Shown here: positions 1 to 64,000 of the stretch, in pieces | Layout: the number at the start of each line of letters is the position of its first letter | Numbering within the stretch: the first letter of the stretch is position 1 | DNA from: Verrucomicrobium sp. | GTDB lineage: Bacteria; Verrucomicrobiota; Verrucomicrobiia; Methylacidiphilales; GAS474 | Reading direction: 5' to 3' | Length of the DNA stretch: 64,000 nt | NCBI GenBank assembly: GCA_028283855.1 | Contig: JAPWJX010000001.1 | Span: 124,001-188,000 of the forward strand | Made by a program: the position numbers and the translations under genes | Notes under the pieces: generated by a model | The model's input: only the letters and a program-made list of their open reading frames with translations | Told to the model about the DNA's origin: nothing | The model's database searches: none

Positions 1-145
1 GGTTGGGGTTGGCCGGACCGGGAGACGTTCCGCCCGGGGTGGCCGGGCTGGAGGGGGTGGCGGGCGCCGCTTGCAGGGTTCCCAGGCTTAACGCGGCCGA
101 AAGCGCCGCGAAGGCCAGCATGCGGAGAGGAGAGAGCTTTTTCAT
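1..145 (-). CDS. Secreted Ala/Pro/Gly-rich protein, N-terminal fragment
   Basis: Only the first 48 codons lie in the window; the gene continues beyond base 1. The start is the ATG at 145-143, preceded by an AAAGGA-type ribosome site 5-6 nt upstream. The peptide opens with a classical Sec signal (MKKLSPLRM, then an Ala/Leu core ending near LQAAPA). After it comes a low-complexity stretch rich in Pro, Ser, Thr and Gly, which looks like an exported linker or a small periplasmic protein. It is co-directional with the DUF892 gene, whose stop lies 18 nt upstream, so the two are probably co-transcribed. No function can be assigned from the fragment. Confidence 0.6.
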   Translation of the reverse strand, partial: MKKLSPLRMLAFAALSAALSLGTLQAAPATPSSPATPGGTSPGPANPN

Positions 146-163
146 TGGGGTCCTTTTTTAAGG

Positions 164-799
164 TTAATCTTTTTGGGTGCGGGGAGGCTTCACGTTGAGC
201 TTGCGGGAAGCGGCGGTCAGTTTCTCATCGGTGGCCGCCTCCTCTTCCAGGGTTTCCTGAAGCAGGGAGGCCGCCGCCCGGTCGCCCAGGAGCTGGGCGT
301 AGGTGCGGACCGTGCCGTAACCGGCGATCTCGTAGTGTTCCACCCGCTGGGCGGCGGCGATGAGCGCCGCGTCCTTCACTTCCGGGGTGGCGTTTTCGGA
401 GATGGTCTCGCTGCCTTCCTCGACTAGGCCCTGCATGGCCTTGCAGGTCTTTCCGGTGGGGGATTCCTCATAGCGGGAGAGGATCTCCTCCAGCCGCTGG
501 GCGTGGACCTTCGTCTGCTCCAAGTGGGTCAGGAAACCTTTGCGCAATTCGGCCGCATGGGCGGCCTTGGCCATCTTCGGCAAGGCATCGACCAGCTGCG
601 TTTCCGCGCTGTAGAGGTCCTTCAATTGTTCGATGAAAAGCTGCTCCAGGCTTGTGATCTTCTCCTGGCCCATGTGGGTCACCGCCTCGTAGATCGCCTG
701 GGCTTTTTCCTTCACCCCGCGAGTCACGGTTTTGAAGGATTGCTTCTTCTTCGTGCCGCGCCGCGGCACCCGGGTTGTGGTGTGGCGTTTCTTGATCAT
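164..799 (-). CDS. DUF892 ferritin-like protein (YciE/YciF family)
   Basis: A 211-aa protein of the DUF892/YciE-YciF family, small four-helix ferritin-like proteins often linked to stress responses. The body begins at about residue 43 with the family-typical SLEQLFIEQLKDLYSAE. Acidic and His residues recur through the helices (ETQLVDALPKM, HLEQTKVHAQRLEEIL, AAAQRVEHYEIAGYGT), consistent with a di-metal helical bundle. The N-terminal 40 residues are strongly Lys/Arg-rich, a basic extension seen in some relatives that may bind DNA or simply be disordered. I chose the ATG at 799 because it includes this extension; an ATG at 673 would give a minimal domain. The open frame runs up to 943, but that part looks non-coding. 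Metal binding is family knowledge, not shown here. Confidence 0.85.
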   Translation of the reverse strand: MIKKRHTTTRVPRRGTKKKQSFKTVTRGVKEKAQAIYEAVTHMGQEKITSLEQLFIEQLKDLYSAETQLVDALPKMAKAAHAAELRKGFLTHLEQTKVHAQRLEEILSRYEESPTGKTCKAMQGLVEEGSETISENATPEVKDAALIAAAQRVEHYEIAGYGTVRTYAQLLGDRAAASLLQETLEEEAATDEKLTAASRKLNVKPPRTQKD

Positions 800-901
800 G
801 GATGAAAACCCGCATCGCATGTGCCTAAAGCGGCTTGGAAGGCCGCAATCCCCTTGAGGCGAAGGAATTCCGCAAGAATATCCGCCGGGGTAAGTATCAT
901 G

Positions 902-916
902 GTTTTGTTGCAAAAC
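902..916. repeat. Short perfect inverted repeat in divergent intergenic region
   Basis: GTTTTG-TTG-CAAAAC, 6-bp arms around 3 bp, lies between the divergent DUF892 gene and the first metallopeptidase-like gene. It could be an operator for either; no regulator is identified. A lone -10-like TAAAAT at 979-984 faces the plus-strand gene. Otherwise the 800-1001 gap shows nothing recognisable. Confidence 0.35.
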
Positions 917-1001
917 GCATGAACCGGGGTGGGGGAGGGGCAATTTTGAGCGATGGCGCGGAAAAGAGGCTCTTGGCCTAAAATTTGCTTAAGAGGGGCC
1001 A

Positions 1002-2642
1002 ATGTTTCGCAAAGCCCATCTCCGGAACGTCGCGTTCGAGGCCGCTTTGGCCTTGGGCCTGGGCGCGCCCGCATGGGCTCAGGCCCCGTTCCAGACGCCC
1101 CTTTTCGGGCATGAGCCGAAGGTGGAGGCTCCCCTCCCGCCGAATATGGCTTCCCTATTTTCTCTCCTGGCGTCGCCGCGGGAAAAGACCTTCACCGCCT
1201 TGGTCACTCCCCGGCCGGCGGTGAAAGGGGATTTTGAGGCCAAGGCGCAGGTGACCGATTTTTGGAAGCTGGCCTTCGGCCAATGGCCCGTGCCGGGGGT
1301 CGAGTTCGACCCGGACATCGTCCGGGAAGTGCCCCTGGAATTAACGACCCGCTTTGATCGCTCGCCGAGCGGCTACCACGCCACGACGAACGGTTACGCG
1401 GGATTCGGCACCGAGTCCCGGGATATGGCGCGGCAGGACTATTTGGAGGACGAGGGGGAGATTTTTGGGCCTGCTAAAATCCGTTCCGCCCTGCCCCCCC
1501 TTCAGCAAGGCGTGGAGATCGGCATCACGGTGGAGGGGCATGAAACGGCCCACGCCGTTTTTAACGAGCGGATGGCGCTCCTCGATCTTCTCACCCGCCC
1601 GGCCTGGCGGCAGAAGGGGATCCTGGCCTCTCCCGTTTCCGGCCACGGCCCGGTTTTGGAAAGCCTGCTGGAAGAGGGAGAGACGCCCTTGGAAACGATG
1701 ATCCGGCAGGTGCGGCTCCAGACCGGATACGAGATGATGAATGCCGGCGAGGACGACACCGCCCTGCATGAGTATCCTCTCCTTGTCACGGAGATCCGCT
1801 CTTACCTGACCGGCCCGATCACTGACCAGATCGCCTCAAAGGCCTGGAGCCGCCTGCCCGCCACGCCCCAGGAGCTGTGGGCCGCCTACGCCAACGTGGT
1901 GGAGGAAACCCCCAAGGGCGGGGAATCGGGCCGCTACCTGGCCTCGCCGGAGGGCAAGAAGATGCGGGAGCAGTTTCCGGTCGTTTTGACCAACGAGGCG
2001 GCGCGCGATTCCCGCGTCTGGCTCAAGCGCGGCTTGAAGATGGTTCCGGAAGAGAAGCGGGCCGGTTTCTTTGAAAAAGTCCTGCCCCAGATCTATGGGG
2101 AGCTGCTGGAAGATTGGGGCGATCCCAAGGGCTTGGTGAAGATGGGCCTCCCAGCCAGCCCGGTCTACGGCATGGCCTTTGCCCATCAATTGATCTACGC
2201 CGGCCACCCCGAAAAGCCGTGGACGCAAAAGCAGTGGCAAAAGGTGGCCGCCCAGGTGGAGCCGGAGGTCTTCCAACGGGTGTGCGAGCTGGCCATCGCC
2301 CACCGTCAGTCGATCGCCCTGGACGCCTTGCTTCAGACCCCGCAGGGCCGCTCCCTGCCTCAGGACGCCAAGGACCGCTTCTACTCGGAAGCCGCCTTGG
2401 CGCAGGAGTGGGATCCGGCGGACGACCTTTTGGGCAAGCTCCAGGCCAGCCGGAACGTGCAGGCCCTGCTGGCCGCCGGAGCTCGTTATCCGGAGGCTCC
2501 CCAGCCCCAGAAAATCGACCCCGGCGTCTTCCGCCTGCCCCTGGTGCCCCGCATCCTGCTGCCGAAGGACTTCAAGCTGGCGCCCGCGCCGGAGGCGAAG
2601 GAAGCGCCGAAGCCGGCAGGCGGCTGGGTGTTTCTCCCCTGA
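1002..2642 (+). CDS. Putative secreted zinc metallopeptidase, tandem paralogue A
   Basis: A 546-aa protein of no family I recognise. The N-terminus is a plausible Sec signal ending at AWA-Q (residues 1-27). An HExxH motif occurs at H180-E181-x-x-H184 (HETAH), and a second conserved acidic site, TE264IRSYL, lies 80 residues later, the arrangement expected of gluzincin-type zinc peptidases (HExxH...E). The C-terminal half carries a strongly conserved block (YGELLEDxGD, VKMGLPAxPVY, MAFAHxLIY) shared with the next gene. The ATG at 1002 follows AAGAGGGG by 3 nt. It sits 36 nt before paralogue B, so the pair is probably one transcript. The zinc-peptidase reading is inference from motifs; the substrate is unknown. 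Confidence 0.55.
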   Translation: MFRKAHLRNVAFEAALALGLGAPAWAQAPFQTPLFGHEPKVEAPLPPNMASLFSLLASPREKTFTALVTPRPAVKGDFEAKAQVTDFWKLAFGQWPVPGVEFDPDIVREVPLELTTRFDRSPSGYHATTNGYAGFGTESRDMARQDYLEDEGEIFGPAKIRSALPPLQQGVEIGITVEGHETAHAVFNERMALLDLLTRPAWRQKGILASPVSGHGPVLESLLEEGETPLETMIRQVRLQTGYEMMNAGEDDTALHEYPLLVTEIRSYLTGPITDQIASKAWSRLPATPQELWAAYANVVEETPKGGESGRYLASPEGKKMREQFPVVLTNEAARDSRVWLKRGLKMVPEEKRAGFFEKVLPQIYGELLEDWGDPKGLVKMGLPASPVYGMAFAHQLIYAGHPEKPWTQKQWQKVAAQVEPEVFQRVCELAIAHRQSIALDALLQTPQGRSLPQDAKDRFYSEAALAQEWDPADDLLGKLQASRNVQALLAAGARYPEAPQPQKIDPGVFRLPLVPRILLPKDFKLAPAPEAKEAPKPAGGWVFLP

Positions 2643-2678
2643 TTGTCATTTCACGCGGGCGGCGTATTTTAAGGGGCG

Positions 2679-4313
2679 ATGGGTTGGAGAACTTACGTCC
2701 GCAACGCCGTTTTGGAGGCGGCCCTGCTGCTGGGGCTGCCGGGGCAGTTCGGCGTGGAGATTCCCCAGCCGCCGCAGATCCGGGCCCAGCGGGCCAACTC
2801 GGCGCCCGGAGCCGATCTGGCGGCCCGGGAAGACCGGCTGCTCCAGGGCATCGGCTTCCATGACCAGGCGCTGACGCAGCGCACGGAACTGCGCGGCCGC
2901 AGCAACACCATCGCCTTCCTGGCCGCGGCATTCGGCCGGTGGCCGGTGGCGGCGGTCGATTTCGACCCCGACCTGCTCCGCTCCCAATCGGTGGAGACGC
3001 GGACCCGTTTCGACGCCACCCGGGAAACGATCCATGCGGAGACGGACGGCATGGCGATGCTGGAGCAAAACGGCTTCGACCTCTTCGACCCCGCCTATCC
3101 GCAGGTGGAGAAGGCGGCTTTCACCGAGCCGGTGCTCAACTCCCACCTGGCCCCGATCGAGAATATCGACGACCTTTCCGCCGCCATGCACGTGGAGGCG
3201 CACGAGGGGGTGCACGGAAACCATTACGAGCGGGAGAACCTGCTGGCCGTCCTGGAAAGCGGGGCGCATGAATACTCCGTCGGCGCCTCCCGCCTGACGG
3301 GGCACGGCCCCGCTTTGGAGGCGCTCCTGGCTTCCGGCGAGACGCGGGAAGAGACGGAGGCGCGGCACGCCCGCATGGCGTCCGTTTCCCCGGAGCAGGG
3401 GGACGACGCCGACTACTGCCTCCACTACACCGAGCTGCGCTCCTATCTGGGAGACTTGCTCATCGGCGGGATTTCCAGCGGCGCGTGGAGCCGCCTGCCC
3501 GCCACGCGGCAGGAGTTGTGGGCCGCCTTTTACAATTTCGCCGGAGGCCTGGCGAAGGGGCCGGACGCGGTGAACCGCTCCCTGGTGGGGCGGGAAGGGG
3601 AGAAGCGGCGCAACGCCTTTCCCGCGCCCGTCGCCGATCCGGAGCTGGACATAGCCCAGCGCGTCGTCGATCAGGCGCTTTCCCGCATTCCCGAGGCCAA
3701 TCGCCCCGCCTTTTACGAGCAGGTCCTCCCGGAGATCTACGGGGAGCTGCTGGAGGATTTGGGCGACCGGAGCGGTAAGGTGAAGATGGGGCTGCCCGCC
3801 GGCCCGGTCTACAGCATGGCCTTTGCCCATCACTTGATCTACGACCGGCGCGGGGCGGCGGCCGCGTGGGATGCGCGGATGTGGCGGAAAGTCGCGGCGA
3901 AGGTGGAGCCGGAGAAGATCGAGCGCCTGTGCGAGCTTTCCGTCGTCCACCGCAACGCGGAAGCGCTCCAGGCTCTCCTGGACGCGGCGGACCGGAACCC
4001 GAAGGCCTACCGGATCAGCGATTCCGGCAAGGCGGGGCTATTGCAGGGGGCGATTCAAGTGGCGGCGCGCCCGGCCGGCGCGGTGGAGGCCGCCCACGCC
4101 CGGCAAAGCGTGGAAATCCTCCGCTCTTACGGGGCAAGGCTGCCGGACCGGCAGGGTTTTGCCTTCACGTCGGTAAAGGACATCGGCAAGGAGCCGGAAG
4201 CCTCCCGGCCGGAGCCGACGAAGGGCGAGGTGCTGGGCAGCCAGCCCGGATACGGTGGGGACGCCGCGCCGCTGCCCGGCCAGGCTAAGCCCGGCCGGGT
4301 CCGCCAGCGTTAG
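2679..4313 (+). CDS. Putative secreted zinc metallopeptidase, tandem paralogue B
   Basis: A 544-aa paralogue of the preceding gene, clearly from a tandem duplication. It shares the N-terminal segment (RNAVLEAALLLGL versus RNVAFEAALALGL), the FDPD segment near residue 97, H175-E176-x-x-H179 (HEGVH), TE252LRSYL, AWSRLPATxQELWAA and the VKMGLPAxPVY/MAFAHxLIY block. Both copies keep HExxH and the distal Glu although overall divergence is large, which argues that the metal site is functional in both. The N-terminus is hydrophobic but lacks an obvious cleavage site, so it may be membrane-anchored. AAGGGG lies 2 nt before the ATG. Its TAG overlaps the fabV TAA on the other strand. Function is inferred only. 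Confidence 0.55.
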   Translation: MGWRTYVRNAVLEAALLLGLPGQFGVEIPQPPQIRAQRANSAPGADLAAREDRLLQGIGFHDQALTQRTELRGRSNTIAFLAAAFGRWPVAAVDFDPDLLRSQSVETRTRFDATRETIHAETDGMAMLEQNGFDLFDPAYPQVEKAAFTEPVLNSHLAPIENIDDLSAAMHVEAHEGVHGNHYERENLLAVLESGAHEYSVGASRLTGHGPALEALLASGETREETEARHARMASVSPEQGDDADYCLHYTELRSYLGDLLIGGISSGAWSRLPATRQELWAAFYNFAGGLAKGPDAVNRSLVGREGEKRRNAFPAPVADPELDIAQRVVDQALSRIPEANRPAFYEQVLPEIYGELLEDLGDRSGKVKMGLPAGPVYSMAFAHHLIYDRRGAAAAWDARMWRKVAAKVEPEKIERLCELSVVHRNAEALQALLDAADRNPKAYRISDSGKAGLLQGAIQVAARPAGAVEAAHARQSVEILRSYGARLPDRQGFAFTSVKDIGKEPEASRPEPTKGEVLGSQPGYGGDAAPLPGQAKPGRVRQR

Positions 4314-5491
4314 TGGGCCAGCGTCGCCGGCTTGCCTTCCATGAGGAGGGGGTCGGACTCGGCCTCGTAATCGAGGCCCGGCAGGCCGAAGCCGAAGAGG
4401 CGCAGGAACTCGGCCTGGGTGCCGGCCACGTCGGAGATCTCCTTCACGTTTTCCGTGGAGGCCTGCGGCCAGAGTTTCTCGACCTCCGCCTGCACGTCCG
4501 GGCGCATCTCCCAGTCGTCGATACGGATGCGGCCCGCCTCGTCGTAGGACTTCGCGGGGAGGACCTCGGCGTAGAGGCGGCGCATCTGCTCGATGCAGCC
4601 CTCATGGAGGCCCTTTTCCTTCATCACCTTGTAGAGGAGGGAGAGGTAGAGGGAGACGACGGGGATGGCGGAGCTGGCCTGGGTGACCAGCGCCTTGCTG
4701 ACCACGATGCGGGCGTCGAGCTTCTTGCGCAGGCGCGCGGCGGTCGTTTCCAGGTCTTCCTTGGCCCGGCCGATGGTGCCGTTGCGGTAGATGGGGAAGG
4801 TGAGGACGGGGCCGATGTAGGAGTAGGCCAGGGTGGTGGCGCCGGGGGCCAGGACGCCGCCCTGCTCCAGCGCGTCGATCCAGCGCTCCCAGTCGTCACC
4901 GCCCATGACGGCGGTCGTTTCGGCGATCTCCTGCTCGTTGGCGGGCTCGATGGTGATCTCGTGCACGCGGAGGCGGTCGGTGTCCAGAGTCTTGGCCGTG
5001 TAGGGGGCGCCGATCGGCTTGAGGCACGACTTGGAGGTCTGGCCGGTGCGCGGGTCGACGCGGCGCGGGGCGGCCAGGCTGTAGACGACGTGGTCGACCT
5101 GGCCCCAGTCTTCCTTGATCTTGGCCACGACCTGGGCCTTCACGTCGTCGCCGAAGGCGTCGCCGTGGACTTCCTTGGCGTAGAGTCCGGCGGCGTGGGC
5201 TTCCCGCTCGAAGGCGACGGTGTTGTACCAGCCGGGGCTGGTGGTGCGGTCGGCCTCCGGGGCCTTGGCGTGGAAGACGCCCAGGGTGGCCGCTCCGCCG
5301 CCAAAGGCGGCGGCGATGCGCGCGGCCAGGCCGTAGCCGGTGGAGGAGCCGATCACCAGGACCCGCTTCGGCACGCCGGGAAGGGGGCCGCCTTTCTTCA
5401 CCACGTCGATCTGCTGGCGCACGTGGGCGGCGCAGCCGTCAGGATGGGTGGTCAGGCAGATGAAACCGCGGATACGGGGGCGCAAAATCAT
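4310..5491 (-). CDS. fabV: Trans-2-enoyl-ACP (CoA) reductase FabV
   Basis: A 393-aa member of the FabV family of NADH-dependent enoyl reductases, which carry out the last step of each fatty-acid elongation cycle in bacteria that lack or supplement FabI. It opens with the signature ILRPRIRGFI, has a Rossmann nucleotide loop (VIGSSTGYGLAARIA, residues 46-60) and the active-site Tyr-(x8)-Lys unique to FabV as Y235 and K244, the same numbers as in characterised members. Length is the family norm. It is convergent with metallopeptidase paralogue B (stops overlap by 3 nt). FabV enzymes are commonly triclosan-insensitive; that is family knowledge. Confidence 0.95.
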   Translation of the reverse strand: MILRPRIRGFICLTTHPDGCAAHVRQQIDVVKKGGPLPGVPKRVLVIGSSTGYGLAARIAAAFGGGAATLGVFHAKAPEADRTTSPGWYNTVAFEREAHAAGLYAKEVHGDAFGDDVKAQVVAKIKEDWGQVDHVVYSLAAPRRVDPRTGQTSKSCLKPIGAPYTAKTLDTDRLRVHEITIEPANEQEIAETTAVMGGDDWERWIDALEQGGVLAPGATTLAYSYIGPVLTFPIYRNGTIGRAKEDLETTAARLRKKLDARIVVSKALVTQASSAIPVVSLYLSLLYKVMKEKGLHEGCIEQMRRLYAEVLPAKSYDEAGRIRIDDWEMRPDVQAEVEKLWPQASTENVKEISDVAGTQAEFLRLFGFGLPGLDYEAESDPLLMEGKPATLAH

Positions 5492-5559
5492 CCGGGAATT
5501 AAGAGCCGATGCGAAAATTATACAAGGCCGCGTTGCGTCCCCGGAAAAGGGGGGCGAGA

Positions 5560-6072
5560 ATGTGTGTTCTCCCTATGGCTCGGCGGACCAATTTCATTCT
5601 CATCGCCCTCTTCTTCGGCGTGGCCGCCGCGGCGTGGTGGCATGCCAGGCCGGTGCCGGTGGCGTTGGAATTGGCCCGGCAGATCGCCCTATTGGACCGG
5701 GCCGCCGCGGTGAAGGCGGGGATCGATCTTTTACCCGCGCCGACCTCGCCGGAGGAGGCCCGGGAGCGCCTGGGGGAAGTGGACCGCTATCTGGCCGCCG
5801 ACGAAGGGGCGGGCTGGGAGGCCTTCCGCGCCTGGGTGGCCCGCCGGGGAAGGCCGGAGGCCGTGGCGGCGGGGGAGCGGGCGTGGGCCCGTTACCGCCG
5901 GGAGGCGGAGGCGCTGCGCTCGCTGGTGGCGCGCCAGGCGACGGCGGCGGAGGGGCCCGACGCCCTCCAGATCAAGGGCGTGGAAGACTACATGGCGGGG
6001 CTCAACCGCCTGCACGACGCGGAGGACGGCCTGGCCCGCTGGGCCTCCGGCCTTTCCCAGGCCGATTTCTAA
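5560..6072 (+). CDS. Hypothetical single-pass membrane protein
   Basis: About 170 aa, unrecognised. An N-terminal Arg pair precedes one hydrophobic helix (FILIALFFGVAAAAWW), then a soluble, Ala/Glu/Arg-rich, mostly helical domain with likely coiled-coil character (SPEEARERLGEVDRYLAA and following). The open frame extends to an ATG at 5509, but I prefer 5560: it follows AAAAGGGG at good distance, and a -10-like TTATAC at 5518-5523 would put the transcription start inside the longer version. An ATG at 5575 is a further alternative. It is divergent from fabV and convergent with the RND adaptor, and no partner suggests a role. Confidence 0.6.
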   Translation: MCVLPMARRTNFILIALFFGVAAAAWWHARPVPVALELARQIALLDRAAAVKAGIDLLPAPTSPEEARERLGEVDRYLAADEGAGWEAFRAWVARRGRPEAVAAGERAWARYRREAEALRSLVARQATAAEGPDALQIKGVEDYMAGLNRLHDAEDGLARWASGLSQADF

Positions 6073-6080
6073 GGGCGCTC

Positions 6081-7778
6081 TTAGCTCTTCTTCGCCGGGG
6101 GCTTCTGCATCTCGGCGTGGACCTGGGTCCCCTCCTGCAGGGAGTCGGCGGGATTGAGGATGACGCGGTCTTCCGGCTTGAGGCCGTCGACGATTTCGAT
6201 GGTGTTGCCGAAGTCGCGGCCCAGCTTCACCTTGCGCAGGTCGACGGTGTTGTTCCCGTTGACCACGCCGACGAGGCTCCCGGCGGAGCGGAAGAGGAGG
6301 GTGTTGATCGGCACGATGAGCGGCGGACGAGGCAGCACCACCTGGAAGGCGACCTGGGCGTAGCCGCCGGGGAGCAGCTTGCCGTCGGCGTTGGGGACTT
6401 CCAGCTGGACGAGCAAGGTCTTGGAGGAGGGGTCGATGGCGCCGGAGATGTTGGTCACTTTGCCGGTGACGGGGGTGTTGGGGGCGGAGTTGAGGAGGAT
6501 CTTGGCCTGCGTGCCCAGGGTGACGGCGCTGGCGTAGCCTTCCGGCACGTTCACGTAGACGCGCAGGCGGTCCGTCTGGGCGATGTGGAAGAGCTCCGGC
6601 CCGACGGAGGTGCCCGACCCGGCGTTGATGAGCGCGCCGACGTCGGTCTGGCGGGCGGTGATGACGCCGTCGAACGGGGCGACGACTTTTTGGAAGGAGA
6701 CGAGGGCTTCCAGCCGCTTTACGTTGGCCTGCTGGGCGGAGAGGTTGGCCTCCTGGACGGCCAGGTTGCTGTTCCGCTCGTCGACTTCCTGCTGGGCCAC
6801 GGCGTTTTGCTTGAGCAGGTCGCGCCAGCGGGTGGCGGTGGTGCGGGCCAGGATGAGGCTGGCTTCCGTCTGGGAGAGGGAGGCGCGGGCCTGGTCGAGT
6901 TCCTGGTCGACTTCCGGCGTCTCGATCTCGGCCAGGAGCTGGCCGGCTTTCACCTTGGCGCCGATGTCGACAAGCCACCGTTTCAGGTAGCCGCTGGTGC
7001 GGGCGTAGACGGGGGAGTCGTAGAACGACTCGACGTTGCCGGGCAGGGAGATATCGATGTCGGTTTGGCCGGCCTTCGGGTTGAGGACGGTGACGGTGGG
7101 CACGGCCATGGCTTCCGTGTCTTCCTTGACCCCCTCGTCGCGGAAGTAGCGGGGGATGAGGACGGCGGCGACGACGGCGAGGGCCACGAGCAGGCCGATG
7201 ACGATCGGCGTCCAGCGGACGCGGCCCTCCGCGGGGACCGGCGGCGGAGCGGTGCGGGGCGGACGGGAAGCGGGGCCTGCCTCATGCGCGGGCAAAGCCA
7301 GCACGGTATGGGAGGGGAGGGAGAGAGGGGGCTTGGCGGGGACCGGCGGGGGCGGAAGCGTCGCCTTGGAGGCGGGGGGCGTGCCGCCGGGCTTCGGCGC
7401 GTCGGAGGTTTTGGTGTTTTCCGTTCCGGCGGCTCCGGCGGCCTCGGCGGCGGAAAGGGATTCTTCCGCGGCCAGCAGGGATTCCCGGGCGGCGGCCAGG
7501 GATTCTTCCATGGAGGCCAGGGACTCTTCCGCGACGGTGAGGGATTCCTCCGCCTCGACGAGGGGTTCTTCCACGGCGGTGACGGGGTCGGCCAGGAGCG
7601 GCTCCTCGGCGGCCAGGAGGGATTCCTTGGCCTCGGAAAGGGAGTCCTTGGCGGCGGCCAGGGATTCCTCCGCCGTGGTGAGGGACTCTTCCGCGTTCAC
7701 CAGCGGCTTCTCGACGGAGGAGAGGGTTTCTTCGGGCAGGGAGGCTTCCGGGTTCTTTCCGGTCGGCTTGTCGTTCAT
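6081..7778 (-). CDS. RND efflux periplasmic adaptor with heptad-repeat cytoplasmic head
   Basis: A 565-aa membrane fusion protein (HlyD/AcrA-like) that should bridge the RND permease to an outer-membrane channel. The recognisable adaptor starts after a transmembrane helix (about 190-209): a lipoyl/barrel-sandwich half (SPVYARTSGYLKRW... GQLLAEIETPEVDQELDQA), a helical hairpin (about 300-350), the second lipoyl half (VVAPFDGVITARQTDVGALI), then beta-barrel and membrane-proximal domains. The first 190 residues are unusual: about twelve heptads of consensus E-S-L-x-x-A-E (residues 24-112), then a Pro-rich linker (130-185). Typical adaptors have only a short signal or anchor there. Its ATG overlaps the permease stop (ATGA), so translation is coupled. 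Confidence 0.9.
   Translation of the reverse strand: MNDKPTGKNPEASLPEETLSSVEKPLVNAEESLTTAEESLAAAKDSLSEAKESLLAAEEPLLADPVTAVEEPLVEAEESLTVAEESLASMEESLAAARESLLAAEESLSAAEAAGAAGTENTKTSDAPKPGGTPPASKATLPPPPVPAKPPLSLPSHTVLALPAHEAGPASRPPRTAPPPVPAEGRVRWTPIVIGLLVALAVVAAVLIPRYFRDEGVKEDTEAMAVPTVTVLNPKAGQTDIDISLPGNVESFYDSPVYARTSGYLKRWLVDIGAKVKAGQLLAEIETPEVDQELDQARASLSQTEASLILARTTATRWRDLLKQNAVAQQEVDERNSNLAVQEANLSAQQANVKRLEALVSFQKVVAPFDGVITARQTDVGALINAGSGTSVGPELFHIAQTDRLRVYVNVPEGYASAVTLGTQAKILLNSAPNTPVTGKVTNISGAIDPSSKTLLVQLEVPNADGKLLPGGYAQVAFQVVLPRPPLIVPINTLLFRSAGSLVGVVNGNNTVDLRKVKLGRDFGNTIEIVDGLKPEDRVILNPADSLQEGTQVHAEMQKPPAKKS
7443..7709 (-). repeat. Degenerate 21-bp repeat encoding heptads in adaptor head
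   Basis: About twelve diverged 21-nt units encode E-[SP]-L-x-x-A-[EKR] heptads, residues 24-112 of the RND adaptor, with one 5-residue interruption (VTAVE, 66-70). Leu recurs at one heptad position and Ala at another, favouring a helical coiled coil. Third-codon positions vary between units, so the protein pattern is better kept than the DNA. Confidence 0.75.
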
Positions 7779-10700
7779 GAGTTAGCGGTTTCCAGGGAGG
7801 CGTGGGAGGAGCCGGTTTCCGGCTTCCGTTCGGGTTCCTGTCGGGAGGCGTCCGTTTCCGGCGTCTGGCCGTGGCGGACCACGGTGAAGACGACGGGGAC
7901 GAAGAAGAGGGTGGCGCAGGTGGCGAAGAGGAGGCCGCCGATGACCGCGCGGGCCAGGGGGGCGTTTTGCTCGCCGCCCTCGCCCATGCCGAAGGCCATC
8001 GGGATCATGCCGATGATCATGGCCAGGGCGGTCATGATGACGGGGCGGATGCGGGTGGAGCCGGCCTCCAGCGCCGCCTCCAGGGCGTCGCCGTGCTTTT
8101 CGAACTGCTCCTTGGCGAAGGAGATGACCAGGATGCTGTTCGCCGTGGCGACGCCGATGCACATGATCGATCCCATGAGGGAGGGGACGCTCAGGGTGGT
8201 GCCGGTGATGAAGAGCATCCAGACGATGCCCGCCAGTGCCGCCGGGAGGGCGGTGATGATGATGAAGGGGTCGCTCCAGGACTGGAAGTTGACCACGATG
8301 AGGAGGTAGACGAGGACGATGGCTCCCAGGAGGCCGATGCCCAGGCCCAGGAAGGAGGCGTGCATGGTCTCCACCTGGCCGCGGATGGTCATGCGGCTGC
8401 CGCGGGGCAGTTCCTTTTGAGCCTTGTCCACCAGCTTGCGGACGTCGGAGGCCAGGCCGCCCAGGTCGCGGCCCTGGCTGGTGGCGTAGATGTCCAGGGT
8501 CGGCATCACGTTGTAGTGGGTGACGACGTTCTGTCCGTTGAAGCGGGAGAAATCGGCCAGGTTGCTGAGGATCTGCGGCGGCTGCCCGCGGCGCGCGGTG
8601 CTGGTGATGGGCAGGTTTTGCAGGGTGGAGAGGGAGTCGATGGCGTAGTCCGGCATCTCCGCGACGAGGTTGTAGTTCACCAGGTTCTTCGGGTTGAGCC
8701 AGTAGGTGGGGGAGACCTGGCCGGAGCCGGAGACGGCGACGAGGAGGCCGTGGGAGACGTCCGCCATGGTGAGGCCCAGCTGGCTGGCCTTGGTCCGGTC
8801 CACGCTGAGCTGGATGTGGGGCTGGTCGAAGAGCTGCTGGATGTGGACGTCGGCGGCGCCGGGGACCTGGCTGATCTGTTCGCGCAGCTCGCGGGCCACC
8901 TTGCGGTTTTCCACGATGTTGGCCCCGGCGATCTGGATGTCGATGGGGGAGGGGATGCCGAAGTTGAGGATCTGGGTGACGATGTCGGCGGGCTGGAAGA
9001 AGAAGTCGGTGCCGGGGAATTTCTGGGGAAGGATCTTCCGCAGCTTGCGGATGTAGCCGGAGGTGGGGTGGTGGTCTTCCGAAAGGGCGATCTGGATTTC
9101 CGCGTCGGCGGGGCCGACGGTGCCGTTGTTGGCGTAGGAGGTGTTGATGCTGCTGTAGGGCTGGCCGATGTTGTCGATGATGGTGTGCAGTTCCTTGGCC
9201 GGAATCTGGCGGCGGAGCTCGGCTTCGATCTCGTCGCACAACTTGGCCGTTTCCTCGATGCGGGTGCCGGTCTTGGCGCGGACGTGGAGGCGGATCTGCC
9301 CGGCGTCGACGTCGGGAAAGAAGTCCTGACCCAGGAAGGGGATGAGGCCGAGGCTCAGGAGGCAAAAGGCCAGGAAGATGAGGGAGAAGGGGCCGCGGTG
9401 GTGAAGCGCGCCGGTGAGGGCGCGGCGGTAGCGCTGGCGCATCTTTTCGAACCCGCCTTCAAAACGCTCCCGCACCCGGCTGCAGAAGGCCCAGAAGGAG
9501 GCGCCGGAGCGGCGGAGGAAGCCGGGGTCGGCGGGGGCGGCCTTCTTTTCCTGGCCCCGGGTGTGGTGGTGGTCGGCCCCCAGGAGGTACATGGAGAGGG
9601 TGGGGACCAGCGTCCGGGAGAGGAAGTAGGAGGCCATCATGGCAAAGCAGACCGCCTCCGCCAGGGGGACGAAGAGGTAGCGCGCCACGCCGCTGAGCAT
9701 GAACATGGGGACGAAGACGATGCAGATGCAGAGGGTGGAGACGAAGGCCGGGATGGCGATCTGGCGGGAGCCTTCCAGGATCGACTCGATGAGGGGCTGG
9801 CCCTCTTCCAGGTGGCGGTTGATGTTTTCGATGGCCACGGTGGCGTCGTCCACGAGCATGCCGACGGCCAGCGCCAGGCCGCCCAGGGTCATCAGGTTGA
9901 TGGTTTCACCCAGGGCGCTCAGGGCGCAGACGGAACAGAGGATGGAGAGGGGGATGGAGACGGCGATGATGAGGGTGCTGCGCCAGCTGCCCAGGAAGAG
10001 GAGGATCATGAGCGCGGTGAGGCAGGCGGCGATCACCGCCTCCCGGACGACGCCGTTGATGGAGGCGCGGACGAAGATCGACTGGTCGAAGAGCGCCTTG
10101 ACGTTCAGCTCCTTCGGCAGCTGGTTCTGCAGGAAGGGGAGCATCTTCTTGACCCCGCTGACGATGTCCAGGGTGGAGGTGTTGCCCGTCTTCATGACGG
10201 CCATGAGCACGCCGCGGCGGCCGTTGTCCCGGACTACGTTCGTCTGGATGGCGAAGCCGTCCCGCGCGTGGCCGACGTCCCGGATGTAGATGGTGCTGCC
10301 GTCGCCGAACTGGCGTACGGGCAGGTCGTTCAGCTCGGCCACGGTCAGGGGGCTGCCGTTGAGGTCGATGTTGTACTGGATGTCGCCGATCTTGGCCGTG
10401 CCGGAGGGGAGGATCAGGTTTTGGTTGTTGAGGGAGGTCAGCACGTCGTCGGCGGAGACGCCCTTGGCCTGCATGGCGGCCAGGTCCAGGTCGATCATGA
10501 CCTGGCGCATCTTGCCCCCGTAGGGATAGGGAATGCCGACGCCCGGGACCGTCACCAGCTGCGGGCGCATGAAGTTCATGCCCAGGTCGTTCAGGTCCTG
10601 CTCGGAAAGGGTGTCGCTGGAGAGGCCCAGCTGGATGACCGGCACGCTGGATGCGTTATAAGTGATGATGAGGGGCGGAGTGGACCCGGAGGGCATCTGG

Positions 10701-11083
10701 CGCAGGATCGTCTGGGAGACCGCCGTTACCTGGGAAAGGGCCAGGGGCAGGTTGGCGCCGGGGTGGAAGAAGATCTTGATGACGTCGCGGTCCTGCATGG
10801 ACTGGGACTCGATCCGCTCGATGTCGTTGACCGTGGTGGTGAGGACCCGCTCGTAGGGGCTGGTCACCCGGTTGGCCATGTCCTCCGCCGAGAAGCCGGT
10901 GTAGTTCCAGAGGACGCTGATGACCGGGATGTCGATGTTCGGGAAGACGTCCGTGGGGGTCTTGAGGATAACCAGCGGGCTGATGATCAGAACCAGGAGC
11001 GCGAAGACGATGAACGTGTACGGGCGGTCAAGGGCAAGACGGACGATCCACATGGTAAAGTATGCCTGCGATTTCCGCGCCAC
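7775..11083 (-). CDS. RND-family efflux permease
   Basis: A 1102-aa inner-membrane RND transporter, the proton-driven pump of a tripartite exporter. It has the standard two-fold layout: TM1 near residues 20-40, a large periplasmic loop, TM2-6 around 335-520, a cytoplasmic linker containing a His run (GADHHHTRG), then the second half with TM7-12. The TM4 proton-relay aspartates are present (GMLVDDATVAIEN). The Lys expected in TM10 of AcrB-like pumps is not: the matching segment reads GVATANSILVISFAK, as in some other RND subfamilies. ATG 11083 gives a 10-residue leader before MWIVRLALDRPY; an ATG at 11053 is also possible. It precedes its adaptor in the operon and is divergent from the outer-membrane factor. 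Substrate unknown. Confidence 0.93.
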   Translation of the reverse strand: MARKSQAYFTMWIVRLALDRPYTFIVFALLVLIISPLVILKTPTDVFPNIDIPVISVLWNYTGFSAEDMANRVTSPYERVLTTTVNDIERIESQSMQDRDVIKIFFHPGANLPLALSQVTAVSQTILRQMPSGSTPPLIITYNASSVPVIQLGLSSDTLSEQDLNDLGMNFMRPQLVTVPGVGIPYPYGGKMRQVMIDLDLAAMQAKGVSADDVLTSLNNQNLILPSGTAKIGDIQYNIDLNGSPLTVAELNDLPVRQFGDGSTIYIRDVGHARDGFAIQTNVVRDNGRRGVLMAVMKTGNTSTLDIVSGVKKMLPFLQNQLPKELNVKALFDQSIFVRASINGVVREAVIAACLTALMILLFLGSWRSTLIIAVSIPLSILCSVCALSALGETINLMTLGGLALAVGMLVDDATVAIENINRHLEEGQPLIESILEGSRQIAIPAFVSTLCICIVFVPMFMLSGVARYLFVPLAEAVCFAMMASYFLSRTLVPTLSMYLLGADHHHTRGQEKKAAPADPGFLRRSGASFWAFCSRVRERFEGGFEKMRQRYRRALTGALHHRGPFSLIFLAFCLLSLGLIPFLGQDFFPDVDAGQIRLHVRAKTGTRIEETAKLCDEIEAELRRQIPAKELHTIIDNIGQPYSSINTSYANNGTVGPADAEIQIALSEDHHPTSGYIRKLRKILPQKFPGTDFFFQPADIVTQILNFGIPSPIDIQIAGANIVENRKVARELREQISQVPGAADVHIQQLFDQPHIQLSVDRTKASQLGLTMADVSHGLLVAVSGSGQVSPTYWLNPKNLVNYNLVAEMPDYAIDSLSTLQNLPITSTARRGQPPQILSNLADFSRFNGQNVVTHYNVMPTLDIYATSQGRDLGGLASDVRKLVDKAQKELPRGSRMTIRGQVETMHASFLGLGIGLLGAIVLVYLLIVVNFQSWSDPFIIITALPAALAGIVWMLFITGTTLSVPSLMGSIMCIGVATANSILVISFAKEQFEKHGDALEAALEAGSTRIRPVIMTALAMIIGMIPMAFGMGEGGEQNAPLARAVIGGLLFATCATLFFVPVVFTVVRHGQTPETDASRQEPERKPETGSSHASLETANS

Positions 11084-11151
11084 AGCAGGTGGCGTAAGGA
11101 GTCGTTCCCGGCAGTCGGAACCCTAGAACCACCGCAGGGGCTCTGGCTACA

Positions 11152-11169
11152 TTTTTTCAGAAGAAAAAA
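11152..11169. promoter_or_regulatory. A/T inverted repeat between RND permease and outer-membrane factor
   Basis: TTTTTTC-agaa-GAAAAAA: perfect 7-bp arms around a 4-nt loop, in the 134-nt divergent intergenic region. It may be an operator or a terminator-like hairpin; both flanking genes point away from it, which favours regulation. Confidence 0.4.
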
Positions 11170-11184
11170 GGCTTCCGATTTTCA

Positions 11185-11204
11185 GGAGTCTTAAGGCAGA
11201 CTCC
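11185..11204. promoter_or_regulatory. Inverted repeat just upstream of the outer-membrane factor
   Basis: GGAGTCT-taaggc-AGACTCC: perfect 7-bp arms with a 6-bp spacer, ending 13 nt before the ATG at 11218. Size and symmetry suit a dimeric repressor operator (TetR- or MarR-like) or a 5'-UTR hairpin. No regulator gene is adjacent. Confidence 0.4.
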
Positions 11205-11217
11205 GCCCCATCGCTCG

Positions 11218-12759
11218 ATGAGGTCCGGCCGTTATCCTTTTTTCCGCACCGGGGTGCTTTTGCTCCTCCTTTCCGGCTGCAGTGTCGGCCCGGACTACCA
11301 CCGTCCCCCGGCGGAGACCCCCACCCAGTGGAAGGAAGCGGGCAACCCCAGCGGCGCCTGGAAACAGGGTGCGCCCCAGGATGCCATCGCCAAGGGAGCC
11401 TGGTGGGAAATTTTCCACGACTCAGTCCTTAACGACCTGGAGGCCCAGGCCACCGCCTACAACCAGAACCTGCGCGCCGCCGTGGCGCGCGTCGCCCAGG
11501 CCCGCGCGGAAGCCCGCGTCAGCGCCGCCCAGTTCTACCCGAACATCACCCTGGACCCCACCGTCCAGGAACTGCACTACAACGCCAACCAGCTCTACGC
11601 CCCCGCCGTCGCCCCCCGTGCTTATACCGGCACCACCTACCAGGTGCCCCTCGACCTGAGCTATGAAATCGACATCTGGGGCCGCGTCCGCCGCGGCTTC
11701 GAATCGGCCAACGCCCAGGCCCAGTCCAGCGTCGCCGATTACGAAAACATCCTCCTGACCCTCAAGGCCGACGTGGCGCAGAATTATTTCTCCCTGCGCT
11801 CCCTCGACACGGAGGCCGACCTTCTCCAGCGCACCGTCGAGCTGCGGGAGAAGGCCTACAACCTGACGAAGGCCCGCTTCGAGGGCGGCGCCTCCAGCCA
11901 GCTCGACGTCGCCCAGGCCCTGACCGAGCTCGAGTCGGTCCGCGCCCAGACCCTCGACATCGGCGTCCAGCGGGCCAAGCTGGAGCACGCGCTGGCCATC
12001 CTGATCGGCAAGCCCCCCTCGGCGGTGAAGATCCTCCCCCTGCCGTTCTCCCCGGACGCCGCCCCGCCCGTCATCCCCGCCGGCCTGCCTTCCGACCTCC
12101 TGGAGCGCCGCCCTGACGTGGCCCAGGCGGAGCGGGCCATGGCCGCGCGCAACGCGGAAATCGGCGTCGCCACGGCCGCCTTCTTCCCCGTTCTGAGCCT
12201 GAACGGCAACTTCGGCTTGCAGAGCAAGGACATCTCCAACCTCTTCACCTGGGGCAGCCGCAGCTGGGGCGTCGGCCCCACCATCTCCGTGCCGCTCCTG
12301 GACGGCGGCGTCAACTCCGCCCGGCTTAAGGAAGCCCGCGCGCGCTATCAGGAATCGGTCTCCCTCTACCGGCAGCAGGTCCTCCAGGCCTTCGTCGACG
12401 TGGAGGACGGCCTCTCCTCCCTGCGCATCCTTTCCCAGGAAGCCGACGTGCGGAAGCGGACCGTCGACGCCGCGCAGCAGGCCGCCACCATTTCCGAGGA
12501 CCGCTACACGCAGGGATTGGTGAACTACCTCCAGATCGTCGACTCGGAGCGGACGCTCCTCGACAACCAGCGCCAGTCCACCCAGATCCAGGGACAGCGC
12601 TTCGTCACCGCCGTCATGCTCATCAAGGCCCTGGGCGGCGGCTGGCAGGACAATACCCTGATCCCGAACAAGCTGCCGAAGGTGAGCACCTCCCCCATCG
12701 CGCTGCTGGCCCCTTCCTCCCCGCGCCTCCAGATCTCCGACGCGCCCGCGCCGAACTAG
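11218..12759 (+). CDS. Outer-membrane efflux lipoprotein (NodT/OprM-type TolC family)
   Basis: A 513-aa outer-membrane factor, the exit duct for the divergently encoded RND pump. A lipoprotein signal is plain: VLLLLLSGC with the lipobox Cys at residue 21, followed by SVGPDYHRPP, the usual start of NodT-type factors. Two OEP repeats follow (about 60-250 and 275-470) with typical helix-barrel phrases such as YEIDIWGRVRRGFESA, LPSDLLERRPDVAQAE and VGPTISVPLLDGG. The C-terminal 40 residues are Pro/Ser-rich and probably periplasmic. Length is normal. No strong ribosome site is visible; the inverted repeat at 11185-11204 lies in its leader. Confidence 0.93.
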   Translation: MRSGRYPFFRTGVLLLLLSGCSVGPDYHRPPAETPTQWKEAGNPSGAWKQGAPQDAIAKGAWWEIFHDSVLNDLEAQATAYNQNLRAAVARVAQARAEARVSAAQFYPNITLDPTVQELHYNANQLYAPAVAPRAYTGTTYQVPLDLSYEIDIWGRVRRGFESANAQAQSSVADYENILLTLKADVAQNYFSLRSLDTEADLLQRTVELREKAYNLTKARFEGGASSQLDVAQALTELESVRAQTLDIGVQRAKLEHALAILIGKPPSAVKILPLPFSPDAAPPVIPAGLPSDLLERRPDVAQAERAMAARNAEIGVATAAFFPVLSLNGNFGLQSKDISNLFTWGSRSWGVGPTISVPLLDGGVNSARLKEARARYQESVSLYRQQVLQAFVDVEDGLSSLRILSQEADVRKRTVDAAQQAATISEDRYTQGLVNYLQIVDSERTLLDNQRQSTQIQGQRFVTAVMLIKALGGGWQDNTLIPNKLPKVSTSPIALLAPSSPRLQISDAPAPN

Positions 12760-12765
12760 GCTTTC

Positions 12766-13692
12766 TTAAGCTTCCCGGATCGCCGCCACGTGCAGCAGCC
12801 GGGGCCGTCCCTGGCGCAGGGAAACGGCTCCCTCCACCACCACCCGGCGCTTCGCCAACCCCTCGCAAAGAGCGGCCAATTCCGGCGCGTAGGCGCAGCG
12901 CAGGCCGCGGACCGGCGCGCCGTCGATGTTGCGCAGCTCGAAGCGGCGCAACTCATAGTCGATCTGCAAAAGGTCTCCCGTGAAGCGGGCTTCCCGGCTG
13001 TCCCGCGCGGGTTGCGCCATCAGCCGTCCGGCGGTTTCCACCGCCTGGCGGTCGACGCGCGCGGCTTCCTCCGCGGGGAGGGGCAGGGCGCGGCCCCGCA
13101 GCTCCAGCGCCTCGATGGAGGCGTCGCGGGAGGGGAAAAGCTTCTTGAGCGCTCCCAGGGCGGCGTCGCGCGCTTCCGGATCGTCGATCTCCCCGGCCAG
13201 CACGGCGGCCGGATCGGCCTGGGGCAGGGCGCGGGCGGCGGCGCCCAGGTGGTGCAGGCTCTGCCGCAGGGCGGGGGAGCCGTCCCCCTCCGGCAGGAGG
13301 AAGCCGACGAAGCGGCCCGGCGCGTAGGCGCTGACGGAAAGCTCCCCTTCCTCCTCGCCCGCCTGCGGCCGGGCGTCCAGCACCGCACGCGTCACCGCGC
13401 CGATCTGCGCGCGGACGTTGCCGAAGAGGCGGTCCACGGCCGCCAGGCCGGCCTGTTCCGGCGCGGCGGCTCCCGCCGCCGGGCGGTAGCTTAAGAGCAG
13501 GTCGCAGCCCGCCGCCGCGCGGGCGAAGGGGATCTGCCGCAGGTAAAGATCGTCCAGCAGGGCGTAGTGCCCGGCGAAGAGCGCCTCGGCGCCCGGCGGC
13601 AGCTCCGCCTGGCCGCGCAGGAAGTGGTCCAGCGCGCCGATCTCCCCGTGGATGCCGTGGGCCTTGCCCAGGAGGATTTCTTCCCAGGTCAT
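12766..13692 (-). CDS. Unknown 308-aa protein, partner of DUF6932 protein
   Basis: Not recognised. The ATG at 13692 overlaps the upstream DUF6932 stop (ATGA), so the two are translationally coupled and probably form a functional pair. The N-terminal 130 residues look helical (GIHGEIGALDHFLRG... RAQIGAVTRAVLDARP), the middle holds a beta-like segment (SVSAYAPGRFVGFLLPEG) and more helices, and the last 65 residues look like a small beta-rich, possibly OB-like domain (RRFELRNIDGAPVRGLRC... KRRVVVEGAVSL, RPRLLHVAAI). There is no signal peptide or membrane helix, so it should be cytoplasmic. The same frame is open further upstream, but that part is a shadow of DUF6932. An effector or partner role in a toxin-antitoxin-like cassette is a guess. 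Confidence 0.6.
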   Translation of the reverse strand: MTWEEILLGKAHGIHGEIGALDHFLRGQAELPPGAEALFAGHYALLDDLYLRQIPFARAAAGCDLLLSYRPAAGAAAPEQAGLAAVDRLFGNVRAQIGAVTRAVLDARPQAGEEEGELSVSAYAPGRFVGFLLPEGDGSPALRQSLHHLGAAARALPQADPAAVLAGEIDDPEARDAALGALKKLFPSRDASIEALELRGRALPLPAEEAARVDRQAVETAGRLMAQPARDSREARFTGDLLQIDYELRRFELRNIDGAPVRGLRCAYAPELAALCEGLAKRRVVVEGAVSLRQGRPRLLHVAAIREA

Positions 13693-14123
13693 AGCCAGAT
13701 TTTCAGGTATCCCTTCCGCGCCAGGGCGGAAAGGCCGCGCTGGTCGGCGAAGGTAATTTCCGGGATTTGGAAAACGTCGTGGAAATTGCACCCCAGCGGG
13801 CGGTGCGGCGCGTAGAGCAGGAGGTTCACCCCGAAGCGGGTGCGGAAATCGATGGTGAAGATGTCGGCCGGGTAGCGTCGGGACTCGGGCAGCTCCACGC
13901 CCACGTCGATCAGGTCGGGCCAGGCCTCGTCGCTGATGAAGCGGCCGTCCAGGTAGAGGAAGCGGAAGCTCCCGGCGGCGCGCAGGTATTCGGCGAAGCG
14001 GACGAATCCGGACCAGAGCTCCTGGCGCAGGGCGCCTTCGCAAAAGAGTTCCTCGGCCTCCTCCAGGCTGCACTCATGGCAGCCTTCCGGCAGGATGCCC
14101 TGTTGGAGGACCGGCAGCGGCAT
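13689..14123 (-). CDS. DUF6932-like protein with degenerate nucleotidyltransferase motif
   Basis: A 144-aa protein. Its opening (LPVLQQGILPEGCHECSLEE) matches the usual beginning of DUF6932 proteins (a small hydrophobic start, LLPPGxH, then an acidic helix). Around residues 57-75 it reads YLDGRF...PDLIDVGVE, resembling the GSx(n)DxD core of minimal nucleotidyltransferases, but with G60-R61 in place of Gly-Ser and D70/D73 spaced by two residues. It is therefore either a degenerate or a divergent enzyme. It sits second in a three-gene minus-strand set: the small gene ends 13 nt upstream, and the 308-aa gene overlaps downstream. MNT-like proteins are often antitoxins; applying that here is inference. 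Confidence 0.6.
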   Translation of the reverse strand: MPLPVLQQGILPEGCHECSLEEAEELFCEGALRQELWSGFVRFAEYLRAAGSFRFLYLDGRFISDEAWPDLIDVGVELPESRRYPADIFTIDFRTRFGVNLLLYAPHRPLGCNFHDVFQIPEITFADQRGLSALARKGYLKIWL

Positions 14124-14136
14124 CGTGGAGGATGAA

Positions 14137-14472
14137 CTACCGCTGCTTGCCGGGCTTTTGGATGTGTTCCTGGCGCAGGCGCACCTCTTCCACCACCAGG
14201 GGGGTGGTCGGCTCGGCGGCGTCGATCATTTCCAGGATGCCTTCCACGCACTGCCGGATGACAACGCGGGAATCCCGCTGCAGGAAAGAGGCCAGGGCAT
14301 CGACCCGTTTCTGTAGGTCGCCCGGAAGTTGGTTGGCCCCCTGAAGGGAGTTGCGCAACAGGCCGACGATCGCCTTGGAGCGGTCTTGGTAGACGCCCCG
14401 CTCGATGAGGCCGCGGATGCCGTCGTCGACATCGTTCGGGCACCAGAACCCGGCTTTTTCCTTTTTAACCAT
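14137..14472 (-). CDS. Small protein, possible ribbon-helix-helix regulator
   Basis: A 111-aa protein, first gene of the three-gene cassette. I start it at MVKKEKAGFWCP (ATG 14472), which lies after an A/T-rich leader; the upstream in-frame ATG near 14520 adds an unlikely extension. Residues 8-45 (AGFWCPNDVDDGIRGLIERG... DRSKAIVGLLRNSL) look like a short strand followed by two helices, as in ribbon-helix-helix DNA-binding antitoxins; the rest is predicted helix (VDALASFLQRDSRVVIRQC). An autoregulating DNA-binding partner for the two downstream genes fits, but no family is certain. The 14473-14595 gap before the next operon holds its leader and nothing else recognisable. Confidence 0.5.
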   Translation of the reverse strand: MVKKEKAGFWCPNDVDDGIRGLIERGVYQDRSKAIVGLLRNSLQGANQLPGDLQKRVDALASFLQRDSRVVIRQCVEGILEMIDAAEPTTPLVVEEVRLRQEHIQKPGKQR

Positions 14473-14595
14473 ACTCTTAAAATTGAAGTTCAGTTGATGA
14501 AAGTCAAACCATGAAAACACTCTGTCGCCTTCATGGTAAACACTTACGTGAAAATGGGGAACTGACCCGGGGACCGGGAGGAATGGAATCCTGTG

Positions 14596-15480
14596 TTAAG
14601 AGACGGCCAGGGGTGGGCGGGAAATTTCCGGCCGCGTCTGGAGTGTCTGCACCAGGACTTGGACGTCCACGTCGCTCTTTGCCTGGCCTTGGAAGACGCC
14701 GCGGGTGGGGGGCACGTCGGCGTAATCCCGGCCCAGGGCCACGCGGATGTGGCCGGTGCCCGCGGGCAGGTCGTTGGAGGGGTCGAAGCCGACCCACCCG
14801 CGCCCGGGCAGGAGGGCCTCCACCCACGCGTGGGTTGCGCCGGGATCGCCCTGCGCCGTGCCGGAGAAGAAGTAGCCGCTCACGTAGCGGGCCGGGATGC
14901 CCACCAGCCGCGCCAGGGCCAGCATGATATGGGCGTAATCCTGGCAGACGCCCTGCCGCTGGGAGAGTGCCTGGTCGATGGGGGAGTCGACGCGCGTCGC
15001 CTGCGGCGTGTAGCGGAAGGAGCGGTGGATGCGGCGGGAGATCTCCTTCAGGAGGGTGTGGGGATCATCCCGGCGGACGACGTTGAACTCCGCCGCCAGG
15101 TCCCGCAGGAGCGGCGTGAACTGGACGAAGCGGCTGGGGGAGAGGCTTTCCCAGTAGTCCCCCTCGGAGGCCAGGCGGTCGATCTCCGCCCATGCTTCCG
15201 GCCCCAGGGCAGTGGGGGCGGGGAAGTCGTCGACGATCTCGACGACCGCCTGGGCGGTGAGCTGGAGGTGCTGGTGGCAGCCGGGCAGGTCGAAGTGGTG
15301 GACGACGTTTCCCAAATGGTCCGTGTAGTGAAGGACGCGGGCGCGCGGATCGGTGGTCAGGGAGAAGCTCAGGCACCGCTGCGGCCCTTCCGTGCGGGGC
15401 ATGGCGCGGGCCTCCATGATGCTTTCGCGGACCGGCTCGGAGTAGTCGTGCCGGGTGTGGTGGGTGATGGAGTAGAGCAT
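14596..15480 (-). CDS. Transglutaminase-like cysteine peptidase family protein
   Basis: A 294-aa protein with the bacterial transglutaminase N-terminal region (residues 1-80, opening MLYSITHHTRHDYSEPV) and a transglutaminase core. The catalytic triad is visible: C179 in GVCQDYAH, H217 in ATHAWVEAL and D233 in GFDPSN. Such proteins are cytoplasmic peptidases or amidohydrolases and are repeatedly encoded with alpha-E and circularly permuted ATP-grasp proteins, as here. It is last in a five-gene operon, 18 nt after the alpha-E gene. Its role is probably processing of the peptide or amide made by the ATP-grasp partner; the substrate is unknown. Confidence 0.9.
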   Translation of the reverse strand: MLYSITHHTRHDYSEPVRESIMEARAMPRTEGPQRCLSFSLTTDPRARVLHYTDHLGNVVHHFDLPGCHQHLQLTAQAVVEIVDDFPAPTALGPEAWAEIDRLASEGDYWESLSPSRFVQFTPLLRDLAAEFNVVRRDDPHTLLKEISRRIHRSFRYTPQATRVDSPIDQALSQRQGVCQDYAHIMLALARLVGIPARYVSGYFFSGTAQGDPGATHAWVEALLPGRGWVGFDPSNDLPAGTGHIRVALGRDYADVPPTRGVFQGQAKSDVDVQVLVQTLQTRPEISRPPLAVS

Positions 15481-15498
15481 GGGCTCAGGTTGCCGGGC

Positions 15499-16485
15499 CT
15501 AGGCCGGGATGGCCTGGTCGACGGCGTAGTGGATGAAGGAGCGGTAGACCGCCTCATGCAGGCGGGCGCACTGGGCGCGGATGGAGTCCAGGGTGACGGG
15601 GACGCCGCCGCCGCGCACGTTGAGGATTTCCTCGATTTTTCCGTAGCGCAGGAGGGAGGCCAGCTTGCCCGCCATCCGGTGCAGCTCGGGATCGGGCGGG
15701 CACTGGCTCAAATCGGCGATGCGGACGAGGCACTCCTCCACCCGCTCCGCGGCGAAGCGGACGGCCTTCGGGAACCCGCCGTCCAGGAGGAGGAACTCGG
15801 CGATGCGGGCGGGGCGGAAGTCGGCGGTGTGGCGGTTGCAGTAGGCCTCGAAGGCGCCGCAGGCCCTGAGGAGCCCGGCCCACTCCATGAAGTCGGCCCC
15901 GGCCAGGGCCTCGTCCCGCAGGCGGCCGGAAGGGCTCTTGGAAAGGTGGCGGAAGTGGGTGGAGAGGAGGGCGGTGACTTCCAGGGCCCGCTCCAGGCAG
16001 AGGCCCAGCTCGATGAATTGCCAGCACTCCCCGCGGTGGAGGGTGGAGGCGGAGAGTCCGTGGAAAAGGGAGATGCCGTCGACGGCTTCCCGCAGGAGGC
16101 CCTGCGGATCGTAATGGACCCGTTCGGAGGCCTCGCTCTCTCCCAGGCGGAGGTAGAGGCGGTTGAGCTGGCCCCACATTTCCGAGCTGATGTGGTCGCG
16201 CAGGCCGCGCGCGTTGCGCCGCGCGGCGGCCACGCAGGAAAAGACGGAGCCGGGAAGGGTGGGCTCCAGGGCCAGGTAGTGGGTGACCGGCACGCTCTGC
16301 GGTGGCACCTCCGGCGGGCGGGCGATGCCCAGCCCTTCGAAGAGGCGGCCGGTGCGCTCCGCCTCGCTCTCCGTGGGGAGGTCCAGGATCAGGTTCAGGT
16401 GGATGCCCAGGAGGCGCGCGGTGTGCTCGGCGCGCTCCAGGTAGCGGGCCATCCAGTAGATGTTGTCGGCGACGCGGGAGAGCAT
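15499..16485 (-). CDS. Alpha-E domain protein (DUF403)
   Basis: A 328-aa all-helical protein of the alpha-E family, recognised by its start (MLSRVADNIYWMARYLERAEHTARLL) and normal length. It lies between the circularly permuted ATP-grasp gene (4 nt upstream) and the transglutaminase gene, the classical order of this trio. The family has no settled biochemical activity; comparative genomics suggests it assists peptide or amide-bond formation by the ATP-grasp enzyme. Helices carrying conserved acidic and His residues (HYDPQGLLREAVDGI, ECWQFIELGLCLERALEV) are visible, and there is no signal peptide. Confidence 0.92.
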   Translation of the reverse strand: MLSRVADNIYWMARYLERAEHTARLLGIHLNLILDLPTESEAERTGRLFEGLGIARPPEVPPQSVPVTHYLALEPTLPGSVFSCVAAARRNARGLRDHISSEMWGQLNRLYLRLGESEASERVHYDPQGLLREAVDGISLFHGLSASTLHRGECWQFIELGLCLERALEVTALLSTHFRHLSKSPSGRLRDEALAGADFMEWAGLLRACGAFEAYCNRHTADFRPARIAEFLLLDGGFPKAVRFAAERVEECLVRIADLSQCPPDPELHRMAGKLASLLRYGKIEEILNVRGGGVPVTLDSIRAQCARLHEAVYRSFIHYAVDQAIPA

Positions 16486-16489
16486 GGGG

Positions 16490-18016
16490 CTACTTTTCCT
16501 CCTCGTCCTTCAGGACCCAGGTGTCCTTGCTCCCGCCGCCCTGGGAGGAGTTGACGACCAGGGAGCCCTCCCGCAGGGCGACGCGGGTGAGGCCGCCGGG
16601 GACGATGGTGACTTTTTCCCCGAAGAGGATGAAGGGCCGCAGGTCGACGCGGCGCGGCTCGATCCGCCCGTCCACGCAGCAGGGCGCGCAGGAGAAGTCG
16701 AGGGTGGGCTGGGCGATGTAGTTGCGCGGGTTTTCCCGGATGCGCCCGGCGAATTCCTCCCGCTGGGCGGCGGTGCTCTGGGGGCCGATGAGCATGCCGT
16801 AGCCGCCCGACTCGCCCACGGCCTTCACCACCAGCTTGTCCAGGTTGGCCAGGACGTGCTCCCGCTCCTTTTCCCGGACGCAGAGGTAGGTCTCCACGTT
16901 GCGCAGGACGGGCTCTTCCTGGAGGTAGTAGCGGATCATGTCCGGGACGAAGGCGTAGACGGCCTTGTCGTCGGCGATGCCGGTGCCCACGGCGTTGGCC
17001 AGGCTGACGTTGCCCGCGCGGTAGGCGTTGAAGAGGCCGGGGACGCCCAGGAGGCTGTCCGGGCGGAAGGTGACGGGGTCGATGAAGTCGTCGTCGATCC
17101 GGCGGTAGATGACGTCGACGCGGCGGAGGCCGCCCGTCGTCCGCATGTAGACGATGTTGTCGTGGACCAGCAGATCGTGCCCTTCCACCAGCTCGATGCC
17201 CATCTGCCAGGCGAGGAAGGAATGCTCGTAGTAGGCGGAGTTGAAGACGCCGGGGGTCAGGAGGACGACGGTGGGGTCCGGCCGCCCGTTGGCGGCCAGG
17301 CCGCGCAGGGTGGAGAGGAGGGCCTGCGGGTAGTGGTCGACGGGGCGGACGCCGTAATTCTGGAAGAGGGAGGGGAAGGTCCCCTTCATGACCTGGCGGT
17401 TCACCAGCATGTAGGAGACGCCGCTGGGGACGCGCAGGTTGTCTTCCAGGACGACGAAGCTGCCGTCGGCCAGGCGCATCAGGTCGGAGCCGCAGATGGA
17501 GACGTAGCTGTCCCGGGGCACGCTCCAGCCGCGCATTTCCCGGCGGAACTGCGGGCAGCTGTAGATCAGCTCCCGGGGGATGACCTTATCCGCCAGGATC
17601 CTGGCCGGGCCGTAGATGTCCTTCAGGAAGAGGTTGAGGGCGGTGATCCGCTGGGCCAGGCCGCGCTCCACCGTCCGCCACTCCGCGCCGGAGATGATGC
17701 GGGGGAGGAGGTCGAAGGGGATGATCCGCTCCGTCCCCTCCTTCCGCCCGTAGACGGCAAAGGTGATGCCCTGGTGGAGGAAGGAGGCGTCGGCGGCCGT
17801 CTGGCGGCGGCGCAGGTCGTCCGGGGGGAGGTCCTTTAGCCGCCGGTGAAGGGTGCGGTAGGCCTTCCGGGGGGCGCCCGCCGCGGAGAACATCTCGTCA
17901 TAGCTCTCCCCCATCGCGTAGCGCGCGAAGGCGCCGGAGGCCTCGGCCGGGGCGGGGATGGGGGGCGGCGGGTTCTTCAAGCCGCCCAAGCTAGCGGCAA
18001 GACCGGCTTCCGGCAA
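16490..18016 (-). CDS. Circularly permuted ATP-grasp protein
   Basis: A 508-aa circularly permuted ATP-grasp protein (former DUF404/DUF407), expected to ligate an amine to a carboxylate with ATP. Family landmarks are [16 protein letters not shown] (about 39-54), [44 protein letters not shown] (nucleotide-binding region, about 405-422) and the C-terminal [16 protein letters not shown]. The reading frame starts with a TTG at 18016, only 6 nt after the pyrophosphatase stop; an ATG at 17914 just before the first conserved block is an alternative. The Pro-rich first 25 residues are atypical and favour the shorter form. It is the core enzyme of the ATP-grasp/alpha-E/transglutaminase trio. Confidence 0.92.
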
Positions 18017-18022
18017 GGGGCG

Positions 18023-19693
18023 TCAGACGCGCCGGACCTTTTGCAGGGTGCGGGCCAGGTGGGGCAGCAGCTCCTTCTTGCGGCTGACGATGCCGTTGAG
18101 CTCGAAGAGGTCGGCTCCCAGGCGCGGGTAGTCGATGGCCTGGACGATCTCCGGGCGGCCCGTGGTGAGGAGGACGCTGTTGTGCGTGCCGATGTCGGTC
18201 ACCAGGAGGCATGCGAAGTCGAGCGCGCCTTCCGCGCGGACGCCTTCCAGGGCCTCGGCCAGCGCGTCGCGCTGTTTCCAGAAGTTGTCCAGGCCCTGCT
18301 CTTCGATCTGGGCCACGGCGATTTTCCAGCCGGCTTCGTCGTAGTTCTTGCAGTCGGTCCGCACGGCCTGCGGAGCAGGCGTGTTGACCAGGAGCGATCC
18401 GGCGGCAAAGAACCCCTCGGCGAAGCGGGCCAGGTCGGCCTTGGCGGCTTTGCCGAGCCAGGGAAGGATTTCCCGGTCGACGTCGGTCGTCGTGGGGCCG
18501 GTGAGGTGGAGGGTGTCGGAGATGATGCCCGCGGCCAGGGCCAGGGCGACGCCTGGCTCCGGTTCCAGCCCCGCCTGGCGGAACATGCGGGCCACGATGG
18601 TGCAGGTGGAGCCCACCGGCTCGTTGATGAAGCGGATGGGGTAGCGGGAGGAAAGGCCTCCGCCCAGGCGGTGGTGGTCGATGACTTCCAGAATTTCCGC
18701 TTCCGGCGCGCCTTGGACGGCCTGGCTCCACTCGTTGTGGTCGACCAGGACCAGGCGCGTGCGGGGCACGTCGACGAGGTCGGACTTGGAGAAGACCCCG
18801 GCCAGCTTGCCGTCTTCCCGCAGAACGGGGAAAAGGGCCTGGTGGCTGCCCGGTTCCAGGGAGGAGAGGATCTGCTCCACGCTGGCTCCCTCCGGGAAGC
18901 TCTGGAAGTCGGTCAGGGTGGCGTCGGCGATGGCCTGCGCGCACTTGATGAGGAGGGTGGTGGTGGCGGTGTCGCTGGGGGAAACCAGGACGGCGACGCC
19001 CTTGGCCTTCGCCTTTTCCAGGAGCGCCGGGGAGAGGCCGTTACCGCCGGTGAGGACGATGGCGCGCGCGCCGAAGTCGATGGCGCTCTCCTGCACGGTG
19101 GGGCGGTCCCCCATGACGACGATCAGCTTGGACGGATCGTGGCGGCGCAGCCGCTCCTGGAATATCTCCGTCCGCAGCGCGGCGACGATGAGGAGGAACT
19201 CCTCTTCCTTCTCCAGGTCGACGCCGTGGGAGACGCTGCCGGCCAGCGTCTTGGCGACGCGGGCCAGCGTGGTGGCCACGCGGCGGGTTTCCTTCCGCTC
19301 CGCGCCGGACTCCCGCTTCGGCAGGATGAGGTCGACGAGCTTGTAAAGGGAGAGCATGCCGGCGGGGCGCTCCGCGGCGTCCAGCACGGGCATGCTGTGA
19401 AAGCCCCGGTCCCGGATGGTGTCGAAGGCGGCCAGGAGGGAATCCCCCTCCTGCGCGGCGACGACGTCCCGCTTGCAGATCTGCCCGGCGGTGGGGCGCA
19501 CGTCCAGGACCAGGCGCGGGGCGGCCACGCCCGCCTGTTGCAGGGCGTAGAGGGTGCGGCCGCTGATCTCGCCGCAGCAGGCGGCTTCCGCCTCCGGGAT
19601 GGAACCGGTGCGGCGGAGGAAGTCGGCGTAGCCGATCGCCGAGCAGATGGCGTCGGTGTCGGGATTCTTGTGTCCGATGACGTACGTGGGCAT
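18023..19693 (-). CDS. ppaC: Manganese-dependent inorganic pyrophosphatase with CBS and DRTGG domains
   Basis: A 556-aa family II pyrophosphatase of the DHH superfamily, hydrolysing PPi to phosphate. The N-terminal DHH half starts VIGHKNPDTDAICSAIGYA (metal ligands H8, D12, D14). It is split by an insert of two CBS motifs and a DRTGG domain (about 65-295), the nucleotide-regulated architecture known from some Firmicutes. The DHH half resumes at LVLVDHNEWSQ and IDHHRLGG, followed by the DHHA2 domain ending SRKKELLPHL. I use ATG 19693, where homology begins; an upstream in-frame start at 19735 would overlap trmFO. It lies 13 nt after trmFO and 6 nt before the ATP-grasp gene. Adenine-nucleotide regulation via CBS is family knowledge. 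Confidence 0.93.
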   Translation of the reverse strand: MPTYVIGHKNPDTDAICSAIGYADFLRRTGSIPEAEAACCGEISGRTLYALQQAGVAAPRLVLDVRPTAGQICKRDVVAAQEGDSLLAAFDTIRDRGFHSMPVLDAAERPAGMLSLYKLVDLILPKRESGAERKETRRVATTLARVAKTLAGSVSHGVDLEKEEEFLLIVAALRTEIFQERLRRHDPSKLIVVMGDRPTVQESAIDFGARAIVLTGGNGLSPALLEKAKAKGVAVLVSPSDTATTTLLIKCAQAIADATLTDFQSFPEGASVEQILSSLEPGSHQALFPVLREDGKLAGVFSKSDLVDVPRTRLVLVDHNEWSQAVQGAPEAEILEVIDHHRLGGGLSSRYPIRFINEPVGSTCTIVARMFRQAGLEPEPGVALALAAGIISDTLHLTGPTTTDVDREILPWLGKAAKADLARFAEGFFAAGSLLVNTPAPQAVRTDCKNYDEAGWKIAVAQIEEQGLDNFWKQRDALAEALEGVRAEGALDFACLLVTDIGTHNSVLLTTGRPEIVQAIDYPRLGADLFELNGIVSRKKELLPHLARTLQKVRRV

Positions 19694-19706
19694 GAGAGGG
19701 GCAGAT

Positions 19707-21047
19707 TTAAACCGCAATCGGGGCGTCCTTGCCAAGGACTTCTTCCAAGGAAGCCAGCGCGCGGGCGGAATAGGCCGCCCCGCGCTTGGCCTTTTCCCGG
19801 GGGCGGGAGCCGGCGGGCAATTCCGGCAGGACGCCGAAATTGGCCTTCATGGGCTGGAAGTGCTTCGCCTCCGCGTGGGAGACATACCAGCAGAGGGCGC
19901 CCAGCATCGTCTCCCGGGGGAGGGAGAGGGGGGGGCTCCCCTCCAGGCGCCGCGCGGCGTTCCACCCGGCCAGCAGGCCCGTGGCGGCGTTCCCGGCGTA
20001 GCCCTCCACGCCGACGATCTGCCCGGCGAAGAAGAGATCGGGCCGCGCGCGGAACTGGAGCGTCTCGTCCAGGAGGAGCGGCGCGTTGATGAAGGTGTTC
20101 CGGTGCATCTGTCCCAGGCGGACGAACTCGGCCTTCTCCAGGCCGGGGATCAGGCGCAGGACGCGCTCCTGCTCCCCCCACTTCAAATTCGTCTGGAAGC
20201 CGACGAGGTTGTAGAGGGAGCCCGCCAGGTTGTCCTGCCGCAGCTGGACGACGGCGTGCGGCCAGCGGCCCGTGCGCGGGTCGTCCAGGCCCACGGGACG
20301 CATCGGCCCGTAGGCCAGGGCGTCCTCCCCGCGCGAGGCGAGGACCTCGATGGGCAGGCACCCCTCGAAGAAGGCGGCGTCCTCCCGCTCGAAATCGCGC
20401 AGCGGGATCCGTTCCGCCGCCGCCAGCGCGGCGACGAAGCGCCGGTATTCCTCTTGGTTCAGGGGGCAGTTGATGTAGTCCCCCTCCGCCTGTTCCCCGC
20501 GCCCGTGGCGGGAGGCGCGGAAGCAGACGGCCATGTCCAGGGAGTCCCGGTCGACGATGGGGGAGATGGCGTCGTAGAAGTAGAGCGCGTCGGTCCCCGT
20601 CAGCTCCCGGATGGAGGCGGCCAGGGGCCCGCTGGTCAGCGGGCCGCTGGCCATCACGGTGACGCCGGAGGCGGGGACGGCGGTCACCTCCTCCCGCCGG
20701 ACGGTGACGCGGGGGTGGGCCTCCAGGCGGCGGGTGACCTCCTCGGAAAACTTCTCCCGGTCGACGGCCAGGGCCGCCCCCGCCGGTACGCGGGCCGCCT
20801 CCGCGCATTGGAGGATGAAGGAGCCCATCCGGCGCATTTCCGCGTGGAGAAGCCCCCCGGCGCGGTCCGGCACGTCGGAGCCCAGGGAGTTGCTGCACAC
20901 CAGCTCGGCGAAGCGGTCGGTCAAATGGGCCGGAGTGGGGCGGACGGGCCGCATCTCCGAGAGGAGGACGCGGTGCCCGCGCTCCGCCAGCTGCCAGGCG
21001 GCTTCCGCTCCGGCCAGGCCGGCGCCGATCACGTGCGCGTCATGCAT
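19707..21047 (-). CDS. trmFO: tRNA uridine-54 C5-methyltransferase TrmFO (folate/FAD-dependent)
   Basis: A 446-aa TrmFO, which makes ribothymidine-54 in the T-loop of tRNA using methylenetetrahydrofolate and FADH2. It begins with an FAD dinucleotide fold ([20 protein letters not shown], residues 4-23) and carries the family's [11 protein letters not shown] segment with the conserved Cys, GYINCPLN-like [35 protein letters not shown] and [17 protein letters not shown]. The length is typical. I start at [10 protein letters not shown] (ATG 21047); the longer frame to 21089 adds 14 unlikely residues. It heads the five-gene operon running into the ATP-grasp trio. Confidence 0.95.
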
Positions 21048-21115
21048 AAGAAGGGACCCTGAGGATACGCAGGGCCTTCCTTGATTCAATCACCGGTTGC
21101 GGGTAACACGTCCCG

Positions 21116-21442
21116 ATGAACTCTACCCTGGCGGCCTTCCACCTCTTCGGCCATCTCGTCGTCCTTACCCCCTGGAAGCTCGTCGGCTACTGCGGCAGCC
21201 TCGTCTTCGGCGGGCGGTGGGTGGTGCAGGTCATTGTTTCCCGCCGCCACGGACGGCCCGTGGTGCCTTCCCTTTTCTGGTATATCAGCGCCTTGGGCAG
21301 CGTCCTGCTCCTCTCCTACTTCATCTTCGGGAAGAACGATTCCGTGGGCATTCTCTCCAACCTCTTCCCCACCGCCGTCGCGTTCTACAACCTCTACCTC
21401 GACGCGACGCACAAGCGGTCGCAGAAAAAAGTCACGGTCTAA
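21116..21442 (+). CDS. LAB_N domain membrane protein (lipid-A-disaccharide synthase N-terminal-like)
   Basis: A 108-aa protein corresponding to the stand-alone LAB_N domain, found at the N-terminus of some LpxB proteins or as small membrane proteins beside glycosyltransferases. Three hydrophobic helices are evident (LVVLTPWKLVGYCGSLVFG; VPSLFWYISALGSVLLLSYF; VGILSNLFPTAVAFYNLYL), with the typical GGRWVVQ and basic C-terminal tail. It is divergent from trmFO and convergent with the DnaJ gene, sharing a 4-nt stop overlap (CTAA). A role in lipid A or outer-membrane glycolipid handling is inferred from the family name only. Confidence 0.82.
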   Translation: MNSTLAAFHLFGHLVVLTPWKLVGYCGSLVFGGRWVVQVIVSRRHGRPVVPSLFWYISALGSVLLLSYFIFGKNDSVGILSNLFPTAVAFYNLYLDATHKRSQKKVTV

Positions 21443-22080
21443 AGGGAGGGCGTCCGCACCGCCACGGTGACGTGGAGGTCCCCCCGTCCGCCCCGCGCGC
21501 GGGGCAAGCCCCGGCCGGGCAGGGTAAAGCGCGCGCCCGCCCGCGTGCCGGGCGGTATGGCCAGGAGGGCCGCTCCTTCCGGCGTCGGCACCCGCCGCCG
21601 GATTCCCAGGGCGGCCTCCCACGGCATCAGCACCAGCTCCGTGTGGAGGGCGGCGCCCGCCACGCGGAGCCCCGCGTGCGGCGCGTAGGCGATGAAGACG
21701 TAGAGATCCCCGCGTTTCCCGTCGCGCACGCTGCCTTCCCCCGGCAGGCGGAGGCGCTCTCCGGCCCGCAGTCCGGGCGGCAGATCCAGCCGCCGCGTCC
21801 CCCGGTAGAGATAGGAGCCGCCGCGGACCGCCTCCTCCAGCGTGATGGCCAGGGTGACATGGCAGTCCAGGCCGGGCCGTTCCAGCCCGCGCGCTGCATC
21901 GTATTTCTGCTCTGTCAGAGCGCGGTAAGCCTCATGGATCTGCTGAAAAAGAGGGGCGGAGTGGGCGCCTTCCGGGGAGCTATCGGGATGGTGGCGGCGC
22001 GCCAGGCGGCGGTAGGCCCGCCGGATTTCTTCCGGCGTCGACCGGGGCGGAACGCCCAGCAAGGCATAGTAATGGGCCAT
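21439..22080 (-). CDS. DnaJ/CbpA-like J-domain co-chaperone
   Basis: A 213-aa J protein without a zinc finger. The J domain occupies residues 1-62: HYYALLGVPPRSTPEEIRRA, then RRLARRHHPDSS with the HPD signature, then FQQIHEAYRALTEQKYDA. A shortened client-binding region of DnaJ C-terminal type follows (DCHVTLAITLEEAVRGG, LDLPPGLRAGERLRLPGEG, KRGDLYVFIA, LPRARGGRGDLHVTV). It would stimulate a DnaK ATPase in the cytoplasm. I use ATG 22080 (MAHYY); a GTG two codons earlier is also in frame. The J domain runs directly into the substrate domain without the usual long Gly/Phe linker. Confidence 0.9.
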   Translation of the reverse strand: MAHYYALLGVPPRSTPEEIRRAYRRLARRHHPDSSPEGAHSAPLFQQIHEAYRALTEQKYDAARGLERPGLDCHVTLAITLEEAVRGGSYLYRGTRRLDLPPGLRAGERLRLPGEGSVRDGKRGDLYVFIAYAPHAGLRVAGAALHTELVLMPWEAALGIRRRVPTPEGAALLAIPPGTRAGARFTLPGRGLPRARGGRGDLHVTVAVRTPSL

Positions 22081-22094
22081 GCTCACGGAGTGTT

Positions 22095-22100
22095 TTTATA
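22095..22100 (-). promoter_or_regulatory. Candidate -10 box of the J-domain gene
   Basis: TATAAA on the minus strand within an AT-rich leader (22087-22200) in otherwise GC-rich DNA. A start site about 7 nt downstream would nearly coincide with the GTG/ATG at 22086/22080, suggesting a leaderless or very short leader. No good -35 box is seen. Confidence 0.35.
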
Positions 22101-22236
22101 CTAAAACAAGAAAAAATGATCCACAAATTATTTTCAATCAATGGGATCGGTTTTGATTAAAGAAAAGAAGATGACGGTCGAAATACTATGTAGGATGATT
22201 CTTCCGCCCTTCGACCGCACTCAACCGACCGGCGCC

Positions 22237-22608
22237 ATGAAGCCCATCGACACCCCTTCCAAGATCCGCATCCTGCGGCAGATGATCGAAGTCATCATGT
22301 GGCAGTGGAACGCCGTGAAGGAAGGCCGCTGGGAGGAACTCCCCGCCTACGACGCCCGCAAGCGCGACATCCTCCAGGAAATGTCCGGCTACGACTGGAC
22401 CGGCGGCCAGCCCCGCGAGCGGGAGGACACCGAGCTTCTCATCCTGGAATCCCAGATCATCGACCTGGAATACCAGTTCAAGAAAATGCTGGAGCACCGG
22501 ATGAACGTCATCGCCGTCCAGCTCGAAGACCTCCAGCGCCGCCACAACAACTGGCAAAAGGCGGTCAATCCCTACCGGGCCGCCGCGGCCACGATGCTGG
22601 AAAGCTAG
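22237..22608 (+). CDS. Small helical protein, possibly FliT/FlgN-like
   Basis: A 123-aa predicted helical protein of uncertain family. The phrase WNAVKEGRWEELPAYDARKRDIL resembles the pattern of flagellar chaperone-like FliT/FlgN proteins (a helix with Gly-Arg-Trp before an Arg-containing second helix), followed by a long amphipathic helix (LESQIIDLEYQFKKMLEHR). No flagellar gene is nearby, so the resemblance may only reflect helical-bundle composition. The frame is open from 22141 with several ATGs; I chose MKPIDTPSK at 22237 because the preceding 32 residues look like translated leader. No clear ribosome site precedes any candidate. AT-rich DNA at 22087-22200 probably holds divergent promoters. 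Confidence 0.5.
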   Translation: MKPIDTPSKIRILRQMIEVIMWQWNAVKEGRWEELPAYDARKRDILQEMSGYDWTGGQPREREDTELLILESQIIDLEYQFKKMLEHRMNVIAVQLEDLQRRHNNWQKAVNPYRAAAATMLES

Positions 22609-22620
22609 GCCTTTCCAGGC

Positions 22621-23736
22621 CTACTGCTCCGCCTGCCGCGCATTCTCCGCGGCCAAGCCCAGGTCCTCGTACAGCGCGGCGTTAAGCTCCCGCGCGCGGC
22701 GGCGATGGACCGGCTCTCCCGGCATCCCGTTGACCACCCACGCCACGGACATCCCGTGCGCCGGGTCCCAGAAGGAACAGGAAGACTGCGCCCCGCTATG
22801 GCCGAAAGTCTCCGGCGACGCGTGCGGGCCGAAGCCATAGGGCACGTGCGGGCCGTGGTGGATCGAGTTGACGATGAGGCCCAGGCCCCAGTCCACCTTG
22901 TGCTGGAAGGTCAGGTCGAAGAGCCCCTCCCGCTGCCGCGCGGTCAGCTCCGCCACCGTCTCCGGGCGGAGGAGAGGGGAGCCGCCCCGGCCCAGCGCCT
23001 CGTAAAACTTTGCCAATTCGCGCATCGGCCCGTGGCCGCTGGCGCCCGGCCAGCAGCGCCCGTAGCCCGCCTCGCTGTCCCAGAAGCGGTGCGGCTCCTT
23101 GCGTCCCGCTGCCGTATTATGCAGGAAGCCGACGCGCCCCTCCACCGCCTGATATTCCTGTGGAGAGAGGGCAAAGCAGCAGCTCTCCATCCCCAGGGGG
23201 CGGAAGATTTCCTGCCGCACGTATTCCGCGTAGGGCATCCCGGAGAGCTTCTCCACCAGCGCGCCAAGGACAAACCAGCTGGCGGAAATCTGATACCCCG
23301 CCGTCTCTCCCGGCACCCATCCCGGTTCCAGCGGCGCGGCGAAGGCCCGTTCCAGGTTCTCCTGCGGGGACATCGAATTCCAGACCGAGTCGGCCGAACG
23401 GAAGCCGCACGTGTGGGTCAGCAGGTGGCGGACGGTCAGCGGCTTCTTTCCGTTTTGGCCGAATTCCGGCAGCCAATCGGAAACCGGGCGGTCCCATTCC
23501 ACGAGGCCCTGTTCTTTAAGCCGGGCCAGCGCCACGGCGGCAAAGGGCTTGGAACAGGAAAGCCACGTCATCAGCGTTTCCGGGGTCATCGGGACCCCCT
23601 CGCGCGCCTCGCCCCACCCGGCGTCCAGAAGCACCTGCCCGTCCTTTTGAATAAAGAGCTGGGCTCCTAGATGATGCCCGGCATCGCGCCCCGCTTCCAG
23701 GAGGCGGGCGGTGCGGGGGAAATCGTTCAACGGCAT
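22621..23736 (-). CDS. Serine hydrolase of the beta-lactamase/class C PBP family
   Basis: A 371-aa serine hydrolase of the esterase/beta-lactamase (AmpC-like) family. The nucleophile motif S60-C-S-K63 is present (TWLSCSKPFAAVALAR), followed by VRHLLTHTCGF and PGETAGYQISASW with Y148 in the place of the catalytic Tyr, and later GHSGAQSSCSFW as the likely third motif. No signal peptide is seen, suggesting a cytoplasmic esterase or peptidase. The ATG at 23736 is where homology-like sequence starts; the longer frame to 23835 reads poorly. That ATG shares the palindrome CATG with the ATG of the divergent GNAT gene. Substrate unknown. Confidence 0.85.
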   Translation of the reverse strand: MPLNDFPRTARLLEAGRDAGHHLGAQLFIQKDGQVLLDAGWGEAREGVPMTPETLMTWLSCSKPFAAVALARLKEQGLVEWDRPVSDWLPEFGQNGKKPLTVRHLLTHTCGFRSADSVWNSMSPQENLERAFAAPLEPGWVPGETAGYQISASWFVLGALVEKLSGMPYAEYVRQEIFRPLGMESCCFALSPQEYQAVEGRVGFLHNTAAGRKEPHRFWDSEAGYGRCWPGASGHGPMRELAKFYEALGRGGSPLLRPETVAELTARQREGLFDLTFQHKVDWGLGLIVNSIHHGPHVPYGFGPHASPETFGHSGAQSSCSFWDPAHGMSVAWVVNGMPGEPVHRRRARELNAALYEDLGLAAENARQAEQ

Positions 23737-24304
23737 GGGAATAGCCGAATTAGTCTTAGTGAGGGAGACAATCAAGCTCAAGGACGGCCGGCAAGTCCTC
23801 ATGCGCCCCGCCGAGGCGGGGGACATGGAGGCCATCCACCAGCTTTACCTGGAAGTCAGCCGTGCGGCGCGCCGGCAATGGGGCGTGGTCCCGCTCCGGC
23901 CCTGGCTCTATGGCCGTTCCGGCATCGAGAGAGCGGTGCGGAACATCGGCCAGAAAAAAGGCGACTATCTGGCGAACGTCGTTTTCACGCCGCAGGGGGA
24001 ACTGGTCGGTTTCGTGCAGGCCTACCACAGCCGCCGGGAACCGCGGACGAAATTCGGCCCCATCTTCATCCGCCCGGATTATCGCGGGGCGGGCCTCTTC
24101 GAGCCGATGACGCAGCCGATGCTCACCGGCGCGGTGGAGCACGGAAAGCCGGAAATCGTCTTCTCCGTCAACGAGCGCGGCCCCAAGGCCTTGTACGAGA
24201 AAAAATTCCACGCCGTCGAATTCGAGCGCCACGCGACGGGCGGCGGGGCGGTCCTCTCCATGAGCTTCGACCCCAAGCGGATCCTCGACGAGCGCGCGAA
24301 GTAG
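23735..24304 (+). CDS. GNAT-family acetyltransferase-like protein
   Basis: A protein of about 189 aa. The pattern LKDGRQVLMRPAEAGDMEAIHQLY at 10-35 is the usual opening strand and helix of a GNAT acetyltransferase. Central strands carry NVVFTPQGELVGFVQAYHS, and GPIFIRPDYRGAGLFEPM resembles the acetyl-CoA pyrophosphate loop, though RGAG is less canonical than R/Q-x-x-G-x-G/A. The C-terminal part (VFSVNERGPKALYEKKFHAVEFE) fits motif B. The ATG at 23735 overlaps the start of the serine hydrolase head to head; a GTG at 23759 would avoid this and still keep the domain. The acceptor substrate cannot be told. Confidence 0.75.
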   Translation: MGIAELVLVRETIKLKDGRQVLMRPAEAGDMEAIHQLYLEVSRAARRQWGVVPLRPWLYGRSGIERAVRNIGQKKGDYLANVVFTPQGELVGFVQAYHSRREPRTKFGPIFIRPDYRGAGLFEPMTQPMLTGAVEHGKPEIVFSVNERGPKALYEKKFHAVEFERHATGGGAVLSMSFDPKRILDERAK

Positions 24305-24310
24305 GGGCGG

Positions 24311-24383
24311 TGGGGGCGCACGGATTCGAACCGTGAACCAAGCGATTATGAGCCGCCTGCTCTAACCATTGAGCTACACCCCC
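24311..24383 (-). tRNA. tRNA-Ile2 (anticodon CAT, lysidine-type)
   Basis: A full 73-nt cloverleaf on the minus strand: acceptor GGGGGTG/CGCCCCC with discriminator A, D-arm TAGCTCAATGGTTAGAGCA, anticodon arm with loop CTCATAA, and T-arm CGGTTCGAATCCG. CAT could mean Met, but the arm and flanks (GCTCATAATCGCTTGGT) match the minor isoleucine tRNA that TilS modifies to lysidine-34 to read AUA, and the initiator features are absent. CCA is not encoded. It lies 6 nt beyond the stop of the GNAT gene, on the opposite strand. Confidence 0.88.
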
Positions 24384-24450
24384 GCGGGTTGCCTCCGTAT
24401 GGTGCTTCTGGCAGGGTGGGGGGATCAAGGCGCTTTTCTCCATCGTCCTG

Positions 24451-25536
24451 ATGTTGGGGATGGCCGTCGCGGCCCGGGCGGCGGCGGACGTCCATGAGGA
24501 AGTCCTGCGCGTGCCGGTCGGCAGTCCGCCGGTGGCGCTGGAGGTGACTTTCTACCACCCGGACGGGGAGGGGCCTTTCCCCGTGGCGGTCCTCAACCAC
24601 GGCAAGGACGGCGGCGACGCCCACCGGCAGCCCCGGGACCGGGCGGTGCTGGCTTCCCGCTATTTCCTCTCCCGGGGCTACGCGGTGGTCATCCCGATGC
24701 TGCGGGGCTTTTCCCAATCGGGCGGGACGGTCTGGTTCCGGGGCGATCCGGCCAAGGAGGCCCTCCTCCAGGCCCAGGACATCCAGGAGGCCGTGCAATA
24801 TGTGGGGAGCCACGCCTCCGTGCCGCTGGACATGGGCCGCGTCGTCGCGCTGGGGCAGAGCTATGGCGGTTGGAACACGCTGGCCCTGGGCGCGCTGGGC
24901 ATGCCGGGGCTCAAGGGGCTCATCGTCTTCGCCGGCGGGCGGCGCTATGAGGCGCTGACGACCTGGTCGGACGAATTGGCCGCCGCGGCGGGCCGCCTCG
25001 GCGCGCAGACGCCTTCCATCCCGTCCCTCTGGTTCTACGGGGACAACGACAGCCTCTTCCCGAAGGAGACGCGGGAGGCGATGTTCAACCGCTACACCGG
25101 CTCCGGCGGCCACGCGCAGCTGGTCAACTTCGGCAGCTTCATGAGGGAAGGCCACTTCTTCCTGGGAGAAGTGGAGGCCATGCCGATCTGGACGCCGCGC
25201 ATCGACGAGTTCCTCGACCGGCTCAACCTCCCCGCCAAGCCCCTCTATCCCGGCTACCTGCCGAAGCCTTTCCCGAAGCCGAGCGGCTTTGCTCCGCTGG
25301 AGGACGTCTCCGCCGTGCCGGTGGCGGAGGAGGAGGACCGGAAGCGGTACCGGGAATTCCTGAAGATGGAATGGCCCCGCGTCTTCCTCATCACCTCCCA
25401 GGGGCGCGGCGTGGCGCTGCGGACTCCTTACGATCCGGTCGGCGCGGCGGAGGCCTTCGCCGCGCAGCACAATCTGGAGTGCGGGATCTACGCGATCGAC
25501 GACAAGGTCGTCTGGGATCCTAACGGCCAGCCCTGA
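24451..25536 (+). CDS. Alpha/beta hydrolase (dienelactone-hydrolase-like), probably exported
   Basis: A 361-aa alpha/beta hydrolase. Visible landmarks are the oxyanion strand PVAVLNHGKDGG (about 48-59), nucleophile elbow GQSYGG, an acid site FYGDNDSLFP and a C-terminal catalytic His in FMREGHFFLGE. A further C-terminal domain of about 100 residues follows. The first ATG at 24451 gives MLGMAVAARAAAD, the tail of a signal peptide without its basic start. Nine codons upstream, in frame, an ATC at 24424 follows GGGGGG and would yield (M)KALFSIVLMLGMAVAARA, a textbook signal, so a non-canonical AUC start or a sequence error is likely. It overlaps the convergent propeller gene by 17 nt. Confidence 0.8.
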   Translation: MLGMAVAARAAADVHEEVLRVPVGSPPVALEVTFYHPDGEGPFPVAVLNHGKDGGDAHRQPRDRAVLASRYFLSRGYAVVIPMLRGFSQSGGTVWFRGDPAKEALLQAQDIQEAVQYVGSHASVPLDMGRVVALGQSYGGWNTLALGALGMPGLKGLIVFAGGRRYEALTTWSDELAAAAGRLGAQTPSIPSLWFYGDNDSLFPKETREAMFNRYTGSGGHAQLVNFGSFMREGHFFLGEVEAMPIWTPRIDEFLDRLNLPAKPLYPGYLPKPFPKPSGFAPLEDVSAVPVAEEEDRKRYREFLKMEWPRVFLITSQGRGVALRTPYDPVGAAEAFAAQHNLECGIYAIDDKVVWDPNGQP

Positions 25537-26713
25537 CCAGCGCGGCGGAGTCGCCGGAGAGGGAAACGCCCGCGTCCGCGTCGATCCACCGCCCCTCCTC
25601 CAGCTTGAAGACGCGGAGGGTCTTCAGGCCATATTGGCTCACCGCCAGGTAGCGCCCGTCCGGGGTGAAGGCGCAGCCCTGCGGCATGCAGGGAATTTCT
25701 AGCGCGCCCTGCTGTGCCAGCCGTCCGTGCGCGCCGGGCCGGAAGAGGTAGACGCGGGAGGGCTCCCCGTACCAGGGGCTGCCTGTCTCGGCGTTGGCCC
25801 CGTCGAAGCAGGCGATGGCGACCCACGACTGGTCCGGGGAGACGGCGATCCCTTCCGGGTTGCGGCCCACCGGGAGCCGCTGCGCCACGCTCCACGTCCC
25901 ATCCCGCTCGGCCAGGAGGAAAAGGGCGTCGCCGTAATTGTCGGCGGCCAGGGCGCGGCGGCCGTCGGCGAAGAACTCGACGTCATAGGGCCCCTTGCCG
26001 ACGGGGAGGCGCTGTGTCTGCCGGACGCCCTCCGGCGTGACCGCGCAGGCCAGGACCGCCCCGCCGTCGTGCAGGGAGGCCAGGGCCCGGGTGCCGTCCG
26101 GGGAGAGGGCGAAGTGGGAGAGCGATTCCTCCTTCGTCGCCAGGGGCAGGAGGGCGGCGATTTTAAGGCCGCCCCCGCGCAGGTCGATGGTGGCCAGTTT
26201 TCCCTCCCCGCGCAGGGTGACGTAGGCGCGTTCCCCGTCCGGGCTCAGGGAGACGCCGGAGGGCTGGAGGCCGATCTCCGCCTGGGCGACCTGCCGGAGG
26301 CCGCCGGGCGTCCACGCCAGCCGTGTCAGGCGGCGGTCGACGCGCAAGCCCTTCGGCTGGGAGGCGTCCGGCGCCATCGCCCCGGCGACGAGGACGGTGC
26401 CGCCGTCCCGCGTGGCGGCGATGCAGGTGGGCGGGCCGATGACGCTGCACGGCACCCCCTCCAGCGTCCAGGTACGGGGAGGAAGGGTTGAGAAGTCGGC
26501 CGCGGTGACGCTGCCTGGGCCTGCCGGAGCAGCGACGAACATCCGGGCGTCCCGGTAGCCGCTGGCCTGGTCGTTGGCGGAGAAGACAAGGGAGGGGGCC
26601 GCCGGCGCGAGGGCCAGAGACCATCCCAAGACGGGGAGGAAAAGGATGCGAGGCAAAAAGTCCAAATTACTTGAAATAGAATACTGACAGACTGGGGAAT
26701 TGGAATTTAACAT
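25520..26713 (-). CDS. Secreted beta-propeller (lactonase/YncE-like) protein
   Basis: Up to 397 aa. Repeated units of the type GVSLSPDGERAYVTLRGEGKLATIDL, FALSPDGTRALASLHDGG, VEFFADGRRALAADNYGDALF, GIAVSPDQSWVAIACFDG and AFTPDGRYLAVSQYGLKTLRVF give a seven-bladed-propeller pattern, as in YncE or lactonase-like proteins. A hydrophobic stretch (ILFLPVLGWSLALAPAAP, about 23-40) should be a signal peptide, so the protein is likely periplasmic. The start is doubtful: ATG 26713 yields 20 unlikely residues, and a good plus-strand promoter lies within them; a TTG near 26655 just before the hydrophobic core may be real. Enzymatic activity is not assured. Confidence 0.75.
   Translation of the reverse strand: MLNSNSPVCQYSISSNLDFLPRILFLPVLGWSLALAPAAPSLVFSANDQASGYRDARMFVAAPAGPGSVTAADFSTLPPRTWTLEGVPCSVIGPPTCIAATRDGGTVLVAGAMAPDASQPKGLRVDRRLTRLAWTPGGLRQVAQAEIGLQPSGVSLSPDGERAYVTLRGEGKLATIDLRGGGLKIAALLPLATKEESLSHFALSPDGTRALASLHDGGAVLACAVTPEGVRQTQRLPVGKGPYDVEFFADGRRALAADNYGDALFLLAERDGTWSVAQRLPVGRNPEGIAVSPDQSWVAIACFDGANAETGSPWYGEPSRVYLFRPGAHGRLAQQGALEIPCMPQGCAFTPDGRYLAVSQYGLKTLRVFKLEEGRWIDADAGVSLSGDSAALVRAGR
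26684..26711 (+). promoter_or_regulatory. Candidate sigma-70 promoter for the glycan-utilisation block
   Basis: CTGACA (26684-26689), 16-bp spacer, TTTAAC (26706-26711), then AAGG (26720-26723) 8 nt before the symporter ATG. It is embedded in a locally AT-rich segment that overlaps the questionable N-terminus of the divergent propeller gene. Confidence 0.45.
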
Positions 26714-26731
26714 CCCACCAAGGTTATAACA

Positions 26732-28321
26732 ATGGGTGCTTCTTCCTGGTTTCGTCTGCCTGAATCACAAAATTATCTTTCGGTCCTCGACAGTGCCATC
26801 CTGATTTTCGCCATCGCATCGATGGTGGCAATTGGTCTCTATATCTCGCGCAAGGTGAAGACCTCGGAAGACTACTTCCTGGCCAAGCGGAGCCTGCCGG
26901 GCTGGCTCGTCGGCATCTCGATCTTCGCCACCACGATCAGCTGCCTTTCCTTCACCGCGATCCCGGCCTTCACGTTCAAGCACGACTACCTGTGGGTCTC
27001 CTCCAGCTGCGTCTACATCTTCGTGGCGGTCTTCGCCATGTACTTCATCATGCCGTTTTTTCGGAAGGTGCAGACGCCGAGCGGCTACGAATATCTGGAG
27101 CGGCGCTTCGGCACGTGGGCCCGCGTTTACCTGGCGCTGGGCTACGTCGTGATGAACAGCTTCCGCATGGGGATCATCCTCTACGCCATCGCGCTCACCT
27201 TCGAGACAGCCACCGGCATCCGCCTGCCGTGGATCGTCGTCGTCCTGGGCGTCACGGCGGCGGTCTACGCCATCTCCGGCGGCCTGGAGGCGGTCATCTG
27301 GACCGACCTTTTCCAGAGCGGCATCCTCCTGGTGGGCGCGGTCGTCTGCATCGGCGCGGCGCTCCACGGCGTGCCGGGCGGCTTCTCCCACGTCGCCGCG
27401 ACGGCCTACCACGGCGGGAAGATGTCCCTCGGCAGCATGGACCTGAGCCTGACGGAGCGGACGTTCTGGACGATCGTCATCACCAGCATCTTCTCCATGA
27501 GCTCGGCCTCCACCACCGCGCAGGACGCCATCCAGCGCTACCGCGCGCCGGAGTCGGAGAAGGAGGCCCGCATCGCCCTGGGGGTGAGCGCCTTCACCAT
27601 GGTGCCGGTGTGGCTCCTCTTCAGCTTCCTGGGCACGGTCCTCTGGGCCTTCTACCAGGCCTTCCCCGATCCCCACGTGCAGGCGATGGCGCAGGCCAAC
27701 CCGGAGAAGATCGTCCCCTACTTCATCTTCACCCAGCTCCCCTCCGGCCTGGGCGGCATCGTCCTGGCGGGGATGCTCATGGCCTCCGTCAGCGCCATCA
27801 ACGGCAGCCTCAACGCCTGCGCCGCCACGGCGACGAGCGATTTCTACGAGCGCTTCATCGCCCCGGGCCGGCCCCCCCGCCACTATCTGAGCGCGGGGCG
27901 CTGGATCTCCTGCCTCTTCGGCGCGGGGATGATCGGCATGGCGCTGCTGGTCTACTGGTTCCGCCAGTCAACTCTCCAGGACCTCCAGGCCCTCATGATC
28001 ATGATCATCACCGCAGGGTCGTTCGGCCTCTTCATGATCGGCTTCCTCAGCCGCCGGGTGGACAACTTCTCCGCCGCCTGGGCCACCGGCCTTACCGTGG
28101 CGGGAGTCAGCCTGTGGGTCTTCCTGCAGAGCGATTGGGCCCGCCTGCGCTGGCCGGGGCTATCTCCTTACCTGCCGAATCTCTTCTGGCTCTCCGTCTT
28201 CTCGAACGTCTCCCTCTTCGCGCTGGCCTGGCTCATCGCGCGGCTCTTCAACCGCCGCTGCCGGCACAGCCTGACCGACCTCACCATCTTCACCCTGCGG
28301 AAAGAAGACGCGGGGCATTGA
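26732..28321 (+). CDS. Sodium:solute symporter (SSS family)
   Basis: A 529-aa Na+-coupled transporter of the SSS family with 13-14 predicted membrane helices. Family markers are the first-helix region LDSAILIFAIASMVAIGLYISRKVKT, SEDYFLAKRSLPGWLVG, ISGGLEAVIWTDLFQSGI and SSASTTAQDAIQRYRAP near the Na2/substrate region. It would import a small glycan product across the inner membrane. It starts 8 nt after an AAGG site and ends 4 nt before the sialate O-acetylesterase gene, forming a tight unit with the alpha-mannosidase. Context suggests sialic acid, N-acetylmannosamine or mannose-type substrates; this is inferred. Confidence 0.92.
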   Translation: MGASSWFRLPESQNYLSVLDSAILIFAIASMVAIGLYISRKVKTSEDYFLAKRSLPGWLVGISIFATTISCLSFTAIPAFTFKHDYLWVSSSCVYIFVAVFAMYFIMPFFRKVQTPSGYEYLERRFGTWARVYLALGYVVMNSFRMGIILYAIALTFETATGIRLPWIVVVLGVTAAVYAISGGLEAVIWTDLFQSGILLVGAVVCIGAALHGVPGGFSHVAATAYHGGKMSLGSMDLSLTERTFWTIVITSIFSMSSASTTAQDAIQRYRAPESEKEARIALGVSAFTMVPVWLLFSFLGTVLWAFYQAFPDPHVQAMAQANPEKIVPYFIFTQLPSGLGGIVLAGMLMASVSAINGSLNACAATATSDFYERFIAPGRPPRHYLSAGRWISCLFGAGMIGMALLVYWFRQSTLQDLQALMIMIITAGSFGLFMIGFLSRRVDNFSAAWATGLTVAGVSLWVFLQSDWARLRWPGLSPYLPNLFWLSVFSNVSLFALAWLIARLFNRRCRHSLTDLTIFTLRKEDAGH

Positions 28322-28325
28322 TTCT

Positions 28326-29930
28326 ATGAAGCAGCTCCTTCGGATCGCCGCCGCCGTCCTGCTCCTGGCCGCCTCTCCGGCCTGGGCCGCCCTCCGCCTT
28401 CCCGCGCTGTTTGCCGACCATATGGTCCTCCAGGCGGGTGCGCCCGCCGCCGTCTGGGGCTGGGCCGATCCGGGTGCGGAGGTCACCGTGACCTTCTCCG
28501 GCCAGGAGCCCGTCCACGCCGCGGCCGGTTCCGACGGGCGTTGGAAGGCGGCGCTGCCCGCCTTGGACGCGGGCGCGCGGGGGACGCTCGCCGTCGAGTC
28601 GAAGGGGACAAAGAAGGAGATCGCCGACGTCCTCGCCGGCCAAGTCTGGCTTTGCTCCGGCCAGTCGAACATGGAATACAACGTCGACGCCCCCGCCAGC
28701 CGTTACGCGCCGCGGGAGAAGGAGGTCGACGGCAACGTCGCCCTCGCGCACAAGGAAGCCGCGCCGCTGGAGGGAGCCATCCGCTACTTCCAGGTCACCC
28801 GCTTCGGCGCCGACGCGCCGCAGGACGACGTGAAGGGGAGCTGGATCGTCGTCACCCCGGAGAACGTCGGCGAGTGCTCCGCGGTGGCCTGGAACTTCGC
28901 CCTGCGGGTGCACGACGCGCTGCGGCAGCCCGTCGGCCTCATCCTCTCCACCTGGGGCGGCACGCCGGTCCAGTCCTGGCTCCCGCGCGAGGCGCTCGAC
29001 GCCACCTCCGTCGCCGCCGACATCTGGAAGCACCACGCGGAGCTGATCGCCCAGTTCCCCGCGGCCAAAAAGAAGTACGACGCCGATCTGGCCGCCTGGA
29101 AGGCCGCCAACCCGACGCCGGAACTCCAGGCCGAAAACAAGCGGAAGATGCCGCGTATGCCCTACTACGCCACATGCAGCCTGGCCCCCGTCCGCCTCTA
29201 CAACGGCATGATCCACGGCCTGGCGCCCTACACCTTGAGCGGCTTCCTGTGGTACCAAGGGGAGGCCGACGGCAAGAATCCCACCCAGTACGCCGAGCAG
29301 ATCCGCGCCCTGGTGAACGCCTGGCGGAAGGACTGGGAGGCGGAGCTGCCCTTCTTCTACGTCGAGCTGGCGGGCTGCGGCAACCCGCCGCAGAAGCCCG
29401 CCGAGGGAGGCACCGCCTACATCCGCGAGGCGCAGGCGGGCGTCCTCCAGCTGCCGAAGACCGGCGTCGCCATCGCCGTCGACCTGGGCCTGCCGAAGAA
29501 CATCCACCCGCCGTTCAAGAAAGAGGTCGGCAACCGCCTGGCGGGCCTGGCCCTGGAGAAAGTCTACGGCCAGCGGGTGGGCGGGGTGGACAGCCCGCAG
29601 TTCGAGGGCTTCGCCGTGGAGGGGAACTCCGTCCGTCTCAAGTTCACCCACGCCGAGGGGCTCCGCGCGAAGGACGGCGGCCCGCTCAAGGGCTTCGCCC
29701 TCCGCGGCGCGCACGGGGACTGGGTCTGGGGCGACGCGCGGATCGACGGCCAGGACATCGTCGTCTCCAGCCCCTCCGTCTCCGCGCCCGCGGCGGTCCG
29801 CTACGGCTGGGCCTCCTATCCCACGCTTTCCGTGGAGAACGCGGCGGGCTTGCCGCTGCGCCCCTTCCGCACCGACCCCGAAACTCCCGACGCTCCCGCT
29901 CCCGTCCCCATCGGCACTCCCGTCAAATAA
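28326..29930 (+). CDS. Sialate O-acetylesterase
   Basis: A 534-aa exported SGNH esterase that removes O-acetyl groups from sialic acids or similar sugars. Signal peptide: residues 1-21 (MKQLLRIAAAVLLLAASPAWA). The N-terminal beta-domain opens LRLPALFADHMVLQ; the catalytic Ser is S114 in CSGQSNMEY. Further blocks are GTPVQSWLP, YNGMIHGLAPYTLSGFLWYQGEAD and D386 with H394 in KNIHPPF, supplying the rest of the triad. Its length and order match family members, which often occur in polysaccharide-utilisation loci. It follows the symporter by 4 nt and precedes the GH38 gene by 4 nt, so all three are presumably co-translated. The substrate may be another acetylated glycan. Confidence 0.93.
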   Translation: MKQLLRIAAAVLLLAASPAWAALRLPALFADHMVLQAGAPAAVWGWADPGAEVTVTFSGQEPVHAAAGSDGRWKAALPALDAGARGTLAVESKGTKKEIADVLAGQVWLCSGQSNMEYNVDAPASRYAPREKEVDGNVALAHKEAAPLEGAIRYFQVTRFGADAPQDDVKGSWIVVTPENVGECSAVAWNFALRVHDALRQPVGLILSTWGGTPVQSWLPREALDATSVAADIWKHHAELIAQFPAAKKKYDADLAAWKAANPTPELQAENKRKMPRMPYYATCSLAPVRLYNGMIHGLAPYTLSGFLWYQGEADGKNPTQYAEQIRALVNAWRKDWEAELPFFYVELAGCGNPPQKPAEGGTAYIREAQAGVLQLPKTGVAIAVDLGLPKNIHPPFKKEVGNRLAGLALEKVYGQRVGGVDSPQFEGFAVEGNSVRLKFTHAEGLRAKDGGPLKGFALRGAHGDWVWGDARIDGQDIVVSSPSVSAPAAVRYGWASYPTLSVENAAGLPLRPFRTDPETPDAPAPVPIGTPVK

Positions 29931-29934
29931 CCTT

Positions 29935-32900
29935 ATGCGCTCCCCGCTCCTCCCGTTTCCGCAGCTCCTCTTCCCGCGCCTGCGCCGCGCGCTCAACCGC
30001 CTGGCGCTCGGCATCTGGCACGACCCGCTCAACCTGGAAGTCTCTCGCACCGAGGCGCGGCGGGGGGAGTTTCCCTTCGCCGATGCGCGGCGCGCCAAGC
30101 GGAAGCCGATGACGTTGCCCGGCGTGTGGCAGGCCCCCGGCTTTTCCACCACCTGGTTCCGCGTCCGCCTGCCCGCCGGGCGGAAGGCGCGCCCCGGCGA
30201 CCACCTGCGCTGGGAGGACAACGCCGAGGCGACCGCCTGGGCCGACGGCGAGCCCCTCTACGGCTTCGACGCGACGCACCGCCAGTGGCCCTGGCCCGCG
30301 GGCGCGCGGGAGGTGTGGATCGAGAGCATCTTCTGCCAGTCCGGCATCTGGCACGCGGCGGCCAAGGGGATCGGCCCCCTCGGCTCCGTCCTCACGCAGG
30401 CCTGCCTGGTGCAAAAGAGCGAGGAGGCCTGGCAGGCCTACTTCGACCTGGAGGTCCTGACCGACTGGCTGGAGGAGGAGATCCGCCGCGTGCTGCCCCA
30501 GGACGCGGAGAACCTTCTGGCCGGCTTCCGCGCCTGGCCGGAGATGGACGGCGCCAGCGGCTCCTTCCTGCCGGACGGCGTCGGCACCGGTGTGGCCAAC
30601 CGCCACCGGCCCGACATGGACCGCCTGCCGCCGCTCCTCCGCTCCGTCTTCGCCCTCCTGGACGAGGCGGTCACCGCCTTCCACGCGGGCGGCCCCGCCG
30701 CGCTGCGCCGGAAGCTGGCCCCCGTCTACCGTCTGCTGCGGGAACAGGAGGCGGCCCAGCCCCGCGTCACCCTGACCGGCCACGCCCACATCGACCTGGT
30801 CTGGCTCTGGCCGGAAAAGACCGGGGAGCAGAAGGCCGTCCGCACCTTCGCCACCGTCAACCGCCTGGTCGACGCCTACCCGGAGTTCTATTTCGGCTAT
30901 TCCCAGCCCGCCAGCTACGCCGCCGTCCAGCGGCGCGCGCCGGGCCTCATGCGGAAGGTGAAGCGCCAGATCCGGGGCGGCCGCTGGGAGGCCCTGGGGG
31001 CGATGTACATCGAGTCCGACACCCTGCTGGCCTGCGGCGAGGCGCTCCTGCGCAGCCTCACCCTGGGGCAGGAAGACTTCCGCCGGATCAACGGCAAGCC
31101 CTCGCCCGTCCTCTGGCTGCCGGACGCCTTCGGCTTCACCGCGTGCCTCCCCGCGCTCATGCGGCTGGCCGACGTGACCGGCTTCTACACGAACAAGCTT
31201 TCCTGGAACATGATCCACCGCTTCCCGCACAGCAGCTTCGTCTGGCGCGGGGCGGACGGCAGCGAGGTGCTGGCCCACGTCTCCCGCGCGACCGGCTACA
31301 ACAACCCCGCCCGGCCGCGCAACCTGCGGCTGGAGGCGGAGGCCCACCGCCAGGCCGACCGCCATCCCGAGTTCCTCCTCCCCAGCGGCTGGGGCGACGG
31401 CGGCGGCGGGCCGACGGCCGACATCATCGAGCGCGTCCGCCGCCAGGCCGACCTGCGCAACCAGCCCCCGGCGCAGTGGGGCCGCATCGACGCCTTCTAC
31501 CGCCGGATGGAGGCGGTCCGCGCCGCGCTCCCCGTCTGGCAGGGGGAGATCTATCTGGAGGCCCACCGCGGCACCTACACCACCCACGGGTGGATGAAGG
31601 AGGCCTACCGCCGCCTGGAGCGCGCCCTGCAGGCGTGGGAGGCGGCCCGCTGCGCCGGGGGAGGGGGACCGATCCCCGCCCATCCGTGGCAGCGCCTCGT
31701 CTTCGCCCAGTTCCACGACTTTCTCCCCGGCAGCTCGATCCACGAGGTCTACGAGGAGATGGTCCCCGAGCTGCAGGCCCTCGAAAAGGAGGCCCTGCGC
31801 GAGGCGAAGGCCTCCCTAGGCGCGGGCAAGGGCGGCGCGGGCTTCTTCAATCCCCAGCCCCATCCGCTCCCGGCCCAGGCGGGGGGAAAGACCGTCGTCG
31901 TCCCGCCGCTCGGCCACTCGTCCTCCGGCGCCGCCGCCGCGGGCGTGACGTGGGAGAAAAGCACCCTGGCCAACGGCCTCGCCGAGGCCCGCTTCGACGC
32001 GAAGGGTTCCCTGCGGTCGCTCGACCGCCAGGACGTCGCCGGGACGCGCCTCGTCGCCTACCGCGACGTGCCGTACGATTTGGAAGCCTGGGAGATCGAC
32101 CGCCAGGCCCTCGACGCCGGGACGCCGCTGGTCCTCGACGGCGCGGGGAAGCCCGCTTCCGGCCCCGGCTGGAAAGGCGTCCGCCAGCGGTGGAAGACGG
32201 CCGGGGGCTCCACGGTCGACCTGTTCTGGAAGCTCCGCTCCGGATTCTCCGCGCTGGAGGCGGAGCTGGACGTCGACTGGCGCGAGCCGGAAACGCTCCT
32301 GCGCTTTGAGGTGCCGACGCCCTTCCGCGGCCAGGCGGCCCTCTTCGGCGCGCCGTACGGGGGCGCCTGGCGGCCCCAGCAGCCGGGCGATTCCCGCGCC
32401 TCCGCGCAATGGGAGGCGCCCGCCAGCCGCTGGGTCCTCTCCAGCGACGACGGGCGGCAGCAGGGAGTCTTCCTCCTGGCCGAGGCGAAGTATGGTTTCT
32501 CCGCCCGGGACGGCATCCTGGGAGTCAGCCTTCTCAAGTCGGCCAAGGTCACTCTTACCAACGCCTTCCCGGCCGCCTTCCGCGTGCCGGGGCCGCGCCG
32601 GGACGCCTTTTCCGACCTGGGCAAGTCCCGCATCCGGATCGCTCTGGGCGTCCTGGGGGCGCATTCCCGGCGGGAAGCCTACCCCGCCGCCCTGGCGGAG
32701 ACGCTCTTTGCCGAGCCCCTGGCCGCGCCCGCGCCCCGGCGGGCCTTCCCGTTCCCGGTACTGGAGGGGATGCCCTCCGTGCTGCCCGCATGGGCCGCGC
32801 CGATCGGAAAAAACCGCTGGGTCCTTCGCCTTCACGAGACGATGGGGCGGAGCGGTACACTGCGCGTGGCCATGCCTGCGGGCTGGACGATCCGCCGTCT

Positions 32901-32997
32901 GGAAAAGGCATTCCCCGGCCCGGGAGACCGGGCGCTGCCGGGCGGACGGATCGAGGTGGCCCCCTTCGCTGTCCTGGGGCTGGAAATCCGCCAATAA
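29935..32997 (+). CDS. Alpha-mannosidase, glycoside hydrolase family 38
   Basis: A 1020-aa GH38 alpha-mannosidase. After an N-terminal beta-rich domain (about 1-270) the catalytic barrel starts with the zinc-site motif GHAHIDLVWLWP (H283, H285, D287), followed by the nucleophile region WLPDAFGF (D397) and FPHSSFVWRGADGSEVLAHV. The C-terminal half contains GH38 beta domains ending in FAVLGLEIRQ. No signal peptide is seen, so it probably acts in the cytoplasm on imported mannosides. It begins 4 nt after the esterase. With the SSS transporter and esterase this suggests breakdown of sialylated or acetylated mannose-containing glycans. Confidence 0.95.
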   Translation: MRSPLLPFPQLLFPRLRRALNRLALGIWHDPLNLEVSRTEARRGEFPFADARRAKRKPMTLPGVWQAPGFSTTWFRVRLPAGRKARPGDHLRWEDNAEATAWADGEPLYGFDATHRQWPWPAGAREVWIESIFCQSGIWHAAAKGIGPLGSVLTQACLVQKSEEAWQAYFDLEVLTDWLEEEIRRVLPQDAENLLAGFRAWPEMDGASGSFLPDGVGTGVANRHRPDMDRLPPLLRSVFALLDEAVTAFHAGGPAALRRKLAPVYRLLREQEAAQPRVTLTGHAHIDLVWLWPEKTGEQKAVRTFATVNRLVDAYPEFYFGYSQPASYAAVQRRAPGLMRKVKRQIRGGRWEALGAMYIESDTLLACGEALLRSLTLGQEDFRRINGKPSPVLWLPDAFGFTACLPALMRLADVTGFYTNKLSWNMIHRFPHSSFVWRGADGSEVLAHVSRATGYNNPARPRNLRLEAEAHRQADRHPEFLLPSGWGDGGGGPTADIIERVRRQADLRNQPPAQWGRIDAFYRRMEAVRAALPVWQGEIYLEAHRGTYTTHGWMKEAYRRLERALQAWEAARCAGGGGPIPAHPWQRLVFAQFHDFLPGSSIHEVYEEMVPELQALEKEALREAKASLGAGKGGAGFFNPQPHPLPAQAGGKTVVVPPLGHSSSGAAAAGVTWEKSTLANGLAEARFDAKGSLRSLDRQDVAGTRLVAYRDVPYDLEAWEIDRQALDAGTPLVLDGAGKPASGPGWKGVRQRWKTAGGSTVDLFWKLRSGFSALEAELDVDWREPETLLRFEVPTPFRGQAALFGAPYGGAWRPQQPGDSRASAQWEAPASRWVLSSDDGRQQGVFLLAEAKYGFSARDGILGVSLLKSAKVTLTNAFPAAFRVPGPRRDAFSDLGKSRIRIALGVLGAHSRREAYPAALAETLFAEPLAAPAPRRAFPFPVLEGMPSVLPAWAAPIGKNRWVLRLHETMGRSGTLRVAMPAGWTIRRLEKAFPGPGDRALPGGRIEVAPFAVLGLEIRQ

Positions 32998-33075
32998 ATA
33001 TCTGTTGCTTTAATGGCAGCTTTGGCGTTGACGGGGAGGGGGGCGGGTTCCATCCTCAAGCGCAGGAAAAATTCA

Positions 33076-33174
33076 ATGCGCTTCCTCTTCATGCTTTGCC
33101 TGGCGGCCTCGCTTCCCTTCGCGGTCCGTCAGGATTTCAGCGTCGGCTCCTTTGGGGCGGACGAACGGGAATAG
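33076..33174 (+). CDS. Small ORF upstream of the Tat-exported protein (32 aa)
   Basis: A 32-codon frame begins at ATG 33076 after AGGAAA at suitable spacing and ends 4 nt before the GTG start of the next gene. The peptide has a basic-hydrophobic start (MRFLFMLCLAASLPFAV) and a polar tail, like a signal peptide or tiny membrane peptide. It could be a leader that couples translation to the next gene, or a chance ORF. Nothing else recognisable lies between the mannosidase stop at 32997 and this ORF. Confidence 0.35.
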   Translation: MRFLFMLCLAASLPFAVRQDFSVGSFGADERE

Positions 33175-33178
33175 CCGG

Positions 33179-34828
33179 GTGCGTGTCGCCCGCCGGGAAT
33201 TCCTGAAGGTCTTGGGCGGGGCCTCGCTGGCGTCGCTCCTGCCCGCCGCCGCCTTCGCCCTGCCAGGGGAAAGCCGCAGGGCGCCTTTCCGCCGCCTTTA
33301 CAGCAGCGACACGACGAACATCCTCACCTGCGTCAGCCCGTGGCATGCGGAGGGCGCGCCGCTCGCCGCCCCGATGTTTGACGCGGTGGTGGATGAGGCC
33401 GCTGCCGCGGGGGCCGATGCCTTTCTCCTCCAACCCGGCCTGGGCTGGGTGCCCTGGTGGCCCAGCCGGGTGCTGCCGCTTTCCGAGCACGTCGCCTGGT
33501 TCCGCCAGCATTTCCATTTCCCGAAGGCGGACAATCCCTACCTCCGCTTCGTCCTGAACGGCGGCGACTTCGTGAAGCAGACGGTCGACCGCTGCCATGC
33601 CAAGGGGATGGCGGCGTTTATCAGCTACCGGCTGAACGACGCGCACGGGAAGGACAAGGCGGCGACGCCCTCTCCCGGTCATATCGATTCGCTCCCCCGC
33701 TTCTACGCCGACCATCCCGAATATCTCCTGGGCGCGCAACCCGCCGAAACCCAGGCCGCGTGGGCCAAGGACCTGCAGAATTGGGCGATCCCAGCCGTGC
33801 GCGACTTCAAGTTTGCCCTCATTCAGGAGCTCTGCCGCAATTACGACCTGGACGGCCTGGAACTCGACTTCGAGCGCGCTCCCTACTATTTCCGCCTGCG
33901 GGAGACCGATGCGGCGCAGCGGCGGCAGATCATGACCGAGTTCGTCGCCCGCGTCCGCCGCTGCCTGGACGAGACCGCCCGCCGGAGAGGGGGCCGCCGC
34001 CGCTGGCTCTCCGTCCGCGTCCCGGCCCTCCGCGTGCTGCACGATCCCATGGGCATCGACTGCGCGGCGATGGCTGCGGCGGGCGCCGACATGTTCGACC
34101 TCTCCACCTACGCGCACACGGAGCAGCGGAACGATTTGGCCGAGATCCGGCGGCAGGTCCCCGGCGCGGCGGTCTACCAGGAGATGACCCAGATCGCCTC
34201 CTTCAACAACCGCCCCACGGGCCGCTCCCAGCGGAGGATGACGCCGGAGATGTACGCCACCACCGCCCACCTGGCCTACGCGGGCGGGGCGGACGGGGTC
34301 GCGCTCTTCAACTTCCAGTATTACCGGGACTACCGGGATGCAGGTCAGCCCGCCGACCCGCCCTATACCGAGCCGCCCTTCCAGATCGTGCGCCCGCAGG
34401 GCGATCCCGCGCGCGTCGCGGAGTTCCCGCAGTTCTATTTCATCGGCCTCCCCTACAACAGCGACCCGCGCCGCCCCTACATCTTCCCGAAGGAGCCGAA
34501 GCTCGGCGAGCCCTTCACCGTGACGCTGGGGATGGCGCCGCCTGTCGGCGGCTGGAGGCGTTGCGGGCGGCTCCGCATCCAGGCGGAGCATCCCTTCGGC
34601 CCCGGGGAATGGGAGGCCCATCTCAACGGCACGCCCCTGACCTGGACGCCCGACGTGGCAGAACCCTATCCGTCCGTTTACCGCCAGCTTACCGGCACGC
34701 CGGAGGAGCACCGCGCCTGGCATGTCCCGGCGGCGCTGGCGCGGGAAGGGGAGAACCGGATCGACATCACGCTCAAGCACGGCGCGACGGCGAACCTGGT
34801 CTGGCTCGACCTCTCGATGCCGGATTAG
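33179..34828 (+). CDS. Tat-exported putative glycoside hydrolase-like protein
   Basis: About 549 aa. The N-terminus is a twin-arginine signal (RVARREFLKVLGGASLASLLPAAAFA written in parts: ARREFLK, then an Ala/Leu core), so the folded protein is exported. The body resembles a TIM-barrel hydrolase-like enzyme: AAAAGADAFLLQPGLGWVPW, DRCHAKGMAAFISYRLND, and LDGLELDFER near residue 230 with Asp and Glu placed like barrel-end catalytic acids, then ADGVALFNFQYYRDY. A C-terminal beta domain (about 430-549) looks like a carbohydrate-binding or sandwich module. I cannot name a GH family. The start is GTG 33179; GTG/ATG choices upstream to 33152 would overlap the small ORF. The gene probably belongs to the glycan block. 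Confidence 0.65.
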   Translation: MRVARREFLKVLGGASLASLLPAAAFALPGESRRAPFRRLYSSDTTNILTCVSPWHAEGAPLAAPMFDAVVDEAAAAGADAFLLQPGLGWVPWWPSRVLPLSEHVAWFRQHFHFPKADNPYLRFVLNGGDFVKQTVDRCHAKGMAAFISYRLNDAHGKDKAATPSPGHIDSLPRFYADHPEYLLGAQPAETQAAWAKDLQNWAIPAVRDFKFALIQELCRNYDLDGLELDFERAPYYFRLRETDAAQRRQIMTEFVARVRRCLDETARRRGGRRRWLSVRVPALRVLHDPMGIDCAAMAAAGADMFDLSTYAHTEQRNDLAEIRRQVPGAAVYQEMTQIASFNNRPTGRSQRRMTPEMYATTAHLAYAGGADGVALFNFQYYRDYRDAGQPADPPYTEPPFQIVRPQGDPARVAEFPQFYFIGLPYNSDPRRPYIFPKEPKLGEPFTVTLGMAPPVGGWRRCGRLRIQAEHPFGPGEWEAHLNGTPLTWTPDVAEPYPSVYRQLTGTPEEHRAWHVPAALAREGENRIDITLKHGATANLVWLDLSMPD

Positions 34829-37635
34829 ATGCCGCCCAGAACGGCGGCGCAGGGAAACGCGGCCAGCCATTCGGAAAGGCGGCCTCCCCGCACCGGCCGG
34901 CCGGTGAAGAGTTCCACTCCGTCCGTTTCTTCCCAGAGGAGCCGCGTTTCCCTCCATTTTTCGCCCACGGGCGGCAGGCCGACGTTCCCCGGCAGGCGGG
35001 GGACGGCGACGGTGAGGGTCTTTCCCTCCCACGCGCGGGTGAAGGCGACGACGTGTTCCGCCAGCGGCCCTTCCGCGAGGACGGGGCGGTATTCCCCCTG
35101 CTGGAACAGCGCGGGGAAGCGCCGCCGCAGTTGCAGGAGCGTGCGCGTCAGGTGGAGCTTGATGCCGCCGTCCTGCCAGCCGGACAGGAGGTCCTCCGGC
35201 GTCCGCCCCGCCAGGCCGGAGAGGAGGGCCTGCCGCGCGGCGAAGTCGATGGGGCGGCGGTTGTCGGGGTCGACGAGGCTGAAGTCCCACACCTCGTTTC
35301 CCTGGTAGATATCGGGCATGCCGGGGGCGGCCAGCTTCAGCGTGGTCTGAGCCAGGGAGTTGACCATGCCGTGCTCCGCCAAAAGGCGGGCTTCCGGCAG
35401 GAAGAGGGGGAGGAAGCGCCCGGCGGGGGCCAGGATGCGCTCGACGAAGTTTTCCACGGCGGCGAGCCACGCCTCGTTCGGGTAGACCCAGTTCGTGTTC
35501 ACCTTCGCCTCGGACACCGCCTTCCGCATGTAGCCTTTCATGCGGGAGACGAAGTCCGCGTCCGCCTCTTCCGCCCCTGGCGCCCACGCGCCCAGGAGGA
35601 CTTGGTAGAGGAGGTATTCCTCGTTCGCGTCGGGAGCCAGCCGCCCGTCGACGACGGTCTTGAAAGGCCGGTTGTGGGCCGACCAGGCCCCCAAAATTTC
35701 CCGCCACCGCCCGGGCCGCTCGGAAAGGGCGTAGAGGCGGGCGCGGACGTCCTCGCTCACCTTCGTGTCGTGGGTGGAGGTGGTGAGCATTCCCTGGGGC
35801 TCCTCCGCCAGCCGCCGCGCGTTGGCGGCGTGGAATTCCTCCACCGTGCCCGCGCCCAGGCGGCCGATCTCCCCGCCCACCTCGTTCAGGCCGAAGAAGC
35901 GGACGTAGACGTAAAAGGAAGTGTCCTCCACCGATTTCGCCATCACCGCGCCGGTGGCTTGCTGGAACTTCAGCGTCCAGTCGTCCGTCGTCTGCTTGCG
36001 CAGGCCGGCCAGCGGGTCCTCGTGATAGGCGCCGCGCAGCACCTCGTGGACGAAGTCGAAGGGAAGGGGATCCAGGCAGCGGTTGCGCCGCTTGGCCTCC
36101 TCGCAGGCCTCGCGCAGCACCTTCCCGTCGGCGGGGCCGGAGGGAAACCCCGGCTGCCGGTAGGTGCGGTAGACGGAAAGGCAGGCCATCGTCTCCCGCA
36201 CGGCCACGCGCAAGTCGTGCATCGTCAGGTCGCGCCAGCGGCGGTCGTATTCGATGATGCGGTCCAGACCGATGGCCAGGTTGCCGATGGCGTTGGCGAA
36301 GAGTTCCTCCAGGACGAAGCGCTTCTTCTCGTAAACCGTGTCCGCCGCGGTGGCCGTGATCCCGGTGAAGCGCTCGTAGGTCTCCGTGAGGTGGGGCGCG
36401 GCGGAGCCGTCCACCAGGACGTCGGCCAGCTGCGGGATGAACTCGTAGCCCGTCGCCCCGTGGATCGGCCAGACGGAGGGGAGTGTCTCTCCCGGAGCCA
36501 GGATCTTTTCAACCAGCGCGTAGAGAGGGCCGCCGCCCGGCGGCGTGCAGAGAGCCTGGAAGTCCTGAAGGTATTGGGTGGGATTCCAAAGCCCGTCGAT
36601 GTGGTCCAGGCGGACGCCCCGTACCAGCCCCTCCGCGATGAGGGAGGCCAGGAGCGCGTGCGTCGCGCGCATGACCTCCATCTCCTCCACGCGCAGGCCG
36701 ACGAGGGTGTCGATGGCGAAGAAGCGGCGGTAATTCGTCTCGTGCGCTCCGGTCTTCCAGAAGGCCAAGCGGTAGTTCTGGTCGTCCAGGAGCGCGTGGA
36801 GCCGGTCAAAGCTCCGCGCGTCGCCTGGGCGGCCATTGTAGTCCCGCAGCACCTCCTCCAGCGCGGCGGCCAGGGCCGGCTCCCCTTCCAGCAGGGCGGC
36901 CAGGGCCTCCTTCGCCAGCAGGAGGAGCCGCTCCCGCTCCTCGAACTCCTGCGGGGCGGGCGCCTCCCGGTCGGCGGGCTGGGGGAGGATTTGGAAGAGG
37001 CTCCGCGCGTGGTGGAGCCGCTCCTGGGCCGCGTTTTCCAGCGCGGGTTGGGCGGCGGTTTCCAGAGCCGTCAGAATTTGCGGGACGTGCTCCGGCCGGA
37101 CGGGAAAGCGCGGCCCCTCCCCATAGGCGACGGCAAAGCTCCCCTCCGCGTAAGTGAGGCGCAGCTCACCGTTTTCCAGCAGCCGCCCGTAGTAGTCCCC
37201 CAGCATCGGCACCAGGACCCGCTCCCGCAATTGCTGGTGGCGGGGATACCACTCGATGTCGAAATAATGGGCATAGCGGCTCTGGCGGCCGTTCTCCAAC
37301 ACGTCAAACCACCAGCGGTTCACCGCGCTGGCGATGCCCATGTGGTTCGGGACGAAATCGACCAGACAGCCCATGTCTCGTTCCTTCAAGTCCGCGGCCA
37401 GAGAGCGGAAACCCTCCTCGCCCCCCAACTCCGGGTTAAGAACGGCGGCGTCGCTCACATCGTAGCCGTGAAGGCTGCCGGGAACGGCCCGGGTGATCGG
37501 GGAGAGATAGCAATCGGAGACGCCCAGATCGTCCAGATACGGAATGAGCGCCTGCAGGGCCTTGAACGGGAAGTCCTTGTGAAGCTGGAATCGGTAAGTC
37601 GCGGTGGGGAGGTGGGAGGCGGTCTTTAAGGCCAT
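34825..37635 (-). CDS. treY: Malto-oligosyltrehalose synthase (TreY)
   Basis: A 936-aa GH13 enzyme that converts the reducing end of maltodextrin to an alpha,alpha-1,1-trehalose linkage. It starts PTATYRFQLHKDFPF with the diagnostic SDCYLSPITRAVPGSLHGYDV, DFVPNHMGI (GH13 region I), GVRLDHIDGLWNP (region II, catalytic Asp), the EDTSFYVYVRFFGLNEVGG segment typical of TreY, and STHDTKVSEDVRARL (region IV). TreZ, its usual partner for trehalose release, is not in the window. The ATG at 37635 fits the family start; the frame open to 38448 beyond it is antisense to the Pro-rich gene. Its stop overlaps the Tat-protein stop by 4 nt. Confidence 0.95.
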   Translation of the reverse strand: MALKTASHLPTATYRFQLHKDFPFKALQALIPYLDDLGVSDCYLSPITRAVPGSLHGYDVSDAAVLNPELGGEEGFRSLAADLKERDMGCLVDFVPNHMGIASAVNRWWFDVLENGRQSRYAHYFDIEWYPRHQQLRERVLVPMLGDYYGRLLENGELRLTYAEGSFAVAYGEGPRFPVRPEHVPQILTALETAAQPALENAAQERLHHARSLFQILPQPADREAPAPQEFEERERLLLLAKEALAALLEGEPALAAALEEVLRDYNGRPGDARSFDRLHALLDDQNYRLAFWKTGAHETNYRRFFAIDTLVGLRVEEMEVMRATHALLASLIAEGLVRGVRLDHIDGLWNPTQYLQDFQALCTPPGGGPLYALVEKILAPGETLPSVWPIHGATGYEFIPQLADVLVDGSAAPHLTETYERFTGITATAADTVYEKKRFVLEELFANAIGNLAIGLDRIIEYDRRWRDLTMHDLRVAVRETMACLSVYRTYRQPGFPSGPADGKVLREACEEAKRRNRCLDPLPFDFVHEVLRGAYHEDPLAGLRKQTTDDWTLKFQQATGAVMAKSVEDTSFYVYVRFFGLNEVGGEIGRLGAGTVEEFHAANARRLAEEPQGMLTTSTHDTKVSEDVRARLYALSERPGRWREILGAWSAHNRPFKTVVDGRLAPDANEEYLLYQVLLGAWAPGAEEADADFVSRMKGYMRKAVSEAKVNTNWVYPNEAWLAAVENFVERILAPAGRFLPLFLPEARLLAEHGMVNSLAQTTLKLAAPGMPDIYQGNEVWDFSLVDPDNRRPIDFAARQALLSGLAGRTPEDLLSGWQDGGIKLHLTRTLLQLRRRFPALFQQGEYRPVLAEGPLAEHVVAFTRAWEGKTLTVAVPRLPGNVGLPPVGEKWRETRLLWEETDGVELFTGRPVRGGRLSEWLAAFPCAAVLGGI

Positions 37636-37703
37636 GGAGTGCCGTAACCTCCGCCAGGAAAAAGCCCGCGTCAACTTGCCCCCCCCCAGGGCCAAATTAC
37701 CGT

Positions 37704-37732
37704 TTGCCATCCCCTCCGGCCTCCCATAAATT
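37704..37732 (+). promoter_or_regulatory. Candidate sigma-70 promoter for Pro-rich protein and thioredoxin
   Basis: TTGCCA (37704-37709), 17-bp spacer, TAAATT (37727-37732), about 33 nt before the ATG at 37766, with GAAAGG as a possible ribosome site between. It lies in the 130-nt gap divergent from treY. Confidence 0.45.
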
Positions 37733-37765
37733 GAATCTTCCTTCCACAGAAAGGCACTTCCCATC

Positions 37766-38503
37766 ATGGCCGATCTTCCCCCCCCCGACGAAACTCCCCA
37801 GATTCCCGACGACATCTTCGCCAACCTGGAACCGCTCGAGCCTGTGCCGCCTCGTCCGGCCGTCGTGGAAGGGGAATTCACCATCTCCCCCCCTCCGTCG
37901 AAGCTCCCGCTTCCGGCCGTGACCCCTCCCGCCGTCTCCGCGCCCTTGCCGCCCCCCCCCGGCGCGCCCAGCGCGCTTCCTTCCATCGGTGGCGCCCCGC
38001 TTCCGCCGGTCAATCCCTTGCCTCCCAAGGCGGGCGGCGCGCCCTTCGCCCCGCCCGCGCCTCCCATGGGCGGCGCGCCGGGCGGCTTCCGCCCCCCTCC
38101 GGGGCCGATCGCCAAAAACCCCCTGCCTCCCGATCCGGCCTCCTCCGCCAGCGCCTCCACCGCGGCCATTCCCGTGCCGCCGAAGGCCTCTTCCGGCGGA
38201 GCCCCCTTCAAGGCTCCCCTGGGCGGTTCCCCCCTCCATCCGTCGCTGCCCTCCGCCGCGCCGACGGCGGGCTCCATTCCCGCGCCCGCGCCGTTTGAGG
38301 CCGCCGCGCCGAAACCGGCCACTCCGTCGCCGGCCCCGGCGCCCGCTCCGGCCAAGCCCCTGCCCACTCCCGTCGCGCCCGTCGTCCAGGCCGCGCCTGC
38401 GGATGACAAGGGTGCCTTGGTCCTGGCGGGCGTCGCCGCCGCCGTCAACCTGGCGGCCGCCGCCTACATGGCGCTGACCTATCTGGGCATCCTCAGCTAC
38501 TAA
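37766..38503 (+). CDS. Proline-rich protein with C-terminal membrane anchor
   Basis: A 245-aa low-complexity protein. Residues 1-215 are dominated by Pro, Ala, Gly and Ser (for example PLPPPPGAPSALPS, GAPFAPPAPPMGGAPGGF), with an acidic start (MADLPPPDETPQIPDD). The only hydrophobic segment is at the very C-terminus (ALVLAGVAAAVNLAAAAYMALTYLGI, quoted across residues about 217-242), so it should be tail-anchored with a disordered cytoplasmic arm. A promoter-like sequence precedes it, and trxA follows after 20 nt, so co-transcription is likely. No family is recognised; bias alone could mislead homology searches. A scaffold or spacer role is speculative. Confidence 0.7.
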   Translation: MADLPPPDETPQIPDDIFANLEPLEPVPPRPAVVEGEFTISPPPSKLPLPAVTPPAVSAPLPPPPGAPSALPSIGGAPLPPVNPLPPKAGGAPFAPPAPPMGGAPGGFRPPPGPIAKNPLPPDPASSASASTAAIPVPPKASSGGAPFKAPLGGSPLHPSLPSAAPTAGSIPAPAPFEAAAPKPATPSPAPAPAPAKPLPTPVAPVVQAAPADDKGALVLAGVAAAVNLAAAAYMALTYLGILSY

Positions 38504-38523
38504 CCCGCAACTCCCCGAAATTT

Positions 38524-38853
38524 ATGGCAAGCGAACACGTCAAAACCGTTACGGCATCCGAATTCGATGCCGCCGTCCAATCCGCCCCCGTGGCCATCGT
38601 CGATTTCTGGGCCGAATGGTGCGGCCCGTGCAAGGCGCTGGCTCCCCTGCTGGACGAAATCGCCACCGAACAGGGCGGCAAAGTGAAGATCCTGAAAGTC
38701 AACGTCGACCAGGAAGGCCCCCTGGCTGCCAAGTACAACATCCAGTCGATCCCCACCCTCTATTTCTTCAAGAACGGCGAGCCTCAGGGCCAGCCGCAGG
38801 TCGGCCTCCTTTCCAAGAAGGCCCTCCTGGAAAAGATCGCCGCCGTCGCCTAA
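38524..38853 (+). CDS. trxA: Thioredoxin
   Basis: A 109-aa classical thioredoxin, the general cytoplasmic disulfide reductant. The active site WCGPC is present (VDFWAEWCGPCKALAPLLDE, residues about 26-45), with the cis-Pro loop SIPTLYFFKNG and a normal length. No signal peptide. It lies 20 nt after the proline-rich gene and ends in an intrinsic-terminator-like hairpin that includes its stop codon. The ATG follows CCCCGAAATTT without a clear Shine-Dalgarno sequence. Confidence 0.97.
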   Translation: MASEHVKTVTASEFDAAVQSAPVAIVDFWAEWCGPCKALAPLLDEIATEQGGKVKILKVNVDQEGPLAAKYNIQSIPTLYFFKNGEPQGQPQVGLLSKKALLEKIAAVA

Positions 38854-38875
38854 GCGGCGCGGCGGGCATCTTTTT
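38835..38875 (+). terminator. Imperfect intrinsic terminator overlapping the end of trxA
   Basis: Arms GAT..CCGCC-GTCGC and GCGGC..GGCGG..ATC fold around a CTAA loop that contains the stop codon, followed by TTTTT (38871-38875). It has small internal mismatches. Confidence 0.5.
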
Positions 38876-38877
38876 AG

Positions 38878-38906
38878 TTGCCTATTCGGGGCGGATCGTG
38901 CATCTT
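38878..38906 (+). promoter_or_regulatory. Weak candidate promoter for initiator tRNA
   Basis: TTGCCT (38878-38883), 17-bp spacer, CATCTT (38901-38906), 13 nt before the tRNA 5' end. It scores poorly at -10; position and the need for an independent promoter after the trxA terminator are the main support. Confidence 0.3.
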
Positions 38907-38919
38907 CGCCCCTCCTCAC

Positions 38920-38993
<74 letters not shown>

Positions 38994-39017
38994 CCCATTT
39001 CCGATCGTACGAAAAAA

Positions 39018-39047
39018 AGCCCGGCTTCCGCCGGGCTTTTTGTTTTT
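39018..39047. terminator. Bidirectional intrinsic terminator
   Basis: Perfect 8-bp stem AGCCCGGC-TTCC-GCCGGGCT followed by TTTTTGTTTTT and preceded by AAAAAAA, so it can stop both the tRNA-fMet transcript and the convergent cupin transcript, whose stop codon lies at 39047-39049. Confidence 0.9.
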
Positions 39048-39406
39048 CAGGATCCGGCCTGGAAGCCGGTGTCGGTCCCTTTCCGGAAGGTGACGTAGGC
39101 GCGTCGCCAGGGTTGGTCATCGACTAATTTCCAGGCGTGGCCGCTGCCGGCGGTGTCTTCGGCGATCAAAATTTCCCCCGCTCGCAGGGTGAAGGCCTCT
39201 CCCGTCCGCGTAACGAATTCGAGCGTCCCCGCCAACGTGATGACGTATTGGGTGGTGGGTGCGGGGTGCCAGTCCAGGGAGGAATGGGGCGGCGATTCCT
39301 CGACATGGATTGTCTCCACGGCGGCGGCGTGATGGAGCCGCACGCTGCCCCGGGAGACGTGGGAGTGGCCGTCGGGACCGGTGTGCAGCCGGTAGGCGCG
39401 GATCAT
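39047..39406 (-). CDS. Small cupin-domain protein
   Basis: A 119-aa single-domain cupin. Two conserved stretches are visible: HPAPTTQYVITLAGTLEFVTRTGE for motif 1 (with fewer His ligands than enzymatic cupins) and RAGEILIAEDTAGSGHAWK for motif 2, which ends in His. The weak ligand set makes metal catalysis uncertain; a sugar- or small-molecule-binding role is as likely. Its ATG overlaps the stop of the PoxB-like gene (ATGA), so it should be made together with it. Function unknown. Confidence 0.75.
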   Translation of the reverse strand: MIRAYRLHTGPDGHSHVSRGSVRLHHAAAVETIHVEESPPHSSLDWHPAPTTQYVITLAGTLEFVTRTGEAFTLRAGEILIAEDTAGSGHAWKLVDDQPWRRAYVTFRKGTDTGFQAGS

Positions 39407-41130
39407 CGCAGGAGGTTGGTGACGGCCAGGTCGATCACCTCGCTGCCCCGGCCGTTGAGGACGGCCTTGGCGGCCCAGAGGTTGAAGCCGATGGCCTGAC
39501 CCATTTGGACGGTGGGCGGCATGGAAAGCTCCAGCCGGTTCACCACCACGTCGACGAGGGCCGGGCCGTCATGGCGGAAGGCCGCGGCCAGGGCGGGCTT
39601 CAGGTCGGCGGGGTCCTCCACGCGTGCGGCGTGGAGTCCGGCGGCGCGCGCCAGCTCGGCGAAGTCTGGGTTGACCAGGGTGGTGCCGTTTTCCAGGACG
39701 CCCATGGCCTTCATCTCCAGCTCCACGAAGCCGAGGGCGCCGTTGTTGAAGAGGACGATCTTCACCGGCGCCTTCAATTGCCGCAGGGAGAGGAGGTCGC
39801 CCAGGAGCATGGCCAGGCCGCCGTCGCCGGAGAAGGTGACGACCTGCCGCCCGGGGAATTCGAGCTGGGCGCCGATGGCCTGGGGCAGGGCGTTGGCCAT
39901 GGAGCCGTGGTTGAAGGAGCCCAGGAGCCGGCGCCGGCCGTTCATGGTCAGGTAGCGGGCGGCCCAGACGGTGGGGGTGCCCACGTCGCAGGTGAAGACG
40001 GCGTCTTCGGCCGCCAGCTCATCCACCGTCTTGGCGACGAACTGCGGGTGGATCGGCTTGCTGCCGGGCTTGCCCACGGCCAGCTCGTCCTGGTCCTTGC
40101 GGACCTTCTCGTAGTCGCCGACGAAGCGGCGCAGGTGGGCGTCGTCTTCCTTCGCCGGGAGGCGGGGGAGGAGGGCAGAGAGGGTTTCCCGCACGTCGCC
40201 GATGAGGCCCAGGTCGATCCGCGTCCGGCGGCCCAGGTTTTCCCCGCGCCGGTCGACCTGGATGACGGTCGCCTTCTCCGGGTAGAACTGGGTGTAGGGG
40301 AAGTCGGTGCCCAGGAGGAGGACGGTGTCGGCCTCCTTGATGGCGTGGTAGCCGGAGGAGAAGCCGATCAGGCCGGTGAGGCCGACGTCGTAGGGGTTGT
40401 CGTACTGGATGTGCTCGCGGCCGCGCAGGGCGGTGACGATGGGGGCCTTGAGTTTTCCGGCCGTCTCCATCAGCTCGGCGTGGGCGCCCGCGCAACCGGC
40501 GCCGCCCAGGATGGTGACGCGCTTGGCGGGGTTCAGCAGCGCGGCCAGCTGGTCCAGCTCCGCGTCGGAGGGGCGCAGGACGGGCGCGGCGGGGCGCACG
40601 CTGGCGCTGGGGCGGCCGGGCTTCGGCGGGCCGCAGGGCGACGTCCCCGGGGATGGCGACGACGGAGACGCCCCGGTGGGCGAGGGCCGATTGGATGGCC
40701 GTCTCCAGCACGCGGGGCATCTGGGAGGCCTGGGAGATAAGCTCGCAGTAGTGGCTGCAGTTGCGGAAGAGCTGGTCGGGGTGGGTTTCCTGGAAGTAGT
40801 TGCTGCCGATCTCCGCGCTGGGAATCTGGGCGGCGATGGCCAGGACGGGGACGCGGCTGCGGTGGCAGTCGTAGAGGCCGTTGATGAGGTGCATGTTGCC
40901 CGGGCCGCAGCTGCCGGCGCAGACGGCCAGCTCGCCGGTGAGGTGGGCCTGGGCCCGGCGGCGAAGGCGGCGGTTTCCTCATGCCGGACGGGGATCCAGA
41001 CGATTTCCTTCCGCCGGCCGATCTCTTCCAGGAAGCCGTTGAGGGAATCGCCGACGACGCCGTAGACCCGCTTGACCCCGGCGGCGACCAGGGTGTCGAC
41101 CATCAATGCCGCGACGGTTTTTTTGCTCAT
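39403..41130 (-). CDS. poxB: PoxB-type pyruvate oxidase (quinone) with two compensating frameshifts
   Basis: A ThDP-dependent enzyme of the pyruvate:quinone oxidoreductase type, which oxidises pyruvate to acetate and CO2 at the membrane. The start is canonical ([29 protein letters not shown]), the FAD and ThDP domains are intact ([29 protein letters not shown] with ThDP/Mg motif; [13 protein letters not shown]). Residues about 59-171 of the single open frame read as Pro/Ser/Arg nonsense; the correct sequence ([55 protein letters not shown]) sits in another frame of the same strand. One base is missing near 40951-40957 and one is extra near 40605-40630. Sequencing error or a mutated gene are both possible. 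Confidence 0.85.
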
Positions 41131-41181
41131 AAAGTGGGTTTACCTTACGCCCAATCCGCCCCGAAGCAAAACAGGGGCCGG

Positions 41182-42564
41182 TCAGAACGCCAGGCCCACG
41201 GTGACGGAGGTCCGGACGCTGTCCGTGTAGAGCGCGTCGGCGAAGTAGCCGCCCACCCGCCACCCGGCGAAGTAGTGCCTGGCGAATTTGTAGTCCATTC
41301 CCGCGTCCAGCTCCCGGCCGTAGTGGGTGCCGTTGTTGGAGGCCCAGTAGTCGTAGCCGGTCACGGTGTAGGTCAGGCCCTCCACGGGGAGGGGGCCGGT
41401 GGCGGTGACGTAGGCGGCGGTCAGGCCGTAGGCGCTCCGCGCGGGGAGGGCCGGATTGGCGGCGAAGAATTCGCTCCATCCGTTCATGGGCGGGGAGAGG
41501 GGGGTGCTGAGCAGGTCGGTGGCACTTTTCCCGCCCAGGCCGGTGCCGCCGATGAAGAAGTGGTGCTTCTTGTAAACGGGGCCTAGCTCGGCCTCCCAGT
41601 AGTTCTCGGAAACGTGGTGGGGATTGGTCCCCCAATCGGCCTGGTGGGCGAAGTCGGCGACGTAGTGGACGCCCCAGTCGTCGTCGATCTTCCACGGGCC
41701 CTCGGCGCGGATTCCCGTGGTGCGGGTCGACTGGACGGTGTTGGGGTTGAAACCGGCCAGGGCGTAGTCGGAGACGTTGAAGTCGAGCAGGAGCGCGTAG
41801 GCGGCCACGGTGCCGCGGTCCTTCTTCGTCCAGGCGGCCTCCATGACGTGGGTCGACATGTCGAGGGGATTGTCGGTCGCGCCGTCGGTGTTGGGCCGGT
41901 GGGCCCGGTAGACATAGGCGTAGCGGGCGGAGAGCTGGCCGTCCGCCACCGTGACGGGCGTCAGGCGGATGCTGGCCAGGTCGAGCGTCTGGTGGGTCTG
42001 CCGGTAGAGCTGGGAGCTGACGAAGCGGCCGTTGAGCAGCTGCGTTTCCTCCTGCCCGAAGCGGAGCTGCGCGGGCGCCTCCGGCGATTTCCAGTCGATC
42101 CAATATTGGTTCATCTGCGTGCCGCGCCCGTCGTTGATGAAGGGATAGCCCGCGTGGTTCTGGTCCGGCAGGGTGGTCACCCGGTAGTCGTCGTCGAAGC
42201 CGAGGCCGTAGACGCCCGCCACCTCCCCGTAGGCGGTCAGGCCGTGGACGGGGGCCGTCTCGTAGCCCACGGCCAGCCGCAGGGTGGAGGCGTAGCCGAC
42301 GTGCTGGACCGGCCCGTTGGCGGGCGGGTTGGGCCCGGCGTCCTGGCTGAGGCGCTCGAACTTGTAGCGCGCCCCCAGGGTGAAGCGCCCCTTGGCGAAG
42401 ACGTCCGGGAAGGTGCTGACCTCCGGCGGCAGCGTGCCGTGGAGGGTGTTGGAGATGGCGTCGTCCTCCTTCGCCTTCTCGACCTCCTCCGCCGCGTCCA
42501 GGGGGACCGCCGCGCAGAGGCACAGGAAGGCCCAGGAGAGGAGGCGGAAGGGGCGGCGCTGCAC
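41182..42564 (-). CDS. Porin-like outer-membrane beta-barrel protein
   Basis: About 460 aa. A signal peptide (RPFRLLSWAFLCLCAAVPLDA) precedes AEEVEKAKEDD, then alternating amphipathic strands with many aromatic residues (LGARYKFERLSQD, VGYASTLRLAVGYETAPVHG, AELGPVYKKHHFFIGGTG, GGYFADALYTDSVRTSVTVGLAF). It ends in Phe, the usual recognition residue for barrel assembly. It resembles alginate-export/porin-type barrels, but the solute is unknown. No ATG fits; GTG 42564 abuts AAAGGG and gives the signal peptide directly. The longer open frame continuing to 44688 is antisense to tex. It is 51 nt upstream of the PoxB-like gene on the same strand. Confidence 0.8.
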   Translation of the reverse strand: MQRRPFRLLSWAFLCLCAAVPLDAAEEVEKAKEDDAISNTLHGTLPPEVSTFPDVFAKGRFTLGARYKFERLSQDAGPNPPANGPVQHVGYASTLRLAVGYETAPVHGLTAYGEVAGVYGLGFDDDYRVTTLPDQNHAGYPFINDGRGTQMNQYWIDWKSPEAPAQLRFGQEETQLLNGRFVSSQLYRQTHQTLDLASIRLTPVTVADGQLSARYAYVYRAHRPNTDGATDNPLDMSTHVMEAAWTKKDRGTVAAYALLLDFNVSDYALAGFNPNTVQSTRTTGIRAEGPWKIDDDWGVHYVADFAHQADWGTNPHHVSENYWEAELGPVYKKHHFFIGGTGLGGKSATDLLSTPLSPPMNGWSEFFAANPALPARSAYGLTAAYVTATGPLPVEGLTYTVTGYDYWASNNGTHYGRELDAGMDYKFARHYFAGWRVGGYFADALYTDSVRTSVTVGLAF

Positions 42565-42666
42565 CCCTTTGCTTTTAGCGTTCGCGCGCGTTTGCGCCAG
42601 AGTTTCCGGCGGGCCGATAGGGCTGGCTTCCGGGCGGGCGGTTGATAAAAAGACTGCTTTCCTTCC

Positions 42667-44943
42667 ATGAACGAGGCCTACATCCAAACGATCGCCCAGG
42701 AGCTGAAGATCCAGCCCCGGCAAGTCACCGCCACCGCCAAGCTCTTTGCCGAGGGGGCGACCGTCCCCTTCATCGCCCGCTACCGGAAGGAGGCCACCGG
42801 CTCCCTGGACGAGGTGGCCGTGACCGCCATCCGCGAACGGCTCCTGAGCCTGGCGGAGATCGACCAGCGCCGGGAATCGATCCTCAAGTCCCTCACGGAG
42901 CGGAACCTCCTGACCGACGCGCTCAAGGCCGCCGTCGGCGCCGCCGACACGCTCACCAAGCTGGAGGACATCTACCAGCCCTACCGCCCGAAGCGCCGCA
43001 CCCGCGCCACCGTGGCGAAGGAGCAGGGCCTGGAGCCCCTGGCCGTCCTGATCCTCAAGCAGGACCCCGCCACCGACCCGCAAAAGGAGGCCCAGGCCTA
43101 CGTCAGCGCGGAGAAGGGGGTGGAGACGGTGGAGGCCGCCCTGGCCGGCGCGCGCGACATCATCGCCGAGCAGGTGAGCGACGATCCCCAGGCCCGCGCC
43201 CGCCTGCGCGAGCTCTTCCTCAAGCAGGGCGTCATCAAGTCGAAGGTCCTCACCGGCAAGGAAGAGGAGGGGGCCAAGTTCAAGGACTACTTTGACTGGA
43301 CCGAGCCGCTTTCCTCCATCCCCAGCCACCGCCTGCTGGCCATCCGCCGCGGGGAGACGGAGGGCTTCCTCCTCATGCGCATCTCCGTGCAGGAAGAGGA
43401 GGCGCTGCCCCTGCTGGAGCCGCTCTTCGCCATCGGGACCGGCCCCGCCGCCTCCCAGGTGCGCCAGGCCGTGCAGGAGGGCTACAAGCGCCTCCTGCTC
43501 CCCGCCATCGAGGTGGAGATGCGGATGGACTCCAAGAAGAAGGCCGACGCGGCCGCCATTCGCGTCTTCGCCGACAACCTGCGGGAGCTCCTCCTGGCCT
43601 CCCCGCTGGGGCGCAAGAGCGTCCTGGCCATCGATCCGGGCTTCCGCACCGGCTGCAAGATCGTCTGCCTGGACCGCCAGGGGAAGCTCCTCCACAACGA
43701 CGTGATCTATCCCACGGCGGGTTCCGTCATGGAGATGCGGGACGCCGCCGAGGCGCTCCTGAGCATGATCCGCAAATACCAGATCGAGGCCGTCGCCATC
43801 GGCAACGGCACCGCCAGCCGGGAGACGGAGGCCTTCGTGAAGAAGCTCCGCCTGACCATCCCCATCGTCATGGTCAACGAGAGCGGCGCCTCCATCTACT
43901 CCGCCTCCGAGGCGGCGCGGGAGGAATTCCCCGACCAGGACCTGACCGTGCGCGGCGCCGTCTCCATCGGCCGCCGCCTCATGGACCCGCTGGCGGAATT
44001 GGTGAAGCTCGACCCGAAGTCGATCGGCGTCGGCCAATACCAGCACGACGTCGAGCAGGGCGCCCTCAAGCGGAGCCTGGACGACGTGGTCGTGAGCTGC
44101 GTCAACGGCGTGGGCGTGGAACTCAACACCGCCAGCAAGCAGCTCCTGGGCTACGTCTCCGGGCTGGGGACGGCCCTGGCCGGGAGCATCGTGGCCCACC
44201 GGAACGCCCATGGCCCGTTCAAGTCCCGCGCGGACCTCAAGAAGGTCGAGCGCCTCGGGCCGAAGGCCTACGAGCAGGCGGCGGGCTTCCTCCGCATCCG
44301 GGACGGGGAGCATCCCCTGGACGCCAGCGCCGTCCACCCGGAGAGCTACGCCCTGGTCGACGCCATGGCCAAGGACCTGGGCTGCGCCGTCTCCGACCTG
44401 CTGAAGAACGCCGAGCTGCGCAAGAAGATCGACCCCGCCCGCTACGTCACGGAGACCGTCGGCCTGCCCACCCTGCGGGACATCCTGGCGGAGCTGGCCA
44501 AGCCCGGCCGCGACCCGCGCCAGCAGTTCGAGGTCTTTTCCTTCCAGGCGGGCGTCGAGAAGATGGAGGACCTCAAGCCCGGCATGAAGCTGCCCGGCAT
44601 TGTCACCAACGTCACCGCCTTCGGCGCCTTCGTCGACATCGGCGTCCACCAGGACGGCCTCATCCACGTCAGCCAGCTGGCCGACCACTTCGTCTCCGAC
44701 CCGGCGGAGGTGGTGAAGGTACAGCAGAAGGTGAACGTCACCGTCCTGGACGTCGACCTGCCGCGCAAGCGCATCGCCCTTTCCATGAAGGCGGCCCCCG
44801 TCATCGGCGCGGCCTCCTCCTCCGGCCGCAATTCCCCCGGCGCGCCGCGTCCGGCGGGGAACGGCGGCGGGGGAGGGCGGACGAACCAGCCCGCCGCCGT
44901 CGACTGGTTCACGGAGGCCCTCAGCAAGGGCCAGCGGAGGTGA
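42667..44943 (+). CDS. tex: Tex-family transcription accessory protein
   Basis: A 758-aa nucleic-acid-binding protein of the Tex/YhgF family, a cytoplasmic Spt6-like factor. Order: Tex N-terminal helical domain ([18 protein letters not shown], residues 37-54), RNase H-like YqgF domain ([21 protein letters not shown], about 320-340), helix-hairpin-helix region ([17 protein letters not shown]-like segment; [23 protein letters not shown]) and C-terminal S1 RNA-binding domain ([35 protein letters not shown]). A Gly/Pro-rich tail follows. Length is typical. The next gene starts at a GTG overlapping its stop. Confidence 0.96.
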
Positions 44944-46202
44944 ATTTCTTCGACATCGCCGCGGTGCTGGTGACGTTGGCCACCTTCTTCGGCTACCTGA
45001 ACCACCGCTTCCTGAGGCTGCCGCCCACCATCGGCATCCTGGGCATGGCGCTGGGCCTCTCCCTGCTCCTTCTCCTGGTGAACGGCCTGGTCCCCTGGAA
45101 CGTCCACGGCTGGGCGTCCGGCTTCCTCAAGCAGATCGACTTCACCGAGGCGCTCATCCACGGGATGCTCTGCTTCCTGCTCTTCGCCGGGGCGCTCACC
45201 GTCGACTTCAAGAGCCTCCAGGCCAACCGGCTGCCCGTCGTCATCCTGGCCACGGTAGGCGTCCTTCTCTCCTGCGTGCTCATCGGCTTCATGGCCCGCC
45301 CCCTCTTCGCCTGGCTCGGCTTCGCGGTGTCGATGCCCGTCTGCTTCCTCTTCGGCGCGCTCATCTCCCCCACCGACCCGATCGCCGTCCTCTCCATGCT
45401 CAAGCAGTTGCGCTCCTCCAGGGACCTGGAGGCGCAGATCGCCGGGGAATCCCTCTTCAACGACGGCGTCGGCATCGTCCTCTTCTTTTCCCTGCTTCCC
45501 ATGGCGGGCCTGGGGGCGACCCCCGATCCCGGCCCGGAAACCTCCCCCGGGACGAAGGCCATCCTTTTCTTCCTGGAGGAAGTGGGGGGAGGCGCGCTCC
45601 TGGGCCTCTTCTTCGGCTGGCTGGGCTGCCGCGCGCTCAAGGCCATCGACCATCCCGCGCTGGAATTGCTCATCACCCTCTCCGTGGCGATGTTCGTCTA
45701 CGCCGTCTCCTTCGCCCTGAACGCCTCCGGGCCGATCGCCGTCGTCGTCGCGGGCATCCTCATCGGCAGCTGGGGGAGGAGCCGGGCTATGAGCGAAACC
45801 AGCGCCCACCACGTCACCGTGTTCTGGGAAATGACCGACGAGATCCTCAACTCGACTCTCTTCCTCCTCCTGGGCCTTTACGTGCTGACGATCGCCTGGA
45901 GCCGCAGCCTGGTCCTGGCGGCGCTGGCCATCATCCCGCTGGCCCTGGCGGCCCGCTGGGCCTCCGTGGCCCTGCCCGTTTTCCTCCTGCGCGTGCGCTG
46001 CCGCTTTCCCAACGGCATCATCCCCATCCTCACCTGGGGCGGCCTGCGGGGCGGCCTTTCCGTGGCGATGGTCCTTTCCCTGCCCGCCTTCCGGCACAAG
46101 GAGCTGCTCCTGAGCTGCACCTACGGCGTCGTTCTCTTTTCCATCCTCATCCAGGGCCTCACCATGAAGCGTCTCCTCACCCACTACAAAGTCAGCCGAT
46201 GA
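44940..46202 (+). CDS. Na+/H+ antiporter, CPA1 family
   Basis: A 420-aa CPA1 (NhaP-like) cation:proton antiporter with about 12 membrane helices. Characteristic segments are [40 protein letters not shown] (TM5 with the conserved S/TPTDP), [14 protein letters not shown] (the ND-type ion site in TM6) and [18 protein letters not shown]. It would exchange Na+ or K+ for protons at the inner membrane. The start is a GTG whose TG is shared with the tex stop (GTGA), after AGCGGAG; its own TGA overlaps the ATG of the PanE-like gene. Such coupling with tex is unusual and may only reflect compaction. Confidence 0.92.
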
Positions 46203-47125
46203 AGATACTCGTCCTCGGCGCCGGCGCGGTCGGCGGCTATTTCGGAGGGCGCCTCCTCCAGGCGGGCCGCGACGTCACCTTCCTGGTGCGGCCCCGCCGC
46301 GCGGAGCAATTGGCCCGGCACGGCCTGGTCATCCAGAGCGCCGTCGATCCCCGGACGCTTTCCCATCCGCCCACCGTCCTGGCGGAGTGGGTCCGCGCCC
46401 CCTTCGACCTGGTCCTGCTCACCTGCAAGGCCTACGACCTCGACTCCTCCATCGCCGCCATCGCCCCCGCCGTGGGGCCGGAGACCCTGATCCTGCCGCT
46501 GCTCAACGGCATGCGGCACCTCGACATCCTCTCCGCCGCCTTCGGCGCGGAGCGCGTCCTGGGCGGGCGCTGCCGGGTCAGCACCACCCTGGACGAGCAG
46601 GGGGCCATCCAGCAGCTCACCGGCGTCCAGTCGATCGCCTTCGGCGAGCAGGGCGGCGGCCTCACGCCGCGCGTGGAAAAGGCGGCCGAGGCGCTGCGCA
46701 CCCCTTCCTTCGAGGTGGTGGCCAGCGAGGCGGTCCTCCAGGAGATGTGGGAGAAGTGGGTGCTCCTGGCCTCCCTGGCCTCCGCCACCACGCTGATGCG
46801 CGCCTCCATCGGGGAGATCTGCGCCGCGCCGGGCGGGAAGGAGATGATCCACGGCCTGATCGACGAGTGCTGCGCCATCGCGCAGGGGGCGGGCCATCCG
46901 CCGCGCCCGCCCTTTCTCCAGACCGTCCGCAACACCCTGACGGAGGCCCATTCCTCCCTGACCGCCTCCATGTTCCGGGACATGGAAAAGGGCGCGCCGA
47001 TCGAGGCCGACCAGATCGTCGGCGACCTGCTGGTGCGCGGCGGGATGAAGGGCGGCCGCTTTCCCTTGCTGGAGCTGGCCTACACCCGGCTGAAAATCTA
47101 CGAGGCGGCCCGTCAGGGCGTCTAG
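46199..47125 (+). CDS. 2-dehydropantoate 2-reductase-like protein (PanE/ApbA)
   Basis: A 308-aa NADPH-dependent ketopantoate reductase family protein. The N-terminal Rossmann motif is [13 protein letters not shown] (residues 7-19); the family segments [23 protein letters not shown] and [23 protein letters not shown] (catalytic Lys region and helical domain) follow. It reduces 2-dehydropantoate to pantoate in CoA synthesis if it is the true PanE; paralogues with other substrates are frequent and no other pantothenate gene is near. The ATG overlaps the antiporter stop by 4 nt (ATGA). Confidence 0.88.
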
Positions 47126-47695
47126 CTAGGGAGCGCTTTCCTGGTCGGCTTCCCGCTGCAGCATGCGGCAGATCGCCCGCACCCGCTTGGCGGTGGCGGG
47201 GATGTCGGAAAGGTCGGTCTCCACGTCGCGCAGCGCGCCGTGGGGATCGTAGATCAGGAGTTCCGTGGCGTTCCGCTTCACGCCGAACTTGCGGAAGACC
47301 GCCCCGGTCTCGTCCAGGACCAGGATTGGGCGGGTGCCGGGCGTGTAGCTCTTCTTCATGCTGTCCCGGGCCATCCCGGCGAACATGCCCGCCTGCGTCA
47401 TGTCCTCCACCAGGAAGAGGGCCACGCTGTCCGGCACCTTCGTGGCCGGGTTGGTGGCCAGCGCGTCGGCCCACCGTTCCTGCGTGCCGCCCTGGCTTAT
47501 GTTCGGAGCGGAGAAGATGGCCACCACCACTTTCCCGCGCAGCTGCCCGGCCGTGTAGGTCTTGCCGTCGGGGTCCTTCAGGACGCCGCCGCCGAAGCGG
47601 TGGGCGTAATTTCCGTCCGGGACATGCAGGGCGACGTCGGCCCGGGCGCAGAAGGGGAAAAGGCCCAGAGCCAGCGAGAGCAGGAGAAGGCGCAT
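47126..47695 (-). CDS. Exported thioredoxin-fold protein lacking CxxC
   Basis: A 189-aa protein with a signal peptide (MRLLLLSLALGLFPFCARA). The mature part has a thioredoxin/peroxiredoxin-like order: GKTYTAGQLRGKVVVAIFSAPNIS (strand and loop where CxxC would be), VALFLVEDMTQAGM, RPILVLDETGAVFRKFGVKRN with a cis-Pro-like position, and ELLIYDPHGALRDVE. The redox cysteines are replaced (SAPNIS), so it is not a disulfide oxidoreductase; YtfJ-like periplasmic proteins are the nearest comparison. I use ATG 47695, giving a proper signal peptide. It is convergent with the PanE-like gene with no gap. Confidence 0.7.
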   Translation of the reverse strand: MRLLLLSLALGLFPFCARADVALHVPDGNYAHRFGGGVLKDPDGKTYTAGQLRGKVVVAIFSAPNISQGGTQERWADALATNPATKVPDSVALFLVEDMTQAGMFAGMARDSMKKSYTPGTRPILVLDETGAVFRKFGVKRNATELLIYDPHGALRDVETDLSDIPATAKRVRAICRMLQREADQESAP

Positions 47696-47736
47696 GCGGA
47701 AAGGTGGCCTACTTGCCCGGGAATTCAAATGCCGAT

Positions 47737-48612
47737 TTAGAACATCGTGACGCCCGCGCGGCGCCCGGCCTGGATTTCCTTCGGCGGCAGGCCGAAGAAC
47801 CGCTTGAACTCCCGGCTGAACTGGGAGGCGCTTTCGTAGCCGACCTGGCGCCCCGCCTCCGCCACGGGCGTTCCGGCGGCCAGGAGGGCTTCCGCTTTAT
47901 GGAGGCGGATGGCCTGGAGATAGCGCTGGGGCGGCTTGGCCGTGAGCGCCTTGAAATGGGTGTGGAAGGAGGTGAGGCTCATCCCCGCCTCCCGCGCCAG
48001 CAGGGGCACGTCGAGCGGCCGGGCGTAGTCGGCGTGGATGCGGCGCAGCGCCCGCGCGATCCGGCCAAAGCGCCCCTGGGGCGAGGCGAGGGCCTGGAGC
48101 GCCGCCCCCTGGCCGCCGCGCAGCGCCCGGTAGGTGATCTCCCGGACGATCTGCGGGCCCAGGATGCGGGCCTCCACGGGGGAGCGGAGGGCGCGGGCCA
48201 GGCGCAGGGCGGCGTCCTCCAATTCCGGCGTCAGGCGGCTGGCGTCGACGGCGCGGAGCTTCCCCGCGTCGGCGGGGGTCTCCAGGTCCAGGAGCAGCTC
48301 CGCGACGACCGGGGGGCTGATCCGCACCGCCAGCCCCAGCAGGGGCTCCTTCGCCGTGCCGATCGTCTCGCACTCGAAGGGGAGGGGAAGGGCCAGCACC
48401 AGGTAGTTGCGGGCGTCGTAGACGAAGGTGCGCCCGCCCAGCCGACCGCGCTTGCGCCCCTGCGCGATGATGACGACGCTGGGATCGTAGGCGACGGGGC
48501 CGTAGTCGTGCCGCGTGGGGGAATACATCACCCGCACGTCCGCCAGGGCCGTGGGGCCGAAGCCGTCGATCGTCGCCAGGCTTTTGAGCGCCTCGGCCAG
48601 GGATTCCTTCAT
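47737..48612 (-). CDS. AraC-family transcriptional regulator
   Basis: A 291-aa regulator with the AraC_N cupin-like sensor domain (RHDYGPVAYDPSVVIIAQGRKRG through FECETIGTAKEPLLGLAV) and a C-terminal double helix-turn-helix (PLDVPLLAREAGMSLTSFHTHFK; GTPVAEAGRQVGYESASQFSREFKRFFG). It would bind DNA and respond to a small molecule. The ATG at 48612 fits the family start; a GTG at 48627 is also in frame. It is divergent from the SDR gene 122 nt away, the usual layout in which an AraC protein controls its neighbouring oxidoreductase. Confidence 0.93.
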   Translation of the reverse strand: MKESLAEALKSLATIDGFGPTALADVRVMYSPTRHDYGPVAYDPSVVIIAQGRKRGRLGGRTFVYDARNYLVLALPLPFECETIGTAKEPLLGLAVRISPPVVAELLLDLETPADAGKLRAVDASRLTPELEDAALRLARALRSPVEARILGPQIVREITYRALRGGQGAALQALASPQGRFGRIARALRRIHADYARPLDVPLLAREAGMSLTSFHTHFKALTAKPPQRYLQAIRLHKAEALLAAGTPVAEAGRQVGYESASQFSREFKRFFGLPPKEIQAGRRAGVTMF

Positions 48613-48646
48613 GGAAGGATTAAGCACGAAAACAGCTGGGAAATCG

Positions 48647-48665
48647 AACTCAAATGCAATGAGTT
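48647..48665. promoter_or_regulatory. Inverted repeat between AraC regulator and SDR gene
   Basis: AACTCA-aatgcaa-TGAGTT: perfect 6-bp arms, 7-bp spacer, in the AT-richer centre of the divergent region. It is a candidate binding site for the adjacent regulator, though AraC proteins often prefer direct repeats. Confidence 0.35.
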
Positions 48666-48734
48666 GAAGAATCAGGCATGTCTTCCGCAGGAGCGTGTAT
48701 GGCGTCCGCGCGGAAACGGGCTTAAGGTGGCTCC

Positions 48735-49499
48735 ATGAACGGATTAAACGACAAGATCGCCCTGGTCACCGGCGGCAGCCGCGGCCTGGGCCGGAACGCA
48801 GCCCTCCACCTGGCCCGCGCCGGGGCCGACGTCCTCCTCACCTACCGGAGCAAGAAAGAGGAGGCGGAGGAGACCGTCGCCGCCATCGAGGCCCTGGGCC
48901 GGAAGGCCGCGGCCCTGCCCCTGGACGTGGAAAGCACCGCCGGATTCGGCGCCTTCGCGGCCGAGGTCGCGCGCGTCCTGAAGGAAAAGTGGGGCCGGGA
49001 ACGCTTCGACTTCCTGGTGAACAACGCGGGCGTCGGCTCCACCGCCCCCTTCCCGGAGATGACGGAGGAGAAGTTCGACCTCCTCCTCAACGTCCAGTTC
49101 AAGGGCGTCTACTTCCTGACCCAGAAGCTCCTGCCCCTTCTCAACGACGGCGGCCGGATCGTGAACCTCTCCACCGGCCTGGCCCGCTTCACCGTGCCCG
49201 GCTACTCCGCCTACGCGGCGATGAAGGGGGCGGTGGAGACGCTCTCCCGCTACCTGGCCAAGGAGCTGGGGCCGCGCCGGATCAACGTCAACCTCGTCGC
49301 CCCCGGGCCGATCGAGACCGACTTCACGAAGGAGTCCCTGGGCCGCCCCGGCTTCAAGGACTTCCTGGCCGGCCAGACGGCGCTGGGCCGCGTGGGCGTG
49401 CCGGACGACATCGGCGGCGTCGTGGCCTTCCTCTGCTCGGAGGAGGGGCGCTGGGTCAACGCGCAGCGGGTGGAGGCCTCCGGCGGGCTCTTTATCTAG
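48735..49499 (+). CDS. Short-chain dehydrogenase/reductase
   Basis: A 254-aa classical SDR. Visible motifs: cofactor loop TGGSRGLGRNA (residues 12-22), NNAGVG, catalytic Ser in NLSTGLARF, YxxxK as Y-A-A-M-K (YSAYAAMKGAVETL) and the PG motif VAPGPIETDF. An Arg after the first strand (TYRSKK) suggests NADP(H). The ATG follows AAGGTGG. It is divergent from the AraC regulator and convergent with a 52-aa gene with which it shares a 4-nt stop overlap (CTAG). Substrate unknown. Confidence 0.92.
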   Translation: MNGLNDKIALVTGGSRGLGRNAALHLARAGADVLLTYRSKKEEAEETVAAIEALGRKAAALPLDVESTAGFGAFAAEVARVLKEKWGRERFDFLVNNAGVGSTAPFPEMTEEKFDLLLNVQFKGVYFLTQKLLPLLNDGGRIVNLSTGLARFTVPGYSAYAAMKGAVETLSRYLAKELGPRRINVNLVAPGPIETDFTKESLGRPGFKDFLAGQTALGRVGVPDDIGGVVAFLCSEEGRWVNAQRVEASGGLFI

Positions 49500-49654
49500 A
49501 CGCCGTGGCCGAAGCCGAGGGCGTAGTAGATGACGTAGAACCAGCCGCAGACGCCGTGGACGATGGCCCAGAGCAGCGAGTGCCAGATGGACCAGGAGAC
49601 GGTGACGGCGATCGCGGCGCCCAGGCTGATGCCGGTGGAGGTGGCGGAATGCAT
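49496..49654 (-). CDS. Small hydrophobic protein (52 aa)
   Basis: A 52-residue frame from ATG 49654 to TAG at 49496. It begins MHSATSTGISLGAA and continues as a nearly uninterrupted hydrophobic, Trp/Tyr-rich segment (TVSWSIWHSLLWAIVHG, then GWFYVIYYALGFGHGV), which could form one or two short membrane helices. It lies 5 nt after the RibD-like gene on the same strand, with a GTAGGG ribosome-like site, so it is likely translated from that mRNA. No family is recognised; similar short membrane proteins with Trp-rich pairs occur as orphan genes in PVC genomes (impression only). Confidence 0.55.
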   Translation of the reverse strand: MHSATSTGISLGAAIAVTVSWSIWHSLLWAIVHGVCGWFYVIYYALGFGHGV

Positions 49655-49659
49655 GGGCC

Positions 49660-50352
49660 CTACTTTTTGGCGTGGAGGGCCACGTATTCAAGCCAAACGA
49701 AGCCCTTCGGCAGCCGGCGCAGGGCGCGGAGGCGGAATTTGACGCCCTTCCGCCCGGTGTAGCCCCGCTCGGCGTCGAAGAGGGTGGGGGTTCCCATCGT
49801 ACCGTCGGCCACGGGCAGGAGGAGGAGCCGCAGCTCGTCGATGAGGCCCGCCTTCAGGAAGGAGCCGTTGACCCCGCCGCCGCCCTGGAGCATGAGGGTC
49901 TTGATCGGGAAAAGCTTCCGCAGCTTGGCCAGCGCCCGCGCGAGGTCCAGGGACGATTTCCCCGCGAAGACGTAGGAAACGCCCTTCTCCCGCAGGTGGG
50001 CCAGGTAGGAGGCGGGGACCCGCTCCGTCAGCACGGCGATGACGTGCTCCGTGTCGACCATGCCGGAATCCCAGTGGCACTTCCCCTGCGGGTCGATGGC
50101 GACGGCGAAGGTCTTCGCATTGTACGGGGCGACGTAGTCGGTCTTCGGGATGCGGAAGGTCCCCTTGGGGGCGCGGTAGGGCTTCTTGCTGGAGAATTCC
50201 TGCATGGTCACCCGGCCCACGATCCAGCCGTCAGCCTTGATCTTCGCGCCCCGGCCCTCGTAGATCTTCGCCGTGTCGCCGATGCCCCAGTTGCGGGACT
50301 GGATGCGGCCGTCGACGGAGCTGAGCATGAAGCAGATGATGTGGGGTCTCAT
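49660..50352 (-). CDS. RibD C-terminal/dihydrofolate reductase-like oxidoreductase
   Basis: A 230-aa protein of the RibD_C (DHFR-like) family, NADPH-dependent reductases best known in riboflavin synthesis. It opens PHIICFMLSSVDGRIQSRNW, typical for the group, continues ADGWIVGRVTMQEF and VSYVFAGKSSLDLARALAKL, and carries the pyridine-nucleotide Gly cluster LMLQGGGGVNGSFLKAGLIDEL (about 175-195). The stand-alone form lacks the deaminase domain, so a separate reductase role is likely. It is co-directional with the small hydrophobic gene downstream. The actual substrate is unclear. Confidence 0.88.
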   Translation of the reverse strand: MRPHIICFMLSSVDGRIQSRNWGIGDTAKIYEGRGAKIKADGWIVGRVTMQEFSSKKPYRAPKGTFRIPKTDYVAPYNAKTFAVAIDPQGKCHWDSGMVDTEHVIAVLTERVPASYLAHLREKGVSYVFAGKSSLDLARALAKLRKLFPIKTLMLQGGGGVNGSFLKAGLIDELRLLLLPVADGTMGTPTLFDAERGYTGRKGVKFRLRALRRLPKGFVWLEYVALHAKK

Positions 50353-50420
50353 GGGATGGCTTTAACGTAAGGGGGGAAGCGCCCCTGTCAACGGGAGCGG
50401 CTTTGTGCTAACGTGGGGAA

Positions 50421-50837
50421 GTGAAACCGCCCGCCGAACCGATCCCCGTGGAGGTCCTCCCTCCGGAGGATCCCGCCGGTCCGCGCGGGCGGAAGACCTT
50501 CTACCACCCGGCCAGCGGCCTGGCGATCTTGGGCATCGACGTCCTCGCCTTCGGGTCGGAGGCGGCCACGGGCTTCCTCGACACGCCGCTCATGTGCGTC
50601 CTGGCCTTCTTTTCCTCCCTGGCGCTGGTCTACCTGATCCAGACGCGCTGGGCGGGGAACGGCCGCGCCGCCGCCTGGGGGAAGGCCTTCCTGGGCGCCT
50701 TTTTGGCCGGGCTGCCCTTTTCCATCGCGGGCACCCTCTTCGGCGCCGCCATCCTGGCGCTGGCCGGGCTGCCCCATCCCAAGGCGCTGCTCCGCTCCTG
50801 GCTCTGGCGCCGCGTCGCGGGCCGTTCCCACTCTTGA
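50421..50837 (+). CDS. Hypothetical polytopic membrane protein
   Basis: A 138-aa protein, unrecognised. A Pro-rich cytoplasmic start (PPAEPIPVEVLPPEDP) is followed by about three membrane helices (LAILGIDVLAFGSEAATGFL; MCVLAFFSSLALVYLIQT; AFLGAFLAGLPFSIAGTLFGAAILALAG given in parts), with a basic end (RSWLWRRVAGRSHS). The start is GTG 50421 directly after GGGGAA, a short spacing. Its stop overlaps a TTG that begins the response regulator (TTGA), so the two are coupled, suggesting functional linkage. No signalling domain is present in this protein. Confidence 0.65.
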   Translation: MKPPAEPIPVEVLPPEDPAGPRGRKTFYHPASGLAILGIDVLAFGSEAATGFLDTPLMCVLAFFSSLALVYLIQTRWAGNGRAAAWGKAFLGAFLAGLPFSIAGTLFGAAILALAGLPHPKALLRSWLWRRVAGRSHS

Positions 50838-51232
50838 AAACCAAAGAAACTCCCGCGGCTCCCCGCGTCCTCTTGGCCGACGATTCCGGCCTGAACCTCC
50901 TCGTCGCCCAGGCCTTCCTGGAAGGCTTCGGCATCGAGTGCGACATCGTCCGCGACGGCACCGCCGCGCTGGCCAAGGCGCTGGAGGGAGACTACGCCGC
51001 CATCCTCCTGGACATCCAGATGCCGGGCCTGGACGGCTGCGAGGTGGCCCGCCGCGTCCGCGCGCGGGAAGGGAAGGAAGAGGGCCGACGCGTCCCCATC
51101 GTGGCCGTGACCGCCTACACCCGCCCGGACGACCTGGCCCGCTTCCGGGAGGCGGGGATCGACGACTTCCTGGCCAAGCCCTTCGAGCCGAGCCAGCTCA
51201 AGGCGAAGCTGCGGACGATCCTGCCAGGCTGA
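50834..51232 (+). CDS. Single-domain response regulator
   Basis: A 132-aa stand-alone receiver domain. The acidic pocket (RVLLADDSG, D16/D17), phosphorylation site D60 in AAILLDIQMPGLDG, the conserved Thr in VAVTAYT and the Lys in FLAKPFEP are all in place. There is no output domain, so it would act by protein contact in a phosphorelay or chemotaxis-like pathway. It starts at TTG 50834, overlapping the membrane-protein stop; no ATG exists before the receiver fold. Its last 35 nt overlap the convergent LLM gene. No histidine kinase is near. Confidence 0.9.
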   Translation: MKTKETPAAPRVLLADDSGLNLLVAQAFLEGFGIECDIVRDGTAALAKALEGDYAAILLDIQMPGLDGCEVARRVRAREGKEEGRRVPIVAVTAYTRPDDLARFREAGIDDFLAKPFEPSQLKAKLRTILPG

Positions 51233-52232
51233 ATTCTTCCGCGAAGAGCGCGTAGGAGCGGGCGCGCGCGGCGGGGTCGTGGGTCCAGGTCAGGATCGCC
51301 GCCTCGTCCAGCTTCCAGGCGGCCGCCATCTCCCGCAGCCGCCGGCCGACCTGCGCCGCGGTGCCGATCAGGGCGCCCTGCCGCAGCCGCTCCAGGTATT
51401 CCTCCTCCTGCCGCGTCCGGGGCTCGGCGGCGGCCTCCTCCGGGGAAACGAGGGGGCCGAAGACGCCCCGATCCCGGTTCAGCCGCCACCGCTCCCGCGT
51501 GCGGAAGAGGTGCCGCGCCTTTTCCTCCGTCTCCGCCGCCAGCGCCCAGACGCAGACGGAGGCGTAGGGCCGCGGGTGCCGGGCGCTGGGCCGGTAGAGC
51601 CGGTGGTAATCCTCGAAGGCCTCTTCCGCCCCGCGCCCTTCCGAGATGAAGTGGGCCAGGCAGAAGGGGAGGCCAAAGCGGGCCGCCAGCCGCGCCCCGT
51701 CCGTGGTGCTTCCCAGCATCCAGACCTCCGGCGTGAAGGGGCCCTCCGGCAGCGCCTTCACGCCGTGAAAGGGATGGTCCTTCGCCAGGGGCAGGCCGGA
51801 GACCCAGTTCAGCAGGTCGTCCATCTGCGCGGGGAAGGCGTCCCCCGCGCCGGGAAAATCGGGATTGAGGGCGCGGGCCGTCTTTATGTCGCCGCCGGGG
51901 GCGCGGCCCACGCCCAGGTCGATCCGGCCGGGGGCGATCGCCTCCAGGACGCGGAACTGCTCGGCCACCTTCAGGGAGGAGTAGTGGGGCAAAAGGACGC
52001 CCGCGCTGCCCACCCGGATCCGCCGCGTGGTGGCGGCGATCGCCGCGATGAGGATTTCCGGGGCCGACCCGGCGATGCTGTCCAGGTTGTGGTGCTCGGA
52101 GACCCAGAAGCGCCGGTAGCCCAGCTCCTCGCAGCGCCGCGCCATCTCGATCGTCTCCCGGATCGAGACGTCCTGCGGGCGGCCCGCGACGGCGATCGAC
52201 TGGTCCAGGACGGAGAGCGCGAGGGCGGCCAT
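51198..52232 (-). CDS. LLM-class flavin-dependent oxidoreductase (luciferase-like)
   Basis: A 344-aa luciferase-like monooxygenase of the MsnO8/YhbW-like group, using FMNH2 and O2. Homology starts at MAALALSVLDQSIAV (ATG 52232), followed by RRFWVSEHHNLDSIAGSAPEI with the signature Trp-x-x-Glu-His-His, RIRVGSAGVLLPHYSSLKVAEQF, LEAIAPGRIDLGVGRAPGGD and the late VWMLGSTTDGARLAA. The longer frame to 52301 is not supported. It overlaps the end of the response-regulator gene on the opposite strand. The substrate is not predictable. Confidence 0.92.
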   Translation of the reverse strand: MAALALSVLDQSIAVAGRPQDVSIRETIEMARRCEELGYRRFWVSEHHNLDSIAGSAPEILIAAIAATTRRIRVGSAGVLLPHYSSLKVAEQFRVLEAIAPGRIDLGVGRAPGGDIKTARALNPDFPGAGDAFPAQMDDLLNWVSGLPLAKDHPFHGVKALPEGPFTPEVWMLGSTTDGARLAARFGLPFCLAHFISEGRGAEEAFEDYHRLYRPSARHPRPYASVCVWALAAETEEKARHLFRTRERWRLNRDRGVFGPLVSPEEAAAEPRTRQEEEYLERLRQGALIGTAAQVGRRLREMAAAWKLDEAAILTWTHDPAARARSYALFAEEFSLAGSSAASP

Positions 52233-52287
52233 GCGGAAAACGTAGCCTCTTCCCCGGCGTTTTTCCATTTTTGTGCGATAGTGCGGC

Positions 52288-53406
52288 ATGGCACCCGCCA
52301 TTCCCGGCCTGCGCTACGTTTCCGACGAGGGTCCCGGCATCACCCGGCGGCGGCAGGGGAAGGCCTTCGCCTATTTCCGGCCGGACGGAAAGCCCGTCCG
52401 CGACGCGGCGACGCTCCGCCGCATCGCCGCCCTGGTGCTGCCGCCCGCCTGGGAGGGCGTCTGGATCTGTCCTTCCCCCTCCGGCCACATCCAGGCCACC
52501 GGCCGGGACGCGCGGGGCCGGAAGCAATACCGCTACCACGACGCCTGGCGGGCCCACCGCGACCGGGACAAATACGGCCACATGATGGCCTTCGCCCGCG
52601 TGCTCCCGCGCATCCGTGGCCGCGTGCGGCGGGACCTGCGGCAATCCGGCCTGCCCCGGGAGAAGGCGCTGGCCGCCGTCGTCCGCCTGCTGGAGACCAC
52701 CCTCATCCGGGTGGGCAACGACGAATACGCGCGGGAAAACCACTCCTACGGGCTGACTACCCTGCACAACAGCCATGCGCGCGTCCGGGGGCCGCGCATC
52801 GAATTTGCCTTCCGGGGGAAGAGCGGCAAGCAGCACCGCATCGAGGTCGACGACCCCCGGCTGGCCCGCATCGTCCGCCGCTGCCAGGAGCTGCCCGGCC
52901 AGGAGCTCTTCTGCTACCTGGACGGGGAGGGCCGCGCCCGCGACATCGGCTCCCAGGACGTGAACGATTACCTGCGCGCCGCCTCCGGCGGGGACTACAC
53001 GGCCAAGGACTTCCGCACCTGGATCGGCACCGTGCTGGCGGCCGTCGCCCTGCGGGAATTGGAAGAGGTCACCTCCGCCAGCCAGGCCCGGAAGAACATC
53101 GCCGCCGTCGTCCAGAGCGTCTCCAAGGTGCTGGGAAACACGCCCGCCGTCTGCCGGAAATGCTATATCCACCCGGAGATCTTCGACGCCTATGTGGAGG
53201 GAGCCACCCTCCAGGCCGTCTCCCGCCGCATCGGGGAGGACCTGGGCCGTTCCCTGGGCCGCCTCCGCCCGGTGGAGGCGGCGGTGCTGGCCCTTCTGCA
53301 GAAGCGGCTCCGCGCCGCGCAAATTGCAGGGAAGGGGAAGGGAATTTCCCTGCTGCATAAGAGAGGAAAAGGCCGCGGCACACATCCTGCACGCCTGGAG
53401 GGATGA
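52288..53406 (+). CDS. DNA topoisomerase IB (poxvirus-like)
   Basis: A 372-aa bacterial type IB topoisomerase. It starts with the N-terminal domain (GLRYVSDEGPGITRRRQGKA; PPAWEGVWICPSPSGHIQATG; GRKQYRYHDAWRAHRD), followed by the catalytic domain with VRLLETTLIRVGNDEYARENHSYGL (catalytic Arg in IRVGN), the Lys/Arg-containing hairpin FRGKSGKQHRIEV, DFRTWIGT and the nucleophile Y293 in CRKCYIHPEIF. It relaxes supercoils through a 3'-phosphotyrosine link. The C-terminus is basic. The ohr-like gene starts within its stop (ATGA), so they share a message. Confidence 0.96.
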   Translation: MAPAIPGLRYVSDEGPGITRRRQGKAFAYFRPDGKPVRDAATLRRIAALVLPPAWEGVWICPSPSGHIQATGRDARGRKQYRYHDAWRAHRDRDKYGHMMAFARVLPRIRGRVRRDLRQSGLPREKALAAVVRLLETTLIRVGNDEYARENHSYGLTTLHNSHARVRGPRIEFAFRGKSGKQHRIEVDDPRLARIVRRCQELPGQELFCYLDGEGRARDIGSQDVNDYLRAASGGDYTAKDFRTWIGTVLAAVALRELEEVTSASQARKNIAAVVQSVSKVLGNTPAVCRKCYIHPEIFDAYVEGATLQAVSRRIGEDLGRSLGRLRPVEAAVLALLQKRLRAAQIAGKGKGISLLHKRGKGRGTHPARLEG

Positions 53407-53840
53407 GTGCGTTAACCGCGAATGAACGAAAAGTCGTCTACACCGCCGAGGTGGTGAACCAGGGAGGCCGGGAGGGGACCGCCGAGTCCGAAAACGGCGG
53501 CCTGCGCGTCTCCCTGGTGCCGCCGTCCCAATCGGAGGACGGGCACGAGGGGACCAACCCCGAGCAGCTCTACGCTGCCGCCTACGGCGCCTGCTTCCAC
53601 GCCGCGCTGGACAACGCCGCGGAGAAGGCGGGCTTCCCGATCAAGGGCTCCACCGTCACCGCCCGCGTGACCCTCTACGAGGACCACCAGGGCGGCTACG
53701 AACTGGGCGTCGAGCTGCGCGCCAGCCTGCCCGGCATCCCGGAGGCGCAGGCGGAGCGGCTGCTCCACCAGGCCCACACGACCTGCCCCTATTCCAAGGC
53801 CGTGCGCGGCAACGTCGACGTCCGCCTGACCCTGGATTAG
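53403..53840 (+). CDS. Ohr/OsmC family peroxidase-like protein
   Basis: A 145-aa Ohr-type organic hydroperoxide reductase. The two reactive cysteines are present: YAAAYGACFHAALDNAA (peroxidatic) and HTTCPYSKAVRGN (resolving), plus GTNPEQLYAAAYGAC, the Ohr signature. It reduces organic hydroperoxides with lipoyl or thiol donors in the cytoplasm. The ATG overlaps the topoisomerase IB stop by 4 nt. No OhrR regulator is adjacent. Confidence 0.94.
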   Translation: MSALTANERKVVYTAEVVNQGGREGTAESENGGLRVSLVPPSQSEDGHEGTNPEQLYAAAYGACFHAALDNAAEKAGFPIKGSTVTARVTLYEDHQGGYELGVELRASLPGIPEAQAERLLHQAHTTCPYSKAVRGNVDVRLTLD

Positions 53841-53853
53841 GTTTGCAAAAACG

Positions 53854-53877
53854 GGGGGCTTCCCTTGGATAGCCCCC
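53854..53877 (+). promoter_or_regulatory. Hairpin abutting the start codon of the next membrane-protein gene
   Basis: GGGGGCT-(10 nt)-AGCCCCC, 7-bp GC-rich stem whose 3' arm ends immediately before the ATG at 53878. It lacks a T-tract, so it is not a normal intrinsic terminator; it would hide the G-rich ribosome-site-like sequence in its 5' arm. Confidence 0.5.
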
Positions 53878-55608
53878 ATGTTTTCCCGGCCTAGATACGG
53901 GGCCATCCTGGCCGTCCTGTTCGCGGCGATCGGGGTCCTTGCCCTGGCGCGATTCTGGGGCATGGGCCTCTTCTTTTGGGATTCCTTGACCTGCCACGTC
54001 AACGGGGCCAAGTGGCTGGCAGACGGCCCTTCGGCCTTCTGGGCCGATATCTGGCACGGCATGGTGGAGATGGGGCGCTTCCAAGCGTTTCTCCAGATCG
54101 TCTGTAACCTCCTATTCTGCGCAATCGACTTCAAGTTGAGCCCCGACGCCAATGCGTGGTGGCCTCTCTTCGGCCTGACGACGTTCCTTTCCCTGGCGGT
54201 CTTCAGCTGGGGGGTCGGAGCCTATCTGGAATCGGCCCTCGCCGGAGGGCTCGTCTTCGTGGCCGTCATGTCCGGCGTCACGCTGAACCTGGACGGGCAC
54301 CTCTTCGACACCTGGCCCAACTTCGCCGTGTGCTTCGCCTTCTGGGGCGCTGCGCTGGCCTGCGAGCGTCGCCCGTTCCGGCTCTGGGCGGCGCTGTTCT
54401 ATTTCCTGGCCATCTGCCTGGGAAACGAGGCGATGGTTCTCTTCGTCCTGGGACTGGCCGGAGGGCGCTTTCTCTGCCTGCGCGGGAAGGACCGCCTCCG
54501 GGAGTGTGCCGTGCCCGTGCTGGGCTCCACGCTCTTCGTTCTCTGCTTCGTCGGCTTCCGGCATTGGTTCCCCTCCCGCTATGAGGGGACCATGCTCTCC
54601 CTGAGCGAGCCGTGGCACTCCTTCCTAACCTGGCGGAACATCTCCGTTTCCCAGCTGCCGGGCTACGACTTCCTGCGCCTGACGGTCATGCACGGGCGGC
54701 AGTTCGGAGGATTCCTTTTGGTCTTGGGGCATCATCCGGGGTGGATCGCCCTCCTGGCCGCCTTCGCCGCCGCGTGCGTCGGCGCCGCCTGGTTCCTGTT
54801 GCAGGGAAGCCGGAAGGAAAACCGGGAGCCCGCGTCCTTCGCGAAGGAAACGGCCTTGATCTGGGGCCTGGCGATCGGCGTCCTGCTGAACAACATCCCC
54901 CTGGCCGTCACGCCGAAGTACCGGGAATGGTTCCGCTCCGCCCATCACGGTTTCTATTATCTCTACAGCTTTTACGGCTATGCAGCGCTCTGCGTCATTG
55001 CCGTCCTGCTCTTTTGGCGGGTCCGGACGAGGAAGTGGGCGGTCGTGGCCCTCCTGGTTTTCATCGGGCTAAACGCCGTGACCAGCGGCCTCAGCTCCCG
55101 CTACTACCTGGCGGAGATCACCCGCCTGAGCGGGCATTGGTCGCTCTTTGAAAGCCTGGCCGGGCGCGGTGACATTTTCCCGTCGGACCGCGTGTGTCAC
55201 GTGGTCGCTCCGCAATTCCGCAATCTGCCGGGCATGAAGCGGCTGGGCGTCTACCGGGAGCTGAAGGCGCGGATTCTCGGCCTTCCGGCGGTCCGGGTCG
55301 ATTTCCTCGAAAAGGCGCCGGAGCATCTCCAGCCGGGAGAGAACTACTACCTCCTGAGCCTGGACGACACCCTTTCCAATCCCCTACAAAGCCGCGCCGT
55401 CCTCCGGCTGGCTTCCTGGCCTTCCGGTCCGGTGGTGAAGGGGTCGATCTGGATTTTCGCCAATCCGGCCGGGAAAAGCGGGATCGATCGCCGAGTTTAT
55501 CCGAAAGCGCTGAAGGATTTCAGGGAGACATCACTTTCTCCCAGTCACAAGATAATTCGCTTGGATGATTTTGAGGGAGGTCTTGCTGATTGGAAAATCA
55601 AACCTTGA
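53878..55608 (+). CDS. Large polytopic membrane protein, possible GT-C-type glycosyltransferase
   Basis: A 576-aa protein with about 10-11 membrane helices in the first 430 residues, then a soluble C-terminal domain (about 430-576). The first periplasmic loop includes FFWDSLTCHVNGAKWLADG, where acidic residues after TM1 resemble the catalytic region of GT-C transferases, but no family is certain. It lies at the head of the polysaccharide locus, 37 nt after the ohr-like gene, with a hairpin adjoining its ATG. Its GC content drops near the end (after about 55490), grading into the AT-richer next gene. A role in surface-glycan assembly is inferred from context. Confidence 0.65.
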   Translation: MFSRPRYGAILAVLFAAIGVLALARFWGMGLFFWDSLTCHVNGAKWLADGPSAFWADIWHGMVEMGRFQAFLQIVCNLLFCAIDFKLSPDANAWWPLFGLTTFLSLAVFSWGVGAYLESALAGGLVFVAVMSGVTLNLDGHLFDTWPNFAVCFAFWGAALACERRPFRLWAALFYFLAICLGNEAMVLFVLGLAGGRFLCLRGKDRLRECAVPVLGSTLFVLCFVGFRHWFPSRYEGTMLSLSEPWHSFLTWRNISVSQLPGYDFLRLTVMHGRQFGGFLLVLGHHPGWIALLAAFAAACVGAAWFLLQGSRKENREPASFAKETALIWGLAIGVLLNNIPLAVTPKYREWFRSAHHGFYYLYSFYGYAALCVIAVLLFWRVRTRKWAVVALLVFIGLNAVTSGLSSRYYLAEITRLSGHWSLFESLAGRGDIFPSDRVCHVVAPQFRNLPGMKRLGVYRELKARILGLPAVRVDFLEKAPEHLQPGENYYLLSLDDTLSNPLQSRAVLRLASWPSGPVVKGSIWIFANPAGKSGIDRRVYPKALKDFRETSLSPSHKIIRLDDFEGGLADWKIKP

Positions 55609-55722
55609 GAGGAATTGTGAAAGAAAGAAAAGGGGTGGCAAGTTTCGATTCTTTCTGCGACGGAGAGCGTGCATCCAAAATAAGATTGCTAAAGATAATG
55701 GCTCAACCTTGGATGACGCGCC

Positions 55723-57909
55723 ATGGCCCCGGTTTTTACATCTTTCTCCAAAGTGCTTTTTCGGCGTGAAATTGGCGCTGTCTCAGTCCTCTCGCTTTTA
55801 ATCATATTGAGCTGGTGTCTCTATTATGGACGATGGCCGGCAACGGATAGTTTTCGGCTTCCTCCCTACTATCAGGGGGACGCTCTTCTCATCATGGGGG
55901 CGGCAAAAGGATTTAGTGAAGTGCCGCCCCCCTGGCATCTAAAAATTCGACGCCTGGGTGCGCCTTTTGCGGCAAATTGGGATGATTATCCCATGACGGA
56001 AAAGCTAATTTATTATCCCTTAGGCTTGCTGGATCGTTTTTTGGATCCGGGAGTTGCTGCCAATGTGGGGTTGATATGCGCGCATCTCTTCTGTGGCTTT
56101 GGTTTCTATATTGCGGCCCGTTATTTTGGGGCCGACTGCATTTTGGCGGTGGGCTTTTCCCTTTTATATGCCCTTTCCTATTACATTTTCATACGGGGAT
56201 GGGGCCACATTGTGTTGAGTTGTTATGGGCATCTCCCTCTTATGCTGGTGATCTTTGATCAGGCCTTGAAAGAGCGAGCACATAGGCGACCTTGGGCCGT
56301 ATGGGGGGCGGCAGGAATCGCGGCAGCTTCTGCTTTGCTTAATCCCTATTACTGGTTTTTTTTCCTGGCGATGGCCGGACTGATCGGCTTGGTATGGATT
56401 GCGCGCGGCTCAGCAGGAGAAGGGGTGTATGCCTTGGGTTGCATGGCAGGATCTGTCGTTATATTTTTCCTGGGTCAGACAGATTACTACCTCAACGCTT
56501 GGCGTCATGGGTCAAATCATGACGCGGTCAGTCGATCACTGAATGCCATTTTGGAAAACGGGCTGAGGCTTCCCAGCCTTATTTGGCCTTCATTTCACTA
56601 TATCAGACCGTGGTCGGATTTTGCTGTTCGTCATTATTTTTCTCAAGCATGGCCTATTGGGGAGGGGATTAGTCCTTTCCTTGGCATCGCGGGGGTTTTG
56701 GGCCTGGTATGCTTGACCTGCGCGTGCTTCGTCAAGGCGTCACGAGGAAAACCTGTTCCCGTGGAGGGATGGGCTGCTGCATTCGCGATGGCTTTCGCGA
56801 CATTGGGGGGGCTGGATTATCTCATGGGCAGCTTTGGCTTCGTGCTGCTGAGAAGCGTGAATCGTTACTCCATCATTATATTGACCTGTGTACTAATTTT
56901 TTTATCAGCTCGTCTTTTCCCACGCCTCCCTAAGCTGACGAAATACGCTTGCTTGATTCTTTTGCTGTTATTAAGCGCGGGGGAAATTACAATGCTTCAA
57001 CGGAGTTTTCTTCCGGCTTGGAGGGAAATTGGCCCGCGCGTTCACTCTGATCGTGTTTTCTCCAAAAAATTGGAAGGGCTTCTGCCGCGCGGCGCCGCTA
57101 TTTTCCTATTGCCGGTTTGGGTTTTTCCGGAGGCCGTGCCTCAGGGAGACATGCCAGATTATGATCACTTCCGAACCTATGTGTGGTCGGATCATTTGCG
57201 CTTTAGCTACGGTTCCGACCGCGGTCGAAGGCGGGAGCAATGGCAAAGCGAAGCCGCCCAACAACCTCCGGTCGAAATGATCCGCCGTCTGGAAAAGGCG
57301 GGTTTTTCCGCCCTAGTCATCGAACGTAAAGCTTATTGCGATAATGGCGCGGAAATAGAGCGTGGACTTCGACAGGCGGGAATAGGCGTGCTTGTTGATT
57401 CGCCGGACCGTGAGTTAGTAGCCTACCGATTGACGCCTGAAGGTCATCCCGAGGTGCCGTTTCCAACCAATCCCACTCTTGTTTTGGGCGGAGATTTTTA
57501 TGGATGGGAAACTGAAAAAAAAGCGGGATCGCGGTGGTCGTGGGCGTCTAGATCAGCAAAGCTCCATCTTTTTGCGGGCACTCCCCAGAGTTCAGTCGTT
57601 CTTACGTTTCGATTGAATGGACTGAAATCTCAAAAAATCATTTTTTTTCTCGATGGAAAGCAAGTGGGTGAGCCCCTTCGCTTGCCAGAGGCGGCGAGTC
57701 GCTATGTGGTTTTACGGTGGACTCCTGCAAAGGAAAAAACCGTTCTGCAATTGAGAACCGACACTACCGGCAAGCGCCTTCAATTGGCGAATGATACCCG
57801 TGTCATCGCTTTTGGTGTTTTTGATCCAGAGCTTAAAGTAGTGCCAGGAGTTTTGCCGGAGCCTTTAATCACTGTTTTGGAGAGTAAACCGCAAGTGATG
57901 ATCAAATGA
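55723..57909 (+). CDS. Large membrane protein (YfhO/GT-C-like) in AT-richer DNA
   Basis: A 728-aa protein with about 11-12 membrane helices over residues 18-425 and a soluble domain of about 300 residues at the end. The first outside loop ([16 protein letters not shown]) and [22 protein letters not shown] contain acidic pairs like those of GT-C or YfhO-type proteins; the tail (about 560-728) looks like a beta-sandwich carbohydrate-binding region ([24 protein letters not shown] in parts). Base composition and codon use are markedly more AT-rich than all other genes here, a sign of recent transfer. The only in-frame start near the conserved part is ATG 55723. It overlaps rfbF by 4 nt. Sugar substrate unknown. 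Confidence 0.65.
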
Positions 57910-58679
57910 TGAAAGCGGTGATTCTAGCGGGCGGCCTCGGCACCCGTTTGGCGGAGGAGACGGCGACCCGGCCCAAGCCGATGGTGGAGATCGGCGGCCG
58001 GCCGATCCTCTGGCACATCATGAAGACCTACTCCGCCCACGGCATCCACGACTTCGTGATCTGCGCGGGCTACAAGGGGTACATGATCAAGGAGTACTTC
58101 TCCAATTACTTCCTCCACATGTCCGACGTCACCTTCGACATGCGGCACAACAAGATGGAGGTCCACCAGCGCCGCGCCGAGCCGTGGCAGGTCACCATCG
58201 TCGACACGGGGGAGGAGACCCTGACCGGCGGCCGCCTGCGCCGCGTTCGGGAATACGTCGGCGATGAGACCTTCTGCTTCACCTACGGCGACGGCGTGGG
58301 CGACGTCGACATCGCCGCCCTGGTCGCCTTCCACAAGAAACAGAAGACCCACGCCACCCTGACCGCCGTGCAGCCGCCGGGCCGCTTCGGCGCGCTGGAG
58401 ATCGGCGGCGACGCCCGCATCGCCACCTTCCGGGAGAAGCCCCAGGGGGACGGCAGCTGGATCAACGGCGGCTACTTCGTCCTGGAGCCGGAGGTCTTCT
58501 CCCACCTCCACGAGGACAAGGACGTCTGGGAGCGCCGCCCGCTGGAGGAATTGGCCGGGGCGGGGCAGCTTTCCGCCTACAAGCACGGCGGCTTCTGGCA
58601 GCCGATGGATACCATCCGCGACAAGCTCCACCTGGAAGAATTGTGGGCCTCCGGCACCGCGCCGTGGAAAAAGTGGTAG
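57906..58679 (+). CDS. rfbF: Glucose-1-phosphate cytidylyltransferase
   Basis: A 257-aa nucleotidyltransferase that makes CDP-glucose from CTP and glucose-1-phosphate, the first step to CDP-dideoxyhexoses. The signature [23 protein letters not shown] is at the start, followed by [32 protein letters not shown] (metal-binding Asp), and [13 protein letters not shown] with the closing [12 protein letters not shown]. Length is that of RfbF/AscA. Composition returns sharply to the high-GC norm at its start. rfbG and rfbH follow in pathway order. Confidence 0.96.
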
Positions 58680-58688
58680 GATCCGGCC

Positions 58689-59804
58689 ATGGCCTTCGCT
58701 GACGTCTACCGCGGCCGCCGCGTCCTGGTCACCGGGCACACCGGGTTCAAGGGGGCGTGGCTTTCCGAGTGGCTCCTGGGCCTCGGCGCCCAGGTGGAGG
58801 GCCTGGCCCTGCCGCCGCCGACCGATCCCGCCCTCTTCGACCAGCTGGGCCTGGCCGGGCGGATGAAGCACCGCCTGGGCGACATCCGGGACCAGGCCCT
58901 GGTCGAGGCCGCCGTGAGGGAAGCCGCGCCTGACTTCGTCTTCCATTTGGCCGCGCAGCCGCTGGTCCGCTACTCCTACCAGGAACCGGTGGAGACATAC
59001 GCCGTGAACGTCCTGGGCACCGCCCACGTCCTCGACGCCGTCCGCAAGGCGGGCCGCCCCTGCACGGTCGTCGCCGTGACGACTGACAAGTGCTACGAGA
59101 ACCGCGAGTGGGTCCACAGCTACCGGGAAGAGGACCCCATGGGCGGCTGGGACCCTTATAGCTCCTCCAAGGGCGCCGCCGAGCTGGTCATCGCCGCCTA
59201 CCGCCGCTCCTTCTTCTCCGCGCCCGATTCCCCCGTCCGCCTGGCCTCCGGCCGTGCGGGCAACGTCATCGGGGGAGGGGACTGGGCCGCCGACCGCATC
59301 GTCCCCGACTGCGTGAAGGCCCTGGTCGCCGGAAAGACGATCCCCGTCCGCAACCGCCTGGCCACCCGTCCCTGGCAGCACGTCCTGGAGCCGCTGGGCG
59401 GTTACCTGTGGCTCGGCGCCTGCCTGGCCAAGCCGGAGCTGGCCCGCCTGCCTCAGCACGTCCGGGAGGGCTTCAACTTCGGCCCCGGCCTCGACTCCAA
59501 CCGCCCCGTCTCCGAGCTGGTGGAGGAAATCCTCCGCCACTGGCCCGGCCGCTGGGAGGACGGCACCGATCCCGCCGCCCCGCATGAGGCCTCCCTCCTG
59601 AATCTGGCCGTCGATAAGGCCCGGCACGTCCTCGACTGGCGGCCCGTCTGGGCCTTTGCCCCCACGGTGGAAAAGACGATCGCCTGGTACCGCCAGGCCC
59701 GGGAAGGCAAATTCGACGCCTTGGCCTTCACCCGCGGGCAAATCGCTGCTTACGAGGCGGACGCCCGTTCTCAGGGCTTGGCGTGGGCGGCCACTTCAGG
59801 TTAG
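58689..59804 (+). CDS. rfbG: CDP-glucose 4,6-dehydratase
   Basis: A 371-aa extended SDR that converts CDP-glucose to CDP-4-keto-6-deoxyglucose. The Rossmann motif is VTGHTGFKGAWLSEWL (residues 14-29), then HLAAQPLVRYSYQEPVETYAVN, the catalytic TTDKCYENREW and YSSSK in WDPYSSSKGAAEL, and GNVIGGGDWAADRIVPD. All are typical of RfbG/AscB. It starts 9 nt after rfbF and precedes rfbH, forming the standard CDP-sugar order. Confidence 0.96.
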   Translation: MAFADVYRGRRVLVTGHTGFKGAWLSEWLLGLGAQVEGLALPPPTDPALFDQLGLAGRMKHRLGDIRDQALVEAAVREAAPDFVFHLAAQPLVRYSYQEPVETYAVNVLGTAHVLDAVRKAGRPCTVVAVTTDKCYENREWVHSYREEDPMGGWDPYSSSKGAAELVIAAYRRSFFSAPDSPVRLASGRAGNVIGGGDWAADRIVPDCVKALVAGKTIPVRNRLATRPWQHVLEPLGGYLWLGACLAKPELARLPQHVREGFNFGPGLDSNRPVSELVEEILRHWPGRWEDGTDPAAPHEASLLNLAVDKARHVLDWRPVWAFAPTVEKTIAWYRQAREGKFDALAFTRGQIAAYEADARSQGLAWAATSG

Positions 59805-59815
59805 CTGACTGGCCC

Positions 59816-61312
59816 ATGTCCCGTTCCGCCGCTGAAATCAAGGCCGAGATCCTCCGGCTGACCCGCGAATATTCCGCCCTGGCCCACAAGGCGCAGCGCC
59901 CCGGCGTCGAGAACGCCGCGCCGTTCCACCCCGGCCAGACCACCGTCCCCTACGCGGGCCGCGTCTTCGACGAGGACGAGGTGGAGGCCGCCGTCGGCGC
60001 GACGCTCGACTTCTGGCTCACTCTGGGGCCGGAAGGCGAGGCCTTCGAGAAGGAGCTGGCGGGCTACCTGGGCGTCAAATACTCCCTTTTGGTCAACTCC
60101 GGCTCCTCCGCCAACCTGGTCGCCTTCGCCACCCTGACCAGCCACAAGCTGCCGCCCGCGCGCCGCGTCCGCCCGGGGGACGAGGTCATCACCGTCGCCG
60201 CCGGGTTCCCCACCACCGTCGCCCCCATCCTGCAGAACGGCGCCGTCCCCGTCTTCCTGGACAACGACCCCGCCACCGGCAACCTCCGCATCGAGCGGCT
60301 GGAGGAGGCCTTCGTCCCCGGCAAGACGAAGGCCGTCATGATCGCCCACACCCTGGGCAACCCCTTCGACCTCGGCGCCGTCCTCGAGTTCTGCCGCAGG
60401 CACGACCTCTGGCTGATCGAGGACAACTGCGACGCCCTGGGCTGCACCTATTCGATGCCGATCGAGCGGGCCAAGGCCCTCGGCTTCACGGAGAACTCCC
60501 CCGGCATCCCGGCGGACGGCACCCACATCACCCGCTACACCGGCACCTGGGGGGACCTCTCCACCCAGTCCTTCTACCCGCCGCACCACCTGACGATGGG
60601 GGAGGGCGGCGCGGTCAGCATCGTCTCCCGCCCGCCGCTGAAGACCTACGCGGAAAGCTTCCGCGATTGGGGCCGCGACTGCTGGTGCCCCAGCGGCAAG
60701 GACAATACCTGCCAGAAGCGCTTCGGCTGGCAACTGGGCGAGCTTCCGGAGGGCTACGACCACAAGTACATCTACAGCCATTTCGGCTATAACCTGAAGC
60801 CCCTGGATCCGCAGGCCGCCATCGGCCGCCGCCAGCTGAAGAAGCTCCCCGCCTTCGTCGAGGCGCGGAAGCAAAACTGGGAGCGCCTCCGCGCGGGCTT
60901 GGCCGATTGCGCCGACGTCTTCGACTTCTCCCTGCCGACCCACGCCACGGGCTGGACGCCGCAGGGCTTCACCTGGGACGCCACCGGCTGCCGGACCGAC
61001 TGCTCCTGGTTCGGCTTCATGATCCGGATCAAGGCGGGCGCGCCCTTCACCCACACCGATCTGGCCCGCCACCTGGACGAGAAGAAGATCGGCAACCGCA
61101 TGCTCTTCGGCGGCAACCTGCTGCGGCAGCCCGCCTTCGTCCAGCTGCGGAAGGACCGCCCGGAGGCCTTCCGCGTCGTCGGGGAGATGGCCGGCGCCGA
61201 CGAGATCATGCGCTCCGCCCTCTTCCTGGGGACCTACCCGGGCCTCTCCGAGGCGATGCTCGACTACGAGATCGAGACCGTCCGCGCCTTCGTCAAAAAG
61301 GCGAAGGGGTAG
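59816..61312 (+). CDS. rfbH: CDP-4-keto-6-deoxyglucose 3-dehydrase (E1)
   Basis: A 498-aa PLP/[2Fe-2S] enzyme that begins C-3 deoxygenation in dideoxyhexose synthesis. It has an aminotransferase fold (LLVNSGSSANLVAFATL; LIEDNCDALGCTY), but at the PLP-Lys site reads FYPPHHLTMGEGG, with H257 where aminotransferases have Lys, the defining E1 feature. The iron-sulfur ligands C289-x-C291-x7-C299 (DCWCPSGKDNTC) are present, with C205 or C210 as the likely fourth. ATG 59816 matches the family start (RSAAEIKAEILRLTREY). The E3 ferredoxin-type reductase it needs is not in the window. Confidence 0.95.
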   Translation: MSRSAAEIKAEILRLTREYSALAHKAQRPGVENAAPFHPGQTTVPYAGRVFDEDEVEAAVGATLDFWLTLGPEGEAFEKELAGYLGVKYSLLVNSGSSANLVAFATLTSHKLPPARRVRPGDEVITVAAGFPTTVAPILQNGAVPVFLDNDPATGNLRIERLEEAFVPGKTKAVMIAHTLGNPFDLGAVLEFCRRHDLWLIEDNCDALGCTYSMPIERAKALGFTENSPGIPADGTHITRYTGTWGDLSTQSFYPPHHLTMGEGGAVSIVSRPPLKTYAESFRDWGRDCWCPSGKDNTCQKRFGWQLGELPEGYDHKYIYSHFGYNLKPLDPQAAIGRRQLKKLPAFVEARKQNWERLRAGLADCADVFDFSLPTHATGWTPQGFTWDATGCRTDCSWFGFMIRIKAGAPFTHTDLARHLDEKKIGNRMLFGGNLLRQPAFVQLRKDRPEAFRVVGEMAGADEIMRSALFLGTYPGLSEAMLDYEIETVRAFVKKAKG

Positions 61313-61313
61313 G

Positions 61314-62255
61314 ATGAAGATCCTCCTCACGGGGCTCTCCTCCCTGAGCGGCCTGCGTTTTGCCCAGGCCCTCCGGCGGAAAGGGCACGAGGTGTGGGGA
61401 GGTGTGACGCGCGCGAGCCTCGACCAATACGACGGCCTGCGCCGCGCCCGGCTGCAGGAGTGGGACGGGCCGGTCCTGACCCGGCTGCAATTCGGCTCGC
61501 CCGGGTTCCTCGCCGCGCTGGAGCGGGAAGGGCCTTTCGACCTCTGCTGCCATCACGGCGCGGAGATCAGTGACTACCGCAACCCGCAGTTCGACTTCCT
61601 GGACGCCGCGCGGCGCAACACCGGCGACGCGCTGGCCGCCTGCCAGGCCCTGGCCGCTTCCGGCTGCCGCGCCCTCCTGGCCACCGGCTCCTACTTCGAG
61701 GCGGAGGAAGGCGGCACGCCCCGGGACGACCAGCGGGCGATCTACGCCTACGGCCTCTCCAAGACCTTGAGCTGGCACATCCTGCGCCACGCCTCGGAGC
61801 GGGCGGGCCTCCTGCCGGCCAAGTTTGTGATGCCGACCCCCTTCGGTGCGCTGGAGGAGCCCCGGCTGGCCGCCTACCTCGTCTCGCGCTGGAAGGCGGG
61901 GGAGACGCCCGTTCTGCAGACCCCCTTCTACGTGCGGGACCACCTGCCCATCGACCTGATGGCGGAGGGCTACGCCCAGTTCTGCGAGCGGGTTGCCTTG
62001 GCTCCTAGGGAAACCCCCGCCGCGATCTTCCGCCCCTCGGGATTCGTCGAGAGCGTCGGGGCCTTCGCGGAGCGCCTCGCCGATGAATTCGGCCGCCGGG
62101 AGGGGAAGGCCTTCAGTGTCGACGCCTCCACCCAGTCCAGCCAGGAGGAGCCGCAGGACCGCCGCAACACGGAGAGCCTGCTGACCTCCGTCTATCCGTG
62201 GGATGCCCAGGCTTTCTGGGACGCCTACCACGCGTTCTACTTCCGCCAGGGCTGA
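61314..62255 (+). CDS. NAD-dependent epimerase/dehydratase, likely final CDP-sugar reductase
   Basis: A 313-aa extended SDR. The N-terminal loop LLTGLSSLSGLRFAQAL (residues 4-20) is a variant of GxxGxxG with Ser substitutions. The active site has a Ser/Thr-containing LLATGSYFEAEEGG and Y-G-L-S-K (YAYGLSKTLSW). It directly follows rfbH (1 nt gap), where RfbJ/RfbS-type 4-ketoreductases that finish CDP-abequose or paratose would be expected. That identity is from context; an epimerase on another sugar is possible. Frame and length (313 aa) fit SDR enzymes. Confidence 0.8.
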   Translation: MKILLTGLSSLSGLRFAQALRRKGHEVWGGVTRASLDQYDGLRRARLQEWDGPVLTRLQFGSPGFLAALEREGPFDLCCHHGAEISDYRNPQFDFLDAARRNTGDALAACQALAASGCRALLATGSYFEAEEGGTPRDDQRAIYAYGLSKTLSWHILRHASERAGLLPAKFVMPTPFGALEEPRLAAYLVSRWKAGETPVLQTPFYVRDHLPIDLMAEGYAQFCERVALAPRETPAAIFRPSGFVESVGAFAERLADEFGRREGKAFSVDASTQSSQEEPQDRRNTESLLTSVYPWDAQAFWDAYHAFYFRQG

Positions 62256-62314
62256 TTTGCCTTGGCGCATCCTGTGCGCGCCGGTAGCTTCGCTCGCATT
62301 CGCGCCTTTTCCGG

Positions 62315-63283
62315 ATGACCGCCCGCAAAACCATCAGCCTCCTCCTGCCCGCCTACAACGAGGCGGCGAATCTCCCCGAGGTCTTCCGCCGCGTGGAGGC
62401 CGTGGCCGCCGTCCTGCAGCCCCGGTATGACGTCGAATTCCTCCTCATGGACAATTGCAGCACCGACGGGACCTCCGCCCTCTGCCGGGAAAAGTGCGCG
62501 CAGGACGACCGCTACCGCTACCTCCGCTATTCCCGCAACTTCGGCGCGGAGGCCTCCATGCTGGCGGGCCTCGACCACGCCCGCGGAGACGCCGCCGTCT
62601 TCGTCTACACCGACCTGCAGGACCCGCCGGAGCTGATCCCGGAAATGGCGGCCAAGTGGGAGGAGGGCAACGAGGTCGTCTACGGCTTGGTCCGCCGCCG
62701 CAACGACTACAGCCTCTTCAAGACCGTCGGGGCGAAGATCTACTACGGCCTCCTCCGCCGCCTGGCCGACATCGCCCTGCCGGAGAACGCCACCGATTTC
62801 CGTCTGATGGATCGCAAGGTGCTCGACGCCCTGGGCCAGCTGCGGGAGCGGGACCGCTACCTGCGCGGCCTCGTCCATTGGGTCGGCTTCCGGCAGACCG
62901 GCATCCCCTACGACCGCAGCCCCCGCGTCCACGGGGAGACCAAGTATCCCATCTGGACCAGCGTCAAGTTCGGCCTCAACGCCGTCTTCTGCTTCTCGTC
63001 CAAGCCCCTCCAGATCGCCACCTACCTGGGCTTCTTCTTCACCCTGCTTTCCGTCGCGCTCGGGTTCTTCTACCTGCTGCTCAAGCTGGCTCCGGCCCTC
63101 GGCCTGCCGCTGCCCGCCGACATCGCGCCGCCGCTCGGCGTCACCACCATCGTCCTCCTGATCCTCCTCAACCTGGGGCTCAACACCCTCTTCCTGGGCA
63201 TCGTCGGCCAATACCTGGCCCGCGTCTACAACCAGGGGAAGCAGCGGCCGCTCTACATCGTCGACGAAAAGATCGGCTTCTGA
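62315..63283 (+). CDS. Glycosyltransferase family 2, DPM/GtrB-like
   Basis: A 322-aa membrane-anchored GT2 enzyme. The GT-A domain starts ISLLLPAYNEAANLPEVFRR, has DNCSTDGTSALCREK, YTDLQDPPELIPEM (the catalytic D-x-D-like Asp cluster), and TDFRLMDRKVLDAL, followed by DRYLRGLVHWVGFRQTGIPYDR. Two C-terminal membrane helices (about 235-258 and 268-300) are as in GtrB/ArnC-type transferases, which move a sugar to undecaprenyl phosphate. It would supply a lipid-linked sugar to the surface-glycan pathway encoded upstream. Confidence 0.93.
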   Translation: MTARKTISLLLPAYNEAANLPEVFRRVEAVAAVLQPRYDVEFLLMDNCSTDGTSALCREKCAQDDRYRYLRYSRNFGAEASMLAGLDHARGDAAVFVYTDLQDPPELIPEMAAKWEEGNEVVYGLVRRRNDYSLFKTVGAKIYYGLLRRLADIALPENATDFRLMDRKVLDALGQLRERDRYLRGLVHWVGFRQTGIPYDRSPRVHGETKYPIWTSVKFGLNAVFCFSSKPLQIATYLGFFFTLLSVALGFFYLLLKLAPALGLPLPADIAPPLGVTTIVLLILLNLGLNTLFLGIVGQYLARVYNQGKQRPLYIVDEKIGF

Positions 63284-63330
63284 CCGGGCCGGGGGTTCTC
63301 GGAAGGCCCGGCGTCCCGCCCGCACCTTTT

Positions 63331-64000
63331 ATGAAACCCAACCGCGTCCTCATCGGCACCTGCCTCGTCGCCGCCCTTGGCGGAACCCTCTTCGGCTTCG
63401 ACACGGCCGTCATCTCCGGCGTGCAGGACGCGCTGCGGGACCTCTTCCATTTGGACGGCTTCCAGCAGGGGATGGTGACGGCGGTCGCCCTCGTCGGCAC
63501 GGTGCTGGGCGCGCTCATCGCGGCCAAGCCGGGCGACCTCTATGGCCGCCGCGATTCCCTGAAGGTGGCGGGCGTCTTCTACCTGGCCTGCGCCCTCGGC
63601 TGCGCCTTGGCGTGGAACCTGGCCTCCCTCGTCTTCTTCCGCTTCCTGGGCGGTGTGGCCGTCGGCGCCTCCTCCGTCCTGGGGCCGCTCTACCTGGCGG
63701 AGATCTCCCCCGCGCGGTGGCGCGGGCGGCTGGTCGGCTTCTTCCAGTTCAACGTCGTCTTCGGCATCCTCCTGGCCTTCCTGAGCAATTACCTCGTCGG
63801 CCTCGGGGATTTCGGCGCCCACGAATGGCGGTGGAAGCTGGGCGTGCAGGTCGTCCCGGCTTTCCTCTTCTTCGTCCTCCTCTGGCTCATCCCGCGCAGC
63901 CCGCGCTGGCTGGTCATGCGGGGGCACGACGCGGAGGCGCTCCACGTCCTGCGCCTCATCGGGGAGGAAGACCCGGAGCGGACGGTCGGGCGGATCCGCC
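63331..64000 (+). CDS. MFS sugar transporter, N-terminal part
   Basis: The first 223 codons of a major facilitator of the sugar-porter group, cut by the window edge. The start MKPNRVLIGTCLVAALGG leads into LFGFDTAVISGV, the sugar-porter helix 1 signature. The loop 2-3 motif follows (KPGDLYGRRDSLKVAG), then RFLGGVAVGASSVLGPLYLAEISPARWRGRLVG with the PESPR-equivalent later as IPRSPRWLVMRG. Six membrane helices are visible. It probably imports a hexose or pentose by proton symport. It follows the GT2 gene by 47 nt on the same strand. Confidence 0.9.
   Translation, partial: MKPNRVLIGTCLVAALGGTLFGFDTAVISGVQDALRDLFHLDGFQQGMVTAVALVGTVLGALIAAKPGDLYGRRDSLKVAGVFYLACALGCALAWNLASLVFFRFLGGVAVGASSVLGPLYLAEISPARWRGRLVGFFQFNVVFGILLAFLSNYLVGLGDFGAHEWRWKLGVQVVPAFLFFVLLWLIPRSPRWLVMRGHDAEALHVLRLIGEEDPERTVGRIR

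Follow-up and report, generated by a model that had tools for sequence, protein, structure and literature searches.

Tandem HExxH-containing paralogues from a verrucomicrobial genome belong to a lineage-expanded family of putative gluzincin-type endopeptidases

Introduction

What are the two adjacent genes near one end of a 64,000-nucleotide stretch of the Verrucomicrobium sp. genome (GenBank assembly GCA_028283855.1, contig JAPWJX010000001.1, positions 124,001 to 188,000; here called the window), whose products both carry an HExxH motif followed at a distance by a glutamate? A first-pass annotation, made from the letters of the window, had proposed that the two proteins, P1 and P2, might represent a new secreted gluzincin family. 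The analysis described here indicated that the proteins are probably members of a new family of gluzincin-type zinc endopeptidases that has expanded in this lineage. The gluzincin-like site and the lack of a named family were upheld, but the pair is not a unit and secretion would apply to one subclade at best.

Results

The P1/P2 locus

Both open reading frames are real and the encoded proteins were 37% identical over 515 aligned positions, which cover most of their length (E value, 2e-86), in agreement with the earlier description of adjacent paralogues with full-length similarity. The pair is located between a DUF892 gene and a convergent trans-2-enoyl-CoA reductase (FabV) gene, and the last 4 nt of P2 overlap the latter (Table 1). 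Beside FabV, at positions 6081-12759 of the window, were an HlyD-type gene and two genes named by eye, one for an RND-type pump and one that is divergent and outer-membrane-factor-like.

Table 1. Features of the P1/P2 locus, in window coordinates
Feature	Coordinates	Strand	Description	Basis
DUF892 gene	164..943	-	On one side of the P1/P2 pair	
P1	1002..2642	+	546 aa; first copy of tandem pair	ORF call; 37% identity to P2
P1 N-terminal hydrophobic segment (aa 10-24)	1029..1073	+	Followed by AWA; contains Glu; possible signal peptide	Hydropathy
P1 HETAH (H180-H184)	1539..1553	+	Both His predicted to bind zinc, E181 to act as general base	Conservation
P1 Y258	1773..1775	+	Near-invariant Tyr, 6 residues before distal Glu; candidate transition-state Tyr	Conservation; analogy with PPEP-3 Tyr190/Glu197 (PMC12828418)
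P1 E264	1791..1793	+	Predicted third zinc ligand	Present in 13/14 own-genome copies; invariant in 34 sequences
P1 YGELLE (Y365-E370)	2094..2111	+	Opens YGxLLExxGD family block	Source of DNA search pattern
P1 C-terminal helical, ankyrin-like tail	2259..2501	+	Begins at conserved EPE	Ankyrin by resemblance (LLxAGA); Pfam Ank weakly matched the C-terminal piece of a relative
P2	2679..4313	+	544 aa; second tandem copy, separated from P1 by 36 nt	
P2 N-terminal hydrophobic segment (aa 10-24)	2706..2750	+	Without clear cleavage site	Hydropathy
P2 HEGVH (H175-H179)	3201..3215	+	Both His predicted to bind zinc, E176 to act as general base	Conservation
P2 Y246	3414..3416	+	Counterpart of P1 Y258	Conservation
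P2 E252	3432..3434	+	Predicted third zinc ligand	Conservation
P2 YGELLE (Y354-E359)	3738..3755	+	Opens YGxLLExxGD family block	
FabV gene	4310..5491	-	Trans-2-enoyl-CoA reductase; convergent, on other side of the P1/P2 pair	

Conservation of the predicted metal site

The HExxH motifs proposed at first pass (H180/H184 in P1 and H175/H179 in P2) were confirmed, as was a distal Glu, which lies 80 residues after the second His in P1 (E264) and 73 residues after it in P2 (E252). In an alignment of the 14 copies detected in the source genome (see below), H180, E181, H184 and E264 (P1 numbering) were among the best-conserved columns; HExxH was kept in 12 of the 13 copies that reach the site and the distal Glu in 13 of 14. 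An alignment of 34 sequences, consisting of 12 copies from the source genome and 22 alphaproteobacterial relatives, contained only five invariant columns, H175, E176, H179, E252 and G362 (P2 numbering), four of which belong to the predicted site. G86, Y246, P274, P351, Y354, E359, D363 and G371 were nearly invariant. Two degenerate copies from the source genome had been omitted from this set on purpose and one relative, L087, also lay outside it, so that "invariant" holds among apparently intact members. The HExxH motif expected of gluzincins, with both of its His residues and its Glu, was found in the 34 apparently intact homologues, and HExxH was detected in 26 of the 27 distinct relative frames spanning the site when these were counted without selection for intact members. 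These counts bear out the earlier proposal of a gluzincin-like metal site, which is strongly conserved. A Y-x5-E motif was present in nearly all family members, and the His-to-Glu spacing varied from 41 to about 90 across the family. The VKMGLPAxPVY/MAFAHxLIY block, described as invariant from the window pair, varied in the wider family, where a YGxLLExxGDxxGxxxMG block persisted instead.

Homologues that lose the motif had been named at first pass as evidence against the assignment, and a few such copies were detected. In the copy at 348 kb of contig C3 (L023:11762-13378), RLAVR replaces HExxH and the distal Glu and much else are kept. In L087, EEQIH replaces HExxH with loss of the first His, and much of the remainder is again kept. 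From these substitutions, both copies are likely to be pseudoenzymes, whereas the remainder of the family retains the site. The copy on contig C4 is a remnant of about 200 aa that does not include the metal-site region.

Expansion to at least 14 copies in the source genome

At least 14 family members, distributed over four contigs, were detected in the source genome (2.56 Mb in nine contigs; 95.6% complete) by tblastn and profile searches of the genome contigs, and the 14 were recovered with P1, with P2 and again with the profile. Three tandem groups were present, namely, the window pair (C1), three genes at C3:348-353 kb and three genes at C3:62-67 kb, together with six single genes. The tandem pair of the first-pass annotation therefore consists of adjacent paralogues, as stated, but is part of a 14-member family and not a two-gene unit. 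The neighbours of the copies were housekeeping genes (purC, a fumarase/aspartase-type lyase gene, dnaE, alaS, fabV, helicase genes and a sulphite/nitrite reductase gene), and no phage genes, secretion genes or immunity partner were recognized beside those copies whose neighbourhoods were scanned. The GC content of the copies (0.65-0.73) and their GC3 (0.80-0.93) were in keeping with those of the surroundings. A C-terminal Arg was noticed post hoc in 10 of the 14 members; among the other called genes, the count was 11 of 104 (Fisher P value, 2e-6).

In a phylogenetic tree, the copies from the source genome and the alphaproteobacterial members were placed on opposite sides of one branch (support, 100/99), and the divergence between the copies of the source genome was deep. 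One clade (100/97) united the window pair with two genes of the C3 trio, and within it P2 was perhaps closer to a copy from C3 than it was to P1 (86/47, a weak value). Since the window pair groups with C3 copies and forms no stable twosome, the tree suggests an origin by block duplication and not a conserved couple. The proposal that duplication provided paired substrates found no support, as P1 and P2 were not stable sisters.

N-terminal sequences and export

A weakly hydrophobic N terminus, with a mean hydropathy of 1.2 to 1.7 over 15 residues near the start, was observed in 6 of the 14 copies, and in the others this value was lower or the segment was displaced. Five of these six weak leaders belonged to the window pair and the C3 trio. 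An AxA site was evident by eye in P1 only, and the leader segment often contained Glu, which is unusual in signal peptides. Several of the copies without a leader begin directly at the conserved region. On this evidence, one subclade, made up of the window pair and the C3 trio with perhaps the C3:1054 kb copy, may be exported, and export of the other copies is unsupported. The proposal of secreted proteins would accordingly hold for one subclade at best.

Distribution outside the source genome

Searches of related genomes detected the family in the source genome only. No matches to P2 were obtained in 61 other genomes of the order, two congeners among them, and a profile search of these congeners detected no family member. 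When two profiles were run against 388 genomes sampled from the phylum, with up to four candidates scored per genome, the source genome alone matched, barring one spurious match. The spurious match (G389/L032) was weak and was rejected as a relative by its sequence. The FabV protein encoded next to P2 was 73-74% identical in both congeners. An empty-site comparison with one of these (G002) gave no clean insertion site, because no neighbours beyond FabV are shared.

A wider search was performed at the DNA level, covering about 85,000 species, with the pattern PxxYGxxLExxGDxxGxx[KR][ML]G, which is derived from the family block and holds no information on HExxH. Nine matches were obtained, all in Alphaproteobacteria, four of which were labelled Micavibrio. 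All nine were confirmed by the family profile built from the source genome, with scores of 60 to 119 bits and E values of 1e-19 to 1e-37 in a search of these nine sequences, and HExxH and the distal Glu were present in each of the nine. In the order of one of these matches, 22 of 142 genomes contained a match, mostly one each, the weakest being marginal (E value, 7e-4). A sample of its class added two further genomes with relatives, and a sample of its phylum yielded one distant relative, L102, and three M48-like peptidases. In L102, from a 4.6-Mb genome, a membrane-like segment precedes HEHMH and a Y-x5-E motif follows. Judged by these sequence matches, the family occurs elsewhere mainly among Alphaproteobacteria, in a group to which the predator Micavibrio belongs.

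Some features of individual loci were also observed. The family gene lay near genes for BPL_N-domain (PF09825) proteins in three Micavibrio-type loci (L046:2382-3200, L048:3607-4431 and L050:2999-4538), with two such genes in L050. In L047:4954-6316, the member appears to be split: a separate open reading frame downstream encodes the C-terminal part, in which an ankyrin-like repeat was weakly matched by Pfam Ank. A search for related loci with four close copies returned nothing in genomes or viruses. Viral contigs gave no matches to the YG..LE pattern and four to a Y-x5-ExQARxH pattern, none of them a relative.

Database comparison and structure models

The family was not recognized by the databases searched, in line with the first-pass statement that no named peptidase family applies. 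Pfam (2025), searched with 23 distinct members at E values of up to 1, returned no peptidase family and a few unrelated chance matches; NCBIfam (2026) returned no match for the family; the PADLOC models of antiphage defence matched none of 21 members; and a profile search of PDB sequences gave chance matches only. No description of the family was found in the literature.

An AlphaFold2 model of P2 made with P1 alone was unusable (pLDDT, 30.7). A model of the alphaproteobacterial homologue L048, which is 20% identical to P2, reached a pLDDT of 76.3 and a pTM of 0.74 from an alignment of 11 rows (L048 and ten relatives, including both window domains). In this model, HExxH (residues 119-123) is contained in a helix (109-132) that follows two short strands (84-87 and 93-96), Y158 is in a helix (154-160) and E164 is at the start of another (162-180). 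A Foldseek search of the PDB detected no match with an E value below 1, three selecase entries being among the weak matches, and a search of the Foldseek viral library detected nothing significant. Alignment of residues 11 to 281 (approximate limits) with the catalytic region of lethal factor gave Z scores of 5.8 (142 residues, 4.2 Å) and 5.2, and weaker values were obtained with a Shewanella lipoprotein of unknown function (5.0), ERAP2 (4.6) and EryP (4.2); residues 13 to 133 aligned with the abylysin zymogen with a Z score of 4.2. According to the alignment tool, Z scores of 4 to 6 are within the range of common arrangements; the values obtained lie below the level showing homology. As different zincins recur over one part of the model, each match being weak, the first 270 residues or so of L048 appear to be partly zincin-like. 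The tail (residues 281-366) matched helical repeats only. The helical solenoids that dominated the structural matches covered this tail alone and were set aside, as they show only that the tail is helical.

Discussion

A mechanism can be proposed for P1 and P2 as gluzincin-type peptidases. The two His residues of HExxH and the Glu of Y-x5-E would hold one Zn2+, the Glu of HExxH would activate a water molecule and the near-invariant Tyr, located six residues ahead of the third ligand, may stabilize the transition state, by analogy with the Tyr seven residues before the Glu of the Pro-Pro endopeptidases. The helical, ankyrin-like C-terminal tail would help to choose substrates, and duplication with divergence to at least 14 copies could have generated a set of proteases with different specificities. 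Retention of the HExxH helix for metal binding or for the fold, in proteins that are some other hydrolase or binding proteins, is an improbable alternative: members without the motif are still retained and peptidase activity is a prediction from sequence, but conservation is not confined to the His residues and includes, with the ligands, the Glu and Tyr presumed to act in catalysis. We consider it scarcely credible that the family is an artefact of contaminating contigs or chance HExxH motifs. Its absence from all relatives searched would fit such an origin, but the copies are spread over four contigs, one of 1.42 Mb carrying dnaE, their GC and GC3 values fit the surroundings and the adjoining FabV is that shared with both congeners. 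Contamination was rejected on the base composition, the spread over contigs and the housekeeping neighbours.

The role of these proteins is a question separate from their mechanism, and the two readings considered here concern role alone, both being compatible with a peptidase. Somewhat short of an even chance may be given to ordinary cellular peptidases with a regulatory or quality-control function, in the manner of minigluzincins or M48 enzymes, which were duplicated by happenstance and do not act on other cells. The 8 of 14 copies with no clear hydrophobic leader, the location among housekeeping genes (purC, the lyase gene, dnaE, alaS and fabV) and the local match of the HExxH helix to M48 peptidases point in this direction, but that match is confined to 26 columns round the motif, with no Pfam M48 match, and a 14-fold lineage-specific expansion that is missing in two congeners would be unusual for a housekeeping protease. 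The expansion and the deep divergence between copies would fit a second reading, in which the copies are an exported proteolytic arsenal directed at proteins of prey, hosts or competitors and diversified under conflict; we regard this as possible though doubtful. It would also fit the ankyrin-like tails, the weak leader in one subclade and the patchy occurrence in the alphaproteobacterial order (22 of 142 genomes), with Micavibrio, a predator feeding on prey contents (PMC6145908), among the named members. Against it, no secretion genes, immunity partner or phage genes were recognized beside the copies scanned, the leader is weak and contains Glu, and the matched organisms may or may not themselves be predators. 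A more extended version, in which the paralogues form a diversified proteolytic arsenal used against other cells and shared by transfer with Micavibrio-type Alphaproteobacteria, the dead copies serving as decoys or regulators, seems unlikely.

As gluzincin-type peptidases, these proteins would add a family that is missing from Pfam 2025 and NCBIfam 2026 and has clear candidate catalytic residues. The presence of 14 copies in a 2.56-Mb genome and of none in sister species marks a lineage specialization, and the family's occurrence in a group with predatory members offers a lead in the search for substrates.

Among known systems, three are close enough to be compared. Minigluzincins possess a distal Glu besides HExxH; selecase and abylysin, which we take to constitute the family provisionally called M95, were represented among the structural matches to the L048 model (abylysin with a Z score of 4.2 and selecase among the weak Foldseek matches). 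In contrast to the present family, with its catalytic and helical region of about 380 aa, they are single domains of about 110 aa, and the PDB sequence search did not match them. The likeness to M48 (BepA-like) peptidases is a local profile match at the HExxH helix, with an hhalign probability of 71 over 26 columns against three M48-like proteins, but nothing was matched beyond that helix or by Pfam M48, and the family was not placed in M48.

The M34 peptidases (PPEP/Zmp1 and the catalytic domain of anthrax lethal factor) have HExxH on a helix and, a little ahead of the Glu that serves as third ligand on the next helix, a Tyr; the present family shows a similar layout, its Tyr and Glu being candidates for these roles. 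PPEP-3 binds zinc through His153 and His157, with Glu197 as third ligand, Glu154 as base and Tyr190 as catalytic residue (PMC12828418); in lethal factor, zinc is bound by His686, His690 and Glu735, with Glu687 as the base (PMC5668564). The present family differs from M34 in having no Pfam match, an extra YGxLLExxGD block, a helical C-terminal tail, a spacing that extends to about 90 residues and a Tyr at -6 from the Glu rather than at -7 as in PPEP-3. The family was not filed under M34, since no sequence match was obtained and the structural resemblance to the catalytic region of lethal factor (Z score, 5.8) is too weak. The His-to-Glu spacing of L048 (H123 to E164, 41 residues) is close to those of PPEP-3 (H157 to E197, 40 residues) and lethal factor (H690 to E735, 45 residues). 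The order H, E, H, Tyr and Glu recurs in the present family, with the Glu six residues after the Tyr, and we therefore infer that P1 and P2 are gluzincin-type zinc endopeptidases.
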